Positions 1-64,000 of a DNA stretch of 64,000 nt are shown one piece after another. Within the stretch, counting starts at the first letter, position 1; the number at the start of each line of letters is the position of its first letter. The notes beneath the pieces are model-generated. The model saw only the letters and a program-made list of their open reading frames with translations, was not told where the DNA came from and did no database searches. A program made the position numbers and the translations under genes. This stretch comes from Rhizophagus irregularis (Eukaryota > Glomeromycota > Glomeromycetes > Glomerales > Glomeraceae): the NCBI RefSeq assembly GCF_026210795.1, contig NC_089432.1:3782001-3846000 (forward strand), read 5' to 3'.

Positions 1-57
1 ATCACGTTGTTATTTTAGTAACGTAACAATGCATTGTACGTTAATACGGGTTACGGT

Positions 58-166
58 ACATTTCGCCGAAAGCCATTTCGCCGAAAAATAGGGCCAACAT
101 TATGCAGAATTATAAATAACTCAGGCCAGAGATTATTTTTCGGCGAAATGGCTTTCGGCGAAATGT
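58..166. repeat. Foldback repeat, 33-bp inverted arms
   Basis: Perfect or near-perfect inverted arms at 58-90 and 134-166 (core CATTTCGCCGAAAGCC) face each other across a 43-bp spacer. No coding potential fits inside 109 bp. This looks like a very small MITE or foldback element; the family is not recognised and no clear target duplication is seen. Confidence 0.75.
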
Positions 167-603
167 TCTGATACCGTTAATACGAAATTGCAATACATCT
201 TCAATACTGTGATTGCGTTGTTTGATACATTGACAATATCATAAATATGGCTTTTTTTTATATTAAAATTTTCTAAGTATTATTTTTTCATTTTCATAAT
301 ATTGATGTTGAATATACGACTACAATGCTTATAATTGCATAGTAACGATGATGATGCTATATTATACTGAATAATCAATTGTTTTATTGCGCAGATATTT
401 ATACTTAAGTATCAGCTAATGTAAGACAAAAAAACTTAATAATAATTTCTTAAAATATTTCTGAATGCCATTTGTTTTTTTTATTATTTTATATTCTCCC
501 TATAGGCACTAATGGATATACATATCAAAAATCAAATTTATTTTACAGTATGTCAAGCAGGAAAAAAAAATCAAATTTCAAGGAAAAGCCCCTTATTTAT
601 ATG
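167..603. other. AT-rich intergenic stretch
   Basis: AT-rich sequence with homopolymer runs and no coding frame, RNA gene or clear repeat boundary that I can support. It ends where the copy of the kinase-array upstream region begins. Confidence 0.5.
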
Positions 604-1507
604 AATTATGTATCACGTGATTAACGTGCAAACCAGCCCCGTTTTTTTTTAAACTTTAACAAACCTTTTTCCTTTCTCAATTTCCCTTCCCCGTCTTTTT
701 CTCTTCATCTTGTTTCACTCTCTCTAATAAAAATCTTTAGCAGAACGTTTAGCAACATTTTGAAATTTTCCTTATTAGACAAAAATCATTACATTATGCA
801 ATGAAAATTAAGAGTTCATAACGATTTTTTTTTTAAAAAAGAAATAAGTATATTATAACTTAAATGACAAAATAACTTCGGTAATAAAATGGATTGAGAA
901 AAATCTAGAGAATGAGTATATTCATTATTTTAAATATGATGAATTTAAAATCGATGAAGAAGAAATTGGTAGAGGAAGGGGTCCGGAAAGATTTTTTTTC
1001 TTTTTTTTCATCTTTATTTTTTAATAAACGATTCTAATGGTTCATTTTTTTTCTTTCTTTAGATGGTTCTTTCAAGTTACTTTGGGAGACATTTTGGTAA
1101 AGTTTTTTATTTATTTCTTCCATCTTTTAACAAACGGTTCCTAACAGTTCATTTCTTTCTCTTTTTAGGCGGTTCTTTTGTATTTCTTGTGGTAAGTTAA
1201 ATTTTTTTTCTTTCTTTTTTTTATTTAACAAAACGTTAACTGGTGGTTAACTAAAATATTTTCTTGTCTTTTTCTTTTTTTTAGATGGTCAGGCCTTTGG
1301 ACGTGTGAAATTTCCAACGGTTGGTTTCTTTTACTTTTTTAAATTCTTTTGAATTAAATTTTTTTATTTTGGTAAGATGTTAACTATCATTTCATTTTCT
1401 TTCTTTGTTTTTAGACAGGTCAGGCCTTTGGATGTGTGAAATTTTCAACGGCCACGCACGTTATACTAGAAAGGTATGATGGCAGAGGAATTGTTGCGAA
1501 AATTTAA
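604..1507 (+). pseudogene. Decayed kinase first exon followed by intron-like/mini-exon array
   Basis: From 889 the frame reads WIEKNLENEYIHYFKYDEF, the N-terminal signature of the large TKL-like kinase family of Rhizophagus. It leads to a glycine-rich segment (EEEIGRGRG) and then breaks. Four short exon-like blocks follow, separated by pyrimidine-rich spacers ending in TTTAG and starting GTAAG or GTAAAG. They read DGSFKLLWETFW, GGSFVFLV, GQAFGRVKFPT and TGQAFGCVKFST, each resembling a kinase glycine loop (GxxF(G)xV). The last block stays open to a stop at 1505-1507. The expected ATG is ATA here, whereas the inverted copy at 7.0 kb keeps ATG. About 280 bp of shared upstream sequence includes TATCACGTGATT. 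No HRD or DFG motif follows, so it cannot make a kinase. Treated as a pseudogene; a spliced non-kinase transcript is possible. Confidence 0.6.
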
Positions 1508-2345
1508 TATGAAACTATTAATAAAAACAAGTTGTGGATGAACAATTTATGTTAGGTGGTGCATTATTCAATTGTAAGAACATGCAGATTGTTAGGCAAA
1601 CGTATACAAATTAGTAAATTTATTTTAATTTATTAGGAATTTTATGTAATAAAATGAGATATTAAAAAAAAATATTTATTAGAGTATATAATATGTAATA
1701 AGTTTTTAATGAAACAAATTGAAAATAAAAATTGAAAATAATAGAAATAAAGGTTGTAAACCATAGACAATTATTTTATTAGAGTCATTACTTATTGTTT
1801 ATTATGTTTAAGACATAAAATTCAATAAAATTCCTGACCTTTACAACAACATATACCCAACATTTTCTTGTCCTTCAACCTAAACATTCACAGTTTAAGA
1901 GTCCCTACCTATGAAGCATGTAAGAAACCTACTACCGGCTTTGCTGAAACCTTTGATTTAGCAACTTTAATGTTGTTTGCATGTGACTATCACGTGACTA
2001 TAGGACTGCTAGTGGCATTTTTTTCATTTTGACTGTCTAATTTCTACCTCACTACTTTATGCTAGCTACATGGAGGTAATATGAAACCTTAATTGTTTTT
2101 TTAATTTTGGAAAATATGATTATTTTTTTTTAAAAAAAACATAAAAAAATATGGAATTATAGATTCTATCATTTCATTTCATATCTGATATAAAGAGGTG
2201 ATAAGTTGTATACAAACCATAATAAGATGCTCATTATTAATTATTTAAATTTTAATAAATTACATAATTTTTTAATCATTGTAAATTATTAATCATCGTA
2301 TGATAGTTAACTTTAATTGTTCATTAACATATATATTATTATATA
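1508..2345. other. AT-rich intergenic stretch with short open segment
   Basis: Mostly AT-rich. A 28-codon open stretch just after the array (about 1531-1616, reading VVDEQFMLGGALFNCK) looks protein-like but has no start, stop context or recognisable family. Nothing else is supported. Confidence 0.3.
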
Positions 2346-4091
2346 CCAGCTGGATGCCCGCGTTTCACGCGGGCCTGGCTAATTAAAATTATGAAAATCA
2401 GATACCTTTCTGCTAAGCTGTTATATAAAGTCTAGAATGGTTATTAGCATTAATTTGGAATTTTGTGGTAAATAGGGAATCATAGGCTGTGTATGGCAAG
2501 TGATTTTACAGCGCTCACAATCCTTGCGAAATATTTTAAAAATTATTACATATTAATAGGAATATTAATCATTACAAAGTATAACAGATAATGAGTGTCA
2601 GTATAAATAATATGCAATACATTTTTTATTATAATAGTTATTATAATAGTTATAGTGGTTCATTAGGAAGCCGGCAAACCTAAAAAACATTCAAAGAATC
2701 ATTAGACCTAAAAAAAGGTACCAAAATTTAAAAAAAGAAAAGAAAAAATGATTAGTAATTATGAAAAAGAATTTTTTTAAAAAAATTAAAAATATAATTC
2801 AAACTAACCTTCACTCTGAAAGGTACCTCCAAAACCTAAAAAAGAGAAAAGGGTTGTTTCCTACAAAAAAAAAGTTAAATTAGGGACATTTTTTAAAGTT
2901 TAAAATTCATTTTCAGAACTTACCCAAAGTTCTCAAAAATTGATCATCTACTAAAAAAAAGAAAAGAATGAAACATCAATAATGTTTTGTTAAAGAAATA
3001 ATGTTAGGAAAATATTATTTACCAAAATTTACATCTGTCCAAGGTGTTGCAGTACTGTCTAAACTACAAAATATAGAACACAAAATGTTAGTTTTAATGT
3101 TTCATTTCATTAAAAAATAAAAAAAATTAATGAAAAACACTTACAAATTCCATGTCTGGAAAAAGCCAAAGAACCACCCTACAGAATGCAAAAATAAACA
3201 TTAGTAAACATTTTGTTAACTAACATTATGTTAAAAGAAGCATTTTAAAAGAACCTACTAAAATTTCACATGTCCAGAATCACGAACAAACCATATAAAA
3301 AAGGAAGAAACATGATGTTAGTAATGTTTTGATAAAAAATTTTTCAAAGAAAAAATATTCACCACAATTCTGTTCGTGTATAAATTATTCCTTATTCAGT
3401 TATCTAAAAAAATGAAAAATCAAACTGTTAGAAATGTTTGATTAAAAGAAATGTATTAAATCCTTCCTTACCAAATTTCCACGCGTCTGAAGACAAACCA
3501 AGAAAACCACTGATACCTAAAAAAAGAAAGCTTTATTTTTTGGGTTTTTTTTTGGTTTTTTGCATAGTTATTAAATACCTGTAATTGCTGTTATTAGAAA
3601 TGTTCAATTCCCCTGGTAAAATCCTACTTTGAGAGCTGTGCAGGCATTAGAAATTAAAAATTAAATGTAAAAGAAAAGGTGTATTTTTTTTAAAAGAAAG
3701 GGATTTTTTTTCATCATATGGGAAAATTCAGAAACTGAAAAATATTTTTTTTTAAAAAAAAAAAGAAAGAAAATGTGTCGTATGGGAAAATCCAAAAAAC
3801 TTTTTTTTTTAAAAAAAAACAATGATGATTGCTCAATAAATTTTTTATATTTTATATTACAATTAGTACTAATTGCTATAATTTGTTTTTACGCCAATCA
3901 TTTATGCAGCCTAATTCAAGGATTAGAGCTGCTAATCAATGTCAAATGATGCGCCACTCCGAATCCCTATATAAAAATCTGTAGCACAGGGCGCAGACAC
4001 ATGATGATGGACGATCCAATTTAAATCCGCCTTTTTATGCAGGGTAGTCTTAACGTCACGGTCGCACAATGCTTTTTTTTATAGATATAGA
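2346..4091 (-). mobile_element. Non-autonomous Helitron candidate carrying a mini-exon array
   Basis: On the minus strand the element starts A|TCTATATCTATA at 4091 (a 5' TC after an A). It ends with a GC-rich hairpin (GCCCGCG, 5-nt loop, CGCGGGC) six bases before CTGG|T at 2346. Hairpin, CTRR end and A/T insertion site are the standard Helitron signature. No Rep/helicase frame is present, so it is non-autonomous. The inside holds the intron-like array described separately and a GC-richer block at 3900-4070. The hairpin is palindromic and a plus-strand reading (CTAA|T at 2377-2381) is possible, but only the minus-strand reading has a matching 5' TC end. Confidence 0.55.
2690..3525 (-). repeat. 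Intron-like spacer/mini-exon array inside the Helitron
   Basis: Read on the minus strand, short exon-like blocks alternate with 80-120-bp AT-rich spacers that start GTAAG, GTTAG or GTAAA and end in T-rich TTTAG or TTGTAG. Several blocks encode glycine-loop-like peptides (for example GGSLAFSRHGI and GFGGTFQSEG). The spacers contain small palindromes centred on GTTAG, like those of the arrays at 0.9, 6.6 and 61.4 kb, but more degraded. Probably a captured and decayed relative of the kinase-array pseudogenes. Confidence 0.55.
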
Positions 4092-4117
4092 TTATTATTA
4101 ATATATAATATGAATAT

Positions 4118-4465
4118 GGGATCTGTCCAAAATCCTGAAACTCAAAATCCTGAAGGTGCATTATCCCAACACACTAAATCCCGAAATGTCAAAATCCTGA
4201 CTTGTCTAAATCCTGAAACGTCAAAATCCCAAATTGTCATAATCCCGTATTTATAATCCTGACCCATAATCATATTGATTTTCTTTCTTTTATTAATAAA
4301 TTTCAAGATTTTCATTTCGGTCAGTATTTGAATTTCGGGATTATGATGTGTCGGACTTATGAAATGTCAGGATTATGGCAATTCTGGATTTTGACATTTC
4401 GGGATTTAGAGTGTCGGGATAATGTACCTTCAGGATTTCGAGTTTCAGGATTTCGTACCAAACCC
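4118..4465. repeat. Foldback element with AAATCCTGA-type subrepeats
   Basis: The left arm (4118-4262) and right arm (about 4320-4465) are inverted copies of one another. Each is built from short repeats of the type AAATCCYGAAA and GTCAAAATCC. There is no coding frame. This is a non-autonomous foldback/MITE of unknown superfamily; the ends are approximately GGGATCTG / GTACCAAACCC. Confidence 0.7.
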
Positions 4466-4868
4466 AATATTATTATATATTATTAACACATATTTTAAAT
4501 TTTAATTGTAAAATATTGTAAATTTAATTATAAAATACAGTACAATACAAATCCATTATCTAATGTAAAATTGTCAAATTGTCTAAAAATTAATTCCTCT
4601 TATTATAATTGGATTGCTGCGGATTGTTAAGCGCGTTGTGACATAGCGCCCCTGGTAACACAACTATAAACAAGGTGGGAACGTGATTTGAACAATCACC
4701 TGATTGATCTTTCTCTGAACTGAATTTTTAGATACGTCCACAGATAAAGAATTTAAGTTATTGATTGTATTCGACTTGCTCTTCTGTAACACTATATCGC
4801 ATATTTTTCTCCCTCTTACTTCCTTCCAGCCATTCTTCCGGACAAATAAAATACAATTGTGCGTTTTG

Positions 4869-5790
4869 ATGATCATTTACCTGGGAGTTTATGGGTCACT
4901 TTATAGTATATTATTAAAAAATATAAAAAAAAATTGTAATACAGTATTTTAAAGAGTACAACAGATTACCAAATAGGAAAAAGTTATTGTCTGTTTTTTA
5001 CTCTATGATAACAATACTAATAACAAAGCACATGAAATTACTTTTTAAAAAATTATTTCTAACTAAAAATTAGGACTATAATTTAGGAATAAGAAGTAGA
5101 ATGGTAGTATCTATTCAATTTCAAAGCTTTCTTTTGTCAATGTTTCATATTTATAATTTAAAATCTATCTATCAGCAGAATAAACCAAATATGTTTAAAC
5201 GAAATTTCGAAAATCATCTGAACAACTAACACAAGACTGACAACAAATCTCGACAATCCAAGATAACAAGTCAAAATCCTGACAAGTCAAAATCCCAACA
5301 AATCATTATACTGACAAGTTGATGATTCTGACAATTTTAGAACAAAATCAACTAAATATTACATATTGCAACAAATTATTTTATTGGAACACTCATCATT
5401 AAATTTACAAAATTGTCGATATAAATGACTTGTCAGGATTTTGGATTGTCGAGATTTTGGATTGTTTAAATTTTGTTGTCGATCTTAAGTTAGTCGTGCA
5501 AGTGACTGATCGGATACCAAAAAAAATACGGTATATAATACATTCGGATAAAGCACTATTCAAAAAATGCATATATCTTTTTTTGGGTAAATAAGTAAGA
5601 ACACAGTACTTAAATGAATAATAGCATTTGTATATTACAGTATGGTGCCTAGAGAATTTAGTGATTATACTATACGATCACAAAATTATCTTTCTAAATT
5701 TAATAATTTTTGGTGTTGACGCGTTGTAATTGGCTTTTCGGATACCAAGTACCAATGAGATAATATTTATAAACATTGCAGAAACTTCAT
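4869..5790. repeat. Dispersed repeat, copy 1 of 3
   Basis: About 0.9 kb closely matching 12048-12815 and 14231-14960, including the stretch from the poly-A spacer to GTGTTGACGCGTTGTAATTGG near 5715-5741. It contains an inner foldback (about 5228-5480) of CGACAATCC/GGATTGTCG subrepeats. Copies 2 and 3 sit downstream of the two ML-domain gene copies, so this one may mark a lost third copy or an independent repeat. No protein is encoded. Confidence 0.75.
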
Positions 5791-6100
5791 ATTATTTTTA
5801 AACAACGTTGACACTGCGCCAAAATCACGTGATTACCGTCGTTTGTGCGTCATTATTGAACGTCATACGAACGCGTTGCAAAGGTGGGAAAATGTATCAC
5901 CATTACTATACCTATTTTACTATTGTAATTTATTTTTTACAACATTGTAAACACACTTTATTTGCATATATATTTAATAAAGCAAACTATGTTATATATT
6001 AGTACATTACTAGTTACTACGCTAGCTAACTATTAAATTATACATTATTATGCATAAAAGTAAAATTATTTAATAAACATGTTTCGCTAAAGGTAATTTG
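5791..6100. other. Intergenic, no feature seen
   Basis: AT-rich, with one GC-richer patch near 5820-5890 including TCACGTGATT. The short reading frame there shows no family resemblance. Confidence 0.3.
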
Positions 6101-7283
6101 AAAAAGTCCAAAAAAATGAAACTTTTCCTTAAACGAAATAATCCGAAGAAAGGGAGCCTCCTACAAAAATTCTACACGTTTAAGGACTTCAAAAAGCAAT
6201 CTGTCCAATAACAAGAAGGTTTGAAGAAGCTGAGATCTAAAAAAAAAATAAAATAAACATTAAAAATGTTTCTAATTAAAGAAAACAATAAAAAGTAAGT
6301 TTTGCAAAGAAACTTACCGTCTCAAATCTATCAAAGCCCTTCTATAACTACAAAAAAAAAGTAAAAAGTAAGGATGTTTCCAAACATAACTTACTATTTC
6401 AAGATTCCAATACCCTATTCCGCTATTCGAAACTTTACAGAACCTATAAGTAAATAATTTTTCGCGATGAGGGAGCATTTTAAGTTCTTGTATCCGCTCT
6501 TCTGTATCCAGAATAAAAGTCAAATTTTCGCACTGAAGCCTCACATGTCAAAAAGTCTGGACATCTGAGAAGTATTGAAATGTAGAACCTAGAAAAAGAC
6601 ATGACTGTTTAAAAAAAGAAAAAAGATGATGAAACGTTAGTTAAACGTTTCGTTAAATAAAAATGAAAAAAATTTAACTTACCGCAAGAAATACAAAAGA
6701 ACCGCCTAAAAAGATAAAGAAATGGACTGTTAGGAACCGTTTGTTAAAAAATGTAAGAAATAAATAAAAAATTTTACCAAATGTCTTCCAAAGTAACTTG
6801 AAAGAACTGAACCATCTAAAGAAAGAAAAAAATGAACCATTAGAACCGTTCATTAAAAAAATAAAGATGAAAAAAAATGAAAAAAATCTTACCAGAATCC
6901 TGATATCCCTTTTTCTACTTATTTCTTCTTCATCAATTTAAATTCATCATATTTAAAATAACGAATATACTCATTCTCTAGCTTTTTCTCAATCCATTTT
7001 TTTACCGAAGTCATTTTGTCATTTAAGTTATAATATACTTATTTTTTTTTTAAGAAAAAAAATTTCATCATTATGAACTCTTAATTTTCATTGCATAATG
7101 CAATGATTTTGTCTAATAAAGAAAATATCAAAATGTTGCTGCTAAAGATTTTATTAAACTGAAGAAGGTGAAACAAAGAGGAAGAGAAAAGAAGGGTGAG
7201 ATTGTGAGAAAGGAAAAAGGTTTAAAAAAAAAAGTGGCTGATCTGTTAAAATTGTCACATTAATCACGTGATACATAATTAGC
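6100..7283 (-). pseudogene. Inverted copy of the decayed kinase exon plus mini-exon array
   Basis: On the minus strand this matches 604-1300 from the upstream CACGTG segment (near 7265) to the mini-exon GGTTCTTTTGTATTTCTTG. Here an ATG is present at about 7011: MTSVKKWIEKKLENEYIRYF, then FKYDEFK, then a frameshift (a base lost in AAATTGATG) leading to a stop. Downstream mini-exons encode GGSFVFL-like and other peptides. Spacers begin GTAAG and end TTTAG or TTTGTAG and hold palindromes around ACGTTAG. No catalytic kinase motifs remain. The copy faces the one at 604-1507, so the pair is convergent. Confidence 0.6.
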
Positions 7284-7294
7284 TTGGAGATAAG

Positions 7295-7555
7295 AATCAT
7301 AAGAATGCCAAAAGCCTGTGTAATGTGTCTAGCTTTAATCGTAGTATTATTTTAATAAATTCGTTGATCGTACTAACCATGAAATTCAATATATAGTTAA
7401 ATATAACTTAAACTTTTCCAGCATTATTATATTAAGCTTGAAGCTTGAAGCTTAGCATATACTTAAGTGTAGGCTTAAGCATAAGCTTCAAGCTTCAAGC
7501 TTCAAGTATTGGATCCGCAGTTAGCCTCTCTACAGATGGCAGGTTAATATATATT
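7295..7555. repeat. Dispersed repeat with AAGCTT palindrome, copy 1
   Basis: About 260 bp closely similar to 45588-45838. The core is a long imperfect palindrome of AAGCTTGAAGCTT / AAGCTTCAAGCTT blocks around 7435-7505, flanked by conserved outer sequence ending GATGGCAGGTTAATATATA. Non-coding, MITE-like. Confidence 0.7.
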
Positions 7556-9310
7556 TAAAAAAACGTGATTCTTTTCAAAAAAAATGATGATCATTTACGT
7601 AATCATGTATTCCGTATTCATATAGTTGATCAGCAAATCCAATTATTTTTAAGTTCTTGGTAAAACTTATTAATATTTTTTAAAACTATCGCTCTTTTTA
7701 CTTTTTTTATTATTTTTTTTTACACTTTTTTTTGTACAATGGATCGGAATTTGTTTTCATTTAGTAATTTTTTTTTATTTTTTTTTTTAGGATTTTTCAA
7801 TTTAGAAATTTTTTTTAACAGGTCGGATTTTTTTTCATTAGAATTTTTTTTTTATTTTTTAATTTTTTTTCCAACAATAGATCGGACTTTGCCCTTTCTT
7901 TATGTTCGGTAACTGACGTTTACTAATATTAATTGGTAATAGTTGATGTCTTCTTGGTGATGAGAAATTTATTATTTTTTTTTGTAACAATTAATTATTC
8001 AGAATTGATTTTGTGATGAGTCTGATAAACCATAAATTCTATAATACTGCAAACATTTGTTTAATATTATAATATTTGTACTATAAAGTTATTGTAATAT
8101 TAAATCATTCTAATTTCATCATATTGTAAATACACTTCACATTATTGTATTGTAAATATTGTAAATATAAATTACTGTATGTTCAGAATTATACAATGTC
8201 TTCTTAAAATTAAATTGTTAGTCTAATATTAAATACAAATCTACATAACTACTACAGTCTTTTCTTAACATGCAAAAAATTTTTTAATATCATATGTAAA
8301 AGAATTTTTTCTGAGGGTACTGACTACTTTTCGGAACCCCTTCTTAGGCTTTTTTTTTTCACCTTTTTAAATTTTTATTTTATTTAATTTTATTGTCTCA
8401 CTTTTGCAATCAAAATTATTTAGCGGAAAAAATAAAAACTAATGGAACATTTAGCAAAAGCTACAAAGTGAAGAATGGTAGAGTAGCAAGAGAAATTTGT
8501 ATGATGCTATCAAAGAGGGAGGGAGTACGTGGATCCTAGGCCATTTAGTGCAATTATTCTCAGGCTTATTGTATACTATTTGTTTTGTTCTTGTAACTAT
8601 TGCTAGCTAGATTCCATCTCCTTTTCTACTAAAACGAAATGAATTATATCTACGAAATTTCGCCAATCTAAATCACTCTCACCTACACAGATTATATAAA
8701 ATTTTTCGATTTTAGCTAAATTCCGTAAGAGTAGTTTCCAGAGATTGAATCGTATGATGATGCGAGTATGAAAGACATGGCGTAGAAGGTCCTTGGTCAT
8801 ATTATCTGGCTGTTAGAGGAGTCACAAAAGGCGGATTCAGCTGTTAAAGTAGATAAAGAAAAGTAAATAAAAAGGGTGTCGAATAATCACAGTAAAATCA
8901 GACACTGTAGAGTCGTATAGAAAGAGCGTAGCTCGCATCCCAAATTTGTATTTATCTTTTATTGTATTAATAAAAAAATTTATTTTATGTACACAGAAAC
9001 ACGTACACGTCTTAAAAGGCAAAGAACTTAAACGTCAAATCATTAATATTAATAGCTACATTATTGTAAATATAATGCTAAACGTCGCCTGGGCGATTGT
9101 CGCCTGAGTTTTTTTTAAATATGTCACATGATGTACAATATATAAAGAGTAAATTTACTATTAATTGGCTGACGGCTGATTTTTTCAAACTTGGCTAATT
9201 TTGATCGGCTAAACTTAAAAATTTTTATATTTTAAAAAAATTTTTTTTTTACAAACATATTTATCCAAAATAATCTTATCTAATGAAATTTTATTTGCAA
9301 ATATTAAAAT
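7556..9310. other. AT-rich intergenic region
   Basis: Long T-runs (7690-7870), then AT-rich DNA. A GC-richer patch at 8430-8900 has short open frames on both strands without recognisable motifs. Nothing here is supported as a gene. Confidence 0.35.
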
Positions 9311-9439
9311 TTAAATCACACATTTAAAAAAATCACTGTATTTATTTTTTAATGAAGTGATACAAATAAAAGAAAAGATAAGTAAATTACAATGATCAAG
9401 AAAAAAGATGCTAATAAAAAAACAAAATAACAATGGAGT

Positions 9440-9900
9440 AATGAGAAGTAATAGAAAATGAAAGGGAGTAAAAAAGAGTAATGAGAAGTGATAGGAAGCA
9501 AAAAGGAGAAATAGGGCATGATGGAAGATGAATAGGAGTGATAGGAAGATGAAGAGGAGTGATGGGAGACGAAAAGGAGTGATGGGAAGATGAAGAGGAA
9601 TAATGAGAAAACGAAGAGGAGTGATGGAAGACGAAAAGGAGTGATGGGAGACAAAAAGAAGTGATGGGAAGATGAAAAGGAGTGATGGAAGACGAAAAGG
9701 AGTGACGGGAGACAAAAAGGAGTGATGGGAGACAAAAAGAAATGATGGGAAGTAAACAGGAGAGAAAAAGAAATAACGGAAAATGAAAAGATGTAATAGA
9801 AAATAATGGGAGACGAAAAGAATGGAATAATGAGAAGTAATAGGAGGGGAAAAATTATGAGAGACAAAAAATAAAAAAATGATCATGATAGGAGGTTGGG
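9440..9900. repeat. GA-rich minisatellite (AGGAGTGATGGGAGACGAAA)
   Basis: Degenerate tandem units of about 17-20 bp built on AGGAGTGATGGGA(A/G)GA, repeated more than 20 times. The long open frames read from the minus strand (Ser/Phe/Leu-rich) are by-products of the stop-free repeat and are not called as genes. Confidence 0.85.
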
Positions 9901-9959
9901 TAGCAAAAGGTAATGATAGGAAACCAAGTAAAAAATAAACCATAAAGTAAAAACAATGA

Positions 9960-10335
9960 AGTTAGTAAGAAACGAAATATAAGATAGAAACAAAATAAAA
10001 AAATAAAAAACATACCTTTATTAATTGTAGAACCGAAAGAACTAAAAGATCTAAAAAAAATGAAATAAAATTAGTGAAAAACGAAATATGAAACAGAAAC
10101 AAAATAAAAAAAAATAAAAAAATAAGAAACGAAATGTAAAGTGAAAACAACTGAACCTTAATTGCAGAACCGGAAGGACTAAAAGACCTAAAAATAATGA
10201 AATAGAGTTAGTAAGAAACAAAGTGTAAGGATGTAAGTTAGAAATAAAAATAAATAGAAAAAAAGAAAAATACCTCGAGACCGAAATAGCTGAGAAAACG
10301 AACCTTGAAAATGAGATTCGATAAACAAAATAAAT
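9960..10335 (-). repeat. Short intron-like/mini-exon array
   Basis: On the minus strand three exon-like blocks of about 30-60 bp alternate with spacers ending TTTTAG and followed by GTAT or GTTC. They read SFSSFGSTINK, SFSPSGSAIKV and GSFSQLFRSR, again serine/glycine-loop-like. It is related in design to the arrays at 0.9, 2.7, 6.6 and 61.4 kb. No intact open gene spans it. Confidence 0.45.
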
Positions 10336-10590
10336 ATGACGCGATCATGTGGCCAATCTGGCCAATCAAAAATATTAAATTTGCCGCATGATCGAAGACC
10401 CATTCCCAATATAATTTATATCATTCTAATATTATAATTATAATTTTTTATTAATTTTTGTTAACTAATTATTACCTATATTAAATTCCTAATTATAAAC
10501 AAAAACTGCTGTAACCATCTTTAATTTACTTAGTATTACATTTTAATAATTTTAATACTAAAATTTTCTATTTAAACAAACTCATTGGTC

Positions 10591-10617
10591 CCGGTGCGGA
10601 GCAACGGTAACTGCTAG
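10591..10617 (+). mobile_element. Helitron-type 3' terminus
   Basis: Imperfect hairpin CCGGTGC-GGA-GCAACGG at 10591-10607, then TAACTG and CTAG (10614-10617), followed by T. It matches the hairpin sequence of the mini-Helitron at 24.4 kb (CGTTGC-GGA-GCAACG), so it is likely the same family in the opposite orientation. The 5' TC end was not located, so the element length is unknown; it could include the array at 9.96-10.3 kb. Confidence 0.5.
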
Positions 10618-10747
10618 TTCTTGTTATAAATATTTATTCCCAAAGACCCATTATATTTTCACTACCGCTATTAATTACAGATCCATCTATATATATACTT
10701 ATATTACTTTCTCTATTAATTTGTTTAAATTTGTTTAAGTTTCATAT

Positions 10748-11890
10748 TTATACTTTTAGTTTATCAATATTTTTATTGTTATTAAACAATATATATTGAT
10801 CAATTAAATTCGAATTTGATGACGTATCATCAATCAACTCATACTTAATTCTATAATCATCTGGTTTATATAATCCCGGATTTCTATAAAACAAGTAATC
10901 TTGATGCATAGTTTTTTCGAAATGATATTGACTAAATTCCGTAATTATTATTGCATCATTATAAATCAATTTAAAATTCGACGATGTTCTTCTTTGCTTT
11001 TCTAAATAAAACTGAAAGTACGATTTGTCACGGCAGATACTAAACACACATATCGATCATAATATTTTCTACGATTATTACTCCAATTTTGATCTACATC
11101 TATTTTTTTCCCATTACTTTTGGACCATTATTAAATTCTTTCATCGTTGCTAAAATATTTTTTCCTCAACAAAGGCCCATGTGATACTTGTTGTAATTCG
11201 CTACCTTTTAAGTCTTCAATAAAATTGTTCGTCAATTTTATAAATATACATTCTTTGATTTTCCTATCCACCTCAGAATGTTATATCAATTCAGACTCTA
11301 GATCCATCCAGGCTTTTTCAATCAAATTCCTTCTAGATGAATTAAATCCAACGAACTTCTTTTGAAATATTTCATAAAAAGTTAACATAAATTTACCGTC
11401 AATCGTTATCATTAGGTCTAAAAATATTATTTTTAATTTCCTAGGGACAAAAAATTTCTAAAGAAAAGTGAATTACTAGTACTAATGTCTCCTTTAACGT
11501 TATATATATTCCCCCCTGAAATTTCCATTTTTTTAGTTTTGCAATTTTCTATTATATTAAAATTATTTTTTTTCATAAGTCTAATATTATCAACAATGAA
11601 ATTATTATTTAATTCTTTTTTCAAAATATTTTTGTATTGGTTAATATCTTCGACTGTTAAAACTATCAGTGGATTATCTCTTAATAAAAGCAATTCTTGA
11701 ATATTAAACAATCTTATATTCGTGATTTGACCTCACTAATATCTCTTGATCATTAATTTGAAGGCCGAAATTAGTTAACTTGGATTGAATTTGGTTGTCT
11801 TTAATATTTTTCAGATTATATAATTCTCTCATATGGACGATAGCATTTGGCGCTGTCCTAAATCCAATAATCTTTTTTTTTTCCGGTTAA
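10748..11890 (-). pseudogene. Frameshifted unknown protein gene
   Basis: Read from 11870 downward, four protein-like open pieces follow one another: IGFRTAPNAIVHMRELYNLK..., then FNIQELLLLRDNPLIVLTVE... (to 11433), then KIIFLDLMITIDGKFML... with one in-frame TAA, then ...YVCLVSAV / RTSSNFKLIYND to 10748. Each junction needs a one-base shift, mostly in A/T homopolymers, plus the internal stops. The pieces read as a single ancestral protein of about 370 residues. I do not recognise the family; it has no signal peptide, membrane segment or known motif. Dead copy, unless the homopolymer shifts are assembly errors. Confidence 0.45.
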
Positions 11891-12956
11891 CAAAATTATT
11901 TATTAAAGAAATTACAAATATGCCATTAGTTTGATACAAGTTATAGAAATACTATATAAACAAAAATACTAAACTAATCCTAAATCCAATAATCTAAATC
12001 TAAGATATTAAATTCGCGAGCAAAGTTTTCATGTAGATCACGACCGACGATCGTTTACCTGGGTCACTTTATATTATTAAAAAATATAAAAAAAAATTGT
12101 AATACAGTATTTTAAAGAGTACAACAGATTACCAAATAGGAAAAAGGTTATTGTCTGTTTTTTACTCTATGATAACAATACTAATAACAAAGCACATATG
12201 AAATTATTTTTTAAAAATTAGAATGGTATCTATTCAATTTCAAATCTTTCTTTCGTCAATGTTTCATATTTATAAAGAAATTTCATTTCTTTTTATTTTA
12301 AAATCTATCTATCAGCAGAATAAACCAAATATGTTTAAACGAAATTTCGAAAATCATCTGAACGATTGACACAAGACTGACAACAAATCTCGACAATCCA
12401 AAATCTTGACAAGTCAAAATAAATTATACCGACAAGTTGATTATTCTGACAATTTTAAAACAAAATTATAAAATTTACCACATTTAAACTAAATATTACA
12501 TATTGCAACAATTGTCAGGATTTTGGATTATCGAAATTCGTGCAACGAGATTTTGATCGGATACCAAACAGATAAAGCACTAGTTCAAAAACTGCATATA
12601 TCTTTTTTTGGGTAGAATAAGTAAGAACACAATACTTTAAAAATGAATAATACCATTTGTATAGTACAGTATAATTCCTAGAGAATTTAGTGATTATACT
12701 ATACGATCACAAAATTATCTTCCTAAATTAATAATTTTGGTGTTGACGCGTTGTAATTGGCTTTTCGGATACCGAGTACCAACGAGATAATATTTATAAA
12801 ATATTTCACATTTAAAATATTTTAAACGCAAATTTAATAAATATAAAATAAAAAATTTAAAATAAAAATAAAATTATTATTAATTAACTAATTGATTTAC
12901 TTATTATTAATTAAAGATTCGTGTAAAATAGGTACATCAAATACTTATAAAAAACT

Positions 12957-13448
12957 CTAAAAGTCAGGTACAGCAGAAGATTCACTATCACCAATAATCT
13001 TAGCAACTGAACAGGCGTATGGTTTTGTTAGTTCATGATGTCCAATTAAAATTCCAATAGTGTATAATAAAGGCAATTCTGGTGTAGTGCATTTCTGCGT
13101 TATAGAAAATGCTTTTCCGGCTTTAATCGGACAAGTAACTCCAGGTCTTGTACAAATATCAAACCAATGGGTATCTCCTATGGGTCGTTGCTCGTAAAGA
13201 TCGTAGAATATAAAAGCAAGCCAATCTCCAGCGATAATATTGGTTTTCATTGTTCCTTTAATAACAAACGTTTCTTCTGTGTTAGAAACGGGAGGATCAG
13301 GTGTCATGTTTACATCGAGTACCACTACATCTGGAAAATCGGAACATTGTTGAAATTGAGTTTCTCTTTTTTCAAGTGCAAGTGGTGCTGCATTGACCGC
13401 AAAAAGCGTAGCAAATAAAACGAATGCCAAAATAAAAATTCGACTCAT
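12957..13448 (-). CDS. Secreted ML-domain (NPC2/PG-PI transfer-like) lipid-binding protein
   Basis: Intact single-exon 163-residue frame. Residues 1-20 form a signal peptide (MSRIFILAFVLFATLFAVNA), and a Lys-Arg at 27-28 suits Kex2 cleavage of a short propeptide. The rest fits the ML (MD-2-related lipid-recognition) fold: cysteines at 35, 99, 106, 120 and 146, the PVSNTEETFVIKGTM strand pattern and GVTCPIKAGKAFS. Family members bind sterols or phospholipids in secreted or vacuolar compartments; the ligand cannot be told from sequence. ATG is the first in frame and sits directly at the signal peptide. The ML family is expanded in these fungi, which fits the duplicate next door. I infer secretion and lipid binding; a role in symbiosis would be speculation. 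Confidence 0.9.
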   Translation of the reverse strand: MSRIFILAFVLFATLFAVNAAPLALEKRETQFQQCSDFPDVVVLDVNMTPDPPVSNTEETFVIKGTMKTNIIAGDWLAFIFYDLYEQRPIGDTHWFDICTRPGVTCPIKAGKAFSITQKCTTPELPLLYTIGILIGHHELTKPYACSVAKIIGDSESSAVPDF

Positions 13449-13617
13449 GATTACTTAAATTTTCTTGTAATCAGATTTTTATTAAAATAATTATCTTTTA
13501 TAAGAAAAATACAACAACCACAAAAGATTTATTTTGTTTCATCTTCGTATTAATTTTATTAATTTGCAAATCTAGAAATCTAGAATCTATATCATCATGC
13601 TATACATCAATCATGTT
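13449..13617 (-). promoter_or_regulatory. Upstream region shared by both ML gene copies
   Basis: About 170 bp upstream of the ML start codon is conserved with 15591-15807 upstream of the dead copy. A TATA-like TTTTATAAGAAAAA (minus-strand TTATAAAAG) lies about 45 bp from the ATG. Called a promoter by position only. Confidence 0.4.
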
Positions 13618-13630
13618 AGAAGAAAATCAT

Positions 13631-13980
13631 CCCTATAAAAAATGTTTGTCCGATAAATATTCGGAATGGGGTCAATTTTCCGGACACTCGCACGCTATTA
13701 TACAATGTTTGTTACAATTTAATACAAGATCCCTATAAAAAATTTTTCAGAAAAATGATCACATGTCTGAGTTTCTTTGGAATAAAAACTAGAAAAATGA
13801 TCATTTATTAAAGTTTTTCCCAGAAGTTTTTTTATAGGGGTTGCGGAGACTGAGAAGTTTTAACACATAAATAAAAAACGTACAATATCATGATTAACGT
13901 CCAATAAATGTCAAGTAAATGTTCGGAATGGGATCCGCGATTTTCCGAACAAAAAACCGAATAGTATATTTTTTATAGGG
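13631..13980. mobile_element. Nested MITEs with CCCTATAAAAAA termini
   Basis: The outer element 13631-13980 begins CCCTATAAAAAATG and ends TTTTTTATAGGG. Just inside its arms are TTCGGAATGGG and an inverted-type partner (CCCATTCCGAAC). An inner element, 13731-13839, has the same CCCTATAAAAAA termini with AAATGATCA-containing arms. A separate relative with the same termini lies at 34215-34380. Non-coding MITEs of unassigned superfamily. Confidence 0.65.
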
Positions 13981-14230
13981 CATACTAAAATAATAATTAT
14001 GTATTACTGCGTTGGATATCTTAACTAATTTCGTTTTTGTTTAAAAAAAAAAATTTTTAGACATATCTGGTCGTTGTTTCTTTAGATAAGAAAGCGGCTG
14101 TGCTTTGTTTATAACATAAGAAGTAATGATGAAATTTCAGCCGTCAGAATTTAAAAAAGGATATGGGAGGAGTGTAGAAATTTGAATTTTGTAGATCAGT
14201 AAAAAATTTTTATCTTTTTAAAAATCAGCT

Positions 14231-15807
14231 AACATACTAATAACAAAGCATATGAAATTATTTTTAAAAAAATTATTTCTAACTAAAACAAGAGAAAAAT
14301 TAGGACTATAATTTAGGAGTAAGAGGTAGGTTTCATTTCTTTTTCATTTTAAAATTTATCTATCAGCAGAATAAACCAAATATGTTTAATTGGTTTTTGT
14401 ACGAAATCTCGAAACGACTGAGACAAGACCGACAACAAATCTCAACAATCCAAAGTCTTGACAAGTCAAAATCCTGACAAGTCAATATACCGACAAATCA
14501 TTATACCGACAAGTTGATTATTCTAACAAAATTATAAAATTTACCACATTTAACTAAATATTACATATTGCAACAAATTATTTTATTAGAACACTCATCA
14601 TTAGATTTACAAAATTGTCGATGGATTGTCGAGATTTTGTTGTCGTCTTGTGCTCGTGCAAGTGACTGTCGAGATTTTGATCGGATACCATAAAAAAATA
14701 CGGTATATAATACATTCGGATAAAGCACTAGTTCAAAAACTGCATATATCTTTTTTTGGGTAAAATAAGTAAGAACACAGTACTTAAATGAATAATAGCA
14801 TCTGTATAGTACAGTATAGTGCCTAGAGAATTTAGTGATTACACTATACGATCACAAAATTATCTTCCTAAATTAATAATTTTGGTGTTGACGCGTTGTA
14901 ATTGGCTTTTCAGATACCGAGTACCAACGAGATAATATTTATAAAATGTTTCACATTTAAAATATTTAAACGCAAATTTAATAAATATAAAAAAAAAAAA
15001 TTTTAAATAACAATAAAATTATTATTAATTAATTAACTAATTAATTTACTTATTATTAATTAAAATTCGCGTAAATTAAAATAGGTACATCAAATAATTA
15101 TAAAAAACTCCAAAAGTCAGGTACAGCAGAAGAATTATCAAAAGCAACTGAACAGGCGTATGGTTTTGTTTGTTCATGATGTCCAATTAAAATTCCAATA
15201 GCGTATGGTATTGTCAATTCTGGTGTAGTGCATTTCTGCGTTATAGAAAATGCTTTTCCGGCTTTAATCGGACAAGTAACTCCAGGCATATCCACAAAAT
15301 GGGTATCTCCTATTAGTTTTTTCGCGACAACATCGACGAATGCAATCCCAAGCCAATCTCCAGCGACAATATCTTTTTCATTGTTCCTTTAATGTCAAAC
15401 GTTTCTTCTGTGTTAGGAACGACAGGATCAGCCGATCAGGTGTCATTTTTATATTGAGTCCCACTACATCTGGTGGCAAATTGGGACATGGTTGAAATTA
15501 AGTTTCTCTTTTTTCAAGTTCAAGTGGTGCTGCATTGACCGCAAAAAGCGTAGCAAATAAAAGGAATGCCAAAATAAAAATTCGACTCATGATTACTTAA
15601 ATTTTCATGTAATTAGATTTTTATTAAAATAAATGTTTTTTTATTTTTTTTTTTGAATTCGGATTAAATCAGTTACTTCTTTTATAAGAAAAAAACAACA
15701 ACCAAAAGATTTACTTTGTTTCATCTTTTCTTTTTCGTATTAATTTTATTAATTTGCAAATCTAGAATTCTAGTATCTATATCATCGTGCTACATATCAA
15801 TCATGTT
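14231..15807. repeat. Segmental duplication, copy B (contains dead ML gene)
   Basis: Second copy of the block at 12048-13617, slightly truncated on its left. It has base changes throughout, including the third copy of the dispersed repeat (14231-14960), so the duplication is not very recent. Confidence 0.85.
15098..15590 (-). pseudogene. Dead ML-domain gene copy
   Basis: Reads MSRIFILAFLLFATLFAVNA, then APLELEKRET, then a premature TAA where the intact copy has CAA. Further lesions: an 8-bp duplication (CGGCTGAT) near the PDP motif, a 1-bp loss in the AAAACC tract, an in-frame loss near the C terminus, and loss of the normal stop (TAG to TGG), which adds WSFL. The last 64 codons (GVTCPIKAGKAFS to AVPDF) are still readable. 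Sequence identity to the gene at 12957-13448 remains high, so the inactivation followed duplication. Confidence 0.9.
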
Positions 15808-17498
15808 CGGTGTATCCGATCTTAGTATAGTAGTATGATTTTGTAAAATAGTATGTATATTGCATTTTTTGTTAGTACGTATGATTTTAAATTGTACGTA
15901 CTACTTTGATTGTTAAATATAGAAAAATTGTACGTATGTAGTGAAAAAAAATCATATACACGTATATAAATCATACTTTTTTACCAGCCTCGTCATACAC
16001 TTTTTCGATGGCGCTCGTTCCTTTTTTAAAATATGAAAATAAAAATTTAAATTAATATTTTTATTTTTTATACTAGCATATCGTTATTTATGTGCATTTA
16101 TCTTTAAATAAATACTATCATACATACATATTATTATATATTGTGATAAGTATATGTACCATAAAAAATCATACAAAGTAAAATTCCACAAACATGATAC
16201 TAACTTACAAAATCGTACTATACAATATAATATACTCTGGGCTTACTTAATTATCACATAAACGCCGATCATTTTTTAATTTCATCACATACTCGCATTT
16301 TATAAAATACTATTGTTTGTTAGTTTTTCAGATATGTTTATTTTATTATAAAATTTAATAAATGGTGATCAAAAGAAATTTTTAGCGCGTCGATAGTAAT
16401 AATAGCGAAAACTATAGCTAGACATTAAATATAAATTTAAATAAACAAATTAGATACTAGTAAACAAGAGATACTTCGTTGTTCTACGTATATCAAATAA
16501 AATAGTTATTTCTTACTATATCTTTTTCAATTACAATAATAATATTTATTTGTTTTTTTTACCCGCTTGAATAATTCTGATTCATAGCACACATCGAAAT
16601 TAACGGTACATTATCACGTTTCACCAATCCCAACCCGCTTAAACAAATCACTTAGATTTATACCACACCTTTTAGTAATATGCCTGTACAGCATTGACTA
16701 GTTGGTTGATAAATATAAATAGTCGTGATAGTAATCACGAAATGAAACTGTCATCTGATTTGTAGAAAAATGATAAATTATGGGATGAGGAAAATCCACG
16801 ACTACACGCAATAATTCTACAAATGCACACACGTGATTTTGTGCGACCTGTTTTTTTTTCATTACTACTCATAATAAATATTGCCAAATAATGATGAAAT
16901 TACTTGTTAATTATACAAATAAATAACATAAATATCATATATATATATATGTAGATAATGTAATTTAATAATAAATGAATATTATATTTAATATCCAACT
17001 GACTTTATTATATAAATAAATCCCATGATAAATTTATGCTCACCTGTGCCCAGTCCCGATGGAGTGCATGTATGGAGAGCTGACTGAATTGTTTTAAACA
17101 AATTTACTTACCTTTATCTTCCTCGGCGCTTAAAACTAGTTTTATTTTGTTTTAAAAATTTTAGAATGATTACAGTTTGTGTCGAATATCTAAATTCATG
17201 TTATATGCTTTTACCTTTCTCATTACTTTGAGCCATTGCTGAATAATTATATTAAAATTCTTAAATAACAGGTAAATATGCAGTGCTTTATATTTCCTTA
17301 TTAACCGCCTTTACTAAAGCATATAATTAACCAGAATGAAAAATCACTTTAAAATTTTCTTTTAGAAAAATCATTGGAGATCAAAATGCACTTGAAAAGG
17401 AGCTGATCATATAAAAACTTATACTGATTATGAACAATACTGACTTTTCGTTTATTTTTATAATATATATTTTATTTTTATTTTTAGGATCATGACAG
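15808..17498. other. AT-rich intergenic region with inverted GTAC-rich blocks
   Basis: Loose inverted similarity links 15811-15860 (TAGTATGATTTTGTAAAATAG) with 16192-16250 (TTACAAAATCGTACTATAC), suggesting an old foldback element of about 430 bp. The remainder is AT-rich, with no gene seen. Confidence 0.35.
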
Positions 17499-17662
17499 AT
17501 ATTTTTATATATTTCGAAAGAAAAATGGTTGTGCCGCCACGGACACGGAACACCATATGGAACACCAAATCACGGATATGGATACCAAAATAGTTCAGAT
17601 TATGCAACGGCATGTAAAAGTTGTGTAAGTTGTGTCAACAGGATAGTACCTGATAATGCCGG
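17499..17662 (+). other. Possible orphan exon, Gly/Tyr/Cys-rich
   Basis: After a TTTTTAG / GACAG acceptor-like site the frame IFLYISKEKWLCRHGHGTPYG then NHGYGYQNSS and ATACKSCVSCVNRIVPDNAG is open to a donor-like GG|GTAATT at 17663. The composition (CxxC pairs, GYGY) is unlike the AT-rich surroundings. There is no start codon, and a partner exon was not found on either side. It could be a remnant of a decayed gene or chance. Confidence 0.25.
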
Positions 17663-19250
17663 GTAATTTCCTTTTTTATTGTTAGTTTTCTACTCTTCAA
17701 AAAATTACAATATATCAAGGTTATATGGTAAAAAGTAAAGTTGATAGAATATAATTAGAAAATCTTTTCATAAGTCTTTAATTTCATGTAAAAATATAAT
17801 TGCATTTAGTATTTTTTTTTTTAAGGGACACGTAATTTTTGCAGTACCGAAATTACGATCTCAGTAATGATTTGCTCAATAAAAAAAAACATTATAAATA
17901 ATTTTCAAACAAAATTTCTACTAATGCAACAATAAATAAGAGTTTATTATAAATAAGGTATCAAACATAGAAAACTAAACTATGTTTCTTTCACAGCATA
18001 TTATTTTGTTTATTTTTATGGTTTCATAATGAGTCATTGTGCAATTATCCAGGTTTCAGAAATTTCGCCAGAACTCTTGCACTGCGTAAATGTGCAATGT
18101 TACACCTTTTATATGGGCGATTTTTGGAATTAATGACACACCTGGGAAGGACTTATATATATTTGGCGCACCTCTTTACCTGGAAGAATTGGTTAATATA
18201 TATGAACTATAAAAGCAGACTTTTATTTCCTATAATTATCGACGCAATATGAAGTAGGACTTATTGTAAAATATATTCCATAATGAAAAGTGATAAAATG
18301 TAAAATATTTTTTAAACCAATTAACTAAGTTAAATTTCAAATTTTGATGTATGCGATAATGATTTTTCTTTTTCTATTTGTAAGATATTCCAAGAACTTT
18401 AGAAAATTATAATATTAGCTTGAGTAAAGAAGTCCTAAATAGAACAAAATGCGTTAAACATATAGTAACATATTAATAAACATTACAAATTATAACAAAA
18501 AGTAAACAGAAAATATATATATTGTATAATGACTGTACATTATTTCAATTTTTATATTATAAGACATTGAATGAGTATAGAGATCGTTATTGCAATGTTC
18601 CAATAATAAAATTTATCTTGGTTGAAAGATTTGAAAATCTGTCCCAACAATATTGATACCAATTAACTATATACGACAATAACAATGTAAACGGTAAGTT
18701 ACTCTTTCAATTAAATAAATAGCAAAGTTCTAACGTACCCAACATAATACACTTAGAATTATCTCAACGACAAAGTTTCGTTTGCATACGATAACAAGAT
18801 ATGAAAGTTATTATTCGCGATAAATTCTAATCTAACTAAAGATGATAAAACCTACCACGAATTGAAACCAAATTCCGTAAACAAAAAAAAAATTTAAATT
18901 TTTCTAAAAATACTTAACGTAAATAAACTTGGAAAGATTCTTAACTAGTATTCCAACAAATCAATAACCTTCGTTGTCTAGAACCACCTGACTTCGAATT
19001 TTTTTCTTAATAGCAGAATCTAAACTTTTGCTGCTAGCTTGTTATATACTAAGATAATTTCATTTCCTTTCGCATATTTGCATATATTATTTTAGAATAA
19101 TAAATACATTTTTTTTATATCGGTCTAGATTTTTGTGATTTTAGCGATTGTCAAAATGTAGAGACATATTTTATATAATACGAGTAGTGAAATTATATAA
19201 GTTAATTTTATTAATTGTGAAATAAGAATATTTCATCATTATTAAATAAT
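17663..19250. other. AT-rich intergenic region
   Basis: No supported gene. Short open frames near 18037-18250 show no motif. The segment from about 19128 (TCGGTCTAGATTTTTGTGATT) begins to resemble the 3' flanks of the Sel1 genes. Confidence 0.35.
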
Positions 19251-19875
19251 TATATCATTTTATATTTTGAAAAATGATCATTAATCCTACAAAGTGGCGC
19301 AAGTGGCGCATGGGTGTTTCGATCATTTATTACTATTGCTAACGACAATCTGTTGAAAAAAAAAATCATAAATAGTAAAATTTTTATTTTGTTAAAATTT
19401 AATTGATGTTTCGTAAAATTAGTTTGCAAAAAAATCCGAAATGTTGACTTATCCATAAATTAACTTTCGTTTATCATTCGCGTTACAGTAATATTAAGTT
19501 ATTTTAACCTTATTTCTTATTTTAGTTTTCGATATACGTTTTTATTTATTTGTTACCCTTTACAGTTTTCAATTGAGTTTATCCCATTAAATTCTATTAA
19601 TTTATTTTTTTTTCACTGAAAATGACAGCTTATTAAACTTCTACATATTTATATTACTGATGTGGAAAGATGATTTAATTTAAAATGAATGACATAATAA
19701 TAGACACAAAATTTATTTTATAATAAGAAAATATATATAAGAAAAATTACTTACATAAAATAGTTTAAAGTTTTACAATTTAATAATTATATAAATTATT
19801 GATTTTTTTTAAACTATTTTGTGCACCTTGATTTCCTTGTTTGGCGGATTTTTCAAACCAATAAATTGATTTTAA
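19251..19875 (-). pseudogene. Sel1-gene remnant with conserved 3' flank
   Basis: 19801-19871 on the minus strand reads SIYWFEKSAKQGNQGAQNSL, followed by KKI. This is the C-terminal Sel1 repeat ending of the kinase-Sel1 genes at 29.1 and 34.6 kb. The 0.55 kb downstream (19251-19800) matches the 3' flank of the 29.1-kb gene (28640-29120), including TTTTCAATTGAGTTTATC. The rest of the gene is gone, leaving only the tail end and 3' flank. Confidence 0.75.
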
Positions 19876-20273
19876 AAAATAACCTACAGTATATACGATA
19901 ATATATTATGTTATTTTGTCTAAATTAGTTATGAAACTCTTAAATTAAATTACCTGCGAAGAAAAGTATTCAAAAATTAAATGTTAAATTGTAAATTAAG
20001 AAATAAATGAAAAGTTACAATTAGTAACATTATTATTACAGTATTCGATCATAATTCAGTAAACATTACATTTTATCTGTTTGTAATAAAAATAATTGTA
20101 ATTAATGTTAAAATAAATTTTATTTATTTATTTATTGAGTAGGGAAAAGTGAAAGAGGCGGAACTGTTTTTGATCAAAAAACATTTGATATCAACTGACT
20201 TTTTTTATTTTTGCTTTAGATTTGCGGTTTACTTTTTTTTTATTATATTTAAAAATTTCTTCCAAAAGATAAG

Positions 20274-20706
20274 TAGGGTTTGATCATCAGTCATCAGACC
20301 AATTATATGATGACAAATTACATATTATTAATCAAAGTTTCGGCCATTTTGGAATATCAAGATTTTCAGGTTTAGGTACGAGAAATAAAATAATTTTTTA
20401 ACCATTCGTATGGGCCGATATGACTCATTGCATACATAGTAATGGGGAATCAAACACTATTAAATTATCACATGCAAACGAACATATCCGCCGATATGTG
20501 CAGATTTACAATTTTTTTTTTAAAATGGACCAGTATTTTTATTCTCATTTGAACCATACTTTATAGATAACAATGAAAACAATAATAAATTAAGCTCAAA
20601 AATTGTGACCTTTATTTCTTTTGTTTTGCTGATCAACTATAAACCGCCATTATAAATAAAATAAAGGACTTGGGCTGAAAGACCGGTCTTTTGTGATCCA
20701 ACCCTA
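20274..20706. mobile_element. hAT-like MITE, degraded copy
   Basis: Ends TAGGGTTTGATC and GATCCAACCCTA are inverted. The interior (for example TACGAGAAA, GACCAGTATTTTTA and ACCGCCATTATAAATAA) matches the better preserved element at 33399-33947. No matching 8-bp target duplication is visible here. Non-coding. Confidence 0.65.
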
Positions 20707-20879
20707 ATTCATATATTATAAAATAAAGATATATAGAATATTTATGTTTTTGAGGTAATGTATTCATTATCTTGAATTTTTTAAAAAATTAGCGTTGTAA
20801 ATTAATAATTGCTGATTTTTTTGACCTATTTTGTGATCAATATAAATATGATTACATGAGACTACGCGTCGCAATCGTC

Positions 20880-21180
20880 GCATCCTGATTTATTCCTGAT
20901 TTCCTTGTTTTACAGATTTTTCATACCAAATAAATTGCTTTTTATCTATGTCTTTTGTAATTCCATCTCCTTTTTCATATATTGAAGCAAGATTTACATC
21001 ATTTGCTAAATTTGCAGCATTTTGATATAATTCAAATGCTTTTTGATTGTCAATTTTAGTTCCGATACCTTCATCATACATAACAATATCCCAACATCAA
21101 TATTCCATTTGAATACTCTTCTTCAGTTGTAAATAATTCAAAAATCTTTTTCAACATCTATTGCATTTTTATAACATATA
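20880..21180 (-). pseudogene. Sel1-repeat fragment
   Basis: 20890-21081 (minus) reads two Sel1 repeats: YDEGIGTKIDNQKAFELYQN... and EKGDGITKDIDKK...WYEKSVKQGNQE. Upstream, after a frameshift, SNGILMLGYCYV matches the preceding Sel1 repeat. No kinase exons are found. It abuts the plus-strand kinesin-tail pseudogene at 21.2 kb, so two dead gene pieces have been juxtaposed. Confidence 0.8.
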
Positions 21181-21210
21181 CTAAGAATATACATTGCTAT
21201 CATAATACCG

Positions 21211-24089
21211 TTAGTTTTAATGATCAGATACTGACCGTGAACATAGAATTAAAACTCATTTTATCGTTCAAGGTTATGAAACAGAAATTAAAAATCTTAA
21301 AATCAGATTTCTGAACTTTTAGAAGCTTCTCATCATCCACGTAAATCTTCCTTGGCTGGAACACCACCAGGAAGAGATTCTTCGATCCTCATATTTATTC
21401 ACTTGATGATGTTATTCATCGTCTTAATAATAATGATGACAATAATAATAATAATAATAAAGAGAATGCTGAGAAGAAAGGTAAAAAAGAAGAAGAAACG
21501 TTCTTCAAAGGAAAGTAAGATAAGATCTGATGGTCACTTCCTAGTTTCCAATTCGACTTCTACTAAAATCTCACCTATTGGTCCTTCTTCATCTCATCAA
21601 CTTGGACATGTCGTCAATGATCAAAATTTGGAAGAAACTAAAATCTTATTCACAAAATATGATGATAAAGAAAACGCTGAAGAAGGAGATGATGAAAATT
21701 TGAAAGTTGAATTATTCAAATTAACTCAAAAATTAAGAAGACGTAGCAAAGACCAGAGATAAGCTTGAAAAGGACAAGGAACAACTCAGACGAGATTACA
21801 TGATAATAAGGAGTGAAGGCTCTTTACATGATGGTCCTATTTAAGTCAATTAATAAAACAACCCTCATCAACTAGGAGAACTACTTAAGAGTGAAAGTTA
21901 TGTTGATCAATTGATTCGCAATCATCAAAAAGAAAAAATTGATTTCTCCGATCAATGGTTCAACTAAATATTCTCAAGGTGGCACTGGCTGCTAATCTCA
22001 ACAAGAACATACCGTTATTGATCTTACCCGTACGGTACATCAAATTCAAGCTGATATTGCCATTAAAGAACAACTCGTTTCACAATTGGAACGTGCTGAA
22101 CAAGAATATACTAATATGAAAGCTCAATAGAACATGCTGCTGTTGAACGTGGAATCGAAATTGAAACAATACTCAAGAGTATGCGTGCTCAAATTAAACA
22201 ACTAAAAAGTGAAAAGATGCGAATGATGAAGCGTATGAAAGATGAAGCTGAACGTGTCCGTGAAATAACTGAACATAATCAACGTGAAATTCAAAGTCTT
22301 CGTCGTAAAGAAAAAGCTGCCCAAGAACAAAAGTAAGAACTAATGAAATGCAAAAAAATTATGCTTGAAAAGAGACAGGAAGAAGTTTCACTAACGAACA
22401 TTAAACTTAAATCAGTTATGGAATTACTCAAACGAACCACTACTCCAAAGTCATTTACCAAGGCTTTCCGTAATCACATACGAAAACAATCAATATCTAG
22501 AAATGATGAAGACAGAAAGGAATCGGGACGATCCTCTGATGATTTTAGTCCTATCTATGATGAAGTATTTGCCAGTGGTTATGATAAGAAAAAACTTCTT
22601 GATGAAGAAATCTATAAATATATTAGTGATCGTCAAACATTGACAATGATGATGGATGAATGGATCGTTAAAAGAATAATTACAAGAGGAGAAGGATGAA
22701 TTATTTGTAGAACGTGAAAAGATAATTACTAGTGAAATTGGAAATGAGTTAGGAGGAGATGCTCAAGCATTAGATGATAAGATTGAGATGATCACCTCGG
22801 AAATTGCTTATATTAATGCTAAGATTCATTCTTTACAATTAAGTATTGCCGGTGAATATAGCAAAGAATCTGAAGATAAATCACGAAAGAATAGTATCAA
22901 GTCTAGTAAAATTGAACGAAATTTTGATGAATATGAAAGTTATACAATATTGGAATCCTTCTTTAAGGAAATTGTTGATTCTCGAACTGGAGATTGGTCT
23001 TGATGAATGACCTTAGAACAACAAGAAAAGACAATTATGGATTTAAGAAAAACTTTATTGGCCATGAGAAGAGCTGCAGTTCTTACAACAAGTGAATATG
23101 AAAAGAAAAACAGAGAACTTGAAGAAGCTTTACGTCTCGGTGAAAGATCACCAAGTCCATCAACTCTGGAAAAGAGAGAATTGCAGATGGATGATATTGA
23201 AAATAGTACTTTCAATGCCATTTCCTTATTTGATCATAAATTAGATCAAGCTTATGCAGAAGTCGAAGCTGCAGTATCAGCAGGAACTCTTGGAACTTCT
23301 GGTCAACTGGGAACGCAATTCATATCTCTTTGACGATGATGCAGCTTACTTCTCTTCACTATTGTTTGCAAGTCCAATGAATACTGGTAATAATAGTGCA
23401 AATTTCTTAAGACCACCAATACCTCCCGCTTGGTTAAATCTTCAACCACGTGAAAATGTGCTCGAACAAACTAATGAAACGATGCCAGATGTTCCAACAA
23501 ATCCAAGAAGAAAAGATTCTGGTAATAGTGAATCTAGTGGTGATAACAATAATAATGTAAAGAGAAGGATTTCAAATGGTCGAAGATTAAAGAGACCATC
23601 TAATGGTCCATCTACACCATCTACACCATCTACACCATAAGATGAAAACATTTCTCTTTTAGAATGTACAAGATCACTTAATAGTCAACCTTTAGAACGC
23701 ACAAAATCACTCAATAGTCAACCTTTAGAACGTACAAGGTCCATTAGTCAACCTTTGGAACGTACTAGATCCAGTGACCAACATTTAAAACGTGCCAGAG
23801 CTGGTGTTCAACTTTTAAGTTCACGACGAAGTTCGCTTTGTGATGGGTCAACAATTCTTGCACATAATCGACAAAGTAGTTCAATAAGCATGGGTTTCCA
23901 CTTAGAATCAGGTGGTGATGGTTTCACGTGATAGCGGATATTTTAGCAGCGGTGATAAGCGAAGATCACAAAGCAGTATGGAACGACGAGGTTCCAAAGT
24001 ATAACAGCAGCATATCATATACGACAAAGTCCATATGGATGTAGTTCACCCGATAGTGATGATGCAGCAAGCGTAACATATTTCGTGTA
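21211..24089 (+). pseudogene. Dead partial copy of the kinesin tail
   Basis: Nearly 2.9 kb aligns collinearly with 41133-44400 of the kinesin gene, covering the coiled-coil and low-complexity tail but none of the motor domain. It starts inside the tail (TTAGTTTTAATGATCA) and ends at GATGATGCAGCAAGCGTAAC. It is shorter than the source because of several deletions, and is broken by many stops and frameshifts: only pieces remain open (21352-21762, 22343-22699, 22788-23003, 23007-23333, 23254-23640). An in-frame stop replaces the first [10 protein letters not shown] repeat, and a few hundred bases of the SVSFSEIQ region are missing. It keeps 10 bases (23891-23900) that the 39-kb gene has lost. 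No promoter or motor is present, so it is a duplicated fragment rather than a retrocopy of a whole transcript. Confidence 0.9.
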
Positions 24090-24381
24090 TCATTTAAGCT
24101 ATTATTCAAGCAGTCCACATTACCAAGAATTTTTAAAATGAAAAGTTGGCTTGATAATAGAATTCTATTTGAATGCCAGAAAATTATTCACTTCTAGAAG
24201 AACAGAAACTTCAGTAATATAAAGCAGTAAAGACCTATTAATAAATTAGTTGAGGATGTTGAAAAATTTTAAAAAAGTGTACTACAGTATTCATTAACAT
24301 GGAAGGCCATACTAATATAACACTTGTTAATACAGTAATTTACCATTGTAAATTATTTTATTTAGTTTTTTTTAATTGTAA

Positions 24382-24616
24382 CTAGCCGTTGAACCCCGTT
24401 GCTCCGCAACGTCAGATAAACATACACGTGATTGGTACGACGGTCAAATGTTATACGCGATTTTATACAGTCTTTCGGGTGCACAGGTATAAATTCGTAG
24501 TCTAAACGTTACGGATACACAGGTATAAATTGTAGTCTAAACGTTACGGGATCACAGATATAAATATGTAATCTAAACGTGACTGTCACACAGGAAAACA
24601 ATTATTATATAGTAGA
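24382..24616 (-). mobile_element. 235-bp non-autonomous Helitron
   Basis: On the minus strand the element begins A|TCTACTATATAATAATTG at 24616. It ends with hairpin CGTTGC-GGA-GCAACG about 14 bases before CTAG|T at 24382-24385. 5' TC, 3' CTAG, subterminal hairpin and A|T target are all present. The interior holds three tandem units of about 36 bp (TATAAAT..GTAGTCTAAACGTTACGG, 24470-24580). No protein is encoded. Confidence 0.75.
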
Positions 24617-25592
24617 TTTAAATTAATTATAAATTAAAATCTGTACCACTGACGTTTTAAGCATAGGATTAGGGTAGGCTGAATGGCTGAAAGATTACCT
24701 TTAGAGTTAAATGTTGACAACTCTACACATGAATCAGTGAATCACGTGCCCGAGCTTTATGCGGGATTTAATAAATTTGTAAAAAAGAGTATCATCATAA
24801 TTAAACACTTTTCTATCGTGTCTATTGTTAAAAATAAATCACTTACTTAACAGTTAAGAGTTCTTTTATTATTATTTCATTATGGTCAGTTAATTTACAC
24901 AAATATTTATGTGCTTTTATGTGCAAAATTAATAATTGGAAATTTTAAAGCTACAATCCACGACTCTAAACTCTTATTCCTCAACATAAAACATTACTAT
25001 TATTATGAGAAACCTTCAAATAGAGGTTAAAAATATGTTATATAATGAACTTAATATAAGATAATAATTCTCTAATATCGGTCTACGCCTGATTTTTTGT
25101 GATTAATTTAGACAATTTTAACGATTGTCAACGTGTATTCATTTCATTTATATTGTTTAGAATATTAAAAATATAATTTGACTTAATATAAATGTAATAA
25201 ATGTTATTTAGAAAAATTCCATAAAATTAAGAAATTTTCAAGAAAATTTCCAATTAAATGAATATTGATTAAAAAAAGATGATGGTTTTGATGATTTTAT
25301 AATCAATAAATTTTTTTGATAATTTGATTAATATATTACCAAATGATTTTGTTGACATGAGCATTGAGTAATGATTTTTTTTTATTTTTGAACTAGATTT
25401 CAATAATTCCTCAAAGATGCCTAAGTTGGTAAGACTTCAATATTTGAAAAAGTTATTTTAATCGTATAATTCGATTGATCATTGTGACGGATAAAAAGCC
25501 CTAGCCAAGTGGCTGACACGTGACTACACATATATTTCGTCACTCTTTATTTTCACGTGTTAGTGCGAACGACTATTTATTTATAAATACAG
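24617..25592. other. Intergenic, with duplicated flank segment
   Basis: 24885-25215 is similar to pieces at 33165-33300 and 31690-31760 (CAGTTAATTTACAC, AAACTCTTATTCCTC, TTTAATATAAATGTAATAAATG). These segments also border the Sel1 genes, so this is another trace of the duplicated kinase-Sel1 neighbourhood. A TATAAATA box at about 25582-25589 precedes the open segment that follows. Confidence 0.4.
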
Positions 25593-25829
25593 ATCTTATA
25601 CGATGGAATTTATATACCCTCGAGTGGTTCTCGAGGCAATTATACGGGTTATTATTATAACAAAACCCTTCCCTATTTTAAGCATATCGTCAATATAGAC
25701 GATTCCGCCAGTATTCGGTGGACTTCTTGTAATTTTTTACATAGTGGTACTTGGGAATCTTATAGAGATACTCTATTATTCGCGGATTGCAATTATTTAC
25801 CAGATTTCACTTTTCTTAGATCCCCATAG
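25593..25829 (+). other. Non-ATG open segment, protein-like
   Basis: After an acceptor-like AAATACAG the frame stays open for 78 codons to TAG at 25827-25829: ILYDGIYIPSSGSRGNYTGY, then YYNKTLPYFKHIVNIDDSAS, then IRWTSCNFLHSGTWESYRDT, then LLFADCNYLPDFTFLRSP. Composition is balanced and unlike the AT-rich background. An upstream in-frame stop lies right before the acceptor, so it would need splicing. The family is not recognised. It may be a terminal exon of a decayed gene, or lie within a long terminal repeat-like block (25485-26042). Confidence 0.35.
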
Positions 25830-26285
25830 TTCACATTTTTTTCTTATTATTTTTTTTCTTCCTTTAACCTTTTCTCTAGTGTAAGGTGGTAGGAAATGCT
25901 TCGGTTGATCCTCCACGGTTTCTATTAAATTTTCGCACCAGGGTGGCGCTGTCTTTCGGGCGGTTTGATTATAGCGTAGTTTAGATAGCGTTTGACTTTT
26001 TATTTTAATTAGTTCTTGTCTATCTTTCTGTAATCTTGTTCACATGGATATTAAAAATAAAAATAAAAATAAATACGATGGAATTTATATTACGTTGGAA
26101 ATTCACATTGAATATTGTGGAAATATGTGGAAATCTAACCAAAAATTATTTAATAAAAAAATCAATAAAATAATTACTGGTAAATATTATTATATTAAAG
26201 TTATAGAAAAATACAAAAAATTTTAATATAAATTAGTGATAATTGATTTTTTTTTTTATTGATCCTTATCATTAATTACGAATTA
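25830..26285. other. Intergenic, no supported gene
   Basis: A GC-richer patch at 25880-25990, then A-rich DNA. A 60-codon frame at 26044 (Lys/Asn/Ile-rich) is considered chance. Confidence 0.35.
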
Positions 26286-26777
26286 CAGTCAAACCTCTAT
26301 GTACCGATGAGGTTGTATTAGGGAAAAAGTATCGGTACATTGAATTATCGGTATTGTAAATCACGTCTATTATCAGATTAGCGGACAGTCAGACCTTGAT
26401 ACCGATGCTTCTAATATCAATACATTGAATATATTACGAGTAACATAATGCGGACAGACACCACCCGATTAATGGGCCAAAATAATTAAATTTCGGCAAA
26501 ATAAACCGCAAAAGAGTTCAAATTAAATCTTTTACTCGGGCCAACTTTATAGTGCTGGCCCGAATTAATACTAATGTAGCTAAAATATCGGTACATCTTA
26601 ATATTATATGTTATTGAAAAGGGACCAAGAAAAAGTATCGGTATACGTTACATCGCGAAATTATATACAATATCGATACAACGCGGTTTTTTTATTATAC
26701 GTGAAATGGGACAATGAAAATTTATCGGTACAGGAAATTATCAGTACACCGGGGATCGGTACATAGAGGTTTGACTG
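26286..26777. mobile_element. pogo/Tc1-type MITE with TA target duplication
   Basis: Terminal inverted repeats CAGTCAAACCTCTATGTACC (26286 on) and its complement ending GGTTTGACTG at 26777 are flanked by TA on both sides. Multiple inner copies of TATCGGTACAT occur in both orientations. CAGTC-type ends with a TA duplication suit the pogo/Tc1-mariner superfamily. No transposase is present at 492 bp. Confidence 0.85.
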
Positions 26778-28033
26778 TATAAATTATAATAAAATTATAT
26801 CGTTGGCTTTCTAAAGTGTTAATAAATCGTTGCTTGTAAAAATTTGAAATCGTAGCTTAAAACAAAAATTAAACAAAACGCTTTTTGTGTGAAAATTTTT
26901 TTTTATCGAACAACATTTCGGAAATAAATCAAAAATCTGTAACGTAGTACAACGAAGAATTTAACTAGATTATTTAGCTATACATTTTTAACATTTTTTA
27001 ACTATAACTTTAGCGATACATTTTTTAACTATACATTTTTTAGCAATACGCCAATACATTTTGTTTTAACTTTAGCAAGACATTTTTTTTTGCAGACAAT
27101 TTTAATTTTTTTGTAATATGTAATTGATGATCATGTGATTATAACGCTTCGCTCCAACAGTTCCTGTTTCCTAGTAATAAAGAGTAATGTGCCGCGGTAT
27201 AAATAATTCGCGGGACTAATGTGGAAGAAAGATGCACGCAAATTATAAATATAGAAAAAAATAATGAGTATCTCGAGGAAAAAATTACAAGGACAGAAAA
27301 GAAACAGAAACTGATATTGTCAACAATTCGGTTGTAACAGATAAATATGGATGAACTCAAAGAATAGTTAATAGAACGATTAAGAACAATGAAACAATTA
27401 TAATGTGTAGCGAAAAAAATCGCCGTAACAAAATGTCGCATATGTCACAATAAATATAAATAAAATTTATTTGAAAAAAGCTAAACAATATTATTATTAA
27501 CCATTGTTTTATAAAATAAATATATTTGCATATTTAAAATATTTAAAACTTTTTTATAAATATGTTAAATAGAAAGAAATTAAACGTATTTAAATAGCAA
27601 CTTTTTCGTTACACTGTATATCAGCAAAATTTATCAGCAAATTATTTTAACCAAATATGTCGTGACTCGTGATTTCATGCATAAGATAAGTGACTGGTCC
27701 TTAATAAACAAGTTAAACTCTGAAATGTGAATTGTCCAGATTCGTAATTCTTTTATTTATGCAAACCACAATAAAGCAATCATAAGTGACTTTGAAATTA
27801 TGGTTTGTTGGAACCAATAATACCAAGTAATGATTCGCAAAATGGCATTAATAAACGATAGGAGAATAGCGTCAATTTTCATACTGTTAACTAATAAGAC
27901 ATTTTATATATTACAAGATGTGTAAAAAAAATAATCAAAATTCCGAAATAGTTTTCAATTCTGAAAACTGTATTAATGTAAAAAGGTAAATTATTTTTTC
28001 AGAATGAAAATTTATAATCACAATCATGAAGTA
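26778..28033. other. AT-rich intergenic region
   Basis: No supported gene. Around 27230-27430 short plus-strand pieces (NIEKNNEYLEEKITRTEKKQ, KKIAVTKCRICHNK) look protein-like, but they are broken by stops and belong to no family I recognise. Confidence 0.3.
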
Positions 28034-28250
28034 TCGTCTAGCACTGCATAAAATACTCCGGGTTACAAAATACCTGATTTAAAAATTTGAATAATAACCA
28101 GGGTAGTGAGGGTACTTTGTGAGATATACCACATATGACCAAAATTAGCCTAATTCTACCAGAATTAAGATTTTTAGGCCATGTAATATACCCGGGTCTT
28201 TTAAAGTGGGGATATTCGCAAAGAGAGGTATTTTATGCAGTGCTAGACGA
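28034..28250. mobile_element. 217-bp MITE with TA duplication
   Basis: Termini TCGTCTAGCACTGCATAAAA and their exact complement at 28231-28250 are bounded by TA on each side. The inner part has a second, looser inverted pair (ACCAGGG..CCCGGGT). Non-coding, Tc1/mariner-like by the TA duplication. Confidence 0.8.
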
Positions 28251-29120
28251 TAAGAATATTTCATTATTATTAAAGTTTTATATCTAGTTTTTATATTTCA
28301 TCATTTTGGAGTGTCGTCGATCATTTCATGATTATTGACAACTGTCATTCTGTCAACTAAAAAAGTTTTTTAGTAAATACTATAATTGTTGATATTGAAA
28401 TTAAGATACGCATGATTACTCCCATTATATAGTTTGATGGATGGGAATTAATTGTAGTTTCATTGTACCATAATGATGAATAAATTTCATAAATAAATAT
28501 AAGTTTAAATTTTTATACAAAATTATACTTTTTATCTGCGTTCAAGTTATGGCGAATGATAACCTGTTGGTAAAAAATTTATAAATGGAATTTTATAAAT
28601 AATGTACTATCGGCAAGGCAGGTTTAATTAAAAAAATTTTTATTTTGTTAAAACTTATTGAATTGATGCTTTATAAAATTAGTTTGCAATAAAATCTGGA
28701 AGTTGAATTACTATAAATAAATTAATTCTCGTTTATCATTCTCGCATTACAGTTATAAAAATAAAAATTCTCTTAACCTTATTTCTTATTTTATACGCTT
28801 TTATTTATTTGTTACTTTTTTACGGTTTTCAATTGAGTTTATCTCGTTTATCTCATAAAATTCTTTAAAATAACATCTCATATTAAACTTCTAGTACATA
28901 TATATATATATTGCTGATGTGAAAAGATAATTTATGATATAACGATAGATGAAAATTTATTTTATAATAGAAAATATATATAAGAAAATTACATAAATAG
29001 GTATTTTTAGAATAGTGTATTTACTATCTTGTAAATTAAAGAAATAATAAATACTGTAAATAAATGATATAAAGTTTTTACAATTTCAGTTAATACTAAT
29101 TAAAGAAAATTATTATTAAA
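28251..29120. other. 3' flank of kinase-Sel1 gene A
   Basis: 28640-29120 is shared with the remnant at 19251-19800 and marks the common downstream region of the Sel1 family. The first part (AAGAATATTTCATCATTATT) is also found at 19226 and 34412. Confidence 0.5.
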
Positions 29121-31300
29121 TTATTGATTTTTTTGAAGTCTTTTTAAATTATTTTTTGCTAACTCATATCCTTGATTGGCAGATTTTTCATACCAATAAA
29201 TCGCTTTATCTATATCTTTTGTAATTCCATTTCCTTTTTCATACAATACAGCAAGATTATTTTGTGCTATATCATGTCCTAAATTTGCAGCATCTTGATA
29301 TAATTCAAATGCTTTTTGTTTATCAATTTTAGTTCCAACACCATTACTATGACAATATCCTAACATCATTATTCCACTTGGAAATTTTCCTTCAGCTGAT
29401 TGTTTAAACAATTTAAAAGCTTTATTATAATCTTTTTCAATTCCCTCTCCATTTTTATAACAAAGTCCAAGTTCATATATTGCAACTATATTTCCATTAT
29501 TTGAAGCTTTTTCAAAATAATCAAAAGCTAATTTTTCATTTTTTATAATTCCATATCCATAAAAATAACAATAACCAACAAAAAGTTGTGCTAATATATG
29601 ATTTTTTTCTGATGAATTAATAAATAAATTAAATCCTTTCTTATAATTTAAACTAGTTACAATTTCACGATAATTAAAATATCCAAGAATAAAAATAGAA
29701 TTTGAACTATTTTGATTATTTATTAACCAATTATAAAATTCTTGTGAATTTAAATTATGATTATTAAAATATTCAATAATTTGTTTCTTTTCTAATTTCC
29801 AATTGATTCCTTTATCTCTTAATTTATAAATAAAATCATTGATTTCGTCAATTATAATGTTGAAATCAAAATTTTCTTGTTTGCTTAATATTATCATAGG
29901 ATCAATTTCTTTTATATTTAATTTATCAAAATTTTGAATAAATTGAGATATTAAATCTCTATATAATTTTGAATTATTATTAATTAAAGAGGCCTCATTA
30001 AGTTCTTGTTCATTTAACATTTGGTGATTTTTTACTATTACATCTGTTTTTGTAATTACGGTATTTAGCCAATCAACTACTTGATATATTGTTGGACGAT
30101 TATCTGGTTCCCCATCCCAACATTCTAAGAAATAAATGTAAATAAGGTTAATTAAATAATATTTTTAAATTATAAAATATAAGGATTTAAATTTTTAAAA
30201 TTTACTCACTAGTATAAATTTTAACATATTCTTCAGGAGTATCAGGAACAACAGTTTCTCTAAGACCTTGTGAAATTTCCACAGCTAACCCAACATCATA
30301 ATGTTCATCCTCAACATAAAAAGGAGGTTGACCACTGGATATTTCCCAAAATAATACGCCTATACTATAAATATCACTTTTTTCATTTAATGAATACATT
30401 TGTGTTGATTGATTATTATTATTTCTAAAGCTTTTTGGATCGACATAAGGAACCACACCACCAAATAATTTAGATTGAAGATTAGATGATGTTACAATTC
30501 TTTTGGATAATCCAAAATCTGCTAATTTGATTGTGTTATTATGGACTAGTATATTACAGGAGTGCTATTAAAGAAACATATATATAATCAAATTTTTTTT
30601 TAAATTAATGATACAAAATACATTATAATTAATGATTAAATAGTAAATTACCAAGTCACGATGCACTATTCTTTCGTTATGTAAGCATGATACGGCACAA
30701 GATAACTGGTATGCCATATTATATTTGTCATCCCAAGTAAGCTTGTTAAAATTTTTCTTTAAATAACTTCGAAGAGTACCACCGTCGGCGTATTCCATTA
30801 CTAACTGATAATTATTATAATTTTCTAATGAATAAAAGAAATAATTACTAAATAAACTTTTGAAAAATTTTGCGATTAAAAGAATATCATATTTATCAAG
30901 GTGATGTTAATAATACCTGTCTCAAGGTTTGTTATTCCATAGCAACGAATAATGTTATCATGAAAATCAACTTCGCGTTGAATTTTTAACTGAATAAAAA
31001 ATAAAATATTTGAAATAAAGATATTAGATAAAATTTCAGACAGGAAAAAAGTGTATTATACATTATAAATACCTCACGAACGATTTCTTTCATGGTGATG
31101 TTATTAAGACTAAAAAAAGATTTTAACGCAAATAATTTTTCTGAATTTTTCCAATTGGCACGATATATGTTTCCGAAACCTCCCGTACCAATATGTTGAA
31201 TATTATTAAATTGCTGGTATTCATAAAATTTTAAATGTTCTTTATCGACAGCTTCTTCAATCCAATTAATCCATTCATTTGTATTTTCGATATCTTGCAT
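29121..31300 (-). CDS. Protein kinase with C-terminal Sel1 repeats (gene A)
   Basis: Five exons on the minus strand: 31300-31073, 30989-30917, 30824-30652, 30564-30210 and 30124-29121. Introns are GT..AG and the joined frame gives 610 residues. Residues 1-30 carry NEWINWIEEAVDKEHLKFYE, the family's N-terminal signature. The kinase domain follows: glycine loop GTGGFG 38-43, Lys60 in ALK, HRD 155-157, Asn162 (HRDLHSCN), DFG 174-176, and a C-lobe SDIYSIGVLFWEISSGQPPF. All catalytic residues are present, so it should be active; Cys161 replaces the usual Gly in HSGN. Residues 420-606 form about five Sel1 repeats (..AxxLG..Y..G.G...D..KA), a superhelical protein-binding scaffold. The likely role is cytoplasmic signalling with substrate docking by Sel1; partners are unknown. 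It is paralogous to the gene at 34.6-37.0 kb. Exon borders are inferred from frame and splice sites. Confidence 0.9.
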
Positions 31301-31415
31301 TTTGACGTATTTAATAATAATAAGTTAACAGAAAGTTAAAAAAAAAAAAAGAAAAGTTTAATTGTGTATGCTTTTTATATGAAGTTGATGTAGTACAACG
31401 TACAGCGTAATTTAA
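31301..31415 (-). promoter_or_regulatory. Upstream segment conserved between kinase-Sel1 genes A and B
   Basis: Two blocks are shared with the upstream of gene B: AATAATAATAAGTTAACAG just before the ATG (31312-31330; gene B near 37013-37031), and ACAACGTACAGCGT about 95-110 bp upstream (31395-31408; gene B 37099-37112). Conservation in otherwise diverged AT-rich DNA suggests a core promoter or leader. It may also simply reflect recent duplication. Confidence 0.5.
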
Positions 31416-33390
31416 TAATTTTAGTATTACCAAACAAAGAAAAAAGTCAGTAACGCACGCAGTAAATGTAATATATACACAATGATGTCATTATGAAATT
31501 TTTGAGAGAGTACGTACCATTAAAATATATACTACATAACAATTAAGTTAAAAAATTTTTTTATTAAAGGGAGGATGTTATTTGAATAAAATTGAACAAG
31601 ACATCTCATCTACAATAATACCAACAACATATTGAAGTTTTAAAATGTATTGTTATACGATGAAAAATAAGAATATATTAATTTATTAAAAGTATCCTTA
31701 CATCTAGAATATTTAAAATATAATTTGATTTAATATAAATGTAATAAATGTTATTTTTGAAAAAACGATCTTTCATACCGTAATATTTGAGTATGTTATT
31801 CGATTGATGATGAAGAAATATTTCGCAATAACAATGTTGTATTGGCATTATTCGTATGAGATAAAATATTAAGAACTATTGGAGAATTTTTGTGGTTTCT
31901 TTTAATTTAGCAAAAAATGACAGATCTTTAACCTCTAAAATTTAGTAAAGAAAGATTTGAAGTTTTTGGTAAATAAGCTTCTATTATCGTTAACATTTTA
32001 TTCATTATAATCAAAATTATGAAGACAAATTTTTAATTCTATTGTATTAATGAAATTTGAAATCTTTTGAATTGATAAATAAATCGTCATCTTTCTGACG
32101 TTACGAATTTTATTTCTCCCAAAATATTTTTTTTTTTTTTTTGAGAATTATAGTACTTACAGTATATTGTTATCAAATTTTAACTTTCCTCAAACAATTG
32201 ATAATGATAAATTTTCAGATTTAATATTATCCAATCAAAATTCGATATTCAGGACAGAATATAATATTAAACTTTAGAGTTGAAAATGAAAATAAAGATT
32301 TTTTTTAATACAGAATATTCGAAAATATGCAAAAAATTTTTTTTTTTATATTTTTTTTAACAATTGTTTATAATATCACCAAATACACATTTGATTAATT
32401 CATTTATTACTCTTGAAAAGTTAACTGAATATATGGAAAATCTCACAAAATGTTGTTTGAAATATAAAAGATCTATTAAAAAATGTTAATAATAATGAGT
32501 AAACATGAATTTAATAGTTTTTCAGTTTATTTCCCTTAAGATTTCTTTAAGTAGTACAATACAATCTTTGAAAGTGATATCAAAAATGGAAAAATGGAAA
32601 AATTATTTATAATTACGCCTAACCGTAACAGTGTAATCGGATTATATTCTTTTTTATTTAATCTATCCTTTGTTTTTATATTGCTTTAATTAATCTTTAT
32701 GTTTTTTACTTATATTTCTTTATTTTATTTAATTATGCTTTTTAATTAATTGTCTAGTTTTATTTTACTGATTTTATTTGTTTATTACTTAATAAAAAAT
32801 AAACTTAACGATAAAAGCGATTGATTCAACTAATTTTGATCAAACGATTAACAAAATTTTTAAAATTAGGTAACTTGGTAACTTAATAAGAAAGAAATAT
32901 AATAATAAAGAATTTATTTTTGTCTTTTTTTCCTCATTATGAGTGACCTGAGCAGGACTAATAACTAATTGAAACCCGAAAATAATGTATGAAGGGAAAT
33001 TAAATAACATTATTTGCACTAAAAAAATTAATATGCAGTAAATATGAAATAGGTTATGATAACTAAAATCACCTTTCTAAGAATTGTTTTATTTTTCAGC
33101 TTATTTATTAGGTTGAGAAAATTGGAACATACTTTGAATTTTTATTATTAAAATGGTAAAACAGGTAATATTATGGGCAGTTAATTTACACGAATTTTTA
33201 TGTTGCAAAATTATTTAATTGGAAATTTTTAAAGCTGCAACAGGCGACTTTAAACTCTTATTCCTCGACATAAAACATTAATGAACGTAACAATAATATT
33301 TTGATTTTTTCAATAATCTTTTCGCGTCTTTGTATAAATTTTGTCTACATATAAGTGTACTATATTATTTTAGAACAATAATAATAGGGT
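31416..33390. other. AT-rich intergenic region between kinase-Sel1 genes
   Basis: No gene seen. It contains long A/T runs (32128-32142, 32335-32350) and duplicated flank pieces shared with 24.9-25.2 kb (31690-31760, 33165-33300). Confidence 0.4.
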
Positions 33391-33398
33391 ATTGCTAA

Positions 33399-33947
33399 TA
33401 GGGTTGGATCGGTCCTAGCAAAGACCGGTCCTGTATCAGTCTTGGGACCAGTCTAAGTCTGGACCGGACCGGGACCGACTATATAAAATTTGTTATCTAA
33501 TATAATTATATAAAAATGATAAATTATATATTATTAATAAAGTTTCATTTTGAAATATCAAAATTCTCAAATATCAATATCATTTGATTTCTCATTGATG
33601 CGTTAAAGTACGAGAAACAAAATTTTTTCGTATATGCAATTATTCTGTGTTACATGATCAGCATCCATTACAATTTTTTTTCATATTCGATAGTTGTATA
33701 AGGTTTTAAAATTTTATCCAGTATTTTTACTCTTAAACTTTAAGATTTTATTTGGGTAATACTTAGTTTACAATGAAAACAAAGGTAATAAATAATAAAT
33801 TAATGTCATAATTTTAGTGCGACCTGCATTTCATTATCTTGTTGACAACCCAAGAATACCGCTGTTATAAATAAGATAATTTAAAAACATTAAGGACTGG
33901 TCAAAAGACCAGTCCGGTCCGGTCCGGTCCGGACTAATCCAACTCTA
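33399..33947. mobile_element. hAT-type MITE with 8-bp target duplication
   Basis: Termini TAGGGTTGGATCGGTCC and GGACTAATCCAACTCTA are inverted and flanked by identical 8-bp ATTGCTAA at 33391-33398 and 33948-33955. Repeated GGACCGG/CCGGTCC blocks lie next to each end. The 8-bp duplication and TAGGG-type end are hAT hallmarks. No transposase is present. A degraded relative lies at 20274-20706. Confidence 0.9.
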
Positions 33948-33955
33948 ATTGCTAA

Positions 33956-34080
33956 ACATCGCCTGGCCCTTACTGCATTAGGATGGCATTTTTAGCGGAG
34001 TTACATTCATATTATTAATTCTGCCCAAGTTCCATCCTAATGCTGGTAAAGGCGATGATCGCCCAGGATGTTCATAATAA
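33956..34080. repeat. Small inverted repeat (ATCGCCTGG / CGCCCAGGAT)
   Basis: GCATTAGGATGG at about 33979 pairs with CCATCCTAATGC at about 34032. The outer CATCGCCTGG pairs loosely with ATCGCCCAGGATG. Probably a further tiny foldback element next to the hAT MITE. Confidence 0.45.
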
Positions 34081-34214
34081 TAAATACATTTTTTTTTTGC
34101 GCGATTAAATTAGACGATTATAGACGTGTATTAAAATTAATAAAAACATTGTTTACAATTCTGAAAATTAATTTTATTAATGTAAAAAGGTAAATATATT
34201 AAAAAAGTTTTCCT

Positions 34215-34380
34215 GCCCTATAAAAAAGGTTTGTGCTAAATTTGTGCCAAACGGGCTAATCATACAACATTTATTCGAAATTTGTACTAAAAAATAATAT
34301 AAAATTCGAACAAATTCTAAACAAATATCGTATGATTAACCCATTTGGCACAAATTTAGCACAAACTCTTTTTATAGGGC
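34215..34380. mobile_element. 166-bp MITE with GCCCTATAAAAA termini
   Basis: Nearly the whole element is a hairpin: arms GCCCTATAAAAAAGG, then TTTGTGCTAAATTTGTGCC, then GGGCTAATCATAC match their complement at the right end with few differences. The loop is about 60 bp. It shares the CCCTATAAAAA ends with the nested MITEs at 13.6-14.0 kb. Confidence 0.85.
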
Positions 34381-34600
34381 AAAGTGAAATTTATAATCAC
34401 ACAATAATAAGTAAGAATATTTCATCATTATTAAACCTTTTATATATTAAATATATTTGAAAACGATCATGCATTTGAATCTTAAAAGTGGCGAATTATA
34501 ATGATGGATGCAAATTTATTTAAGAATAAAAGAAAATATATCTGATATATAAAAATAATTTTTTAGAAAAAAATAAATATACAAAAAAATTTTATTAAAA

Positions 34601-36985
34601 TTATTGATTTTTTCGAAGTCTTTTTAAATTATTTTTTGCTTTCTCATTTCCTTGTTTGGCAGATTTTTCAAACCAATAAATTGCTTTATTTACATCTCTT
34701 GCAATTCCAATTCCATCTCTATAGATTACAGCAAGATTATTTTGTGCTACATCATCTCCTAAATTTGCAGCATTTTTATATAATTTAAATGCTTTTCTCT
34801 TATCAATTTTTGTTCCAATACCATTATTATAACAATATCCTAACATTACTATTCCATCTAAATATCCTCCTTCAGCTGATTGCTTAAATAATTCAAAAGC
34901 TTTATTATAATCTTTTTTAACACCAATCCCATCTTCATAACATTTACCAAGATTATATTTTGCTATTAGATTTCCATTATTTGCAGCTTTTTTATACCAA
35001 TAAAAAGCCTTTTTTAAATCTTCGTTAATACCTATTCCAAAATCATAATAATAACCAATATTTAATTGTCCATTTGATAAATTTTTATCAGCTACTTTTT
35101 TATAATATTCAAAGGCTAATTTTTCACTTTTCATAGTTCCATATCCATGTCTATAACACAAACCAACAAAATATTGTGCTAATGTATGATTATTTTCTGA
35201 TGCATTAATAAACAAATTAAATGTTTCCTTATCATTTTCGCTTGTTACAATTCCAAAATAATTGAAATATCCAAGAATAAAAATAGAATTTGAATTATTT
35301 TGATTATTTAATAACCAATTATAAAATTCTTGTGAACTTAAATTATGATTATTAAAATATTCAATAACTTGCTTCTTTTCCAATTTCCGTTCAATTCCTT
35401 TATTATTTAATTTATAAATAAAATCAATTATTTCATCGATTATAACGTTAAAATCTTTTTCAATTGAATGATTTTCTTGTTTACTTGATATTGATATAGA
35501 ATCAATTTCTTTTGTATTCATCTTATCAAAATTTTGGTCTCCTTGTAATTCTGAATTATTAGTACTTAAAGAAGTCTCATTAAGTTCTAATTCATTTGTT
35601 ATTTGATGAGAATCAATTTCTTTTGTATTCATTTTATCGAAATTTTGAATAAGTTGAGATAAATCTCCTGGTAATTCTGAATTATTAGTACTTAAATTAG
35701 CCTCTTGTTCATTTGATATTTGACGATTTTCTATTATTATATCTATTTTTGCAATCTTTGCATTTAGCCAATCAACAACTTGATATATTGTTGGACGATT
35801 ATCTGGTTCCCCATCCCAACATTCTAATAACCAAATGTAATTAAAGATTAATAAAAATAATATTCATTTACAAAATTTTAAAATTTAAAATATTACTCAC
35901 TGGTATAAATTTTAACATATTCATCAGGAGTATCAGGAACAACAGTTTCTCTAAGACCTTGTAAAATATCCAAAGCTAAACTAATATCATAATGTTCACC
36001 TTCAACATAAAAAGGAGGTTGCCCACTAGATATTTCCCATAATAATACGCCAACACTATAAATATCACTTTTTTCATTTAATGAGTACGCTTGTGTTGAT
36101 TCATTATTATTATTATTATTTCTTCGTTTACTAAAGCTTTTTGGATCAATATAAGGAACCACACCAAATAATTTAGATTGAACATTGGATGATGCTCCAA
36201 TTCTTTTTGATAATCCGAAATCTGCTAATTTGATTGTATTATTACGGACAAGTATATTACCAGAATGCTACGAAAGAAATACATTTTCAAATGAATATGC
36301 AGAATAATATTATTAACGATTAAATAATGTTAAATGAATTACCAAATCACAATGTACTATTCCTTCGTTATGCAAGCATGATAAAGCGCAAGATAACTGG
36401 TATGCCATTTTATATTTGTCGTCCCAAGAAAGTTTGGTAAAGTTTTTCTTCAAATAACATCGAAGACTACCACCGTCGGCGTACTCCATTACTAACCAAT
36501 AATTATTATGATTATCTAATGAATAAAAAAAAAAAATCATTAAAATGCATTTCTTTGAATTTTACGATTAACAAGAATATTATATTTATTAAGATAACTT
36601 CGGTCAATAATACCTGACTCAAGCTTTGTTATCCCATAGCAACGAATAATGTTATCATGAAAATCAACATCTCGTTGAATTTTTAACTAAAATAAAATTC
36701 AAATATTTAAAAATAAATATATTAAATAAATATAATCATTATTTTATATTAAATTACCTCACGGACGATTTCTTTCACGGTGATATTATCAAGACTAAAA
36801 AATGATTTTAACGCAAATTGTTTTTCTGAATTTTTCCAATTTGCACGATATACTTTTCCGAAACCTCCAGTACCAATAGGTTGGATATTATTAAATTGAT
36901 TGTATTCATAATATTTAAAATATTCTTTATCAACAGCTTCCTCAATCCAATTGACCCATTCATTTGTATACTCAGTATCTTGCAT
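34601..36985 (-). CDS. Protein kinase with C-terminal Sel1 repeats (gene B)
   Basis: Five exons: 36985-36758, 36686-36614, 36515-36343, 36267-35901 and 35823-34601. The first three have the same lengths as in gene A (228, 73, 173), and the joined frame gives 687 residues. Kinase motifs: glycine loop GTGGFG 38-43, Lys60, DFG 174-176 and Asn162. The catalytic loop reads HCDLHSGN, so the HRD arginine is cysteine at 156 while Asp157 is kept. Such non-RD kinases can be active but are usually not controlled by activation-loop phosphorylation. Residues about 460-683 hold about six Sel1 repeats, one more than gene A. The linker contains an internal duplication of about 40 residues (STNNSELxGD..NFDKMNTKEID occurs twice). 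Likely a paralogous signalling protein in the same head-to-tail cluster. Exon borders are inferred from frame and splice sites. Confidence 0.9.
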
Positions 36986-37112
36986 TTTGATATTATCAAA
37001 CGTAACGTATTGAATAATAATAAGTTAACAGTAAAGTTAGAGAAAATGAATTGTTAAGGTTTCTATTTTATAATTTTTTTTCCCTCCATAATAGTCGCAC
37101 AACGTACAGCGT
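36986..37112 (-). promoter_or_regulatory. Upstream segment of kinase-Sel1 gene B
   Basis: Shares GAATAATAATAAGTTAACAG and ACAACGTACAGCGT with the gene A upstream region at similar distances from the ATG. Function is inferred from position and conservation only. Confidence 0.5.
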
Positions 37113-37789
37113 GATTAGTGTTACCAAACCAAAAGGACAATCAGTTGATACCACATGGTACCGCAGATTTATACGACTTTTTTAGGATCAGTCATCCCGT
37201 CCTTGCTTCTAAAAATAGATTTTATTTGTCACTACCATCACACCCATTCGCGTTTCTAGGACAAGTTTTTAGCCAAAATCCTATTTGTAACACAATTAGT
37301 CATCACTGTGTTGTTTTCCACGGTCACGGGTTGGGACGGGTTGGGACTTGTTTAATTAGTAAAATCTATTTTTATAAGCGGCTGCAAGCTATTACAAAAG
37401 GATTATGATTATTTATTATTAGAATTGTACAACTTTTTTCATAGAAAGAAACGATAAAAAATTTTATCCGTAATTTCTGTATAAACTCCATGAATATGAA
37501 ACATTTATAGATTAGATTATAAAGGAAAAAAAAAAAAATTTCGGTTTTAAATTTCATTAATTGACATTGGATTAACCACATATTGGAACTTACACATGGC
37601 CAACAGTCGTTTCATATTACACAATTCAATTTATTTATATGGAGACTATTCTAAACGTCAGAGACAATAATTTTTTTTTTTAAAAAAAAAAAATTCTAGA
37701 GATTTTCTTCTCGTTTCTTTCCATAAATTAAGAAAGTTTTCGATTTCCAGATTAGAGAATTTCCAGTCATCAATTAATGAATATTAATT
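37113..37789. other. Intergenic; GC-richer patch without a recognised gene
   Basis: 37118-37408 is open on the plus strand for 96 codons and less AT-rich than its surroundings. The predicted peptide has no recognisable domain, and the position is just upstream of gene B. Considered non-coding. Confidence 0.3.
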
Positions 37790-38140
37790 AAAATACTCAT
37801 AAAAATTAATATACAAGTAGTTTAACATTTGCTGAACAACATTCAATTAATAAAGTAAGTAAATAGAATAATTTTGAAATTAGTACGATTTTCTCTACAA
37901 GATTATACCTACACTCATAAAAATTAACACACACAACTTTTAATTAAAAAAGGAAGTTGATTTCATTTGACCAATGTGGTGAAATTATGCTCTAATGTTA
38001 GAAATAGAAAAACAAAATTTTGGAAGTAGTACTGTTATGAAAAACATACTTTTCTATGAATAAGCATAAAATAATTTCATATAACCAGTGATAAGTAGTG
38101 AAATTATGTTTTAAAGTAAAACATATTTTTAATTAGTAAA
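37790..38140 (-). repeat. Inverted-repeat partner of 47980-48560
   Basis: The reverse complement matches 47980-48560: for example TCAAATGAAATC(A/G)ACTT, ATGTTTTACTTTAAAA and AATTTCACTACT. The two lie either side of the kinesin gene in opposite orientation, about 10 kb apart. Non-coding. Confidence 0.65.
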
Positions 38141-39121
38141 AAAAAAATAAACATGTATAATATGGTAATTTTATATTAAAAGTGGTGCACTGAGTTTGAT
38201 AAAAATTAATAAAAGAAACTATTAAAAATAAATGTAATATCAGTTATTTGTTATTAAAATCACCAAATTCGAATTCCCAGTTTATACGTGCACAAAATTG
38301 TAAAACGTAATACAAAATTAATATAAATAGACTATCATTTGGACTAAATAATAAGTTGAGTAAAAATCTACATTTACGAAACTTCAATTATTCGACTCCA
38401 GTTCACTAACAAAAAGCCCATTCCTCACCTACATAGTTATTTTAGTGTGTATCATTAGAAAGTAAGTATGCTTTAATAAAACAAAATGTAAATAGAAAAT
38501 TTATATAGTCATAATAGCTATGAATATTTTTAAAAGTATTTTAAAACTCAATGAATATTGTTTAAAAAATTTTTTTTATGATAATTTTTTATAAAATTGT
38601 CTATTTTTTATATTTTTCAAGTCATATAACTAATTCACGTTTCACATTATAGGAACTTTACACTCAAACTGATTGTAAAACATACTTTCAATTTACAAAA
38701 AAAAATTACAGAAATTATTGTGCAAAGTGAGATCCCATATTAAACGGATATTATCAATATTATCAAATCATATTTATTATATTTTTGGCTTAAAAGAAGT
38801 ATTTATCAAATTATTGTATAGCAAAACCAAATAAAAATTTTTTTAATGTTCGTCCCCAAACTTACTACGCCTTATGTAATGCTTTGTGTAACAAAAATAA
38901 ATTAACACGTTGATTAATCACCTCTGGTGAATTAATTATTCTTATTTAATATATATATATATACTACATATTACTTTCTAGTTTCTACCTTTTTTTAAGT
39001 TTTTTTTTTGTAATCCAAACGCATATATTCGTTTGTATTATAAACAATAACCCCTTTTTAAAAAAAATTCGTTTTTTTTCTTATTTTTAACAAATATATA
39101 CATAAATACACACGAAAAAAA
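38141..39121. other. Upstream region of the kinesin gene
   Basis: AT-rich with no gene. A (AT)n run at 38950-38962 and T/A homopolymers precede the start codon at 39122. A promoter must lie here, but no single element is convincing. Confidence 0.35.
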
Positions 39122-41381
39122 ATGACCTCAACTTCCGTACGGTAAGTAACTGTAAATCAAAAAAATCAAATAATTCCTTTACTATTTTAATCTTTATTCC
39201 TATTTCTTTCACATTCTTGTTTTCTTCTACCTTTTCTCCCTACCGTTTTTCGTTTCTCACTCATTTTCCATTCCGTCCTCTCTAGAGTTGCTTTGAGAGT
39301 AAGACCACTCAATAACAAAGAAATACTACAAAATTGTAGTGAATGTTTAACAATAATACCTGACGCACCACAAATACTCATTGGAACCGATAAATCATTT
39401 ACATTTGATTATGTATTCCCATCGGATACTGAACAAGAAGAAATATTTCATGATTGTGCAAGTCCGCTAATAGATAAACTCATGGAAGGGTGAGTACACA
39501 GGAAAAAAAAATTCGGCCTCACGTCGCACGCGCAAGAAGAATCAAATTTATATCAAAAAAAAAATTTTTTATCAAATTCGGATTTTTTTTGATGATATCA
39601 CTTTTATTTTATCGTGTCATTGTTAAATTATTATTTATTATTATAATTTAATTATTTTAGTTATAATGTCACAATCTTAGCATATGGGTAAGTAAATAAC
39701 ATAATTAACAATTATTATCTAAATTAATTTGCATGTTTATTATTTATTTATTATTTATTATTCAACCCTTCCCCCCCTCCCTACTTTTTTAGTCAAACTG
39801 GTAGTGGTAAAACATATAGTATGGGTACTGCTTTATATGGTTCAGATATTCCACCCGAATATCAAGGTATGTTTGTCCCTTGCATCATTTTTTAAAATGA
39901 TTATCAAAAGTTGATCATATGTTTATCAAATTAATGACGTCATTTATTATTAGGTATCATTCCACGTGCTATAAGTAAATTATTTGCCGACCTTAACGAA
40001 CGAAAAGAAAAAAATCCTTCCTATGAATTTGAAGTTTATGTATCATTCTTAGAATTATATAATGAAGATTTTATAGACTTACTTAATAAAAAAGGAAAGA
40101 GTGATTTAATGATAAGAGAAGATGCAAATAGTCAAATATATTGGGCTGGTGTAAAAGAAGTTCAAGTTTCGGATTCAGATGAACTCTTAGGGTATGTTTC
40201 TATTATGTTTATAATATGTTATATAAAAATATAAATATAATTTATCAATTTTACTATCAAAATTTTTTAGACAATTACAAAAGGGTTCACTGTGTCGAAC
40301 TGTCGCTTCAACAGATATGAATATGGTATCTTCAAGATCACATGCTATATTTTCCGTAATACTGAAACAAACAAGAGTAGAAAATTTAAAAGAAAATAAA
40401 GAAAATGATGCTCCACCACCTGAAACTTCAACCACTTCAAAAAGAAAGAGTAAACAAAAATTATTAACATCAAAAGTAACTTCAAAATTTCATTTCGTAG
40501 ATTTGGCTGGTTCTGAAAGGGTAATGTATTTAATATATATATATATTTCTTCCTTAATATTCTTGATTATTTTCTTAATATTAATTTTTTTTTTTTACAT
40601 AAATAGTTAAAGAGAACTAACGCCGTAGGTGATAGAGCAAAAGAAGGAATAGCAATTAATGGTGGTTTACTAGCCCTTGGTAATGTAATTAGTGCTCTTG
40701 GTGATGAATCAAGAAAGGTCACTCATATTCCTTATAGAGATTCAAAATTAACACGTTTATTACAAGATTCACTTGGTGGTAATAGTCAAACTCTTATGTT
40801 GGCTTGTGTTTCACCAGCTGATTCTAATTTTATGGAAACCTTAAGTACACTAAAATATGCTAATCGTGCTCGTAATATTAAGAATAAAGTTAGTGTTAAT
40901 GAAAGTTATGGTGGTAATTCTATTGAAATAAATCAATTACGTGGTCAAATAAGTAGATTAAAGATGGAGATTCAAACTTTACGAGCTGGTGGTTGTAATG
41001 AAGAAACAAGTCGTAAACATGAAGAAGAAATTGAGAGTCTTAAAAATGAATTAGGAATGACAAAATGGAAACTTAAAAATGTTGAACAAGAACTTATCAC
41101 TACAAAAGCTGAAAGGAACACTCTTTTAATGGAAATTAGTTTTAATGATCAAGATCTTTCAGATGCTGATCGTGAACATAGGATTAAAACTCATAATATC
41201 GTTCAAGGTTATGAATCAGAAATTCAAGATTTTAAAAATCAAATTTCTGAACTTTTAGCTGCACAAGCTTTTCAACATCTAAGTAAATCTTCTTTGGCTG
41301 GAACAACAACAGGAAGAGAGAAAGGTCATATCAAATTCTCCGATCCTCATATTTATTCATCTGATGAAGATATTCATAATC

Positions 41382-41416
<35 letters not shown>

Positions 41417-44230
41417 GAGAATAGTGAGAAGAAAGGTAAAAAGAAGAAGAAACGTACTTCAATAAGAGCTGATGGTCACTTCCCAGTTTCTGATGAAACT
41501 TCTACTACTAAAATCTCACCTGTTGGCCCTTCCTCATCTCATCATCAACTTGAACATGTCGTAAATGATCAAAGTTTGGAAGAAGCTAAATCCTTATTCA
41601 CACCATATGATGAAGACGAAGAAAATATTGAAGAAGAAGATGGTGAAGATGGTGAAAATGTTGATGGTGAATCATTCAAATTTACTCGAAAATTGAGAAG
41701 GCGTAGCAAGACAAGAGATAAGCTTGAAAAGGCCAAGGAACAACTCAGACAAAGTTACATGATAATAAAGAATGGAGGTTCTTTACATGATGATCCTATT
41801 TTAAGTCAATTAATAAAACAACCTTCATCAACTAGGAGAACTAAGAGTGAAAATTATATTGATCAAATGATTCGCAATCATCAAAAAGAAAAAAGAAGAT
41901 CAAGCAGTGTATCTTTCAGTGAAATTCAAATCATTGAAGTACCAGAATGGCAAGAATCTAATCCACAACCACCACAACCTACTCGTCGTACTTCAAATTC
42001 AGGTTGTTCTGTTAGTTTCTCCGATCGACCAATTTCTTCTGGTTCAACTGAATATTCTCAAGATAGCACTGATTGCTCATCTCAACAACAACAACAAAAT
42101 GTTATTGCTCTTACCCGTATGTTACATCAAATTCAAGCTGATATTGCTGTTAAAGAACAACTCGTTTCACAATTGGAACGTGCTGAACAAGAATATACTT
42201 ATATGAGAGCTCAATATGAACAAAAATTGGCTGATATGCAAGAAGCTATAATTACCTTACAACAAGAAAGAAATTCTGCTGTTAAACGTGCTCAAAATGC
42301 TAATACTGGCGTTAGTACTCGTGATAAGAATTCAATCCTTGTCGAACTTAAATCTCGTTATGAACACAAGATGAAACGTTTAATCCAAGAAATTGGTGAA
42401 CTTCGTAGAAAATATAATGAAGCTACTCAATCTACAACCACGTCAAAGAATCAAAATGAAACAATGCTCAAGAGTATGCGTGCTCAAATTGAACAACTAA
42501 AAAGTGAAAAGATGCGAGCGATGAAGCGTATGAAGGATGAAGCTGAACGTGTCCGTGAAATGACTGAACGTAATCAACGTGAAATTCAAAATCTTCGTCG
42601 TAAAGAAAAATCTGCTCAAGAACAAAAGAAACGTTTTGAAAGAACTAGTGAAATGCAAAAAATCATGCTTGAAAAGAGACAGGAAGAAGTTTTACAAACA
42701 AATAGTAAACTTAAATCAGTTATGGCCTTACTCAAACGAACCACTACTCCAAAGTCAATCACCAAGGCTATCCGTAATCACAAACGACAATCAATATCTA
42801 ATGATGAAGACAGAAAGGAATCGAGACGATCCTCCGATGATATTAGTCCTATCTATGATGAAGTATTTGCCAGTGGTTATGATAAGAAAAAACTTCTTGA
42901 TGAAGCAATCTATAAATATATTAGTGGTCGTCAAACATTGACAATGATGGATGAATGGATCGTTAAAAGAAATAATTTACAAGAAGAGAAGAATGAATTA
43001 CTTGAAAAACGTGAAAAAATAATTACTAGCGAAATTGGAAATGAGTTAGGAGGAGATGCTCAAGCATTAGATGATAAGATTGGGATGATCACCTCGGAAA
43101 TTTCTTATATTACTGCCAAGATTCATTCTTTACAATCAAGTATTGCAGCCGAACAAGAAGAAAAAGCTGCTGAAAATAGCAAAGAATCTGAAGATAAATC
43201 ACGAAAGAATAGTATCAAGTCAAGTAAAATTAAAAAGAAACTTTCTTTCCTCTTACCAGAAAATGCCACACCTGAAGCATCATATGACGTTGCTGTTCGC
43301 ATTTTACGAAATTTGGATGAATTTGAAAGTTATACAATATTAGAATCCTTCTTTAAGGATATTGTTGATCTTAAAACTGGAGATTGGTCTCGACAAATGA
43401 CCTTGGAACAACAAGAAAAGACAATTATTGATTTAAGAAAAACTTTATTGGCCATGCGAAGAGCTGCAGTTCTTACAACAAGTGAATATGAAAAGAAAAA
43501 CAGAGAACTTGAAGAAGCTTTACGTTTCGGTGGAGGATCATTAAGTCCATCAACTCCGGAAAAGAGAGAATTACAGATGGATGATATTGAAAATAGTACT
43601 TCCAATGCCATTTCCTTATTTGATCATAAATTAGATCAAGCTTATGCAGAAGTCGAAGCTGAAATATCAGGAACTTTTGGTCAAATGGGATCATTATCAA
43701 GACGTAATTCATACTTCTTTGATGATGATGCAGCTTACTTCTCTTCTTCACCATTATCTGCAAGTCCATTGAATACTGGTAATAATAGAACAAGTTTCTC
43801 TTCAAGACCACCAATACCTCCCGGTTGGTTAAATCTTCAACCGCGTGAAAAAGTACTCGAACAAACTAATGAAACAACGCCGGACGTTCCAACAAATCCA
43901 AGAAGAAAAGATTCTGGTAATAGTGAATCTAGTGGTGATAACAACAATAATACAAAGAGAAGGAGTTCAAATGGTCGAAGATTAAAGAGACCATCTAATG
44001 GTCCATCTACACCATCAACACCAAAACCATCAACACCAAAAGATGAAAATATTTCTCCTTTAGAACGTACAAGGTCCATTGGTCAACCTTTGGAACGTAC
44101 CAGATCCAGTAATCAACATTTAGAACGCGCCAGAGCTGGTGTCCAACTTTCAAGTTCACGACGAAGTTCGCTTCGTGATGGGTCAACAATTCTTGCACAT
44201 AGTCGACAAAGTAGTTCAACAAGCACTTAG
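39122..44230 (+). CDS. Kinesin-4-like (KIF4/KIF21 type) motor protein
   Basis: Seven exons: 39122-39141, 39286-39489, 39661-39687, 39793-39866, 39954-40191, 40271-40520 and 40607-44230. The joined frame is 1478 residues. The N-terminal motor begins [10 protein letters not shown] at 6 and has P-loop GQTGSGKT 84-91, SSRSH 208-212 and DLAGSE 265-270. It ends [20 protein letters not shown] and [20 protein letters not shown], the pattern of kinesin-4/KIF21-type motors. All nucleotide-binding motifs are intact. A Lys-rich loop insertion (about 224-255) lies before switch II. The tail has several coiled coils, an Asn run near 530-541 encoded by (AAT)n, Ser/Arg-rich linkers and repeated ERTRSxxQPLERTR motifs. 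Members move toward microtubule plus ends and regulate microtubule dynamics or cargo. The stop at 44228 appears secondary: the reading frame was cut by a 10-bp loss (see the following entry). Introns are inferred from motor conservation and GT..AG sites. Confidence 0.92.
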
Positions 44231-44680
44231 AACCAGGGGGCGATGGTCCACGTGATAGCGGATATTTTTAGAAGCGGTGATAAGCGAAGATCACAAAGCA
44301 GTATGGCACGACGAGGTTCCAAAGATCATATTATATGCGACAAAGTTCATATGGACGTAGTTCACCCGATAGTGTAGTGATGATGCAGCAAGCGTAACAA
44401 GTACGACCAGTGAATGTGAAAAACGTGCATTCATGTCACATCATACACATACAAGATCAGAAACACCGACAGCATGAGATAATATTTTTGATCGTTTATC
44501 AAAGAGTCAACCACATTTGAGTTCAGCAAAGAGATATAACGGTGAGAGACATGATTACTACTTACTAGTGTCTCCAGTGTCTCCAGTGGATATCCTGGTG
44601 GTGTGGAAGACACTTTGGCAACATTAGAAAGGAGGCGAGAAGAATATGGCGAATCGCCTGAACCAAAAGTACAAGCATAA
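44231..44680 (+). pseudogene. Decayed former 3' end of the kinesin coding region
   Basis: Beyond the current stop, protein-like pieces continue in changing frames: [51 protein letters not shown], an in-frame TGA at 44475, DNIFDRLSKSQPHLSSAKRY, and finally TLATLERRREEYGESPEPKV then QA and TAA at 44678-44680. Lesions visible against the 21-24-kb copy are a 10-bp deletion after 44225 and a 5-bp insertion at about 44371-44380. The ancestral protein was therefore about 150 residues longer. Hidden introns could explain some shifts, but the 10-bp loss is a real difference between the copies. Confidence 0.7.
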
Positions 44681-45587
44681 TTTATTAATCTTAGAATACT
44701 AATATTAGATTTTTAATTCTCTCGAAATTTAATATCTTTTTTAGACTAATTATTAGCGGCTAATAAATCTCTCGGGACATTTAATAATTTAGAAACTTTC
44801 TCGCTTACATTTTGTTCATATTGTAAAAATTTTATTTGTAGATATAAGTGTACTTTTTATTTTCTTTTTATTATTTTTTTTCTTTCTTTTTCTTTTATCT
44901 TTCTTATTATTCTCCAACCATAGATAGTAACCAAAAAAACAGATGAGATTTTTTTTTGTATATATGAATAGTATATGAATCATATGATTTAATTTTGAAT
45001 TGTTTATTTGTAATTTATTAAATAGATGCTAATAATAATAATATAATTATAATTTAATAAATACAGTATTATACATACTGCCCAAATTATTTTGGGATGT
45101 CATAATTAAAATTATTGTTTTTTTTGGTTATTAGGGATTGACTTTTTTTTTTAAAAAAAAAAATTAATTTGTAATTATAAAAAAAGAGTGAATGATTTCT
45201 CACTATGGGTTGAGATTTGATATTACCCCAAGTCAAATAAAATGTCAAAAATGGTATTTATGACCTTTGTTAAGGTTTTAACAAAGATAGAATTATTAAA
45301 ACACGTAACACGAGATTTATTATGACGAATTGAGAAATTGGGATTAGATTTCACGTTTTTTAATCTAACCGTAATTCTCAATTTGGACGCAAAAACTCTC
45401 GTTATTAGTATAGATGAAACCTAAATTATTTTTATTAGAAAAGGAAATCACTTACCATTTTTAATTTATTTCATAATAAAAAAAAGCTGACTCAAATAAA
45501 AGTGAAAATCGTTTCCTATTTTTGATTTATTTTCTCTAAAAAGAGTTTTTAAATATTCAAAAAATTTACATTCTTTTTTTAACTTGA
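44681..45587. other. Intergenic, AT-rich
   Basis: Presumed kinesin 3' UTR and AT-rich spacer. A small imperfect hairpin (GAATTGAGAAATTGGGATTAG / TTAATCTAACCG..TTCTCAATTTGG) lies at about 45325-45390. No gene is seen. Confidence 0.35.
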
Positions 45588-45838
45588 AGAATGCCGAAAA
45601 GCTTGTGTAATGTGTTTAGCTTTAATCGTAGTATTATTTTAATAAATTTAATCGTACTAAACCATGAAATTCAATATGGTTAGTTTGATGCCCAAATATA
45701 GCTTAAACTTTTCCAGCATTTTTATATTAAGCTTGAAGCTTGAAACTCATGCTTAAGCCTACACTTAAGTATATGCTTTCAAGCTTCAAGTATTGGATTC
45801 GTCAGTTAGCTTCTCTACGGATGGCAGGTTAATATATA
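45588..45838. repeat. Dispersed repeat with AAGCTT palindrome, copy 2
   Basis: Same family as 7295-7555 in the same orientation; the inner palindrome is shorter here. The conserved end is GATGGCAGGTTAATATATA. Confidence 0.7.
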
Positions 45839-46292
45839 TATATATATATTTTTATTATTTATTAATAATTTATTTACTATGATAAATAAATAAAAAGTAC
45901 TATGAAAGTTATCGAAAAAAATATATGATATTACCATAAAATAATATCATAAATAAATATCTCAAATAAATAAAATAATTTTTTTTCTTTTTTTTTAATT
46001 AAAAAAAAAAATGTTATCTACCATTATCGGTTAAATAAAAAAAACAATGGAAGATTTCGGTAAATGTCAATAATTATGTAATCAAATTTTCATTCAAGTA
46101 AAAAAATTCGGACAAATTGATATATCTATAAATAAATAAAATGTTTTTTTTTACAAATATATAATAATTATATCAAAATATTTGATCATAAAAAAAAAAT
46201 GATTCTATTTATTTATTATGAAGAAATATTGACTTCATTTTTTAATTTTAATAACACTCTTAAAAAAAAATATTTAATAATATGGATTTTAT
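45839..46292. other. AT-rich spacer
   Basis: Low-complexity A/T tracts; no feature is supported. Confidence 0.35.
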
Positions 46293-46669
46293 AATTTTCC
46301 GCTATAGCGGAGTTCCGCTAGTGTCACGTGACATGAAGATCATTTCCTTTTTAGGAAATTTGTGTAACATTATATGATTTGACTGGAATTACGGAACTTG
46401 GCCGGAATTAACCATGTGACGAATAAGGTGACAAATATGATTTTTTCATTAAAAAATTCTAAGTTCAAATAATACTTAGTAATTTTTGAAAGCTTGAGGG
46501 TGTGATACAGGGTGATGGTTTAAACGTTACACAAAATTCCAAAAAAAGGAAATTTTACTTCTGATGAAAAACGAAAATTATTTATGCAAATGGGTTACAC
46601 ACATTTTCAAAAAAGGAAATGATCTTCATGTCACGTGACACTAGCGGAACTCCGCTATAGCGGAAAATT
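46293..46669. mobile_element. 377-bp TIR element, termini AATTTTCCGCTATAGCGG
   Basis: Left arm AATTTTCCGCTATAGCGG, then AGTTCCGCTAGTGTCACG, then TGACATGAAGATCATTTCC has its near-exact complement ending at 46669. Each arm holds its own palindrome (CCGCTATAGCGG) and a CACGTG. No coding frame and no unambiguous target duplication are seen. Superfamily not assigned. Confidence 0.75.
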
Positions 46670-46790
46670 TTAATTTTCTATCAATAATATCTCCTTTTTT
46701 TTGAAAAAAAAAAAAAAGAAAAAAAAATCATTTAAGAAAAATATTAGTAAAAAAAATATCTATTCTTTACATAAAAAATAAATAAATACT

Positions 46791-47394
46791 ATGGCAGCAA
46801 AACTCAATTTAATTTATGTAATTTATTCAATTGTTGAATAAGAAAGTAATAATTTTATTATAAAAGAAACTATTGGTATTATGAGCAAAGAAGATAATAC
46901 AACAATGAATTTAAAAATAATTGCCTTTTTTCCAAAAAAATTCATCAGTTTCAAAATGGATTCCTGATTTTGCATCTGGTGATGTAGTTAGGTTTACAGG
47001 AAAATTTATGTAAAAAAAAATAATACCCAATGAAAATAATTATTAATTCTTTTTTTTTAAAAAAAAAATAAAAGTAAAAATAAATTAGATGACAGCTAAT
47101 GCAGGTAATCATTTAAACCTTACAAAAGATAATCTTCTGATTAGTTCAATCTCTGTTTTTCTTATTGGTTACGTTATAAAACAAGTATAAGATAATGATG
47201 ATTTATTTAAAAGTATTAAACTTAATGTTAATGAATTTGTTAAAAAGGGAAATGTTGCTGACAAACTTAATATAAAATGTAGATACTTAAAAAAAGCAGA
47301 TGAGAGAATAAATAATAAAGTGAAAAAAATCTATAAACAGATTCTTTTTCTTAATATATTCTATATTATTACAAACAAAAACATAAAACCATAA
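46791..47394 (+). pseudogene. Decayed gene, possible OB-fold-like protein
   Basis: Begins MAAKLNLIYVIYSIVE then stop; continues in frame (ESNNFIIKETIGIMSKEDN.., MNLKIIAFFPKK). After a shift in an A-run it reads SVSKWIPDFASGDVVRFTGK, then TANAGNHLNLTKDNLL, an in-frame TAA, then DNDDLFKSIKLNVNEFVKKG and NVADKLNIKCRYLKKADER to TAA at 47392. The 'W.PDF..GDVV..TGKF' pattern recalls OB-fold nucleic-acid-binding modules, but that assignment is weak. At least two stops and one or more frameshifts make it non-functional. Confidence 0.5.
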
Positions 47395-47979
47395 CTTACA
47401 ATAAATAATATAACTGAAAAAATATTAAAGATCATGCCAACTTAATTCCTGACACCACCCTAGTTTTTAAATAAAGAATTTGGTTAATTTAAATTATAAG
47501 TAAATATCACATAAATATAATAGAGTTGAATAGGACTCCAGAAAATGCTTATATATGTAAGATACCAAGGTGCTTAGCCAACATAGAAAAATTTTATGAT
47601 GTAAGATTGTAAGAATTTTATAATGCTTAATTTTGAGAAAATTTTATACAATATAAGATAATTAAATTGCTTATTTTTGGTATTATTTTAAAATACTAAG
47701 AGTTTTTAATTGCATATTTATAGAACTTTTTAAAATGTTATATATTGAATTTATAATTAATTTTTATTTTATTTTCACTAACGGTGAGTACTACATTTCA
47801 CAATTTTATATAAATACATAAACAAAAATTTTTTTTTGATGAAAATTTCAGTTTTTTTTTTTCAATGTTTTATTAATTATCTTTCAATAGTATCTTTTTA
47901 ATTTTTATTAAACTCAGTATATTATTTTTAATATAAAATTACTATATTATACATGTTTATTTTGTTAAATAAAATTACT
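47395..47979. other. AT-rich intergenic stretch
   Basis: No feature supported. The right part merges into the repeat that follows. Confidence 0.35.
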
Positions 47980-48560
47980 GTAAATATGTTTTACTTTAAA
48001 ATATAATTTCACTACTCACCACTTTGGTTATATCAAATTATCTTTTATGCTTAAGTAAGGTTGTTCAGCAAGTTAAATCTACTTGTATTTTAATTTTCAT
48101 AAGTCTAAGTATGATATTTATATAGAAAAGCATATTTTTTATAACGGTAATAACTTTTAAATTTTTCACTTTTTCATTTATAACTTCAGAGCGTAATTAC
48201 ACCACTTCAGTCAAATGAAATCGACTTTCTAAATTAATTGAATGTTGTTCAGCAAGGTCGAAACTACTTATATATTAATTTTCATGAGTGTGGGTATAAT
48301 ACTTATGGAGAAAAGTGCATTTTTTATAACGGTACTAACTTCTGAATTTTTCATTTCTCCGTTTACAACTTCAGAGCGTAATTACACCCCTTTGGTCAAA
48401 TGAAATCGACTTTCTAAATTAATTGAAAGTTGTTCAGCAAGGTCGAAACTACCTACATATTAATGTTTATGGGTGTAAGTATAATACTTATGGAGAAATT
48501 TACATTTTTTGTAATAGTATTAATTTCAAATTTTTCTTTTACTGTTTATTAACTTTATTA
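47980..48560 (+). repeat. Tandem repeat of about 185 bp, inverted partner at 37.8 kb
   Basis: Three imperfect units begin near 48058, 48243 and 48428, each containing TTGTTCAGCAAG, AATTTTCATGAG-like and TTACACC..TCAAATGAAATCGAC segments. The reverse complement occurs at 37790-38140. Non-coding. Confidence 0.7.
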
Positions 48561-48730
48561 ATTGAATATTGTTAATCTATTTGTATATTATGTTTAGTTT
48601 AGCTTCACAATGTATTGATCATATTTAAAATTGGATTTAATAAAATATATTTAATTAATAAATATGTTTTATAAATTATATGTGTTATAATAAAAATTTA
48701 ATTAGGTTAAAAGATTGATTTGCTTATTTT

Positions 48731-49405
48731 TAGAATTCCGAATGGGTCAGGTCAGGTCAGGTTAATTGATAAACCTGACCTGAAATTTTTTTTCAGGTCA
48801 GATCAGGTCAGGTTATATCAGGTTGTCTGTTTGACCTGACCTGACCTGAAATCTGAAAAATTTCAGGGCTATTTTTATTAAAGTATTGAAAAAAAATGGT
48901 ACAAAACTTTTTTTTTAAATATAATATTATGAAAAAAAATGTTTTTACAACGTTTTTTATTAAAATATTGAAAAAAAATATTGCAAAACGTTTTTTTTAT
49001 ATAACATTATGAAAAAAATGTTTTCGCAACGTTATTATTGAAATATCAAAAAAAAAAACGGTATGAAATATTTTTTTAATATAATATTATAAAAAAAAAC
49101 GGTTTCTCTCAAAATATTGTGATTCAACATTTTTATATTAAAATCATATAAAAAAGTGAATCCCAATATCGCAACTCACTTTTATTATATAAAATCAATA
49201 TAAAAAAGTGAATTGCAATACCACAACTTACTTTTTTTATATAAAAAAGTGAATCGCAATACTGCAACTCACTTTTATTATATAGTCGAATCAATAGTTT
49301 CAGGTCAACAGGTCAATCAGGTCAGGTCAATCTTCATATCTGACCTGAATTTCAGGTCAGATCAGGTCAGGTTACCTGAATTTGGCTGACCTGTTCGGAG
49401 TTCTA
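48731..49405. mobile_element. hAT-type MITE with 8-bp target duplication CTTATTTT
   Basis: Ends TAGAATTCCGAATGGG and TGTTCGGAGTTCTA are inverted and flanked by CTTATTTT at 48723-48730 and 49406-49413. Subterminal clusters of CAGGTCAGGT in both orientations resemble transposase-binding arrays. The middle has two sets of internal repeats (AAATATTGAAAAAAAA type, and AAAAAAGTGAATCGCAA hairpins). No transposase is present. Confidence 0.9.
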
Positions 49406-49512
49406 CTTATTTTTATATAATTTTCAAGGTTAGATATCAACAATGCTTAGCGATCATAGTAAAAACCACTAGTCAAAAACCAATATATCGGGTAGCAGAT
49501 ATGTATCAGATA

Positions 49513-51172
49513 CACTCCCGCGCCAAAAGTTTAGGACCACCCAATAAATTTTTAAAAAAATGGTTTTTTTTAACCAACTAATATTTTAATAAACTATAAA
49601 AAGTAATTTATAATTACTTTAATGGATAAAGAACAATTTTTTATTATTAGTTAAAAATGTAAAAATAAATTATCGGTAATTTAGTTATCCAGCATTTCGC
49701 AAAGTCACGTGACTAATGTTTACATCACGTGATTTTTTGTGATGAAGGAAAAAAATTCGTAAAATGAATAAAATATAAAAACTTTTTATTAAACCTCTTG
49801 TTATGTATAATAAAAAAAAAAATTCTGGTCCATAACTTCACAAAATTAAAAGTTAAGATAATGAAAAAAAATTTTAATAAAAAATGCTTAATTTTTGGTA
49901 AAAATGTAAACAAAAAAACCAATTTACCGAAACTAACTTTATAAAAATATAATTAAAACATTCCTCAATATCTTGTGGGATATCCACGAGCTTTTATAAC
50001 TGCCTCAATTCTACGGTTCATGCTCTCCACAAGCTTTTGGTAGACCTCACATGAAATTTCTGACCAACATTCTTGAAGAAGTTCCTCCAATTCTCCTAAA
50101 TTTTTAGGATGATTTTGCTTTGCTCTTATACGCCTCTCAAGCTCATCCCAAAGATGCTCAATGGGATTGAAAGGTTCGGCTCTGCCCCGGCCATGATAGC
50201 AAATTTATTCCCATTTCTTCACAGAACTCTCTTGTTCTTGCACTTGTATGAATCGGTGCATTATCTTGTTGGAACAAATAATCACCATTTTCTTCTTCAA
50301 ATCTTTCCAAGAAAGGGATCACGTGATAGCCAAGTATCTCTTCTATATACCTTTGACTATTAACTCGACCATCAATTCTTACCAAAGGGCCCAATCCAAA
50401 CCATGTAAAACACCCCCACATCATGACTCCACCTCCACCATGCTTCATGGTTGGAACAAGGTAATTAATATCATATTTTTCTTTTGAAGACGCCAAACCC
50501 GAATTTTTCCATCATTCTGGAACATAGTAAATCGAGACTCATCACTCCATACAATTTTTTTCCAATCATTTATAGTCCATAAGCGTCTTTCACGAGCCCA
50601 ATTTAAGCGTATTTTTCGATTACACTCACTAACACAGGGTTTTCTTAAGGCTGCACAACTATTATATCCCATTCCATACAATGTTCGTTGTATGGTGCGC
50701 CTACCTACATCATTTCCAGTGGATTCCATAAAAATTTTTCTAATTTTTTCTTCAGGTTCACGTCGGTTTTTATTAATAATAGCTTTAAGATGCCGTTTAT
50801 CCCGTTCAGTTAGTTTCTTAGGACAACCACTTCTGGGAGCGACAGTAACAGCACCAGTTTCACGATATTTTGCTATTATATTATGAATTGTAGTTTTTCC
50901 ATAGCCTGTTTTATTTGAAATAGCTCTTTCTGAATCACCGGCTTCATAAAAACCGATAACTTTTCCACGTTCAAAATCCGTTAGTTCTCTTTTTTTAACC
51001 ATTTTGCTTTTAAACAAAAAAAAAAGCTGCTAAAATTTTGTGTAATTATCATTACTAATCAATAAATAACGTAAATAGTTTTTATTTATGTTACACAAAT
51101 GCGTAATTATTACTGTTTAGGTGTTGTTTATGGCGATCATAAAGGTGGTCCTAAACTTTTGGCGCGGGAGTG
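49513..51172 (-). mobile_element. Tc1-like DNA transposon, 1660 bp
   Basis: Terminal inverted repeats CACTCCCGCGCCAAAAGT then TTAGGACCACC at 49513 and the complement ending GGCGCGGGAGTG at 51172. TA target duplication is present on both sides (49511-49512, 51173-51174). It encodes one transposase (minus strand) with two frameshifts, so this copy is defective, though the ends are intact and could be mobilised in trans. It interrupts the palindromic repeat and is therefore younger than it. Confidence 0.95.
49965..51017 (-). pseudogene. Tc1/mariner transposase (DD34E), frameshifted
   Basis: Three open pieces in order make a full-length transposase of about 345 residues. 51017-50470: N-terminal paired helix-turn-helix domains (ELTDFERGKVIGFYEAGDSE, AVTVAPRSGCPKKLTERD) to WSDESRF with the first catalytic Asp. 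50480-50165: YDINYLVPTMKHGGGGVMMW, and DYLFQQDNAPIHT with the second Asp. To 49965: NPIEHLWDELERRIRAKQNH with the Glu, ending IKARGYPTRY. The second Asp to Glu spacing is 34 residues (DD34E), typical of Tc1. The first break is a lost A in the AAAGAAAAA tract near 50484; the second is near SPDLNP, around 50180. An alternative start at 51002 (MVKKREL) is equally plausible. Confidence 0.92.
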
Positions 51173-51654
51173 TATGTACCTGATATGTGTAGTATTAATG
51201 CAGAAAATCGGGCACCTGATATGTGTAAGATATGTGTAAATATATATATCGTATACGTATCGGGTACCGATATGTATATGATATGTAAATGATATGTATA
51301 TGATATATATATTTACACATATCTTACACATATCGGGTACCCAATTTTCTGCATTAATACTACACATATCGGGTACATATCTGATACATATCTGCTACCC
51401 GATATACCACTGGTCAAAATCAATTCTATCGGGTACATATCAGGCACCTATATATCGGTGGCTAATCAGATAAATATCGGGTATTTTTACATATCGGGTA
51501 CCCGATAGCTAAGCTATTAGTCACTGATATTGTATATCGGGCATTGATCTATCTTACACATATCAGGTACCCGATATGTAAATTTTAATACGTAAGATTT
51601 TTATTTTGTACAACGTACTGTATTATATATAATCCGTTTCAACTAAAATTTTTT

Positions 51655-54600
51655 ATTTAAATTCATTTTTTAGATAATTTTTATAAATAATTTTCTAAGA
51701 AATTTTAAAAGTCCATTTGAATAATATTTAATAGGAATTTTATTTAAGAAACTTTTAGATAGATTTTTTTGAGAAATTTTTTAAGAGTCCGTTTGGAAAA
51801 ATTATTTTTTTAACTAAGAGGATCATTTAAAGCATTTTTGATAGAGAATTTTCTAAAGATTTGTTTGGAGAGATTATTTTTGAGAATTTTTTAACTAAAG
51901 GGACCGTTTGGAACATTTTTTGATAGAGAATTTTCTAAGAATTCATTTGGGAAATGGTTTTTTGAGAATTTTTTTAACTAAAAGGATCATTTGGGCATTT
52001 TTTGATTGAGAATTTTCTAAGAGTTCGTTTAGGGAAATTATTTTTTGAATTTTTTAATTAAGGGGATCGTTTAGGGCATTTTTTGATTGAGAATTTTCTA
52101 AGAGTTCGTTTAGAGAGATTATTTTTGAGAATTTTTTAACCAAAGGGACCGTTGGAATATTTTTTGATAGAGAATTTTTTTGATAGAGAATTTTCTAAAA
52201 GTTTGTTTGGAAAAATTATTTTTTGAGAATTTTTTAACTGAAGGTATCATTTGATAGAGAAATTTCTAAGAGTTCGTTTAGGAAAATTATTTTTTGTATT
52301 TTTTAATTAAGGGGATCGCTTAGGACATTTTTGATAGATAATTTTCTAATAATTCGTTTGGAGAGATTGTTTTTGAGAATTTTTTAATTAAAGGGAACGT
52401 TTGGAACATTTTTGATAGAGAATTTTCTAAGAATTTGTTTGGGAAATAGGGTTTCAAGAATTTTTTAACTAAAAAGATCATTTAGGGCATTTTTTGATTG
52501 AGAATTTTCTAAGAGTTCGTTTAGGGAAATTATTTTTTGAATTTTTTAATTAAGGGGATCGTTTAGGGCATTTTTTGATTGAGAATTTTCTGAGTTCGTT
52601 TAGGGAAATTATTTTTTGAATTTTTTAATTAAGGGGATCGTTTAGGGCATTTTTTGATTGAGAATTTTCTAAGAGTTCATTTAGGGAGATTATTTTTGAG
52701 AATTTTTTAACCAAAGGGACCATTGGAACATTTTTTGATAGAGAATTTTCTAAGAGTTTGTTTGGAAAAATTATTTTTTGAGAATTTTTTAACTGAAGGT
52801 ATCATTTGATAGAGAAATTTCTAAAAGTTCATTTAGGAAAATTATTTTTTGTATTTTTTAATTAAAGGGATCGCTTAGGGCATTTTTGATAAAGAATTTT
52901 CTAATGATTCGTTTGGAGAGATTGTTTTTGAGAATTTTTTAACTAAAGGGAATGTTTGGAACATTTTTGATAGAGAATTTTCTAAGAATTCGTTTAGAAA
53001 ATGGTTTTTCGAGAATTTTTTAACTAAAAGGATTATTTAGGGCATTTTTTGATTGAGAATTTTCTAAGAGTTCGTTTAGGGAAATTATTTTTTGTATTTT
53101 TTAATTAAGGGGATTGTTTAGGGCATTTTTTGATAGAGAATTTTCTAAGGATTCATTTGGAGAGATTATTTTTGAGAATTTTTAAGAGTTTGTTTGGGAA
53201 ATGGTTTTTTGAGAATTTTTTAACTTAAAGGATCATTTAGAGCATTTTTGATTGAGAATTTTCTAAGAATTCGTTTAGGGAGATTATTTTTTGTATTTTT
53301 TAATTAAGGGGATCGCTTAGGGTATTTTTGATAGAGAATTTTCTAAGAATTTGTTTGGAAAATGGTTTTTTGAGAATTTTTTAACTAAAAGGATCATTTA
53401 GGGCATTTTTGATAGAGAATTTTCTAAGAGTTCGTTTGGGGAAATTATTTTTTGAATTTTTTAATTAAGGGGATCGTTTAGGGCATTTTTTGATAGAGAA
53501 TTTTCTAATGATTCGTTTGGAGAGATTATTTTTGAGAATTTTTAAGAGTTTGTTTGGGAAATGGTTTTTTGAGAATTTTTTAACTTAAAGGATCATTTAG
53601 AGCATTTTTGATTGAGAATTTTCTAAGAGTTCGTTTAGGGAGATTATTTTTTGTATTTTTTAATTAAGGGGATCGCTTAGGGCATTTTTGATAGAGAATT
53701 TTCTAATGATTCATTTGAAGAGATTGTTTTTGAGAATTTTTTAACTAAAGGGAACGTTTGGAACATTTTTGATAGAGAATTTTCTAAGAATTTGTTTGGG
53801 AAATGGTTTTTTGAGAATTTTTTAACTAAAAGGATCATTTAGGGCATTTTTGATAGAGAATTTTCTAAGAGTTCGTTTGGAGAAATTATTTTTTGAATTT
53901 TTTAATTAAGGGGATCGTTTAGGGCATTTTTTGATAGAGAATTTTCTAATGATTCGTTTGGAGAGATTATTTTTGAGAATTTTTAAGAGTTTGTTTGGGA
54001 AATGGTTTTTTGAGAATTTTTTAACTTAAAGAATCATTTAAAGCATTTTTGATTGAGAATTTTCTAAGAGTTCGTTTAGGGAGATTATTTTTTGTATTTT
54101 TTAATTAAGGGGATCGCTTAGGGCATTTTTGATAGAGAATTTTCTAATGATTCGTTTGGAGAGATTGTTTTTGAGAATTTTTTAACTAAAGGGAACGTTT
54201 GGAATATTTTTGATAGAGAATTTTCTAAGAATTTGTTTGGGAAATGGTTTTTTAAGAATTTTTTAACTAAAAGGATCATTTAGGGCATTTTTGATAGAGA
54301 ATTTTCTAAGAGTTCGTTTGGGGAAATTATTTTTTGTATTTTTTAATTAAGGGGATCACTTAGGGCATTTTTGATAGAAAATTTTCTAATGATTCGTTTG
54401 AAGAGATTGTTTTTGGGAATTTTTTAACTAAAGGGAACGTTTGGAACATTTTTGATAGAAAATTTTAAGAATTTGTTTGGGAAATAGTTTTTTGAGAATT
54501 TTTTAACTAAAGGATAATTTAGGGTATTTTTGATAGAGAATTTTCTAAGAGTTCGTTTAGGGAAATTATTTTTTGTATTTTTTAATTAAGGAGATCGTTT

Positions 54601-55565
54601 AAGGCATTTTTTGATTGAGAATTTTCTAAGAGTTCGTTTAGGGAAATTATTTTTGTATTTTTTAATTAAGGGGATCGCTTAGGGCATTTTTGATAGAGAA
54701 TTTTCTAATGATTCATTTGGAGAGATTGTTTTTGAGAATTTTTTAACTAAAGGGAACGTTTGGAACATTTTTGATAGAGAATTTTCTAAGAATTTGTTTG
54801 GGAAATGGTTTTTCGAAAATTTTTTAACTAAAAGGATTATTTAGGGCATTTTTTGATTGAGAATTTTCTAAGAGTTCGTTTAGGGAAATTATTTTTTGAA
54901 TTTTTTAATTAAGGGGATCGTTTAGGGCATTTTTTGATAGAGAATTTTCTAAGGATTCGTTTGGAAAGATTATTTTTGAGAATTTTTTAACTAAAGGGAA
55001 CGTTTGGAACATTTTTGATAGTGAATTTTCTAAGAGTTCGTTTGGGAAATAGTTTTTTGAGAATTTTTTAATTAAAAGGATCATTTTTAGGGCATTTTTT
55101 GATAGAGAATTTTCTAAGGATTCATTTGGGGAGATTATTTTGAGAATTTTTTAACCAAGGGATCGTTTGAAACATTTTTGAGAGAATTTTCTAAGAGTTC
55201 GTTTGGGGAGATTATTTTTAAGAATTTTTTAACCAAAGGGATCGTTTGGGACATTTTTTGACAGAAAATTTCTAGGAGTTCATTTGGGGAAATTATTTTT
55301 TGGGATTTTTTTAACTAAAGGGATCATTTAGGACATTTTATTTTTAATAAAGAAATTTCTAAGAATTCATTTGGAAGATTTTTTGAGATTTTTTTAATAA
55401 ATCTTCTAAGGGTTCATTTGAAGAAATTTTTTAAAAAAGTTTTTTAACTAGAAGGGTCATTTCAAATATTTTTTTGATGAGAAATTTTCTAAAGGTTCAT
55501 TTGGAAAGATTTTTTTTTTTGATAATTTTTTTAATCGAAAGGGTCATTTGGATTGAGAAATTTTT
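51655..55565. repeat. Satellite of about 80-bp units, 3.9 kb, with higher-order pattern
   Basis: About 47 units built on GAGAATTTTCTAAGAGTTCG, TTTGGGGAAATTATTTTTTG and ATTTTTTAACTAAAGGGATC. The period is about 80-83 bp (measured 82 bp between 51840 and 51922). Three recurring variants follow each other in order: A ('AAGAGTTCG..TTAATTAAGGGGATCG'), B ('AATGATTCG..GGGAACG') and C ('AAGAATTTG..AAATGGTTTTTT'), giving a composite period of about 240 bp in the 52.2-55.0-kb part. Units at both edges are more diverged. No frame stays open. Confidence 0.9.
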
Positions 55566-56394
55566 GTTTTACGACGTAATTTTACCAAATTTAATTATAA
55601 ATGTATTCAGGCTATAAAATAACATGTGGTAAGTTACATTACGTAATATTGTTATCATGTGATCACATGATTTAAATATTTACATTTCGCATTTTTGTTT
55701 ATCTTATTAAAACCTTTTCTTCGTTCTCAATTTTTTTTTACTTAAAAACACAATTTTTTATCTATTTAATATATCCAGAAATACATATTTTTATTATTTG
55801 TTATATCTAGAAATGCATAAAAAGGTATATATTACTAATATTTCTTTTCTTTATTAATGTTTTTCTACCATTTTTTTTTCGTTTCTTTCTTTTCTTTTAC
55901 TAATACTCCTACTAATATATTTTTTATTATTTTTTTCTACTATATTAACATTTTTACTATTTAATATTTTCTATTAATATTATATTACTACTGATATACG
56001 TTCTCTTTCTACTAACATTTTTTATTCTACTAACTTTTTCTTTCTGCTAATGTTTCTACTAATATTTTCTATATTTATATATCTATACTAATATTTTTTA
56101 ATAACATTCTCTTTTCTCTTACTAATATATTTATCATTAATACTTCTTTTAAATAATCAAACAGGTATAAGCAAATAAGTGATTTTATTTTTATGCTACT
56201 TTTAGTAGAAGTTATATATTATATATATTTATTCAAGTATTCAAGTATAATTAGTATAATTGTTTTTTTTTAATTAAAAAGTGTAAATAAATTTAAATTG
56301 TAATAAAGTTTTGAATTAAAATTAAAAAAAATATATAAATTATGATTGCATTTTATAATTTTTTTGCCTGAATTAAATTATAAATCTACTAGTA
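55566..56394. other. T-rich low-complexity region
   Basis: Degenerate TACTAATATTTTT and TTTCT-rich runs; no gene or sharply bounded repeat. Confidence 0.4.
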
Positions 56395-56690
56395 TTAATA
56401 CGAAATCATTATCCTATATCTATCCGTCTGATATCTGTATGATATCTGTATGATATCTATATGATATATATCATAATATATCGGGTACCCAATAAGTCTA
56501 TTTAACTACCCGATATGTGTAAGATGTATATGTGATATGTACATGATGTGTCACCGGTTTTCTACATTTCTACTACACATATCGGGTACCTGATATGTGT
56601 AGCATTGTTAAATATCATACACATATATCACATATATTGTACACATATCAGGTACCCGATAGGTACCCGATAGTATTAATTTTGACCAGT
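56395..56690. repeat. ATATCGGGTACCCGAT-type repeat cluster
   Basis: Many copies of (T)ATCGGGTACC, GATATGTGTA and their complements form an imperfect palindrome. It is of the same family as the element at 49.47-51.6 kb, so the satellite is bracketed by two members. Confidence 0.65.
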
Positions 56691-56692
56691 GT

Positions 56693-57290
56693 ACAGTCAA
56701 CTCTCTTTATAGTCACACATATGGGACAGTCCATATTTGGTGATTATGAGCAAACAGTCTTATGACTTTATCTTTTATTATAAAATTTAAACGAAAAGTA
56801 CAATGATCAAATTGAACAATATTACAAAATATAGAAAATTAAACAAAAAATAAAAAGAACTAGCTTCACGATTCATACAAGTAAAGAAATCTAAACAAAA
56901 TAAAATTAAGTAAAGAAAAACTAAACTATTACAGAAATGCATACCCCATCTTTACCTGAAGGCCAGTGTGAGTCAACTATCAAGCATGTCCTAAGATCCA
57001 ATCCATTACCAAAAAGAAATCCTAAGTAGAGGCTGAACTGTTAAGCGGCACCAAAAATCCAAATGTGAAATCTAAGATTCTCACGGATTATATAAGAGGA
57101 AACCCAAGAAACCCAGGAATCCAAGGAAACTGTCGCCAAGGAAGGTGTCAAAGAGTCAAAAGGAATGTTAGAGGAGGGACACAGGTTGAAGGGGCACCAT
57201 TGTCCAAAATTCAAAAAATGCAAATTCCCCATTTTTCTGGAAAATGGTGGAAAATTGTGGAAAATGCTACATTACGCTGAGCAATTTTTT
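56693..57290 (-). mobile_element. Possible truncated pogo-like element end
   Basis: CAGTCAACTCTCTTTATAGT at 56695 resembles pogo-type terminal repeats. No matching end is found to the right within the window's next few kb. On the minus strand 57041-57232 is open (63 codons ending ..ENLRFHIWIFGAA) and less AT-rich, possibly the last piece of a transposase. A plus-strand frame overlaps it. Low confidence. Confidence 0.35.
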
Positions 57291-57795
57291 GGAATAATAT
57301 TGTTACAACATTGTCCGATTTAGCAAATCTTATGAAATTTTGGGAAAATGCTACATTACACCTCAAATGTAACATTTCGTAACATTGTTATAACATTGTC
57401 AATTAAATCAAATTTTGCTTTTTTTTTGTCAAATGGTGCATTTTTATAAAAATTCCGCATTTTGCCACCAATGTAATATCATTGTAACAACATTTCATAA
57501 CATTGTTATAACATTGTCAATTAAAATCAAATTTTGCTTTTTTTTTGTCAAATATTCCGATTTTCTGCCAAATGGTACATTTTTATGAAAATTCCGCATT
57601 TTGCCACCAATGTAATATCATTGTAACAACATTTCATAACATTGTTATAACATTGTCAATTAAAATCAAATTTTGCTTTTTTTTTGTCAAATATTCTGAT
57701 TTTCTGCCAAATGGTATATTTTTTATGAAAATTCCGCATTTTTTAGCAAATTTTATGCAAATTTCATGTTTTTTTGGTCAAATGTTACATTTTTC
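57291..57795. repeat. Tandem repeat of about 120-148-bp units
   Basis: Units share AACATTGTTATAACATTGTC, AAATCAAATTTTGC, TTTTTTTTGTCAAAT and GAAAATTCCGCATTTTGCC. Three recognisable copies start near 57378, 57502 and 57638, with weaker material at both sides. An open plus-strand frame across it is a by-product. Confidence 0.7.
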
Positions 57796-58327
57796 CACAG
57801 GTCGAAAAGTGAAAAATCAGGCATCAATCAGTCACCAATCGGTCACCAATCAGGTACCTGATTGGTGACCGATTGGTGCCTGATTGGCATTTTCGCCAAA
57901 TACCAAATCACCAATCAGGCAGTTTGCTAACTTTTGATCCAGTGATCAGAAAAAGATGAAATATAGCTCATTGGAATCGTCTCAACAAGACGAATCTAAT
58001 GGTAGTAAAATCGCATCTTTAGGATTAATACTTGATGAGAAATTAAGTAAAATATAAAAATGAAAATGTATTATTTATATTTTATTTAATATTTTATTAA
58101 CTATCAATCCTAGAGATGCGATTTTACTACCATTAGATTCGTCTTGTTGAGACGATTCCAATGAGCTATATTTCATCTTTTTCTGATCACTGGATCAAAA
58201 GTTAGTAAACTGCCTGATTGGTGACTCGTATTTCTTAAACGAAAATATAATCAGGCACCAATCAGTCACCAATCAGCTACCTGATTGGTGACCGATTGGT
58301 GCCTGATTTTTCACTTTTTGACCTGTG
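57796..58327. mobile_element. CACTA-type foldback MITE with TTC target duplication
   Basis: Ends CACAGGTCGAAAAGTG and CACTTTTTGACCTGTG are inverted and flanked by TTC on each side (57793-57795, 58328-58330). CAC..GTG ends with a 3-bp duplication fit the CACTA/EnSpm superfamily. Subterminal CACCAATCAGG/CCTGATTGGTG repeats occur in both orientations. A second, inner inverted pair of more than 110 bp (57905-58030 with 58105-58215, for example CAGTGATCAGAAAAAGATG) lets almost the whole element fold. Non-coding. Confidence 0.85.
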
Positions 58328-58526
58328 TTCGTTAGAATGTTATTTTTTTTCGACACTTTTTTTGCAAAATGTACATTTGTTGACATTTTCTAGAAAGATG
58401 TAACATTTTATCAAAAAATTAGATCATTTACTAAAAAAATGCGACATTATTTACTGAATATTGAATAATTTGATATAATAATCGGATAATTTCGCAAAAA
58501 AAAAAAAATTATTTATTATGGTAAAT
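58328..58526. other. Short spacer
   Basis: AT-rich 200 bp between the CACTA MITE and the transposase pseudogene; it contains ATGTAACATTTT-type pieces of the adjacent repeats. Confidence 0.3.
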
Positions 58527-60247
58527 TTAAATGTGAAATTTTCTATTTAACGGTAAAATGGCCAAGTATTCAGTACGTTTGTATTTAAATTTTGCTGGAA
58601 CAAATCTACCTAATATGTGATGAACTGGAATTATACTATTAACCGAAGAATTAAAAAACTCCTTTTTCCAAAGTTCCGGATCATTCGTAAAATCATCAGA
58701 ATCTTCGCTGGAAAAAAAAAATCTGATGTTTGCAGTCGCAGCGGGTTTATACCAATTTACAAAAGCCAAATAATATTCCGTCAGACCATTTGGAAGATGA
58801 ACTGTATGTTTGAAATAGAATTGTACCTGGCCAGGATATGTGTCTATATCATTTTCACGTTGTTCTATAAAACGTGCTAAGATATAAGAGCTTCTAATAT
58901 ACCTTTTGGATAATATTGACCCAAAATATTCTGCACTGATGCGCAATCTGCCACATTGTGTGATATTTCCAGTTACAGCAATGTAATTTTCAGTTGATGA
59001 AGAAGGATCTAACCGTGGTCGGCTAAAATTATATTCTTCATAAGCGTGATTGTAGTAATCAACTAGTAAATCCAAAATATCATCCGGTAATATGACATTC
59101 AATTTTATCGGACTTAAAAGTTCTCCAGGATATTCTTCCGTTCCTGTTGCCCCGCCAGAAACCAGCTTTTCAGATATATCTAAAAATGCCTGTAATTCCT
59201 CACTTTCGAGAGATTCATTTTCGTTATCGTCAGTTGTATCATCATTTAAATCAAGTATTTGAAAAATGGCCTGATGATTTAGAGCCAATGTATTGAATCT
59301 TCGTTCAATTTGAGAACTCTGCATCATAAATCGCATAATTTCCGGTTCAATTTTTCGTCTACTATTAGGTAAACTCCCTGTATAATTGTAAAATCGTAAG
59401 TAATAATTCTGAATAATTTGAATAATATTATTGTAAATACCAACCAAGAATTCCATTCATCCTTTCAAAGGAGAAATACCAAAATGAGTAAAGAGGACCG
59501 TAATCTTTACAACATTTGTTCAAGTGTAATGAAAGATGTAAATTTGGTGTTATTGAAACTTCTCCGTAATTCGTTTTGATAAGTTTCAAAATTTCAATTA
59601 AATGTTCATGTGCGTCATCTAAATTTTTGATTGTAACAATCCTTCAGACTAATATAGAACAAGCTTGGCTGAAATGTACTAAGATTTTCCGATCTTCTTG
59701 GTCCAAAAAATCCCAAAGAACAACTCTGGCATAAATCAGGAAAAAATTTTTCCATTCGTTAGCCGTTAAATTAGAAAATCCTTCCCCAATATCTATTTTA
59801 TGAGGAATTCGACCGATTTCTGATGGTGGATGAATATTGTTCATGTTTTTTTGAATTTTCGTCAGATCATCCATATTTATTTTACCATGTCCTAACCAAA
59901 GTTGTTTTACGATAAATGATGCAATTCCTATAAATAAATTATGCATCGGGTCCACAGGTAAAAATCGTATCAGATCGAAATAAGACAAACGGAGCATTTC
60001 TGACCATCTCGCGTGATATTGCTTCGCATGTCTTTTTCTAGCTTCGTTGCTTTTACATTTTCTCCATTCCAAAGCCATTTCTCGATAACTATTCACGCTT
60101 TTAGCAACAAACCATTCATTAATAACATCCATGCCACTAAAATTTCTATTTCTTGCAACCTTTAAGCATCTGTGACAGCTTACATTGGCTGAATAATGGC
60201 CACATAATTTTCTAGCAGCTGGTATATCGCAGCAACAAGCAATTACT
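58527..60247 (-). pseudogene. CACTA (EnSpm)-type transposase, C-terminal part, broken
   Basis: Minus-strand order: IACCCDIPAARKLCGHYSAN, CHRCLKV, GMDVINEWF, YFDLIRFLPVDPMHNLFIGI, TANEWKNFFLIYARVVLWDF, ACSILV, then an in-frame TGA at about 59647. The same frame continues RIVTIKNLDDAHEHLIEILK, PNLHLSLHLNKCCKDYGPLY, SFWYFSFERMNGILG. A GT..AG intron of 67 bp (59444-59378) then joins to SLPNSRRKIEPEIMRF and on to IIPVHHILGRFVPAKFKYKR and ILPLNRKFHI. 'DPMHNLF', 'DYGP.YSFW.FSFERxNGILG' and the zinc-knuckle-like CxxC/CHRC part are hallmarks of CACTA transposases. The N-terminal catalytic part is missing because another CACAGGTCGAA terminus starts at 60248. One stop codon and the N-terminal truncation make it dead. 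Confidence 0.85.
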
Positions 60248-60470
60248 CACAGGTCGAACAGATGTCATTGTCGCAAAATTTGCCTGGAATTTTTCTGGCA
60301 AATTGAGAATTATCCCGATAAATTGGGGTAAATTGTGTTACAATTTTGGGATAATGGAGGACTTACAATTTGGCAAATTTTGTCAAAATGGCAGAATTCT
60401 TACAGAATTCCTAATTCAAATGTTGAGAAATTTTTCAGTAAATTATCATTAATTGTGGGAAATTTTAGGT
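60248..60470 (+). mobile_element. CACTA-like terminus CACAGGTCGAAC
   Basis: The sequence at 60248 repeats the first 11 bases of the MITE at 57796 and cuts the transposase gene. Its partner end was not found before 61.4 kb. The DNA that follows is AT-rich with weak tandem structure. Confidence 0.45.
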
Positions 60471-60900
60471 AAATTTTTAGTAATTTTATGTAAATTGTAG
60501 TGAATTTAGTCAAATTTTTAGTAATTTTATGTAAACGTAATGCAAATTGTGGTGAATTTAGTCAAATTTTTAGTAATTTTATGTAAACGTATTGTAAATT
60601 GTGTAAATTTTAGGCAAATTTTTAGTAATTTTATGTAAACGTAATGCAAATTGTAGTAAATTTAGTCAAATTTTTAGTAATTTTATGTAAACGTAATGCA
60701 AATTGTGGTGAATTTAGTCAAATTTTTAGTAATTTTATGCAAACGTAATGCAAATTGTGGTAAATTGTAGTGTATTTTTAGTAATGTTATATAAATTGTT
60801 GAAAATTTAGGTGAGTTTTTCAGCAATGTTGTGCAAACGTAATACAAATTGTGGAAAATTGTGGTGAATTTTGCATTTTTTCGGTAAATGTTAGCTAAAC
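60471..60900. repeat. Tandem repeat of about 52-bp units
   Basis: Six to seven units of TTTTTAGTAATTTTATGTAA, ACGTAATGCAAATTGTGG and TGAATTTAGTCAAA, with some shortened. No coding frame. Confidence 0.8.
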
Positions 60901-60989
60901 TTTTGATAATTTAGTGAAATTTAGGATAATTTTGGACAATTGAGTGAAAAATGTTTTACTGATTTTGTACAATTGAGTGTAAACAGTAT

Positions 60990-61215
60990 AAACACAACAT
61001 TTTCGGAGACAATTTAGTGAAATTTTGCAATAATTTCGGACAATTGAGTGAAATTTTGCAATAATTTCGGACAATTGAGTGAAATTTTGCAATAATTTCG
61101 GACAATTGAGTGAAATTTTGCAATAATTTCGGACAATTGAGTGAAATTTTGCAATAATTTCAGACAATTGAGTGAAATTTAGTAATAATTTTAAACAATT
61201 TAGTGCAAATACCAT
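60990..61215. repeat. Tandem repeat of 31-bp units
   Basis: About six units of ACAATTGAGTGAAATTTTGC followed by AATAATTTCGG, nearly identical between 61040 and 61150 and diverged at both ends. The open minus-strand frame here exists because 31-bp units rotate through frames without a stop. Confidence 0.9.
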
Positions 61216-61399
61216 GACAATTTAAAACACTGGTTTAATAATTTTACATAATTTATTACAATATTATTTATTAATAAATGCACAATTATTATTTAACGAT
61301 GAGAATCTATATTAATCTATATTCATCAGATATCCAATAATCCATGGGTAATCCGCACATCTAATTCATTCATGTATCTCCGATGCCAAAGTAGAAGCT
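61216..61399. other. Spacer before the intron-like array
   Basis: AT-rich, then a GC-richer 60 bp (61330-61400: ATCCATGGGTAATCCGCACATC). On the minus strand this would be downstream of the last array unit; no recognisable domain is seen. Confidence 0.3.
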
Positions 61400-63175
61400 G
61401 GTAAAAACCTACAAAAAAGAAAGTAAAGAAACGTTAGTTAACGTTTCTTAAAAAAAAATTAATAAAAATTAAGTTTCACAACCAATGTTGCGAAACTTAC
61501 CGGTTCGTTTTGATTTCCATTATCCAAACGTCCGAAACCTACAAAAAGTAAAAAAGAAACGTTAGGTAATGTTTCTTTTAAAAAAAAAGAACAAAAATTA
61601 AGTTTCGCAATGTAACATTGCGAAACTTACCGGTCGTTTCATTCATTCTAACATCCGGAACCTACAAAAAGTAAAAAAGAAACGTTAATTAACATTTTTT
61701 TTAATAAAAAAAAACAAAAATTAAGTTTCGCAATGTAACATTGCGAAACTTACCGGTCATTTCATTCATTCTAACATCCGGAACCTACAAAAAGTAAAAA
61801 AGAAATGTTAGTTAACGTTTCTTTTAATAAAAAAACAAAAATTAAGTTTCGCAATGTAACATTGCGAAACTTACCGGTCATTTCATTCATTCTAACGTCC
61901 GGAACCTACAAAAAGTAAAAAAGAAACGTTAATATAAACGTTTCTTTTAATAAAAAAACAAAAATTAAGTTTCGCAATGTAACATTGCGAAACTTACCGG
62001 TCGTTTCATTCATTCTAACGTCCGGAACCTACAAAATTAAAAGAAAGAAACGTTTAGTATCGTTTCTTTAAAAAAAATTAATAAAAATTGTTTCGCAACA
62101 CAATGTTGCAAAACTTACCGGTTCGTTTCGAAGTTCATTATCCAAACGTCTGGAATCTACAAAAATTAAAAGAAAGAAACGTTTAGTATCGTTTCTTTAA
62201 AAAAAAATAATTAAAAAAATAAGTTTCGCAATACAATATTGCGAAACTCACCGGTTCGTTTCAATTTCTATTATCCAAACGTCCGGAACCTACAAAAAGT
62301 AAAAGAAACGTACGAAATAAAAGAAACGTACGTTAGTATCATTTCTTTAAAAAAAAACATAATTAAAATTAAGTTTCGCAACAATTGTTGCAAAACTTAC
62401 CGGTTCGTTTCGAGTTTCAAACGTCTGGAACCTACAAAAAAAAAGAAAGAAACGTTAGTTAACGTTTCTTTTAATAAAAAAAATCAATAAATTAAGTTTC
62501 GCAACGATTCGTTGCAAAACTCACCGGTTCATTTCATCCAAACGTCCGGAACCTACAAAAAGAAGGAAAGAAATGTTAGTTAACGTTTCTTTTAATAAAA
62601 AAAAAATTTAACAAAAAAAAGAAAATATTACCTTTCTTCCAAAGTCCGGGTCGTAATTTCGTCTGGCGTTCCTACAAAAAGAAGAAAGGAAACGTTAGAA
62701 ACGTTTCCTAAAAGAAATTAAAAAAAAGTAAGTTTTGAACATGAAACTTACCATTTCACTTTTCGAAGTTGAAGACCTACACAAAAGAAAAATAGGAAAC
62801 GTTAGAAACGTTTCCTTACAAAAAAAGAATTAAAAAAATTTTTTTTAAAAAAGTTTCGAAGCGAACGCTTCAAAACTTACCATTTTCGTTTCCTCGTTTC
62901 CTAAGTCAAAAATACCGAAAGACCTAAAAAAAAATAAAGGATCGTTAAAAACGATCCTTATAAAAGCAAAAAAAAAAAAAATTTATTTTAAAGTTTCAAA
63001 GCGAAACGCTTCGAAACTTACCATAATTTCAGTAGTCAAAACATCAAAAATCCTACAAAAAAGAAAGAAAGGAAACGTTAGAAACGTTTCCTTACAACAA
63101 AGAATTAAAAAAAAAATTTAAATTTAAAAAAGTTTCGAAGCGTTTCGCTTCGAAACTTACCATTGTTTTTCTGAA
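61400..63175 (-). repeat. Array of about 14 double-hairpin intron-like units with mini-exons
   Basis: Read on the minus strand, each unit of about 120-145 bp holds a mini-exon of 28-38 bp (for example GTTCCGGACGTT..ACGACCG). This is followed by an 80-100-bp intron-like segment starting GTAAGTTTCG and ending TTTTTGTAG. Starts (plus-strand CTTACC or CTCACC) lie near 61498, 61627, 61750, 61870, 61992, 62115, 62250, 62398, 62520, 62630, 62756, 62877, 63018 and 63158. A first hairpin begins at the GTAAG itself (arms GTTTCGCAATG / CATTGCGAAAC). A second, 30-40 bp further on, has arms like AAGAAACGTTA / TAACGTTTCTT. Mini-exon lengths of 31 and 38 are not multiples of three, so a single frame does not run through. 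The right-hand units (62.6-63.2 kb) are more diverged. It may be a spliced non-coding transcript or a decayed gene related to the kinase-array family. Confidence 0.85.
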
Positions 63176-63515
63176 AGACGGTTCCGGGAAGGGGAAAGAG
63201 AATGGGGAAGGAGTGGGAGGAAAAAGGGAAGGGGAAGGGTGGAAGAAGAGGAAGGGGAGAAGAGGAGAGAAAGAGGGAAGGGAAGAGAGAAAGAGGGAAG
63301 GGGAAGGCGAGAGAAAAAGGGAAGGGAAGGGAAAGGAGAAAGAGGGAAGGGAGGAAGGTGAAAGAAAGAGGGAAGGGGAAGGTGAAAGAAAGAGAAAGGG
63401 GAAGGGGAAAGGGGAAGGAAAGAAAGAAAGGAAGAAAGAAAGAGGAAAGGGGAAGGTGAAAGAAAGAGGGAAGGGGAAAGGCGAAAGAAAGAAGAGGTAA
63501 AGGCCGTGAGAAAAA
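63176..63515. repeat. GGAAGGGGAAAG purine-rich tract
   Basis: About 330 bp almost entirely of A and G on the plus strand, in degenerate GGGAAGGGGAAG and GAAAGAAAGAGGGAAGG units. Arg/Lys/Glu/Gly-rich open frames are artefacts. Such tracts can form triplex or quadruplex-like structures and often lie in promoters; here it sits just upstream of the minus-strand array. Confidence 0.85.
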
Positions 63516-63519
63516 AAAA

Positions 63520-63640
63520 ATTAAGCTTTTGCTAAAAAAGCTTAATTTTTTTTTTCGTTATACCGCAGCTGAAGCTGCAGTAATTATTAAGTAATATCAC
63601 GTGACGCACGTGATATATAATTTTATATAAATAGGGCTTT
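63520..63640. promoter_or_regulatory. Palindrome cluster with TATAAATA box
   Basis: Three palindromes in a row: TTAAGCTTTT..AAAAGCTTAA (63521-63545), GCAGCTGAAGCTGC (63565-63578) and ATATCACGTGACGCACGTGATAT with two CACGTG-type halves (63594-63616). TATATAAATAGGG follows at about 63623-63636. CACGTG also lies upstream of the kinase-array copies at 0.6 and 7.27 kb. The TATA box points to a plus-strand start near 63665, or the region may serve the minus-strand array. Confidence 0.45.
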
Positions 63641-64000
63641 CCCCCGCCCCGGAATTTTTTTTTTTATTTTAATAATTTTAAATAGATGTATATATATGCT
63701 TATATATACATATATATATATCTATTAACTAATACTTTACGAAAAGCCCTTCCTCTGTAAACAGGTAGAGGCCATAAAGTACCTATAGGGGGAGAGCCAT
63801 TGCTGCTTCCTCCACCTGTTTATAGTGATAAAAAGAGGGAGTCTTCAGTGGTAAGGTTTAGTACTAAATTAAACATCATAACACATCGTGTTGATACATT
63901 GTTTATATTAACAATGTGATTTAATGTTAAATAATTCATTTAGAATATAAATATTATAAATTTAATAATGTTTGTAATTTACAAATAAATAAAAATAAAA
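63641..64000 (+). other. GC-richer leader-like stretch with long hairpin
   Basis: CTTTCCCCCGCCCCGG follows the TATA box. CTGTAAACAGGTAGAGG (63755-63771) can pair at 15 of 17 positions with CCTCCACCTGTTTATAG (63809-63825). No open frame of note before the window ends. It could be a leader, a structured RNA or a small foldback element. Confidence 0.35.

Follow-up and report, generated by a model that had tools for sequence, protein, structure and literature searches.

The window analysed here, a stretch of 64,000 nucleotides from Rhizophagus irregularis (contig NC_089432.1, positions 3,782,001 to 3,846,000), contains on its minus strand, from 63160 to 61409, a series of 14 consecutive intron-like units (GTRAGT...TAG) with 13 mini-exons between them (Table 1). 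The units are 79-111 nt long, and the mini-exons measure, in order, 31, 43, 25, 40, 28, 31, 38, 38, 31, 31, 31, 31 and 38 nt. A tandem run of about 14 such units on this strand had been described in an earlier note on this DNA, and the coordinates confirm all 14; the mini-exons it reported are likewise present, although they range over 25-43 nt and not 28-38 bp. For the unit ends, which it gave as GTAAG and TTTGTAG, a coordinate check yielded the acceptor TAG in 14 of 14 units, but donors of three kinds: GTAAGT in 11, GTGAGT in two and GTAATA in one. The stem-arm sequences that it quoted are all found in their places.

Each unit is built around two hairpins. The left arm of hairpin 1 starts at donor positions +1 to +5, mostly +2 or +3, so that most of the donor is covered; its outer arm letters are almost invariant, whereas the inner letters differ among units yet remain paired. 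The earlier note had every donor within such a hairpin, which is true of 13 of the 14 units: unit 62631-62553 has none, and that at 62751-62672 has a shorter version. Hairpin 2 ends just upstream of the acceptor and bears at its loop a branch-point-like CTAAC, CTGAC, TTAAC or similar. The array looks transcript-like in other respects as well, with a pyrimidine-rich leader ahead of it and AATAAA downstream of the last exon; among the 33 loci examined, the motif sought was located in 16 copies, and each of these 16 has AATAAA within 260 nt.

With a covariance model of the unit, trained in part on introns of the window, the window yields 39 matches at E<=1. The 13 strong array introns score 62.8-87.5 bits and the unit without hairpin 1 follows at 34.1 bits, the remaining matches being antisense shadows of the array (at most 39.5 bits) and weaker ones elsewhere in the window. 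A chance origin of the array units is excluded. In Rfam, the whole window has no match at gathering scores, and the ten matches obtained for 60200-64000 lie far below the family thresholds.

Table 1. Features of the array, its carrier and the surrounding element, in window numbering.
Feature	Position	Strand	Basis
CACTA-like non-autonomous transposon carrying the array; continues to C4:3846929, 4,682 bp in total	60248..64000	-	termini and 3-bp flanks
3-bp target site duplication ACT (+ strand), matched just past C4:3846929	60245..60247	.	
Array of 14 intron-like units	61409..63160	-	sequence, covariance model, coordinate check
Array units 1-5	63160-63053, 63021-62924, 62880-62777, 62751-62672, 62631-62553	-	
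Array units 6-10	62524-62432, 62400-62290, 62251-62157, 62118-62029, 61997-61906	-	
Array units 11-14	61874-61785, 61753-61662, 61630-61539, 61500-61409	-	
Example unit: GTAAG donor, hairpin 1 AAGTTTCGCAATG/CATTGCGAAACTT, T-rich linker, hairpin 2 (CTAAC at loop), acceptor TTTTTGTAG	61539..61630	-	
Sole unit without donor hairpin: GTAATA donor, hairpin 2 present, 34.1 bits	62553..62631	-	
Presumed 3' end of first exon (...AAAAACAATG), preceded by a long pyrimidine tract	63161..63200	-	
CT-rich tract upstream of the array, present in other copies also	63220..63520	-	
Last exon and AATAAA signals	61240..61408	-	
Subterminal minisatellites of the array element	60460..61210	-	
Outer element's TNP2-like transposase gene, 3' part, split by the insertion; 5' part beyond 64929	58527..60246	-	
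Outer-element terminal region (CACAGGTTGAAGGGGCACC...), resembling the far end of the array element at 83-87%	57180..57793	+	

The carrier element and its surroundings

The array is the interior of a CACTA/EnSpm-like DNA transposon, a carrier that the earlier note had not foreseen. The inverted termini of this array element, CACAGGTCGAA... and ...TTCGACCTGTG, lie at 60248 and C4:3846929 and have the same 3-bp flank at both ends; the terminal repeat begins with CAC, its letters being CACAG, not CACTA. Matching 3-bp flanks occur in 14 of the 15 copies of which both ends were seen, L030 being the exception (the 5' ends of L009 and L019 lie outside the fetched slices, and these two are not among the 15). 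For 12 of 16 other copies, the listed homology ends no more than 5 bp from 60248, and in 14 of the 16 copies fetched first it extends upstream past 64000. We refer to the element as non-autonomous because no transposase gene was seen inside its 4.7 kb in the window. In the window's own assembly (146.7 Mb, 32 contigs), a search with the unit gave at least 345 matches (40 of 242 candidates scored) and one with the 3' exon at least 40 (40 of 58 candidates scored); merged, the two lists put the array element at 51 or more genomic places. A strict donor hairpin occurs at least once in 31 of the 32 further loci fetched (L006-L021, L023-L038), with none in L036.

Between these copies, CpG-to-TpG/CpA changes are frequent in exons and stems alike, a pattern that would fit cytosine methylation of the array element. 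Two of them contain a further intron type, in the older subfamily (L023, ~3800-4150; L025, ~3900-4010), in which a hairpin extends across the exon-intron junction (ATTTCGAAG and GTATACTTCGAAAT on its two sides); these introns likewise have a branch-point hairpin. Upstream of the array, a conserved stretch at 63735-63860 folds barely better than its shuffles (z -1.3; 21 of 200 as good).

The array element is itself inserted within the TNP2-like transposase gene of a second, outer element. PF02992 (Pfam) matches only the 5' part of this gene, at 28.3 bits against a cutoff of 28.6, and the two gene pieces inside the window have no credible Pfam match. Among the matches listed (150 of 463 candidates scored), the gene has relatives at 97% identity; for one relative of the outer element, on C20 (L039, with an 813-aa open frame), no such donor hairpin was found in the 8.5 kb fetched. 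Because the two elements have similar termini, the TNP2-like transposase supplied by related elements, the outer one included, probably mobilises the array element.

Further repeats lie nearby. A foldback element at 57796-58327, of which 57826-58308 is an 89% palindrome, is bounded by CACAGGTC and GACCTGTG and nested in the outer element; it is possibly a small relative with the same termini. A partial Tc1/mariner-type transposase frame with HTH_Tnp_Tc3_2 (50445-51029, minus strand) adjoins a foldback palindrome of 88% at 51173-51379, and at 51806-55401 units of ~81 bp are repeated in tandem over 3.6 kb, with a strong excess of G over C on the plus strand.

Paired changes and splice signals

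The pairing of the stems is evident both in folding energy and in how the two arms change together. The 997 nt from 62402 to 61406 fold at -312.8 kcal/mol, as compared with -197.8 for 20 shuffles (z -14.7). Selected by its outer anchors alone, hairpin 1 occurs at 287 places spread over 32 of the 33 examined loci, with 122 distinct inner sequences; these form Watson-Crick pairs at a fraction of 0.794 with their own partner and of 0.583 with swapped ones (z 12.4). For hairpin 2, anchored on the branch point, 115 distinct arm pairs of this element reach -6.59 kcal/mol, against -5.39 when swapped (z -7.8), and 60 distinct ones from other arrays -2.13 against -0.83 (z -6.5).

A second test used 62 non-redundant introns, selected from among 315 candidates for their donor and acceptor patterns, a length of 76-112 and an identity below 90%, and was run also on 58, with four odd rows removed beforehand. 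Over all 62, the paired fraction is 0.919 in hairpin 1 and 0.856 in hairpin 2 (shuffled, 0.849 and 0.821), and the cells with changes on both sides number 82 and 33 (shuffled, 35.1 and 12.2), values which none of 500 shuffles reached for either hairpin. The compensatory changes that the earlier note had described in both stems are thereby borne out. In 26 of 58 introns, hand-chosen for clean alignment so that their 95.3% pairing is flattering, 13 of 23 pairs have changed on both sides, with 55 double-change cells against 16.5 in shuffles and 4-12 in slid registers. As the shuffle and swap tests count related units as independent, their z values overstate the number of events; the matched changes in both stems exceed the shuffled and the swapped controls.

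A third candidate, an exon hairpin between mini-exon ends that look complementary by eye (GGTT...AACC), was not borne out, the ends pairing at -3.34 kcal/mol with their own partner and at -3.31 with swapped ones (z -0.3). The same ends, over 292 distinct exons, pair better than shuffled letters (-3.34 vs -2.53 kcal/mol). By group, the swap test gave z -0.2 in this element and z -2.3 in 72 exons of other arrays; it is weak where exons resemble each other.

The units also carry a full set of signals of U2-type introns, namely a GTRAGT donor, a YTRAY branch point and a YAG acceptor at normal spacing. At hairpin donors located without requiring GT, GT is present in 276 of 285, and the computed stem leaves out donor position +1 in 253 of 282. 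Downstream of hairpin 2, the AG met first belongs to a TAG in 192 of 198 cases and is 8-19 nt away in 196 of 198. Of the 198 hairpin-2 loops of this element, 185 contain a strict YTRAY, ten YTRAA and three neither, with other loop letters varying; the last letter of YTRAY is favoured by the search, which fixed the first arm letter after the loop. The preservation of these signals is our strongest reason for thinking that the units function as RNA, and we consider it likely that they are transcribed and spliced.

In the computed fold the donor is closed. Its mean probability of being unpaired is 0.175 in 13 window introns, compared with 0.402 when all of the intron but the donor is shuffled; for 80 of 315 introns of this element the values are 0.185 and 0.353, and for 66 of 74 introns of other arrays, where closure is weaker, 0.304 and 0.361. 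A closed donor usually slows U1. A stem of 13 bp over the donor should hinder U1, so that splicing is not an obvious reason for keeping the fold.

Donor-hairpin units across the genome

The donor hairpin is not confined to the array element. The pattern GTRAGTTTYRN{8,22}YRAAACTT has 933 + 996 = 1,929 matches in the genome, as opposed to 12 with the right arm scrambled and 8 for the whole pattern reversed, and 281 of the 1,929 fall in the 33 array-element loci examined. A donor of this type combined with different complementary arms (GTRAGTAA...TTACTT) gave 46 matches, of which 25 represent one other repeat; donor hairpins therefore look like one lineage and not like a general rule for the genome's introns. 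Like introner-like elements, to which the earlier note had likened the units, they are thus numerous, sequence-similar introns dispersed in one genome, with inverted repeats or a stable fold; a class of this extent had not been anticipated.

Of the 100 places that head the list, all from contig 1, 86 fall in same-strand clusters of two or more, where random placement would give 1.6. Together the 100 make up 37 clusters and singles, with spacings near 115, 230 and 345 bp, and on a rough extrapolation from these 100 places the whole genome would hold about 700 clusters or singles. The clustering, mostly at ~115 bp or multiples, agrees with the earlier proposal that units multiply in tandem together with their mini-exon. 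Among 90 distinct contig-1 hairpins, 77 of them long enough, inner positions 3-6 pair at 0.737 with their own partner and at 0.468 with swapped ones (z 12.1).

Seventeen loci from the contig-1 list were fetched, of which ten were read fully, five partly and two (L057, L064) by script only. In those read, the mini-exons and introns are built in the same way, and the stems of some are looser. The strict pattern lists ten of the 17 singly, and at least eight of these adjoin looser units as judged by eye. Of what the earlier note proposed to look for in the genome, further arrays were found, whereas for solo units inside genes the 17 loci, a small sample taken without gene models, hold no convincing case. 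Carriage by a transposon is shown only for the branch of the donor-hairpin units described above.

Three more such stretches with branch-point hairpins lie in the window itself, at 700-1500 (plus strand), 2600-3600 (minus) and 6100-7000 (minus). In the last of these, a donor hairpin lies at 6317-6295 and one unit is 78% identical to the array unit at 62758-62672. The loci at 700-1500 (plus) and 6100-7100 (minus) are related, 85% alike over ~300 bp, and in each of them mini-exons and introns bearing branch-point hairpins come after a first exon, WIEKNLENEYIHYFKYDEFKIDEEEIGRGRG, which we take to be kinase-like; the 6100-7100 locus has at least 66 genome matches, including itself and the 700-1500 locus (40 of 134 candidates scored). 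In the run of mini-exons and introns at 2600-3600, the branch-point hairpins have a different stem, for example ATCAAAC/GTTTGAT.

Interpretation and relation to known systems

We propose that each unit is a U2-type spliceosomal intron with a non-coding mini-exon, and that the units belong to a genome-wide family of introner-like splicing modules. The family would grow as its exon-intron unit is duplicated in tandem and, in this branch at least, would spread as the passenger of a larger element. As for the fold, its likeliest role would be the local packing of each intron: the donor would stay shut until the spliceosome opens it, and hairpin 2 would present the branch point at its loop. Packed in this way, the many near-identical donors and acceptors of one transcript might avoid pairing with each other. 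The fold may gate splicing, block cross-pairing between identical neighbouring units, or do both; of these, we favour local packing. We put the probability of this explanation as a whole, transposon-borne introner-like splicing modules with stems kept on the pre-RNA and local packing, at roughly 0.6. One part of it, namely that in the active lineage selection acting on the folded pre-RNA has maintained the stems, we regard with some reserve as slightly more likely than not.

The stems could instead arise at the level of DNA, if template switching in replication or repair perfected near-palindromes (quasipalindrome correction) and slippage enlarged the arrays; no selection on an RNA fold would then be needed, and splicing could still occur. 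The unit is rich in inverted repeats, its T-rich linkers invite slippage, and even the mini-exon ends pair above shuffled letters, but these ends do not covary (in a test of low power among similar exons), and such a process alone would not preserve GT, YTRAY and TAG. The kinds of mismatch bear on the same question. In inserted copies, G.U is not clearly preferred to A.C: 55 classes of single-arm events leave G.U in 29 cases and A.C in 26, with 29 and 25 in exon controls. An apparent RNA signature in the raw G.U/A.C count of hairpin 1 disappeared for single-arm changes once these were collapsed to distinct events, and hairpin 2 in this element has an opposite lean (C-to-T 29, G-to-A 43, not deduplicated). 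The embedded mismatches of the contig-1 sample, with 45 G.U against 23 A.C and related sequences counted separately, lean towards the RNA level. The 20 classes of two-arm events in inserted copies comprise nine matched, eight with only G.U, two with only A.C, the latter two kinds being too few to decide, and one mixed. With nine of 20 matched, no strong correction is visible there, nor is the hairpin-templated copying that the earlier note had suggested as one possible cause. CpG decay hits both arms in these copies; they mostly decay, with no strong correction at the level of DNA and no clear filter at that of RNA. Given this share of matched two-arm events, pairing was probably set earlier, in the active lineage, where the matched changes between unit classes probably arose. 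Taken together, we judge a DNA-level origin of the stems unlikely.

The remaining alternatives concern what the array is. It might be a set of palindromic binding sites for the transposase or another DNA-binding dimer, in which the splice-like motifs are incidental. CACTA elements do carry subterminal repeat arrays, and the palindromes share GAAACG/CGTTTC cores; this array, however, is internal and separate subterminal repeats are present, its inner stem letters vary yet stay paired, unlike a site that is read by sequence, the CACAGGT motif occurs in just two of the 17 fetched hairpin loci (in the stretches fetched), and the splice signals are preserved. We regard this as very unlikely. About as unlikely is a protein-coding gene of mini-exons captured by the transposon, for instance a repeat effector resembling SP7. 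Before the first intron lies an exon that ends in AATG, a 3' exon has AATAAA, and SP7-like genes of R. irregularis encode imperfect repeats according to the relevant passages of PMC11333574, but the frame from that ATG ends after three codons, none of the 13 internal mini-exons has a length divisible by 3, and the longest stop-free run of the array spliced in order (615 nt) is 66 aa, which 121 of 500 shuffles equalled. The spliced frames are thus at chance level, no open reading frame with repeat units was found in the window array, and the array shows no coding signal. On its strand, 17 other loci likewise had no convincing protein frame (longest stop-free run 126 aa, without a family search). 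Finally, the units might be classical introner-like elements, inserted singly into ordinary genes and only secondarily forming arrays. Fungal introner-like elements have inverted repeats or stable folds as well, in the account given in PMC8469720, and in the window such units follow the presumably kinase-like first exon; however, most of the first 100 places are clustered and the 17 loci yielded no solo unit in a convincing coding gene, which makes this reading quite improbable.

Going beyond the introner-like splicing modules that we prefer, one may tentatively ask whether the units form a new, satellite-like class of selfish element, although we find this doubtful. Its amplified unit would be a whole splicing module, from mini-exon through donor and branch-point hairpins to acceptor, present in perhaps 700 clusters or singles, rendered harmless by removing itself from non-coding transcripts, with an RNA structure selected to gate splicing, and able to pass among transposon families and loci that resemble genes.

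Should the units be spliced, a single genome would hold as many as about two thousand related introns whose stems covary, a natural mutant series for how the folding of pre-RNA at donor and branch point tunes splicing in vivo. Their multiplication would proceed by tandem growth with the mini-exon and subsequent carriage by a DNA transposon, which differs from single insertion into genes. Two-thirds of the transposable elements of R. irregularis are unclassified in the account of PMC11075540, and such arrays may form part of them.

Several known systems resemble the array in part. In titles and abstract openings of the open-access literature, we recognised no description of such arrays. With the CACTA/CMC/EnSpm and Plavaka elements of the same fungus, as treated in the main text of PMC11075540, the array element shares superfamily and abundance; CMC-EnSpm and Plavaka are reported there among the superfamilies with more expressed families in colonised tissue, and the terms 'intron' and 'tandem' are absent from that main text. 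The SP7-like effector genes (PMC11333574) are likewise scattered paralogues with repeats in this fungus, but they encode protein, whereas the array apparently does not. The introners derived from DNA transposons in PMC9860276, the main text of which lacks the terms 'Rhizophagus' and 'tandem', also tie DNA transposons to intron gain; there the transposon becomes an intron, whereas here a row of introns is carried inside the transposon.

Further comparisons, drawn from passages of PMC8469720, are with two groups of proliferating fungal introns. The introner-like elements of Dothideomycetes (Torriani 2011, van der Burgt 2012, as cited in PMC8469720) are, as described there, many similar U2-type introns per genome with inverted repeats or stable predicted folds, as are the units described here. 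They are, however, integrated in gene exons, whereas our units consist of an intron and a mini-exon in tandem, are apparently non-coding and have two covarying stems, at the donor and at the branch point. The symmetrical stwintrons and cropped sister introns of Hypoxylaceae likewise proliferate and have internal symmetry, but there one long terminal inverted repeat spans the intron in place of two local hairpins, and DNA transposition is excluded in that paper, whereas a DNA transposon is the carrier here. On these passages, the array differs from fungal introner-like elements and stwintrons in its exon-intron unit repeated in tandem, in a pair of separate stems that both covary, and in having a transposon as carrier.
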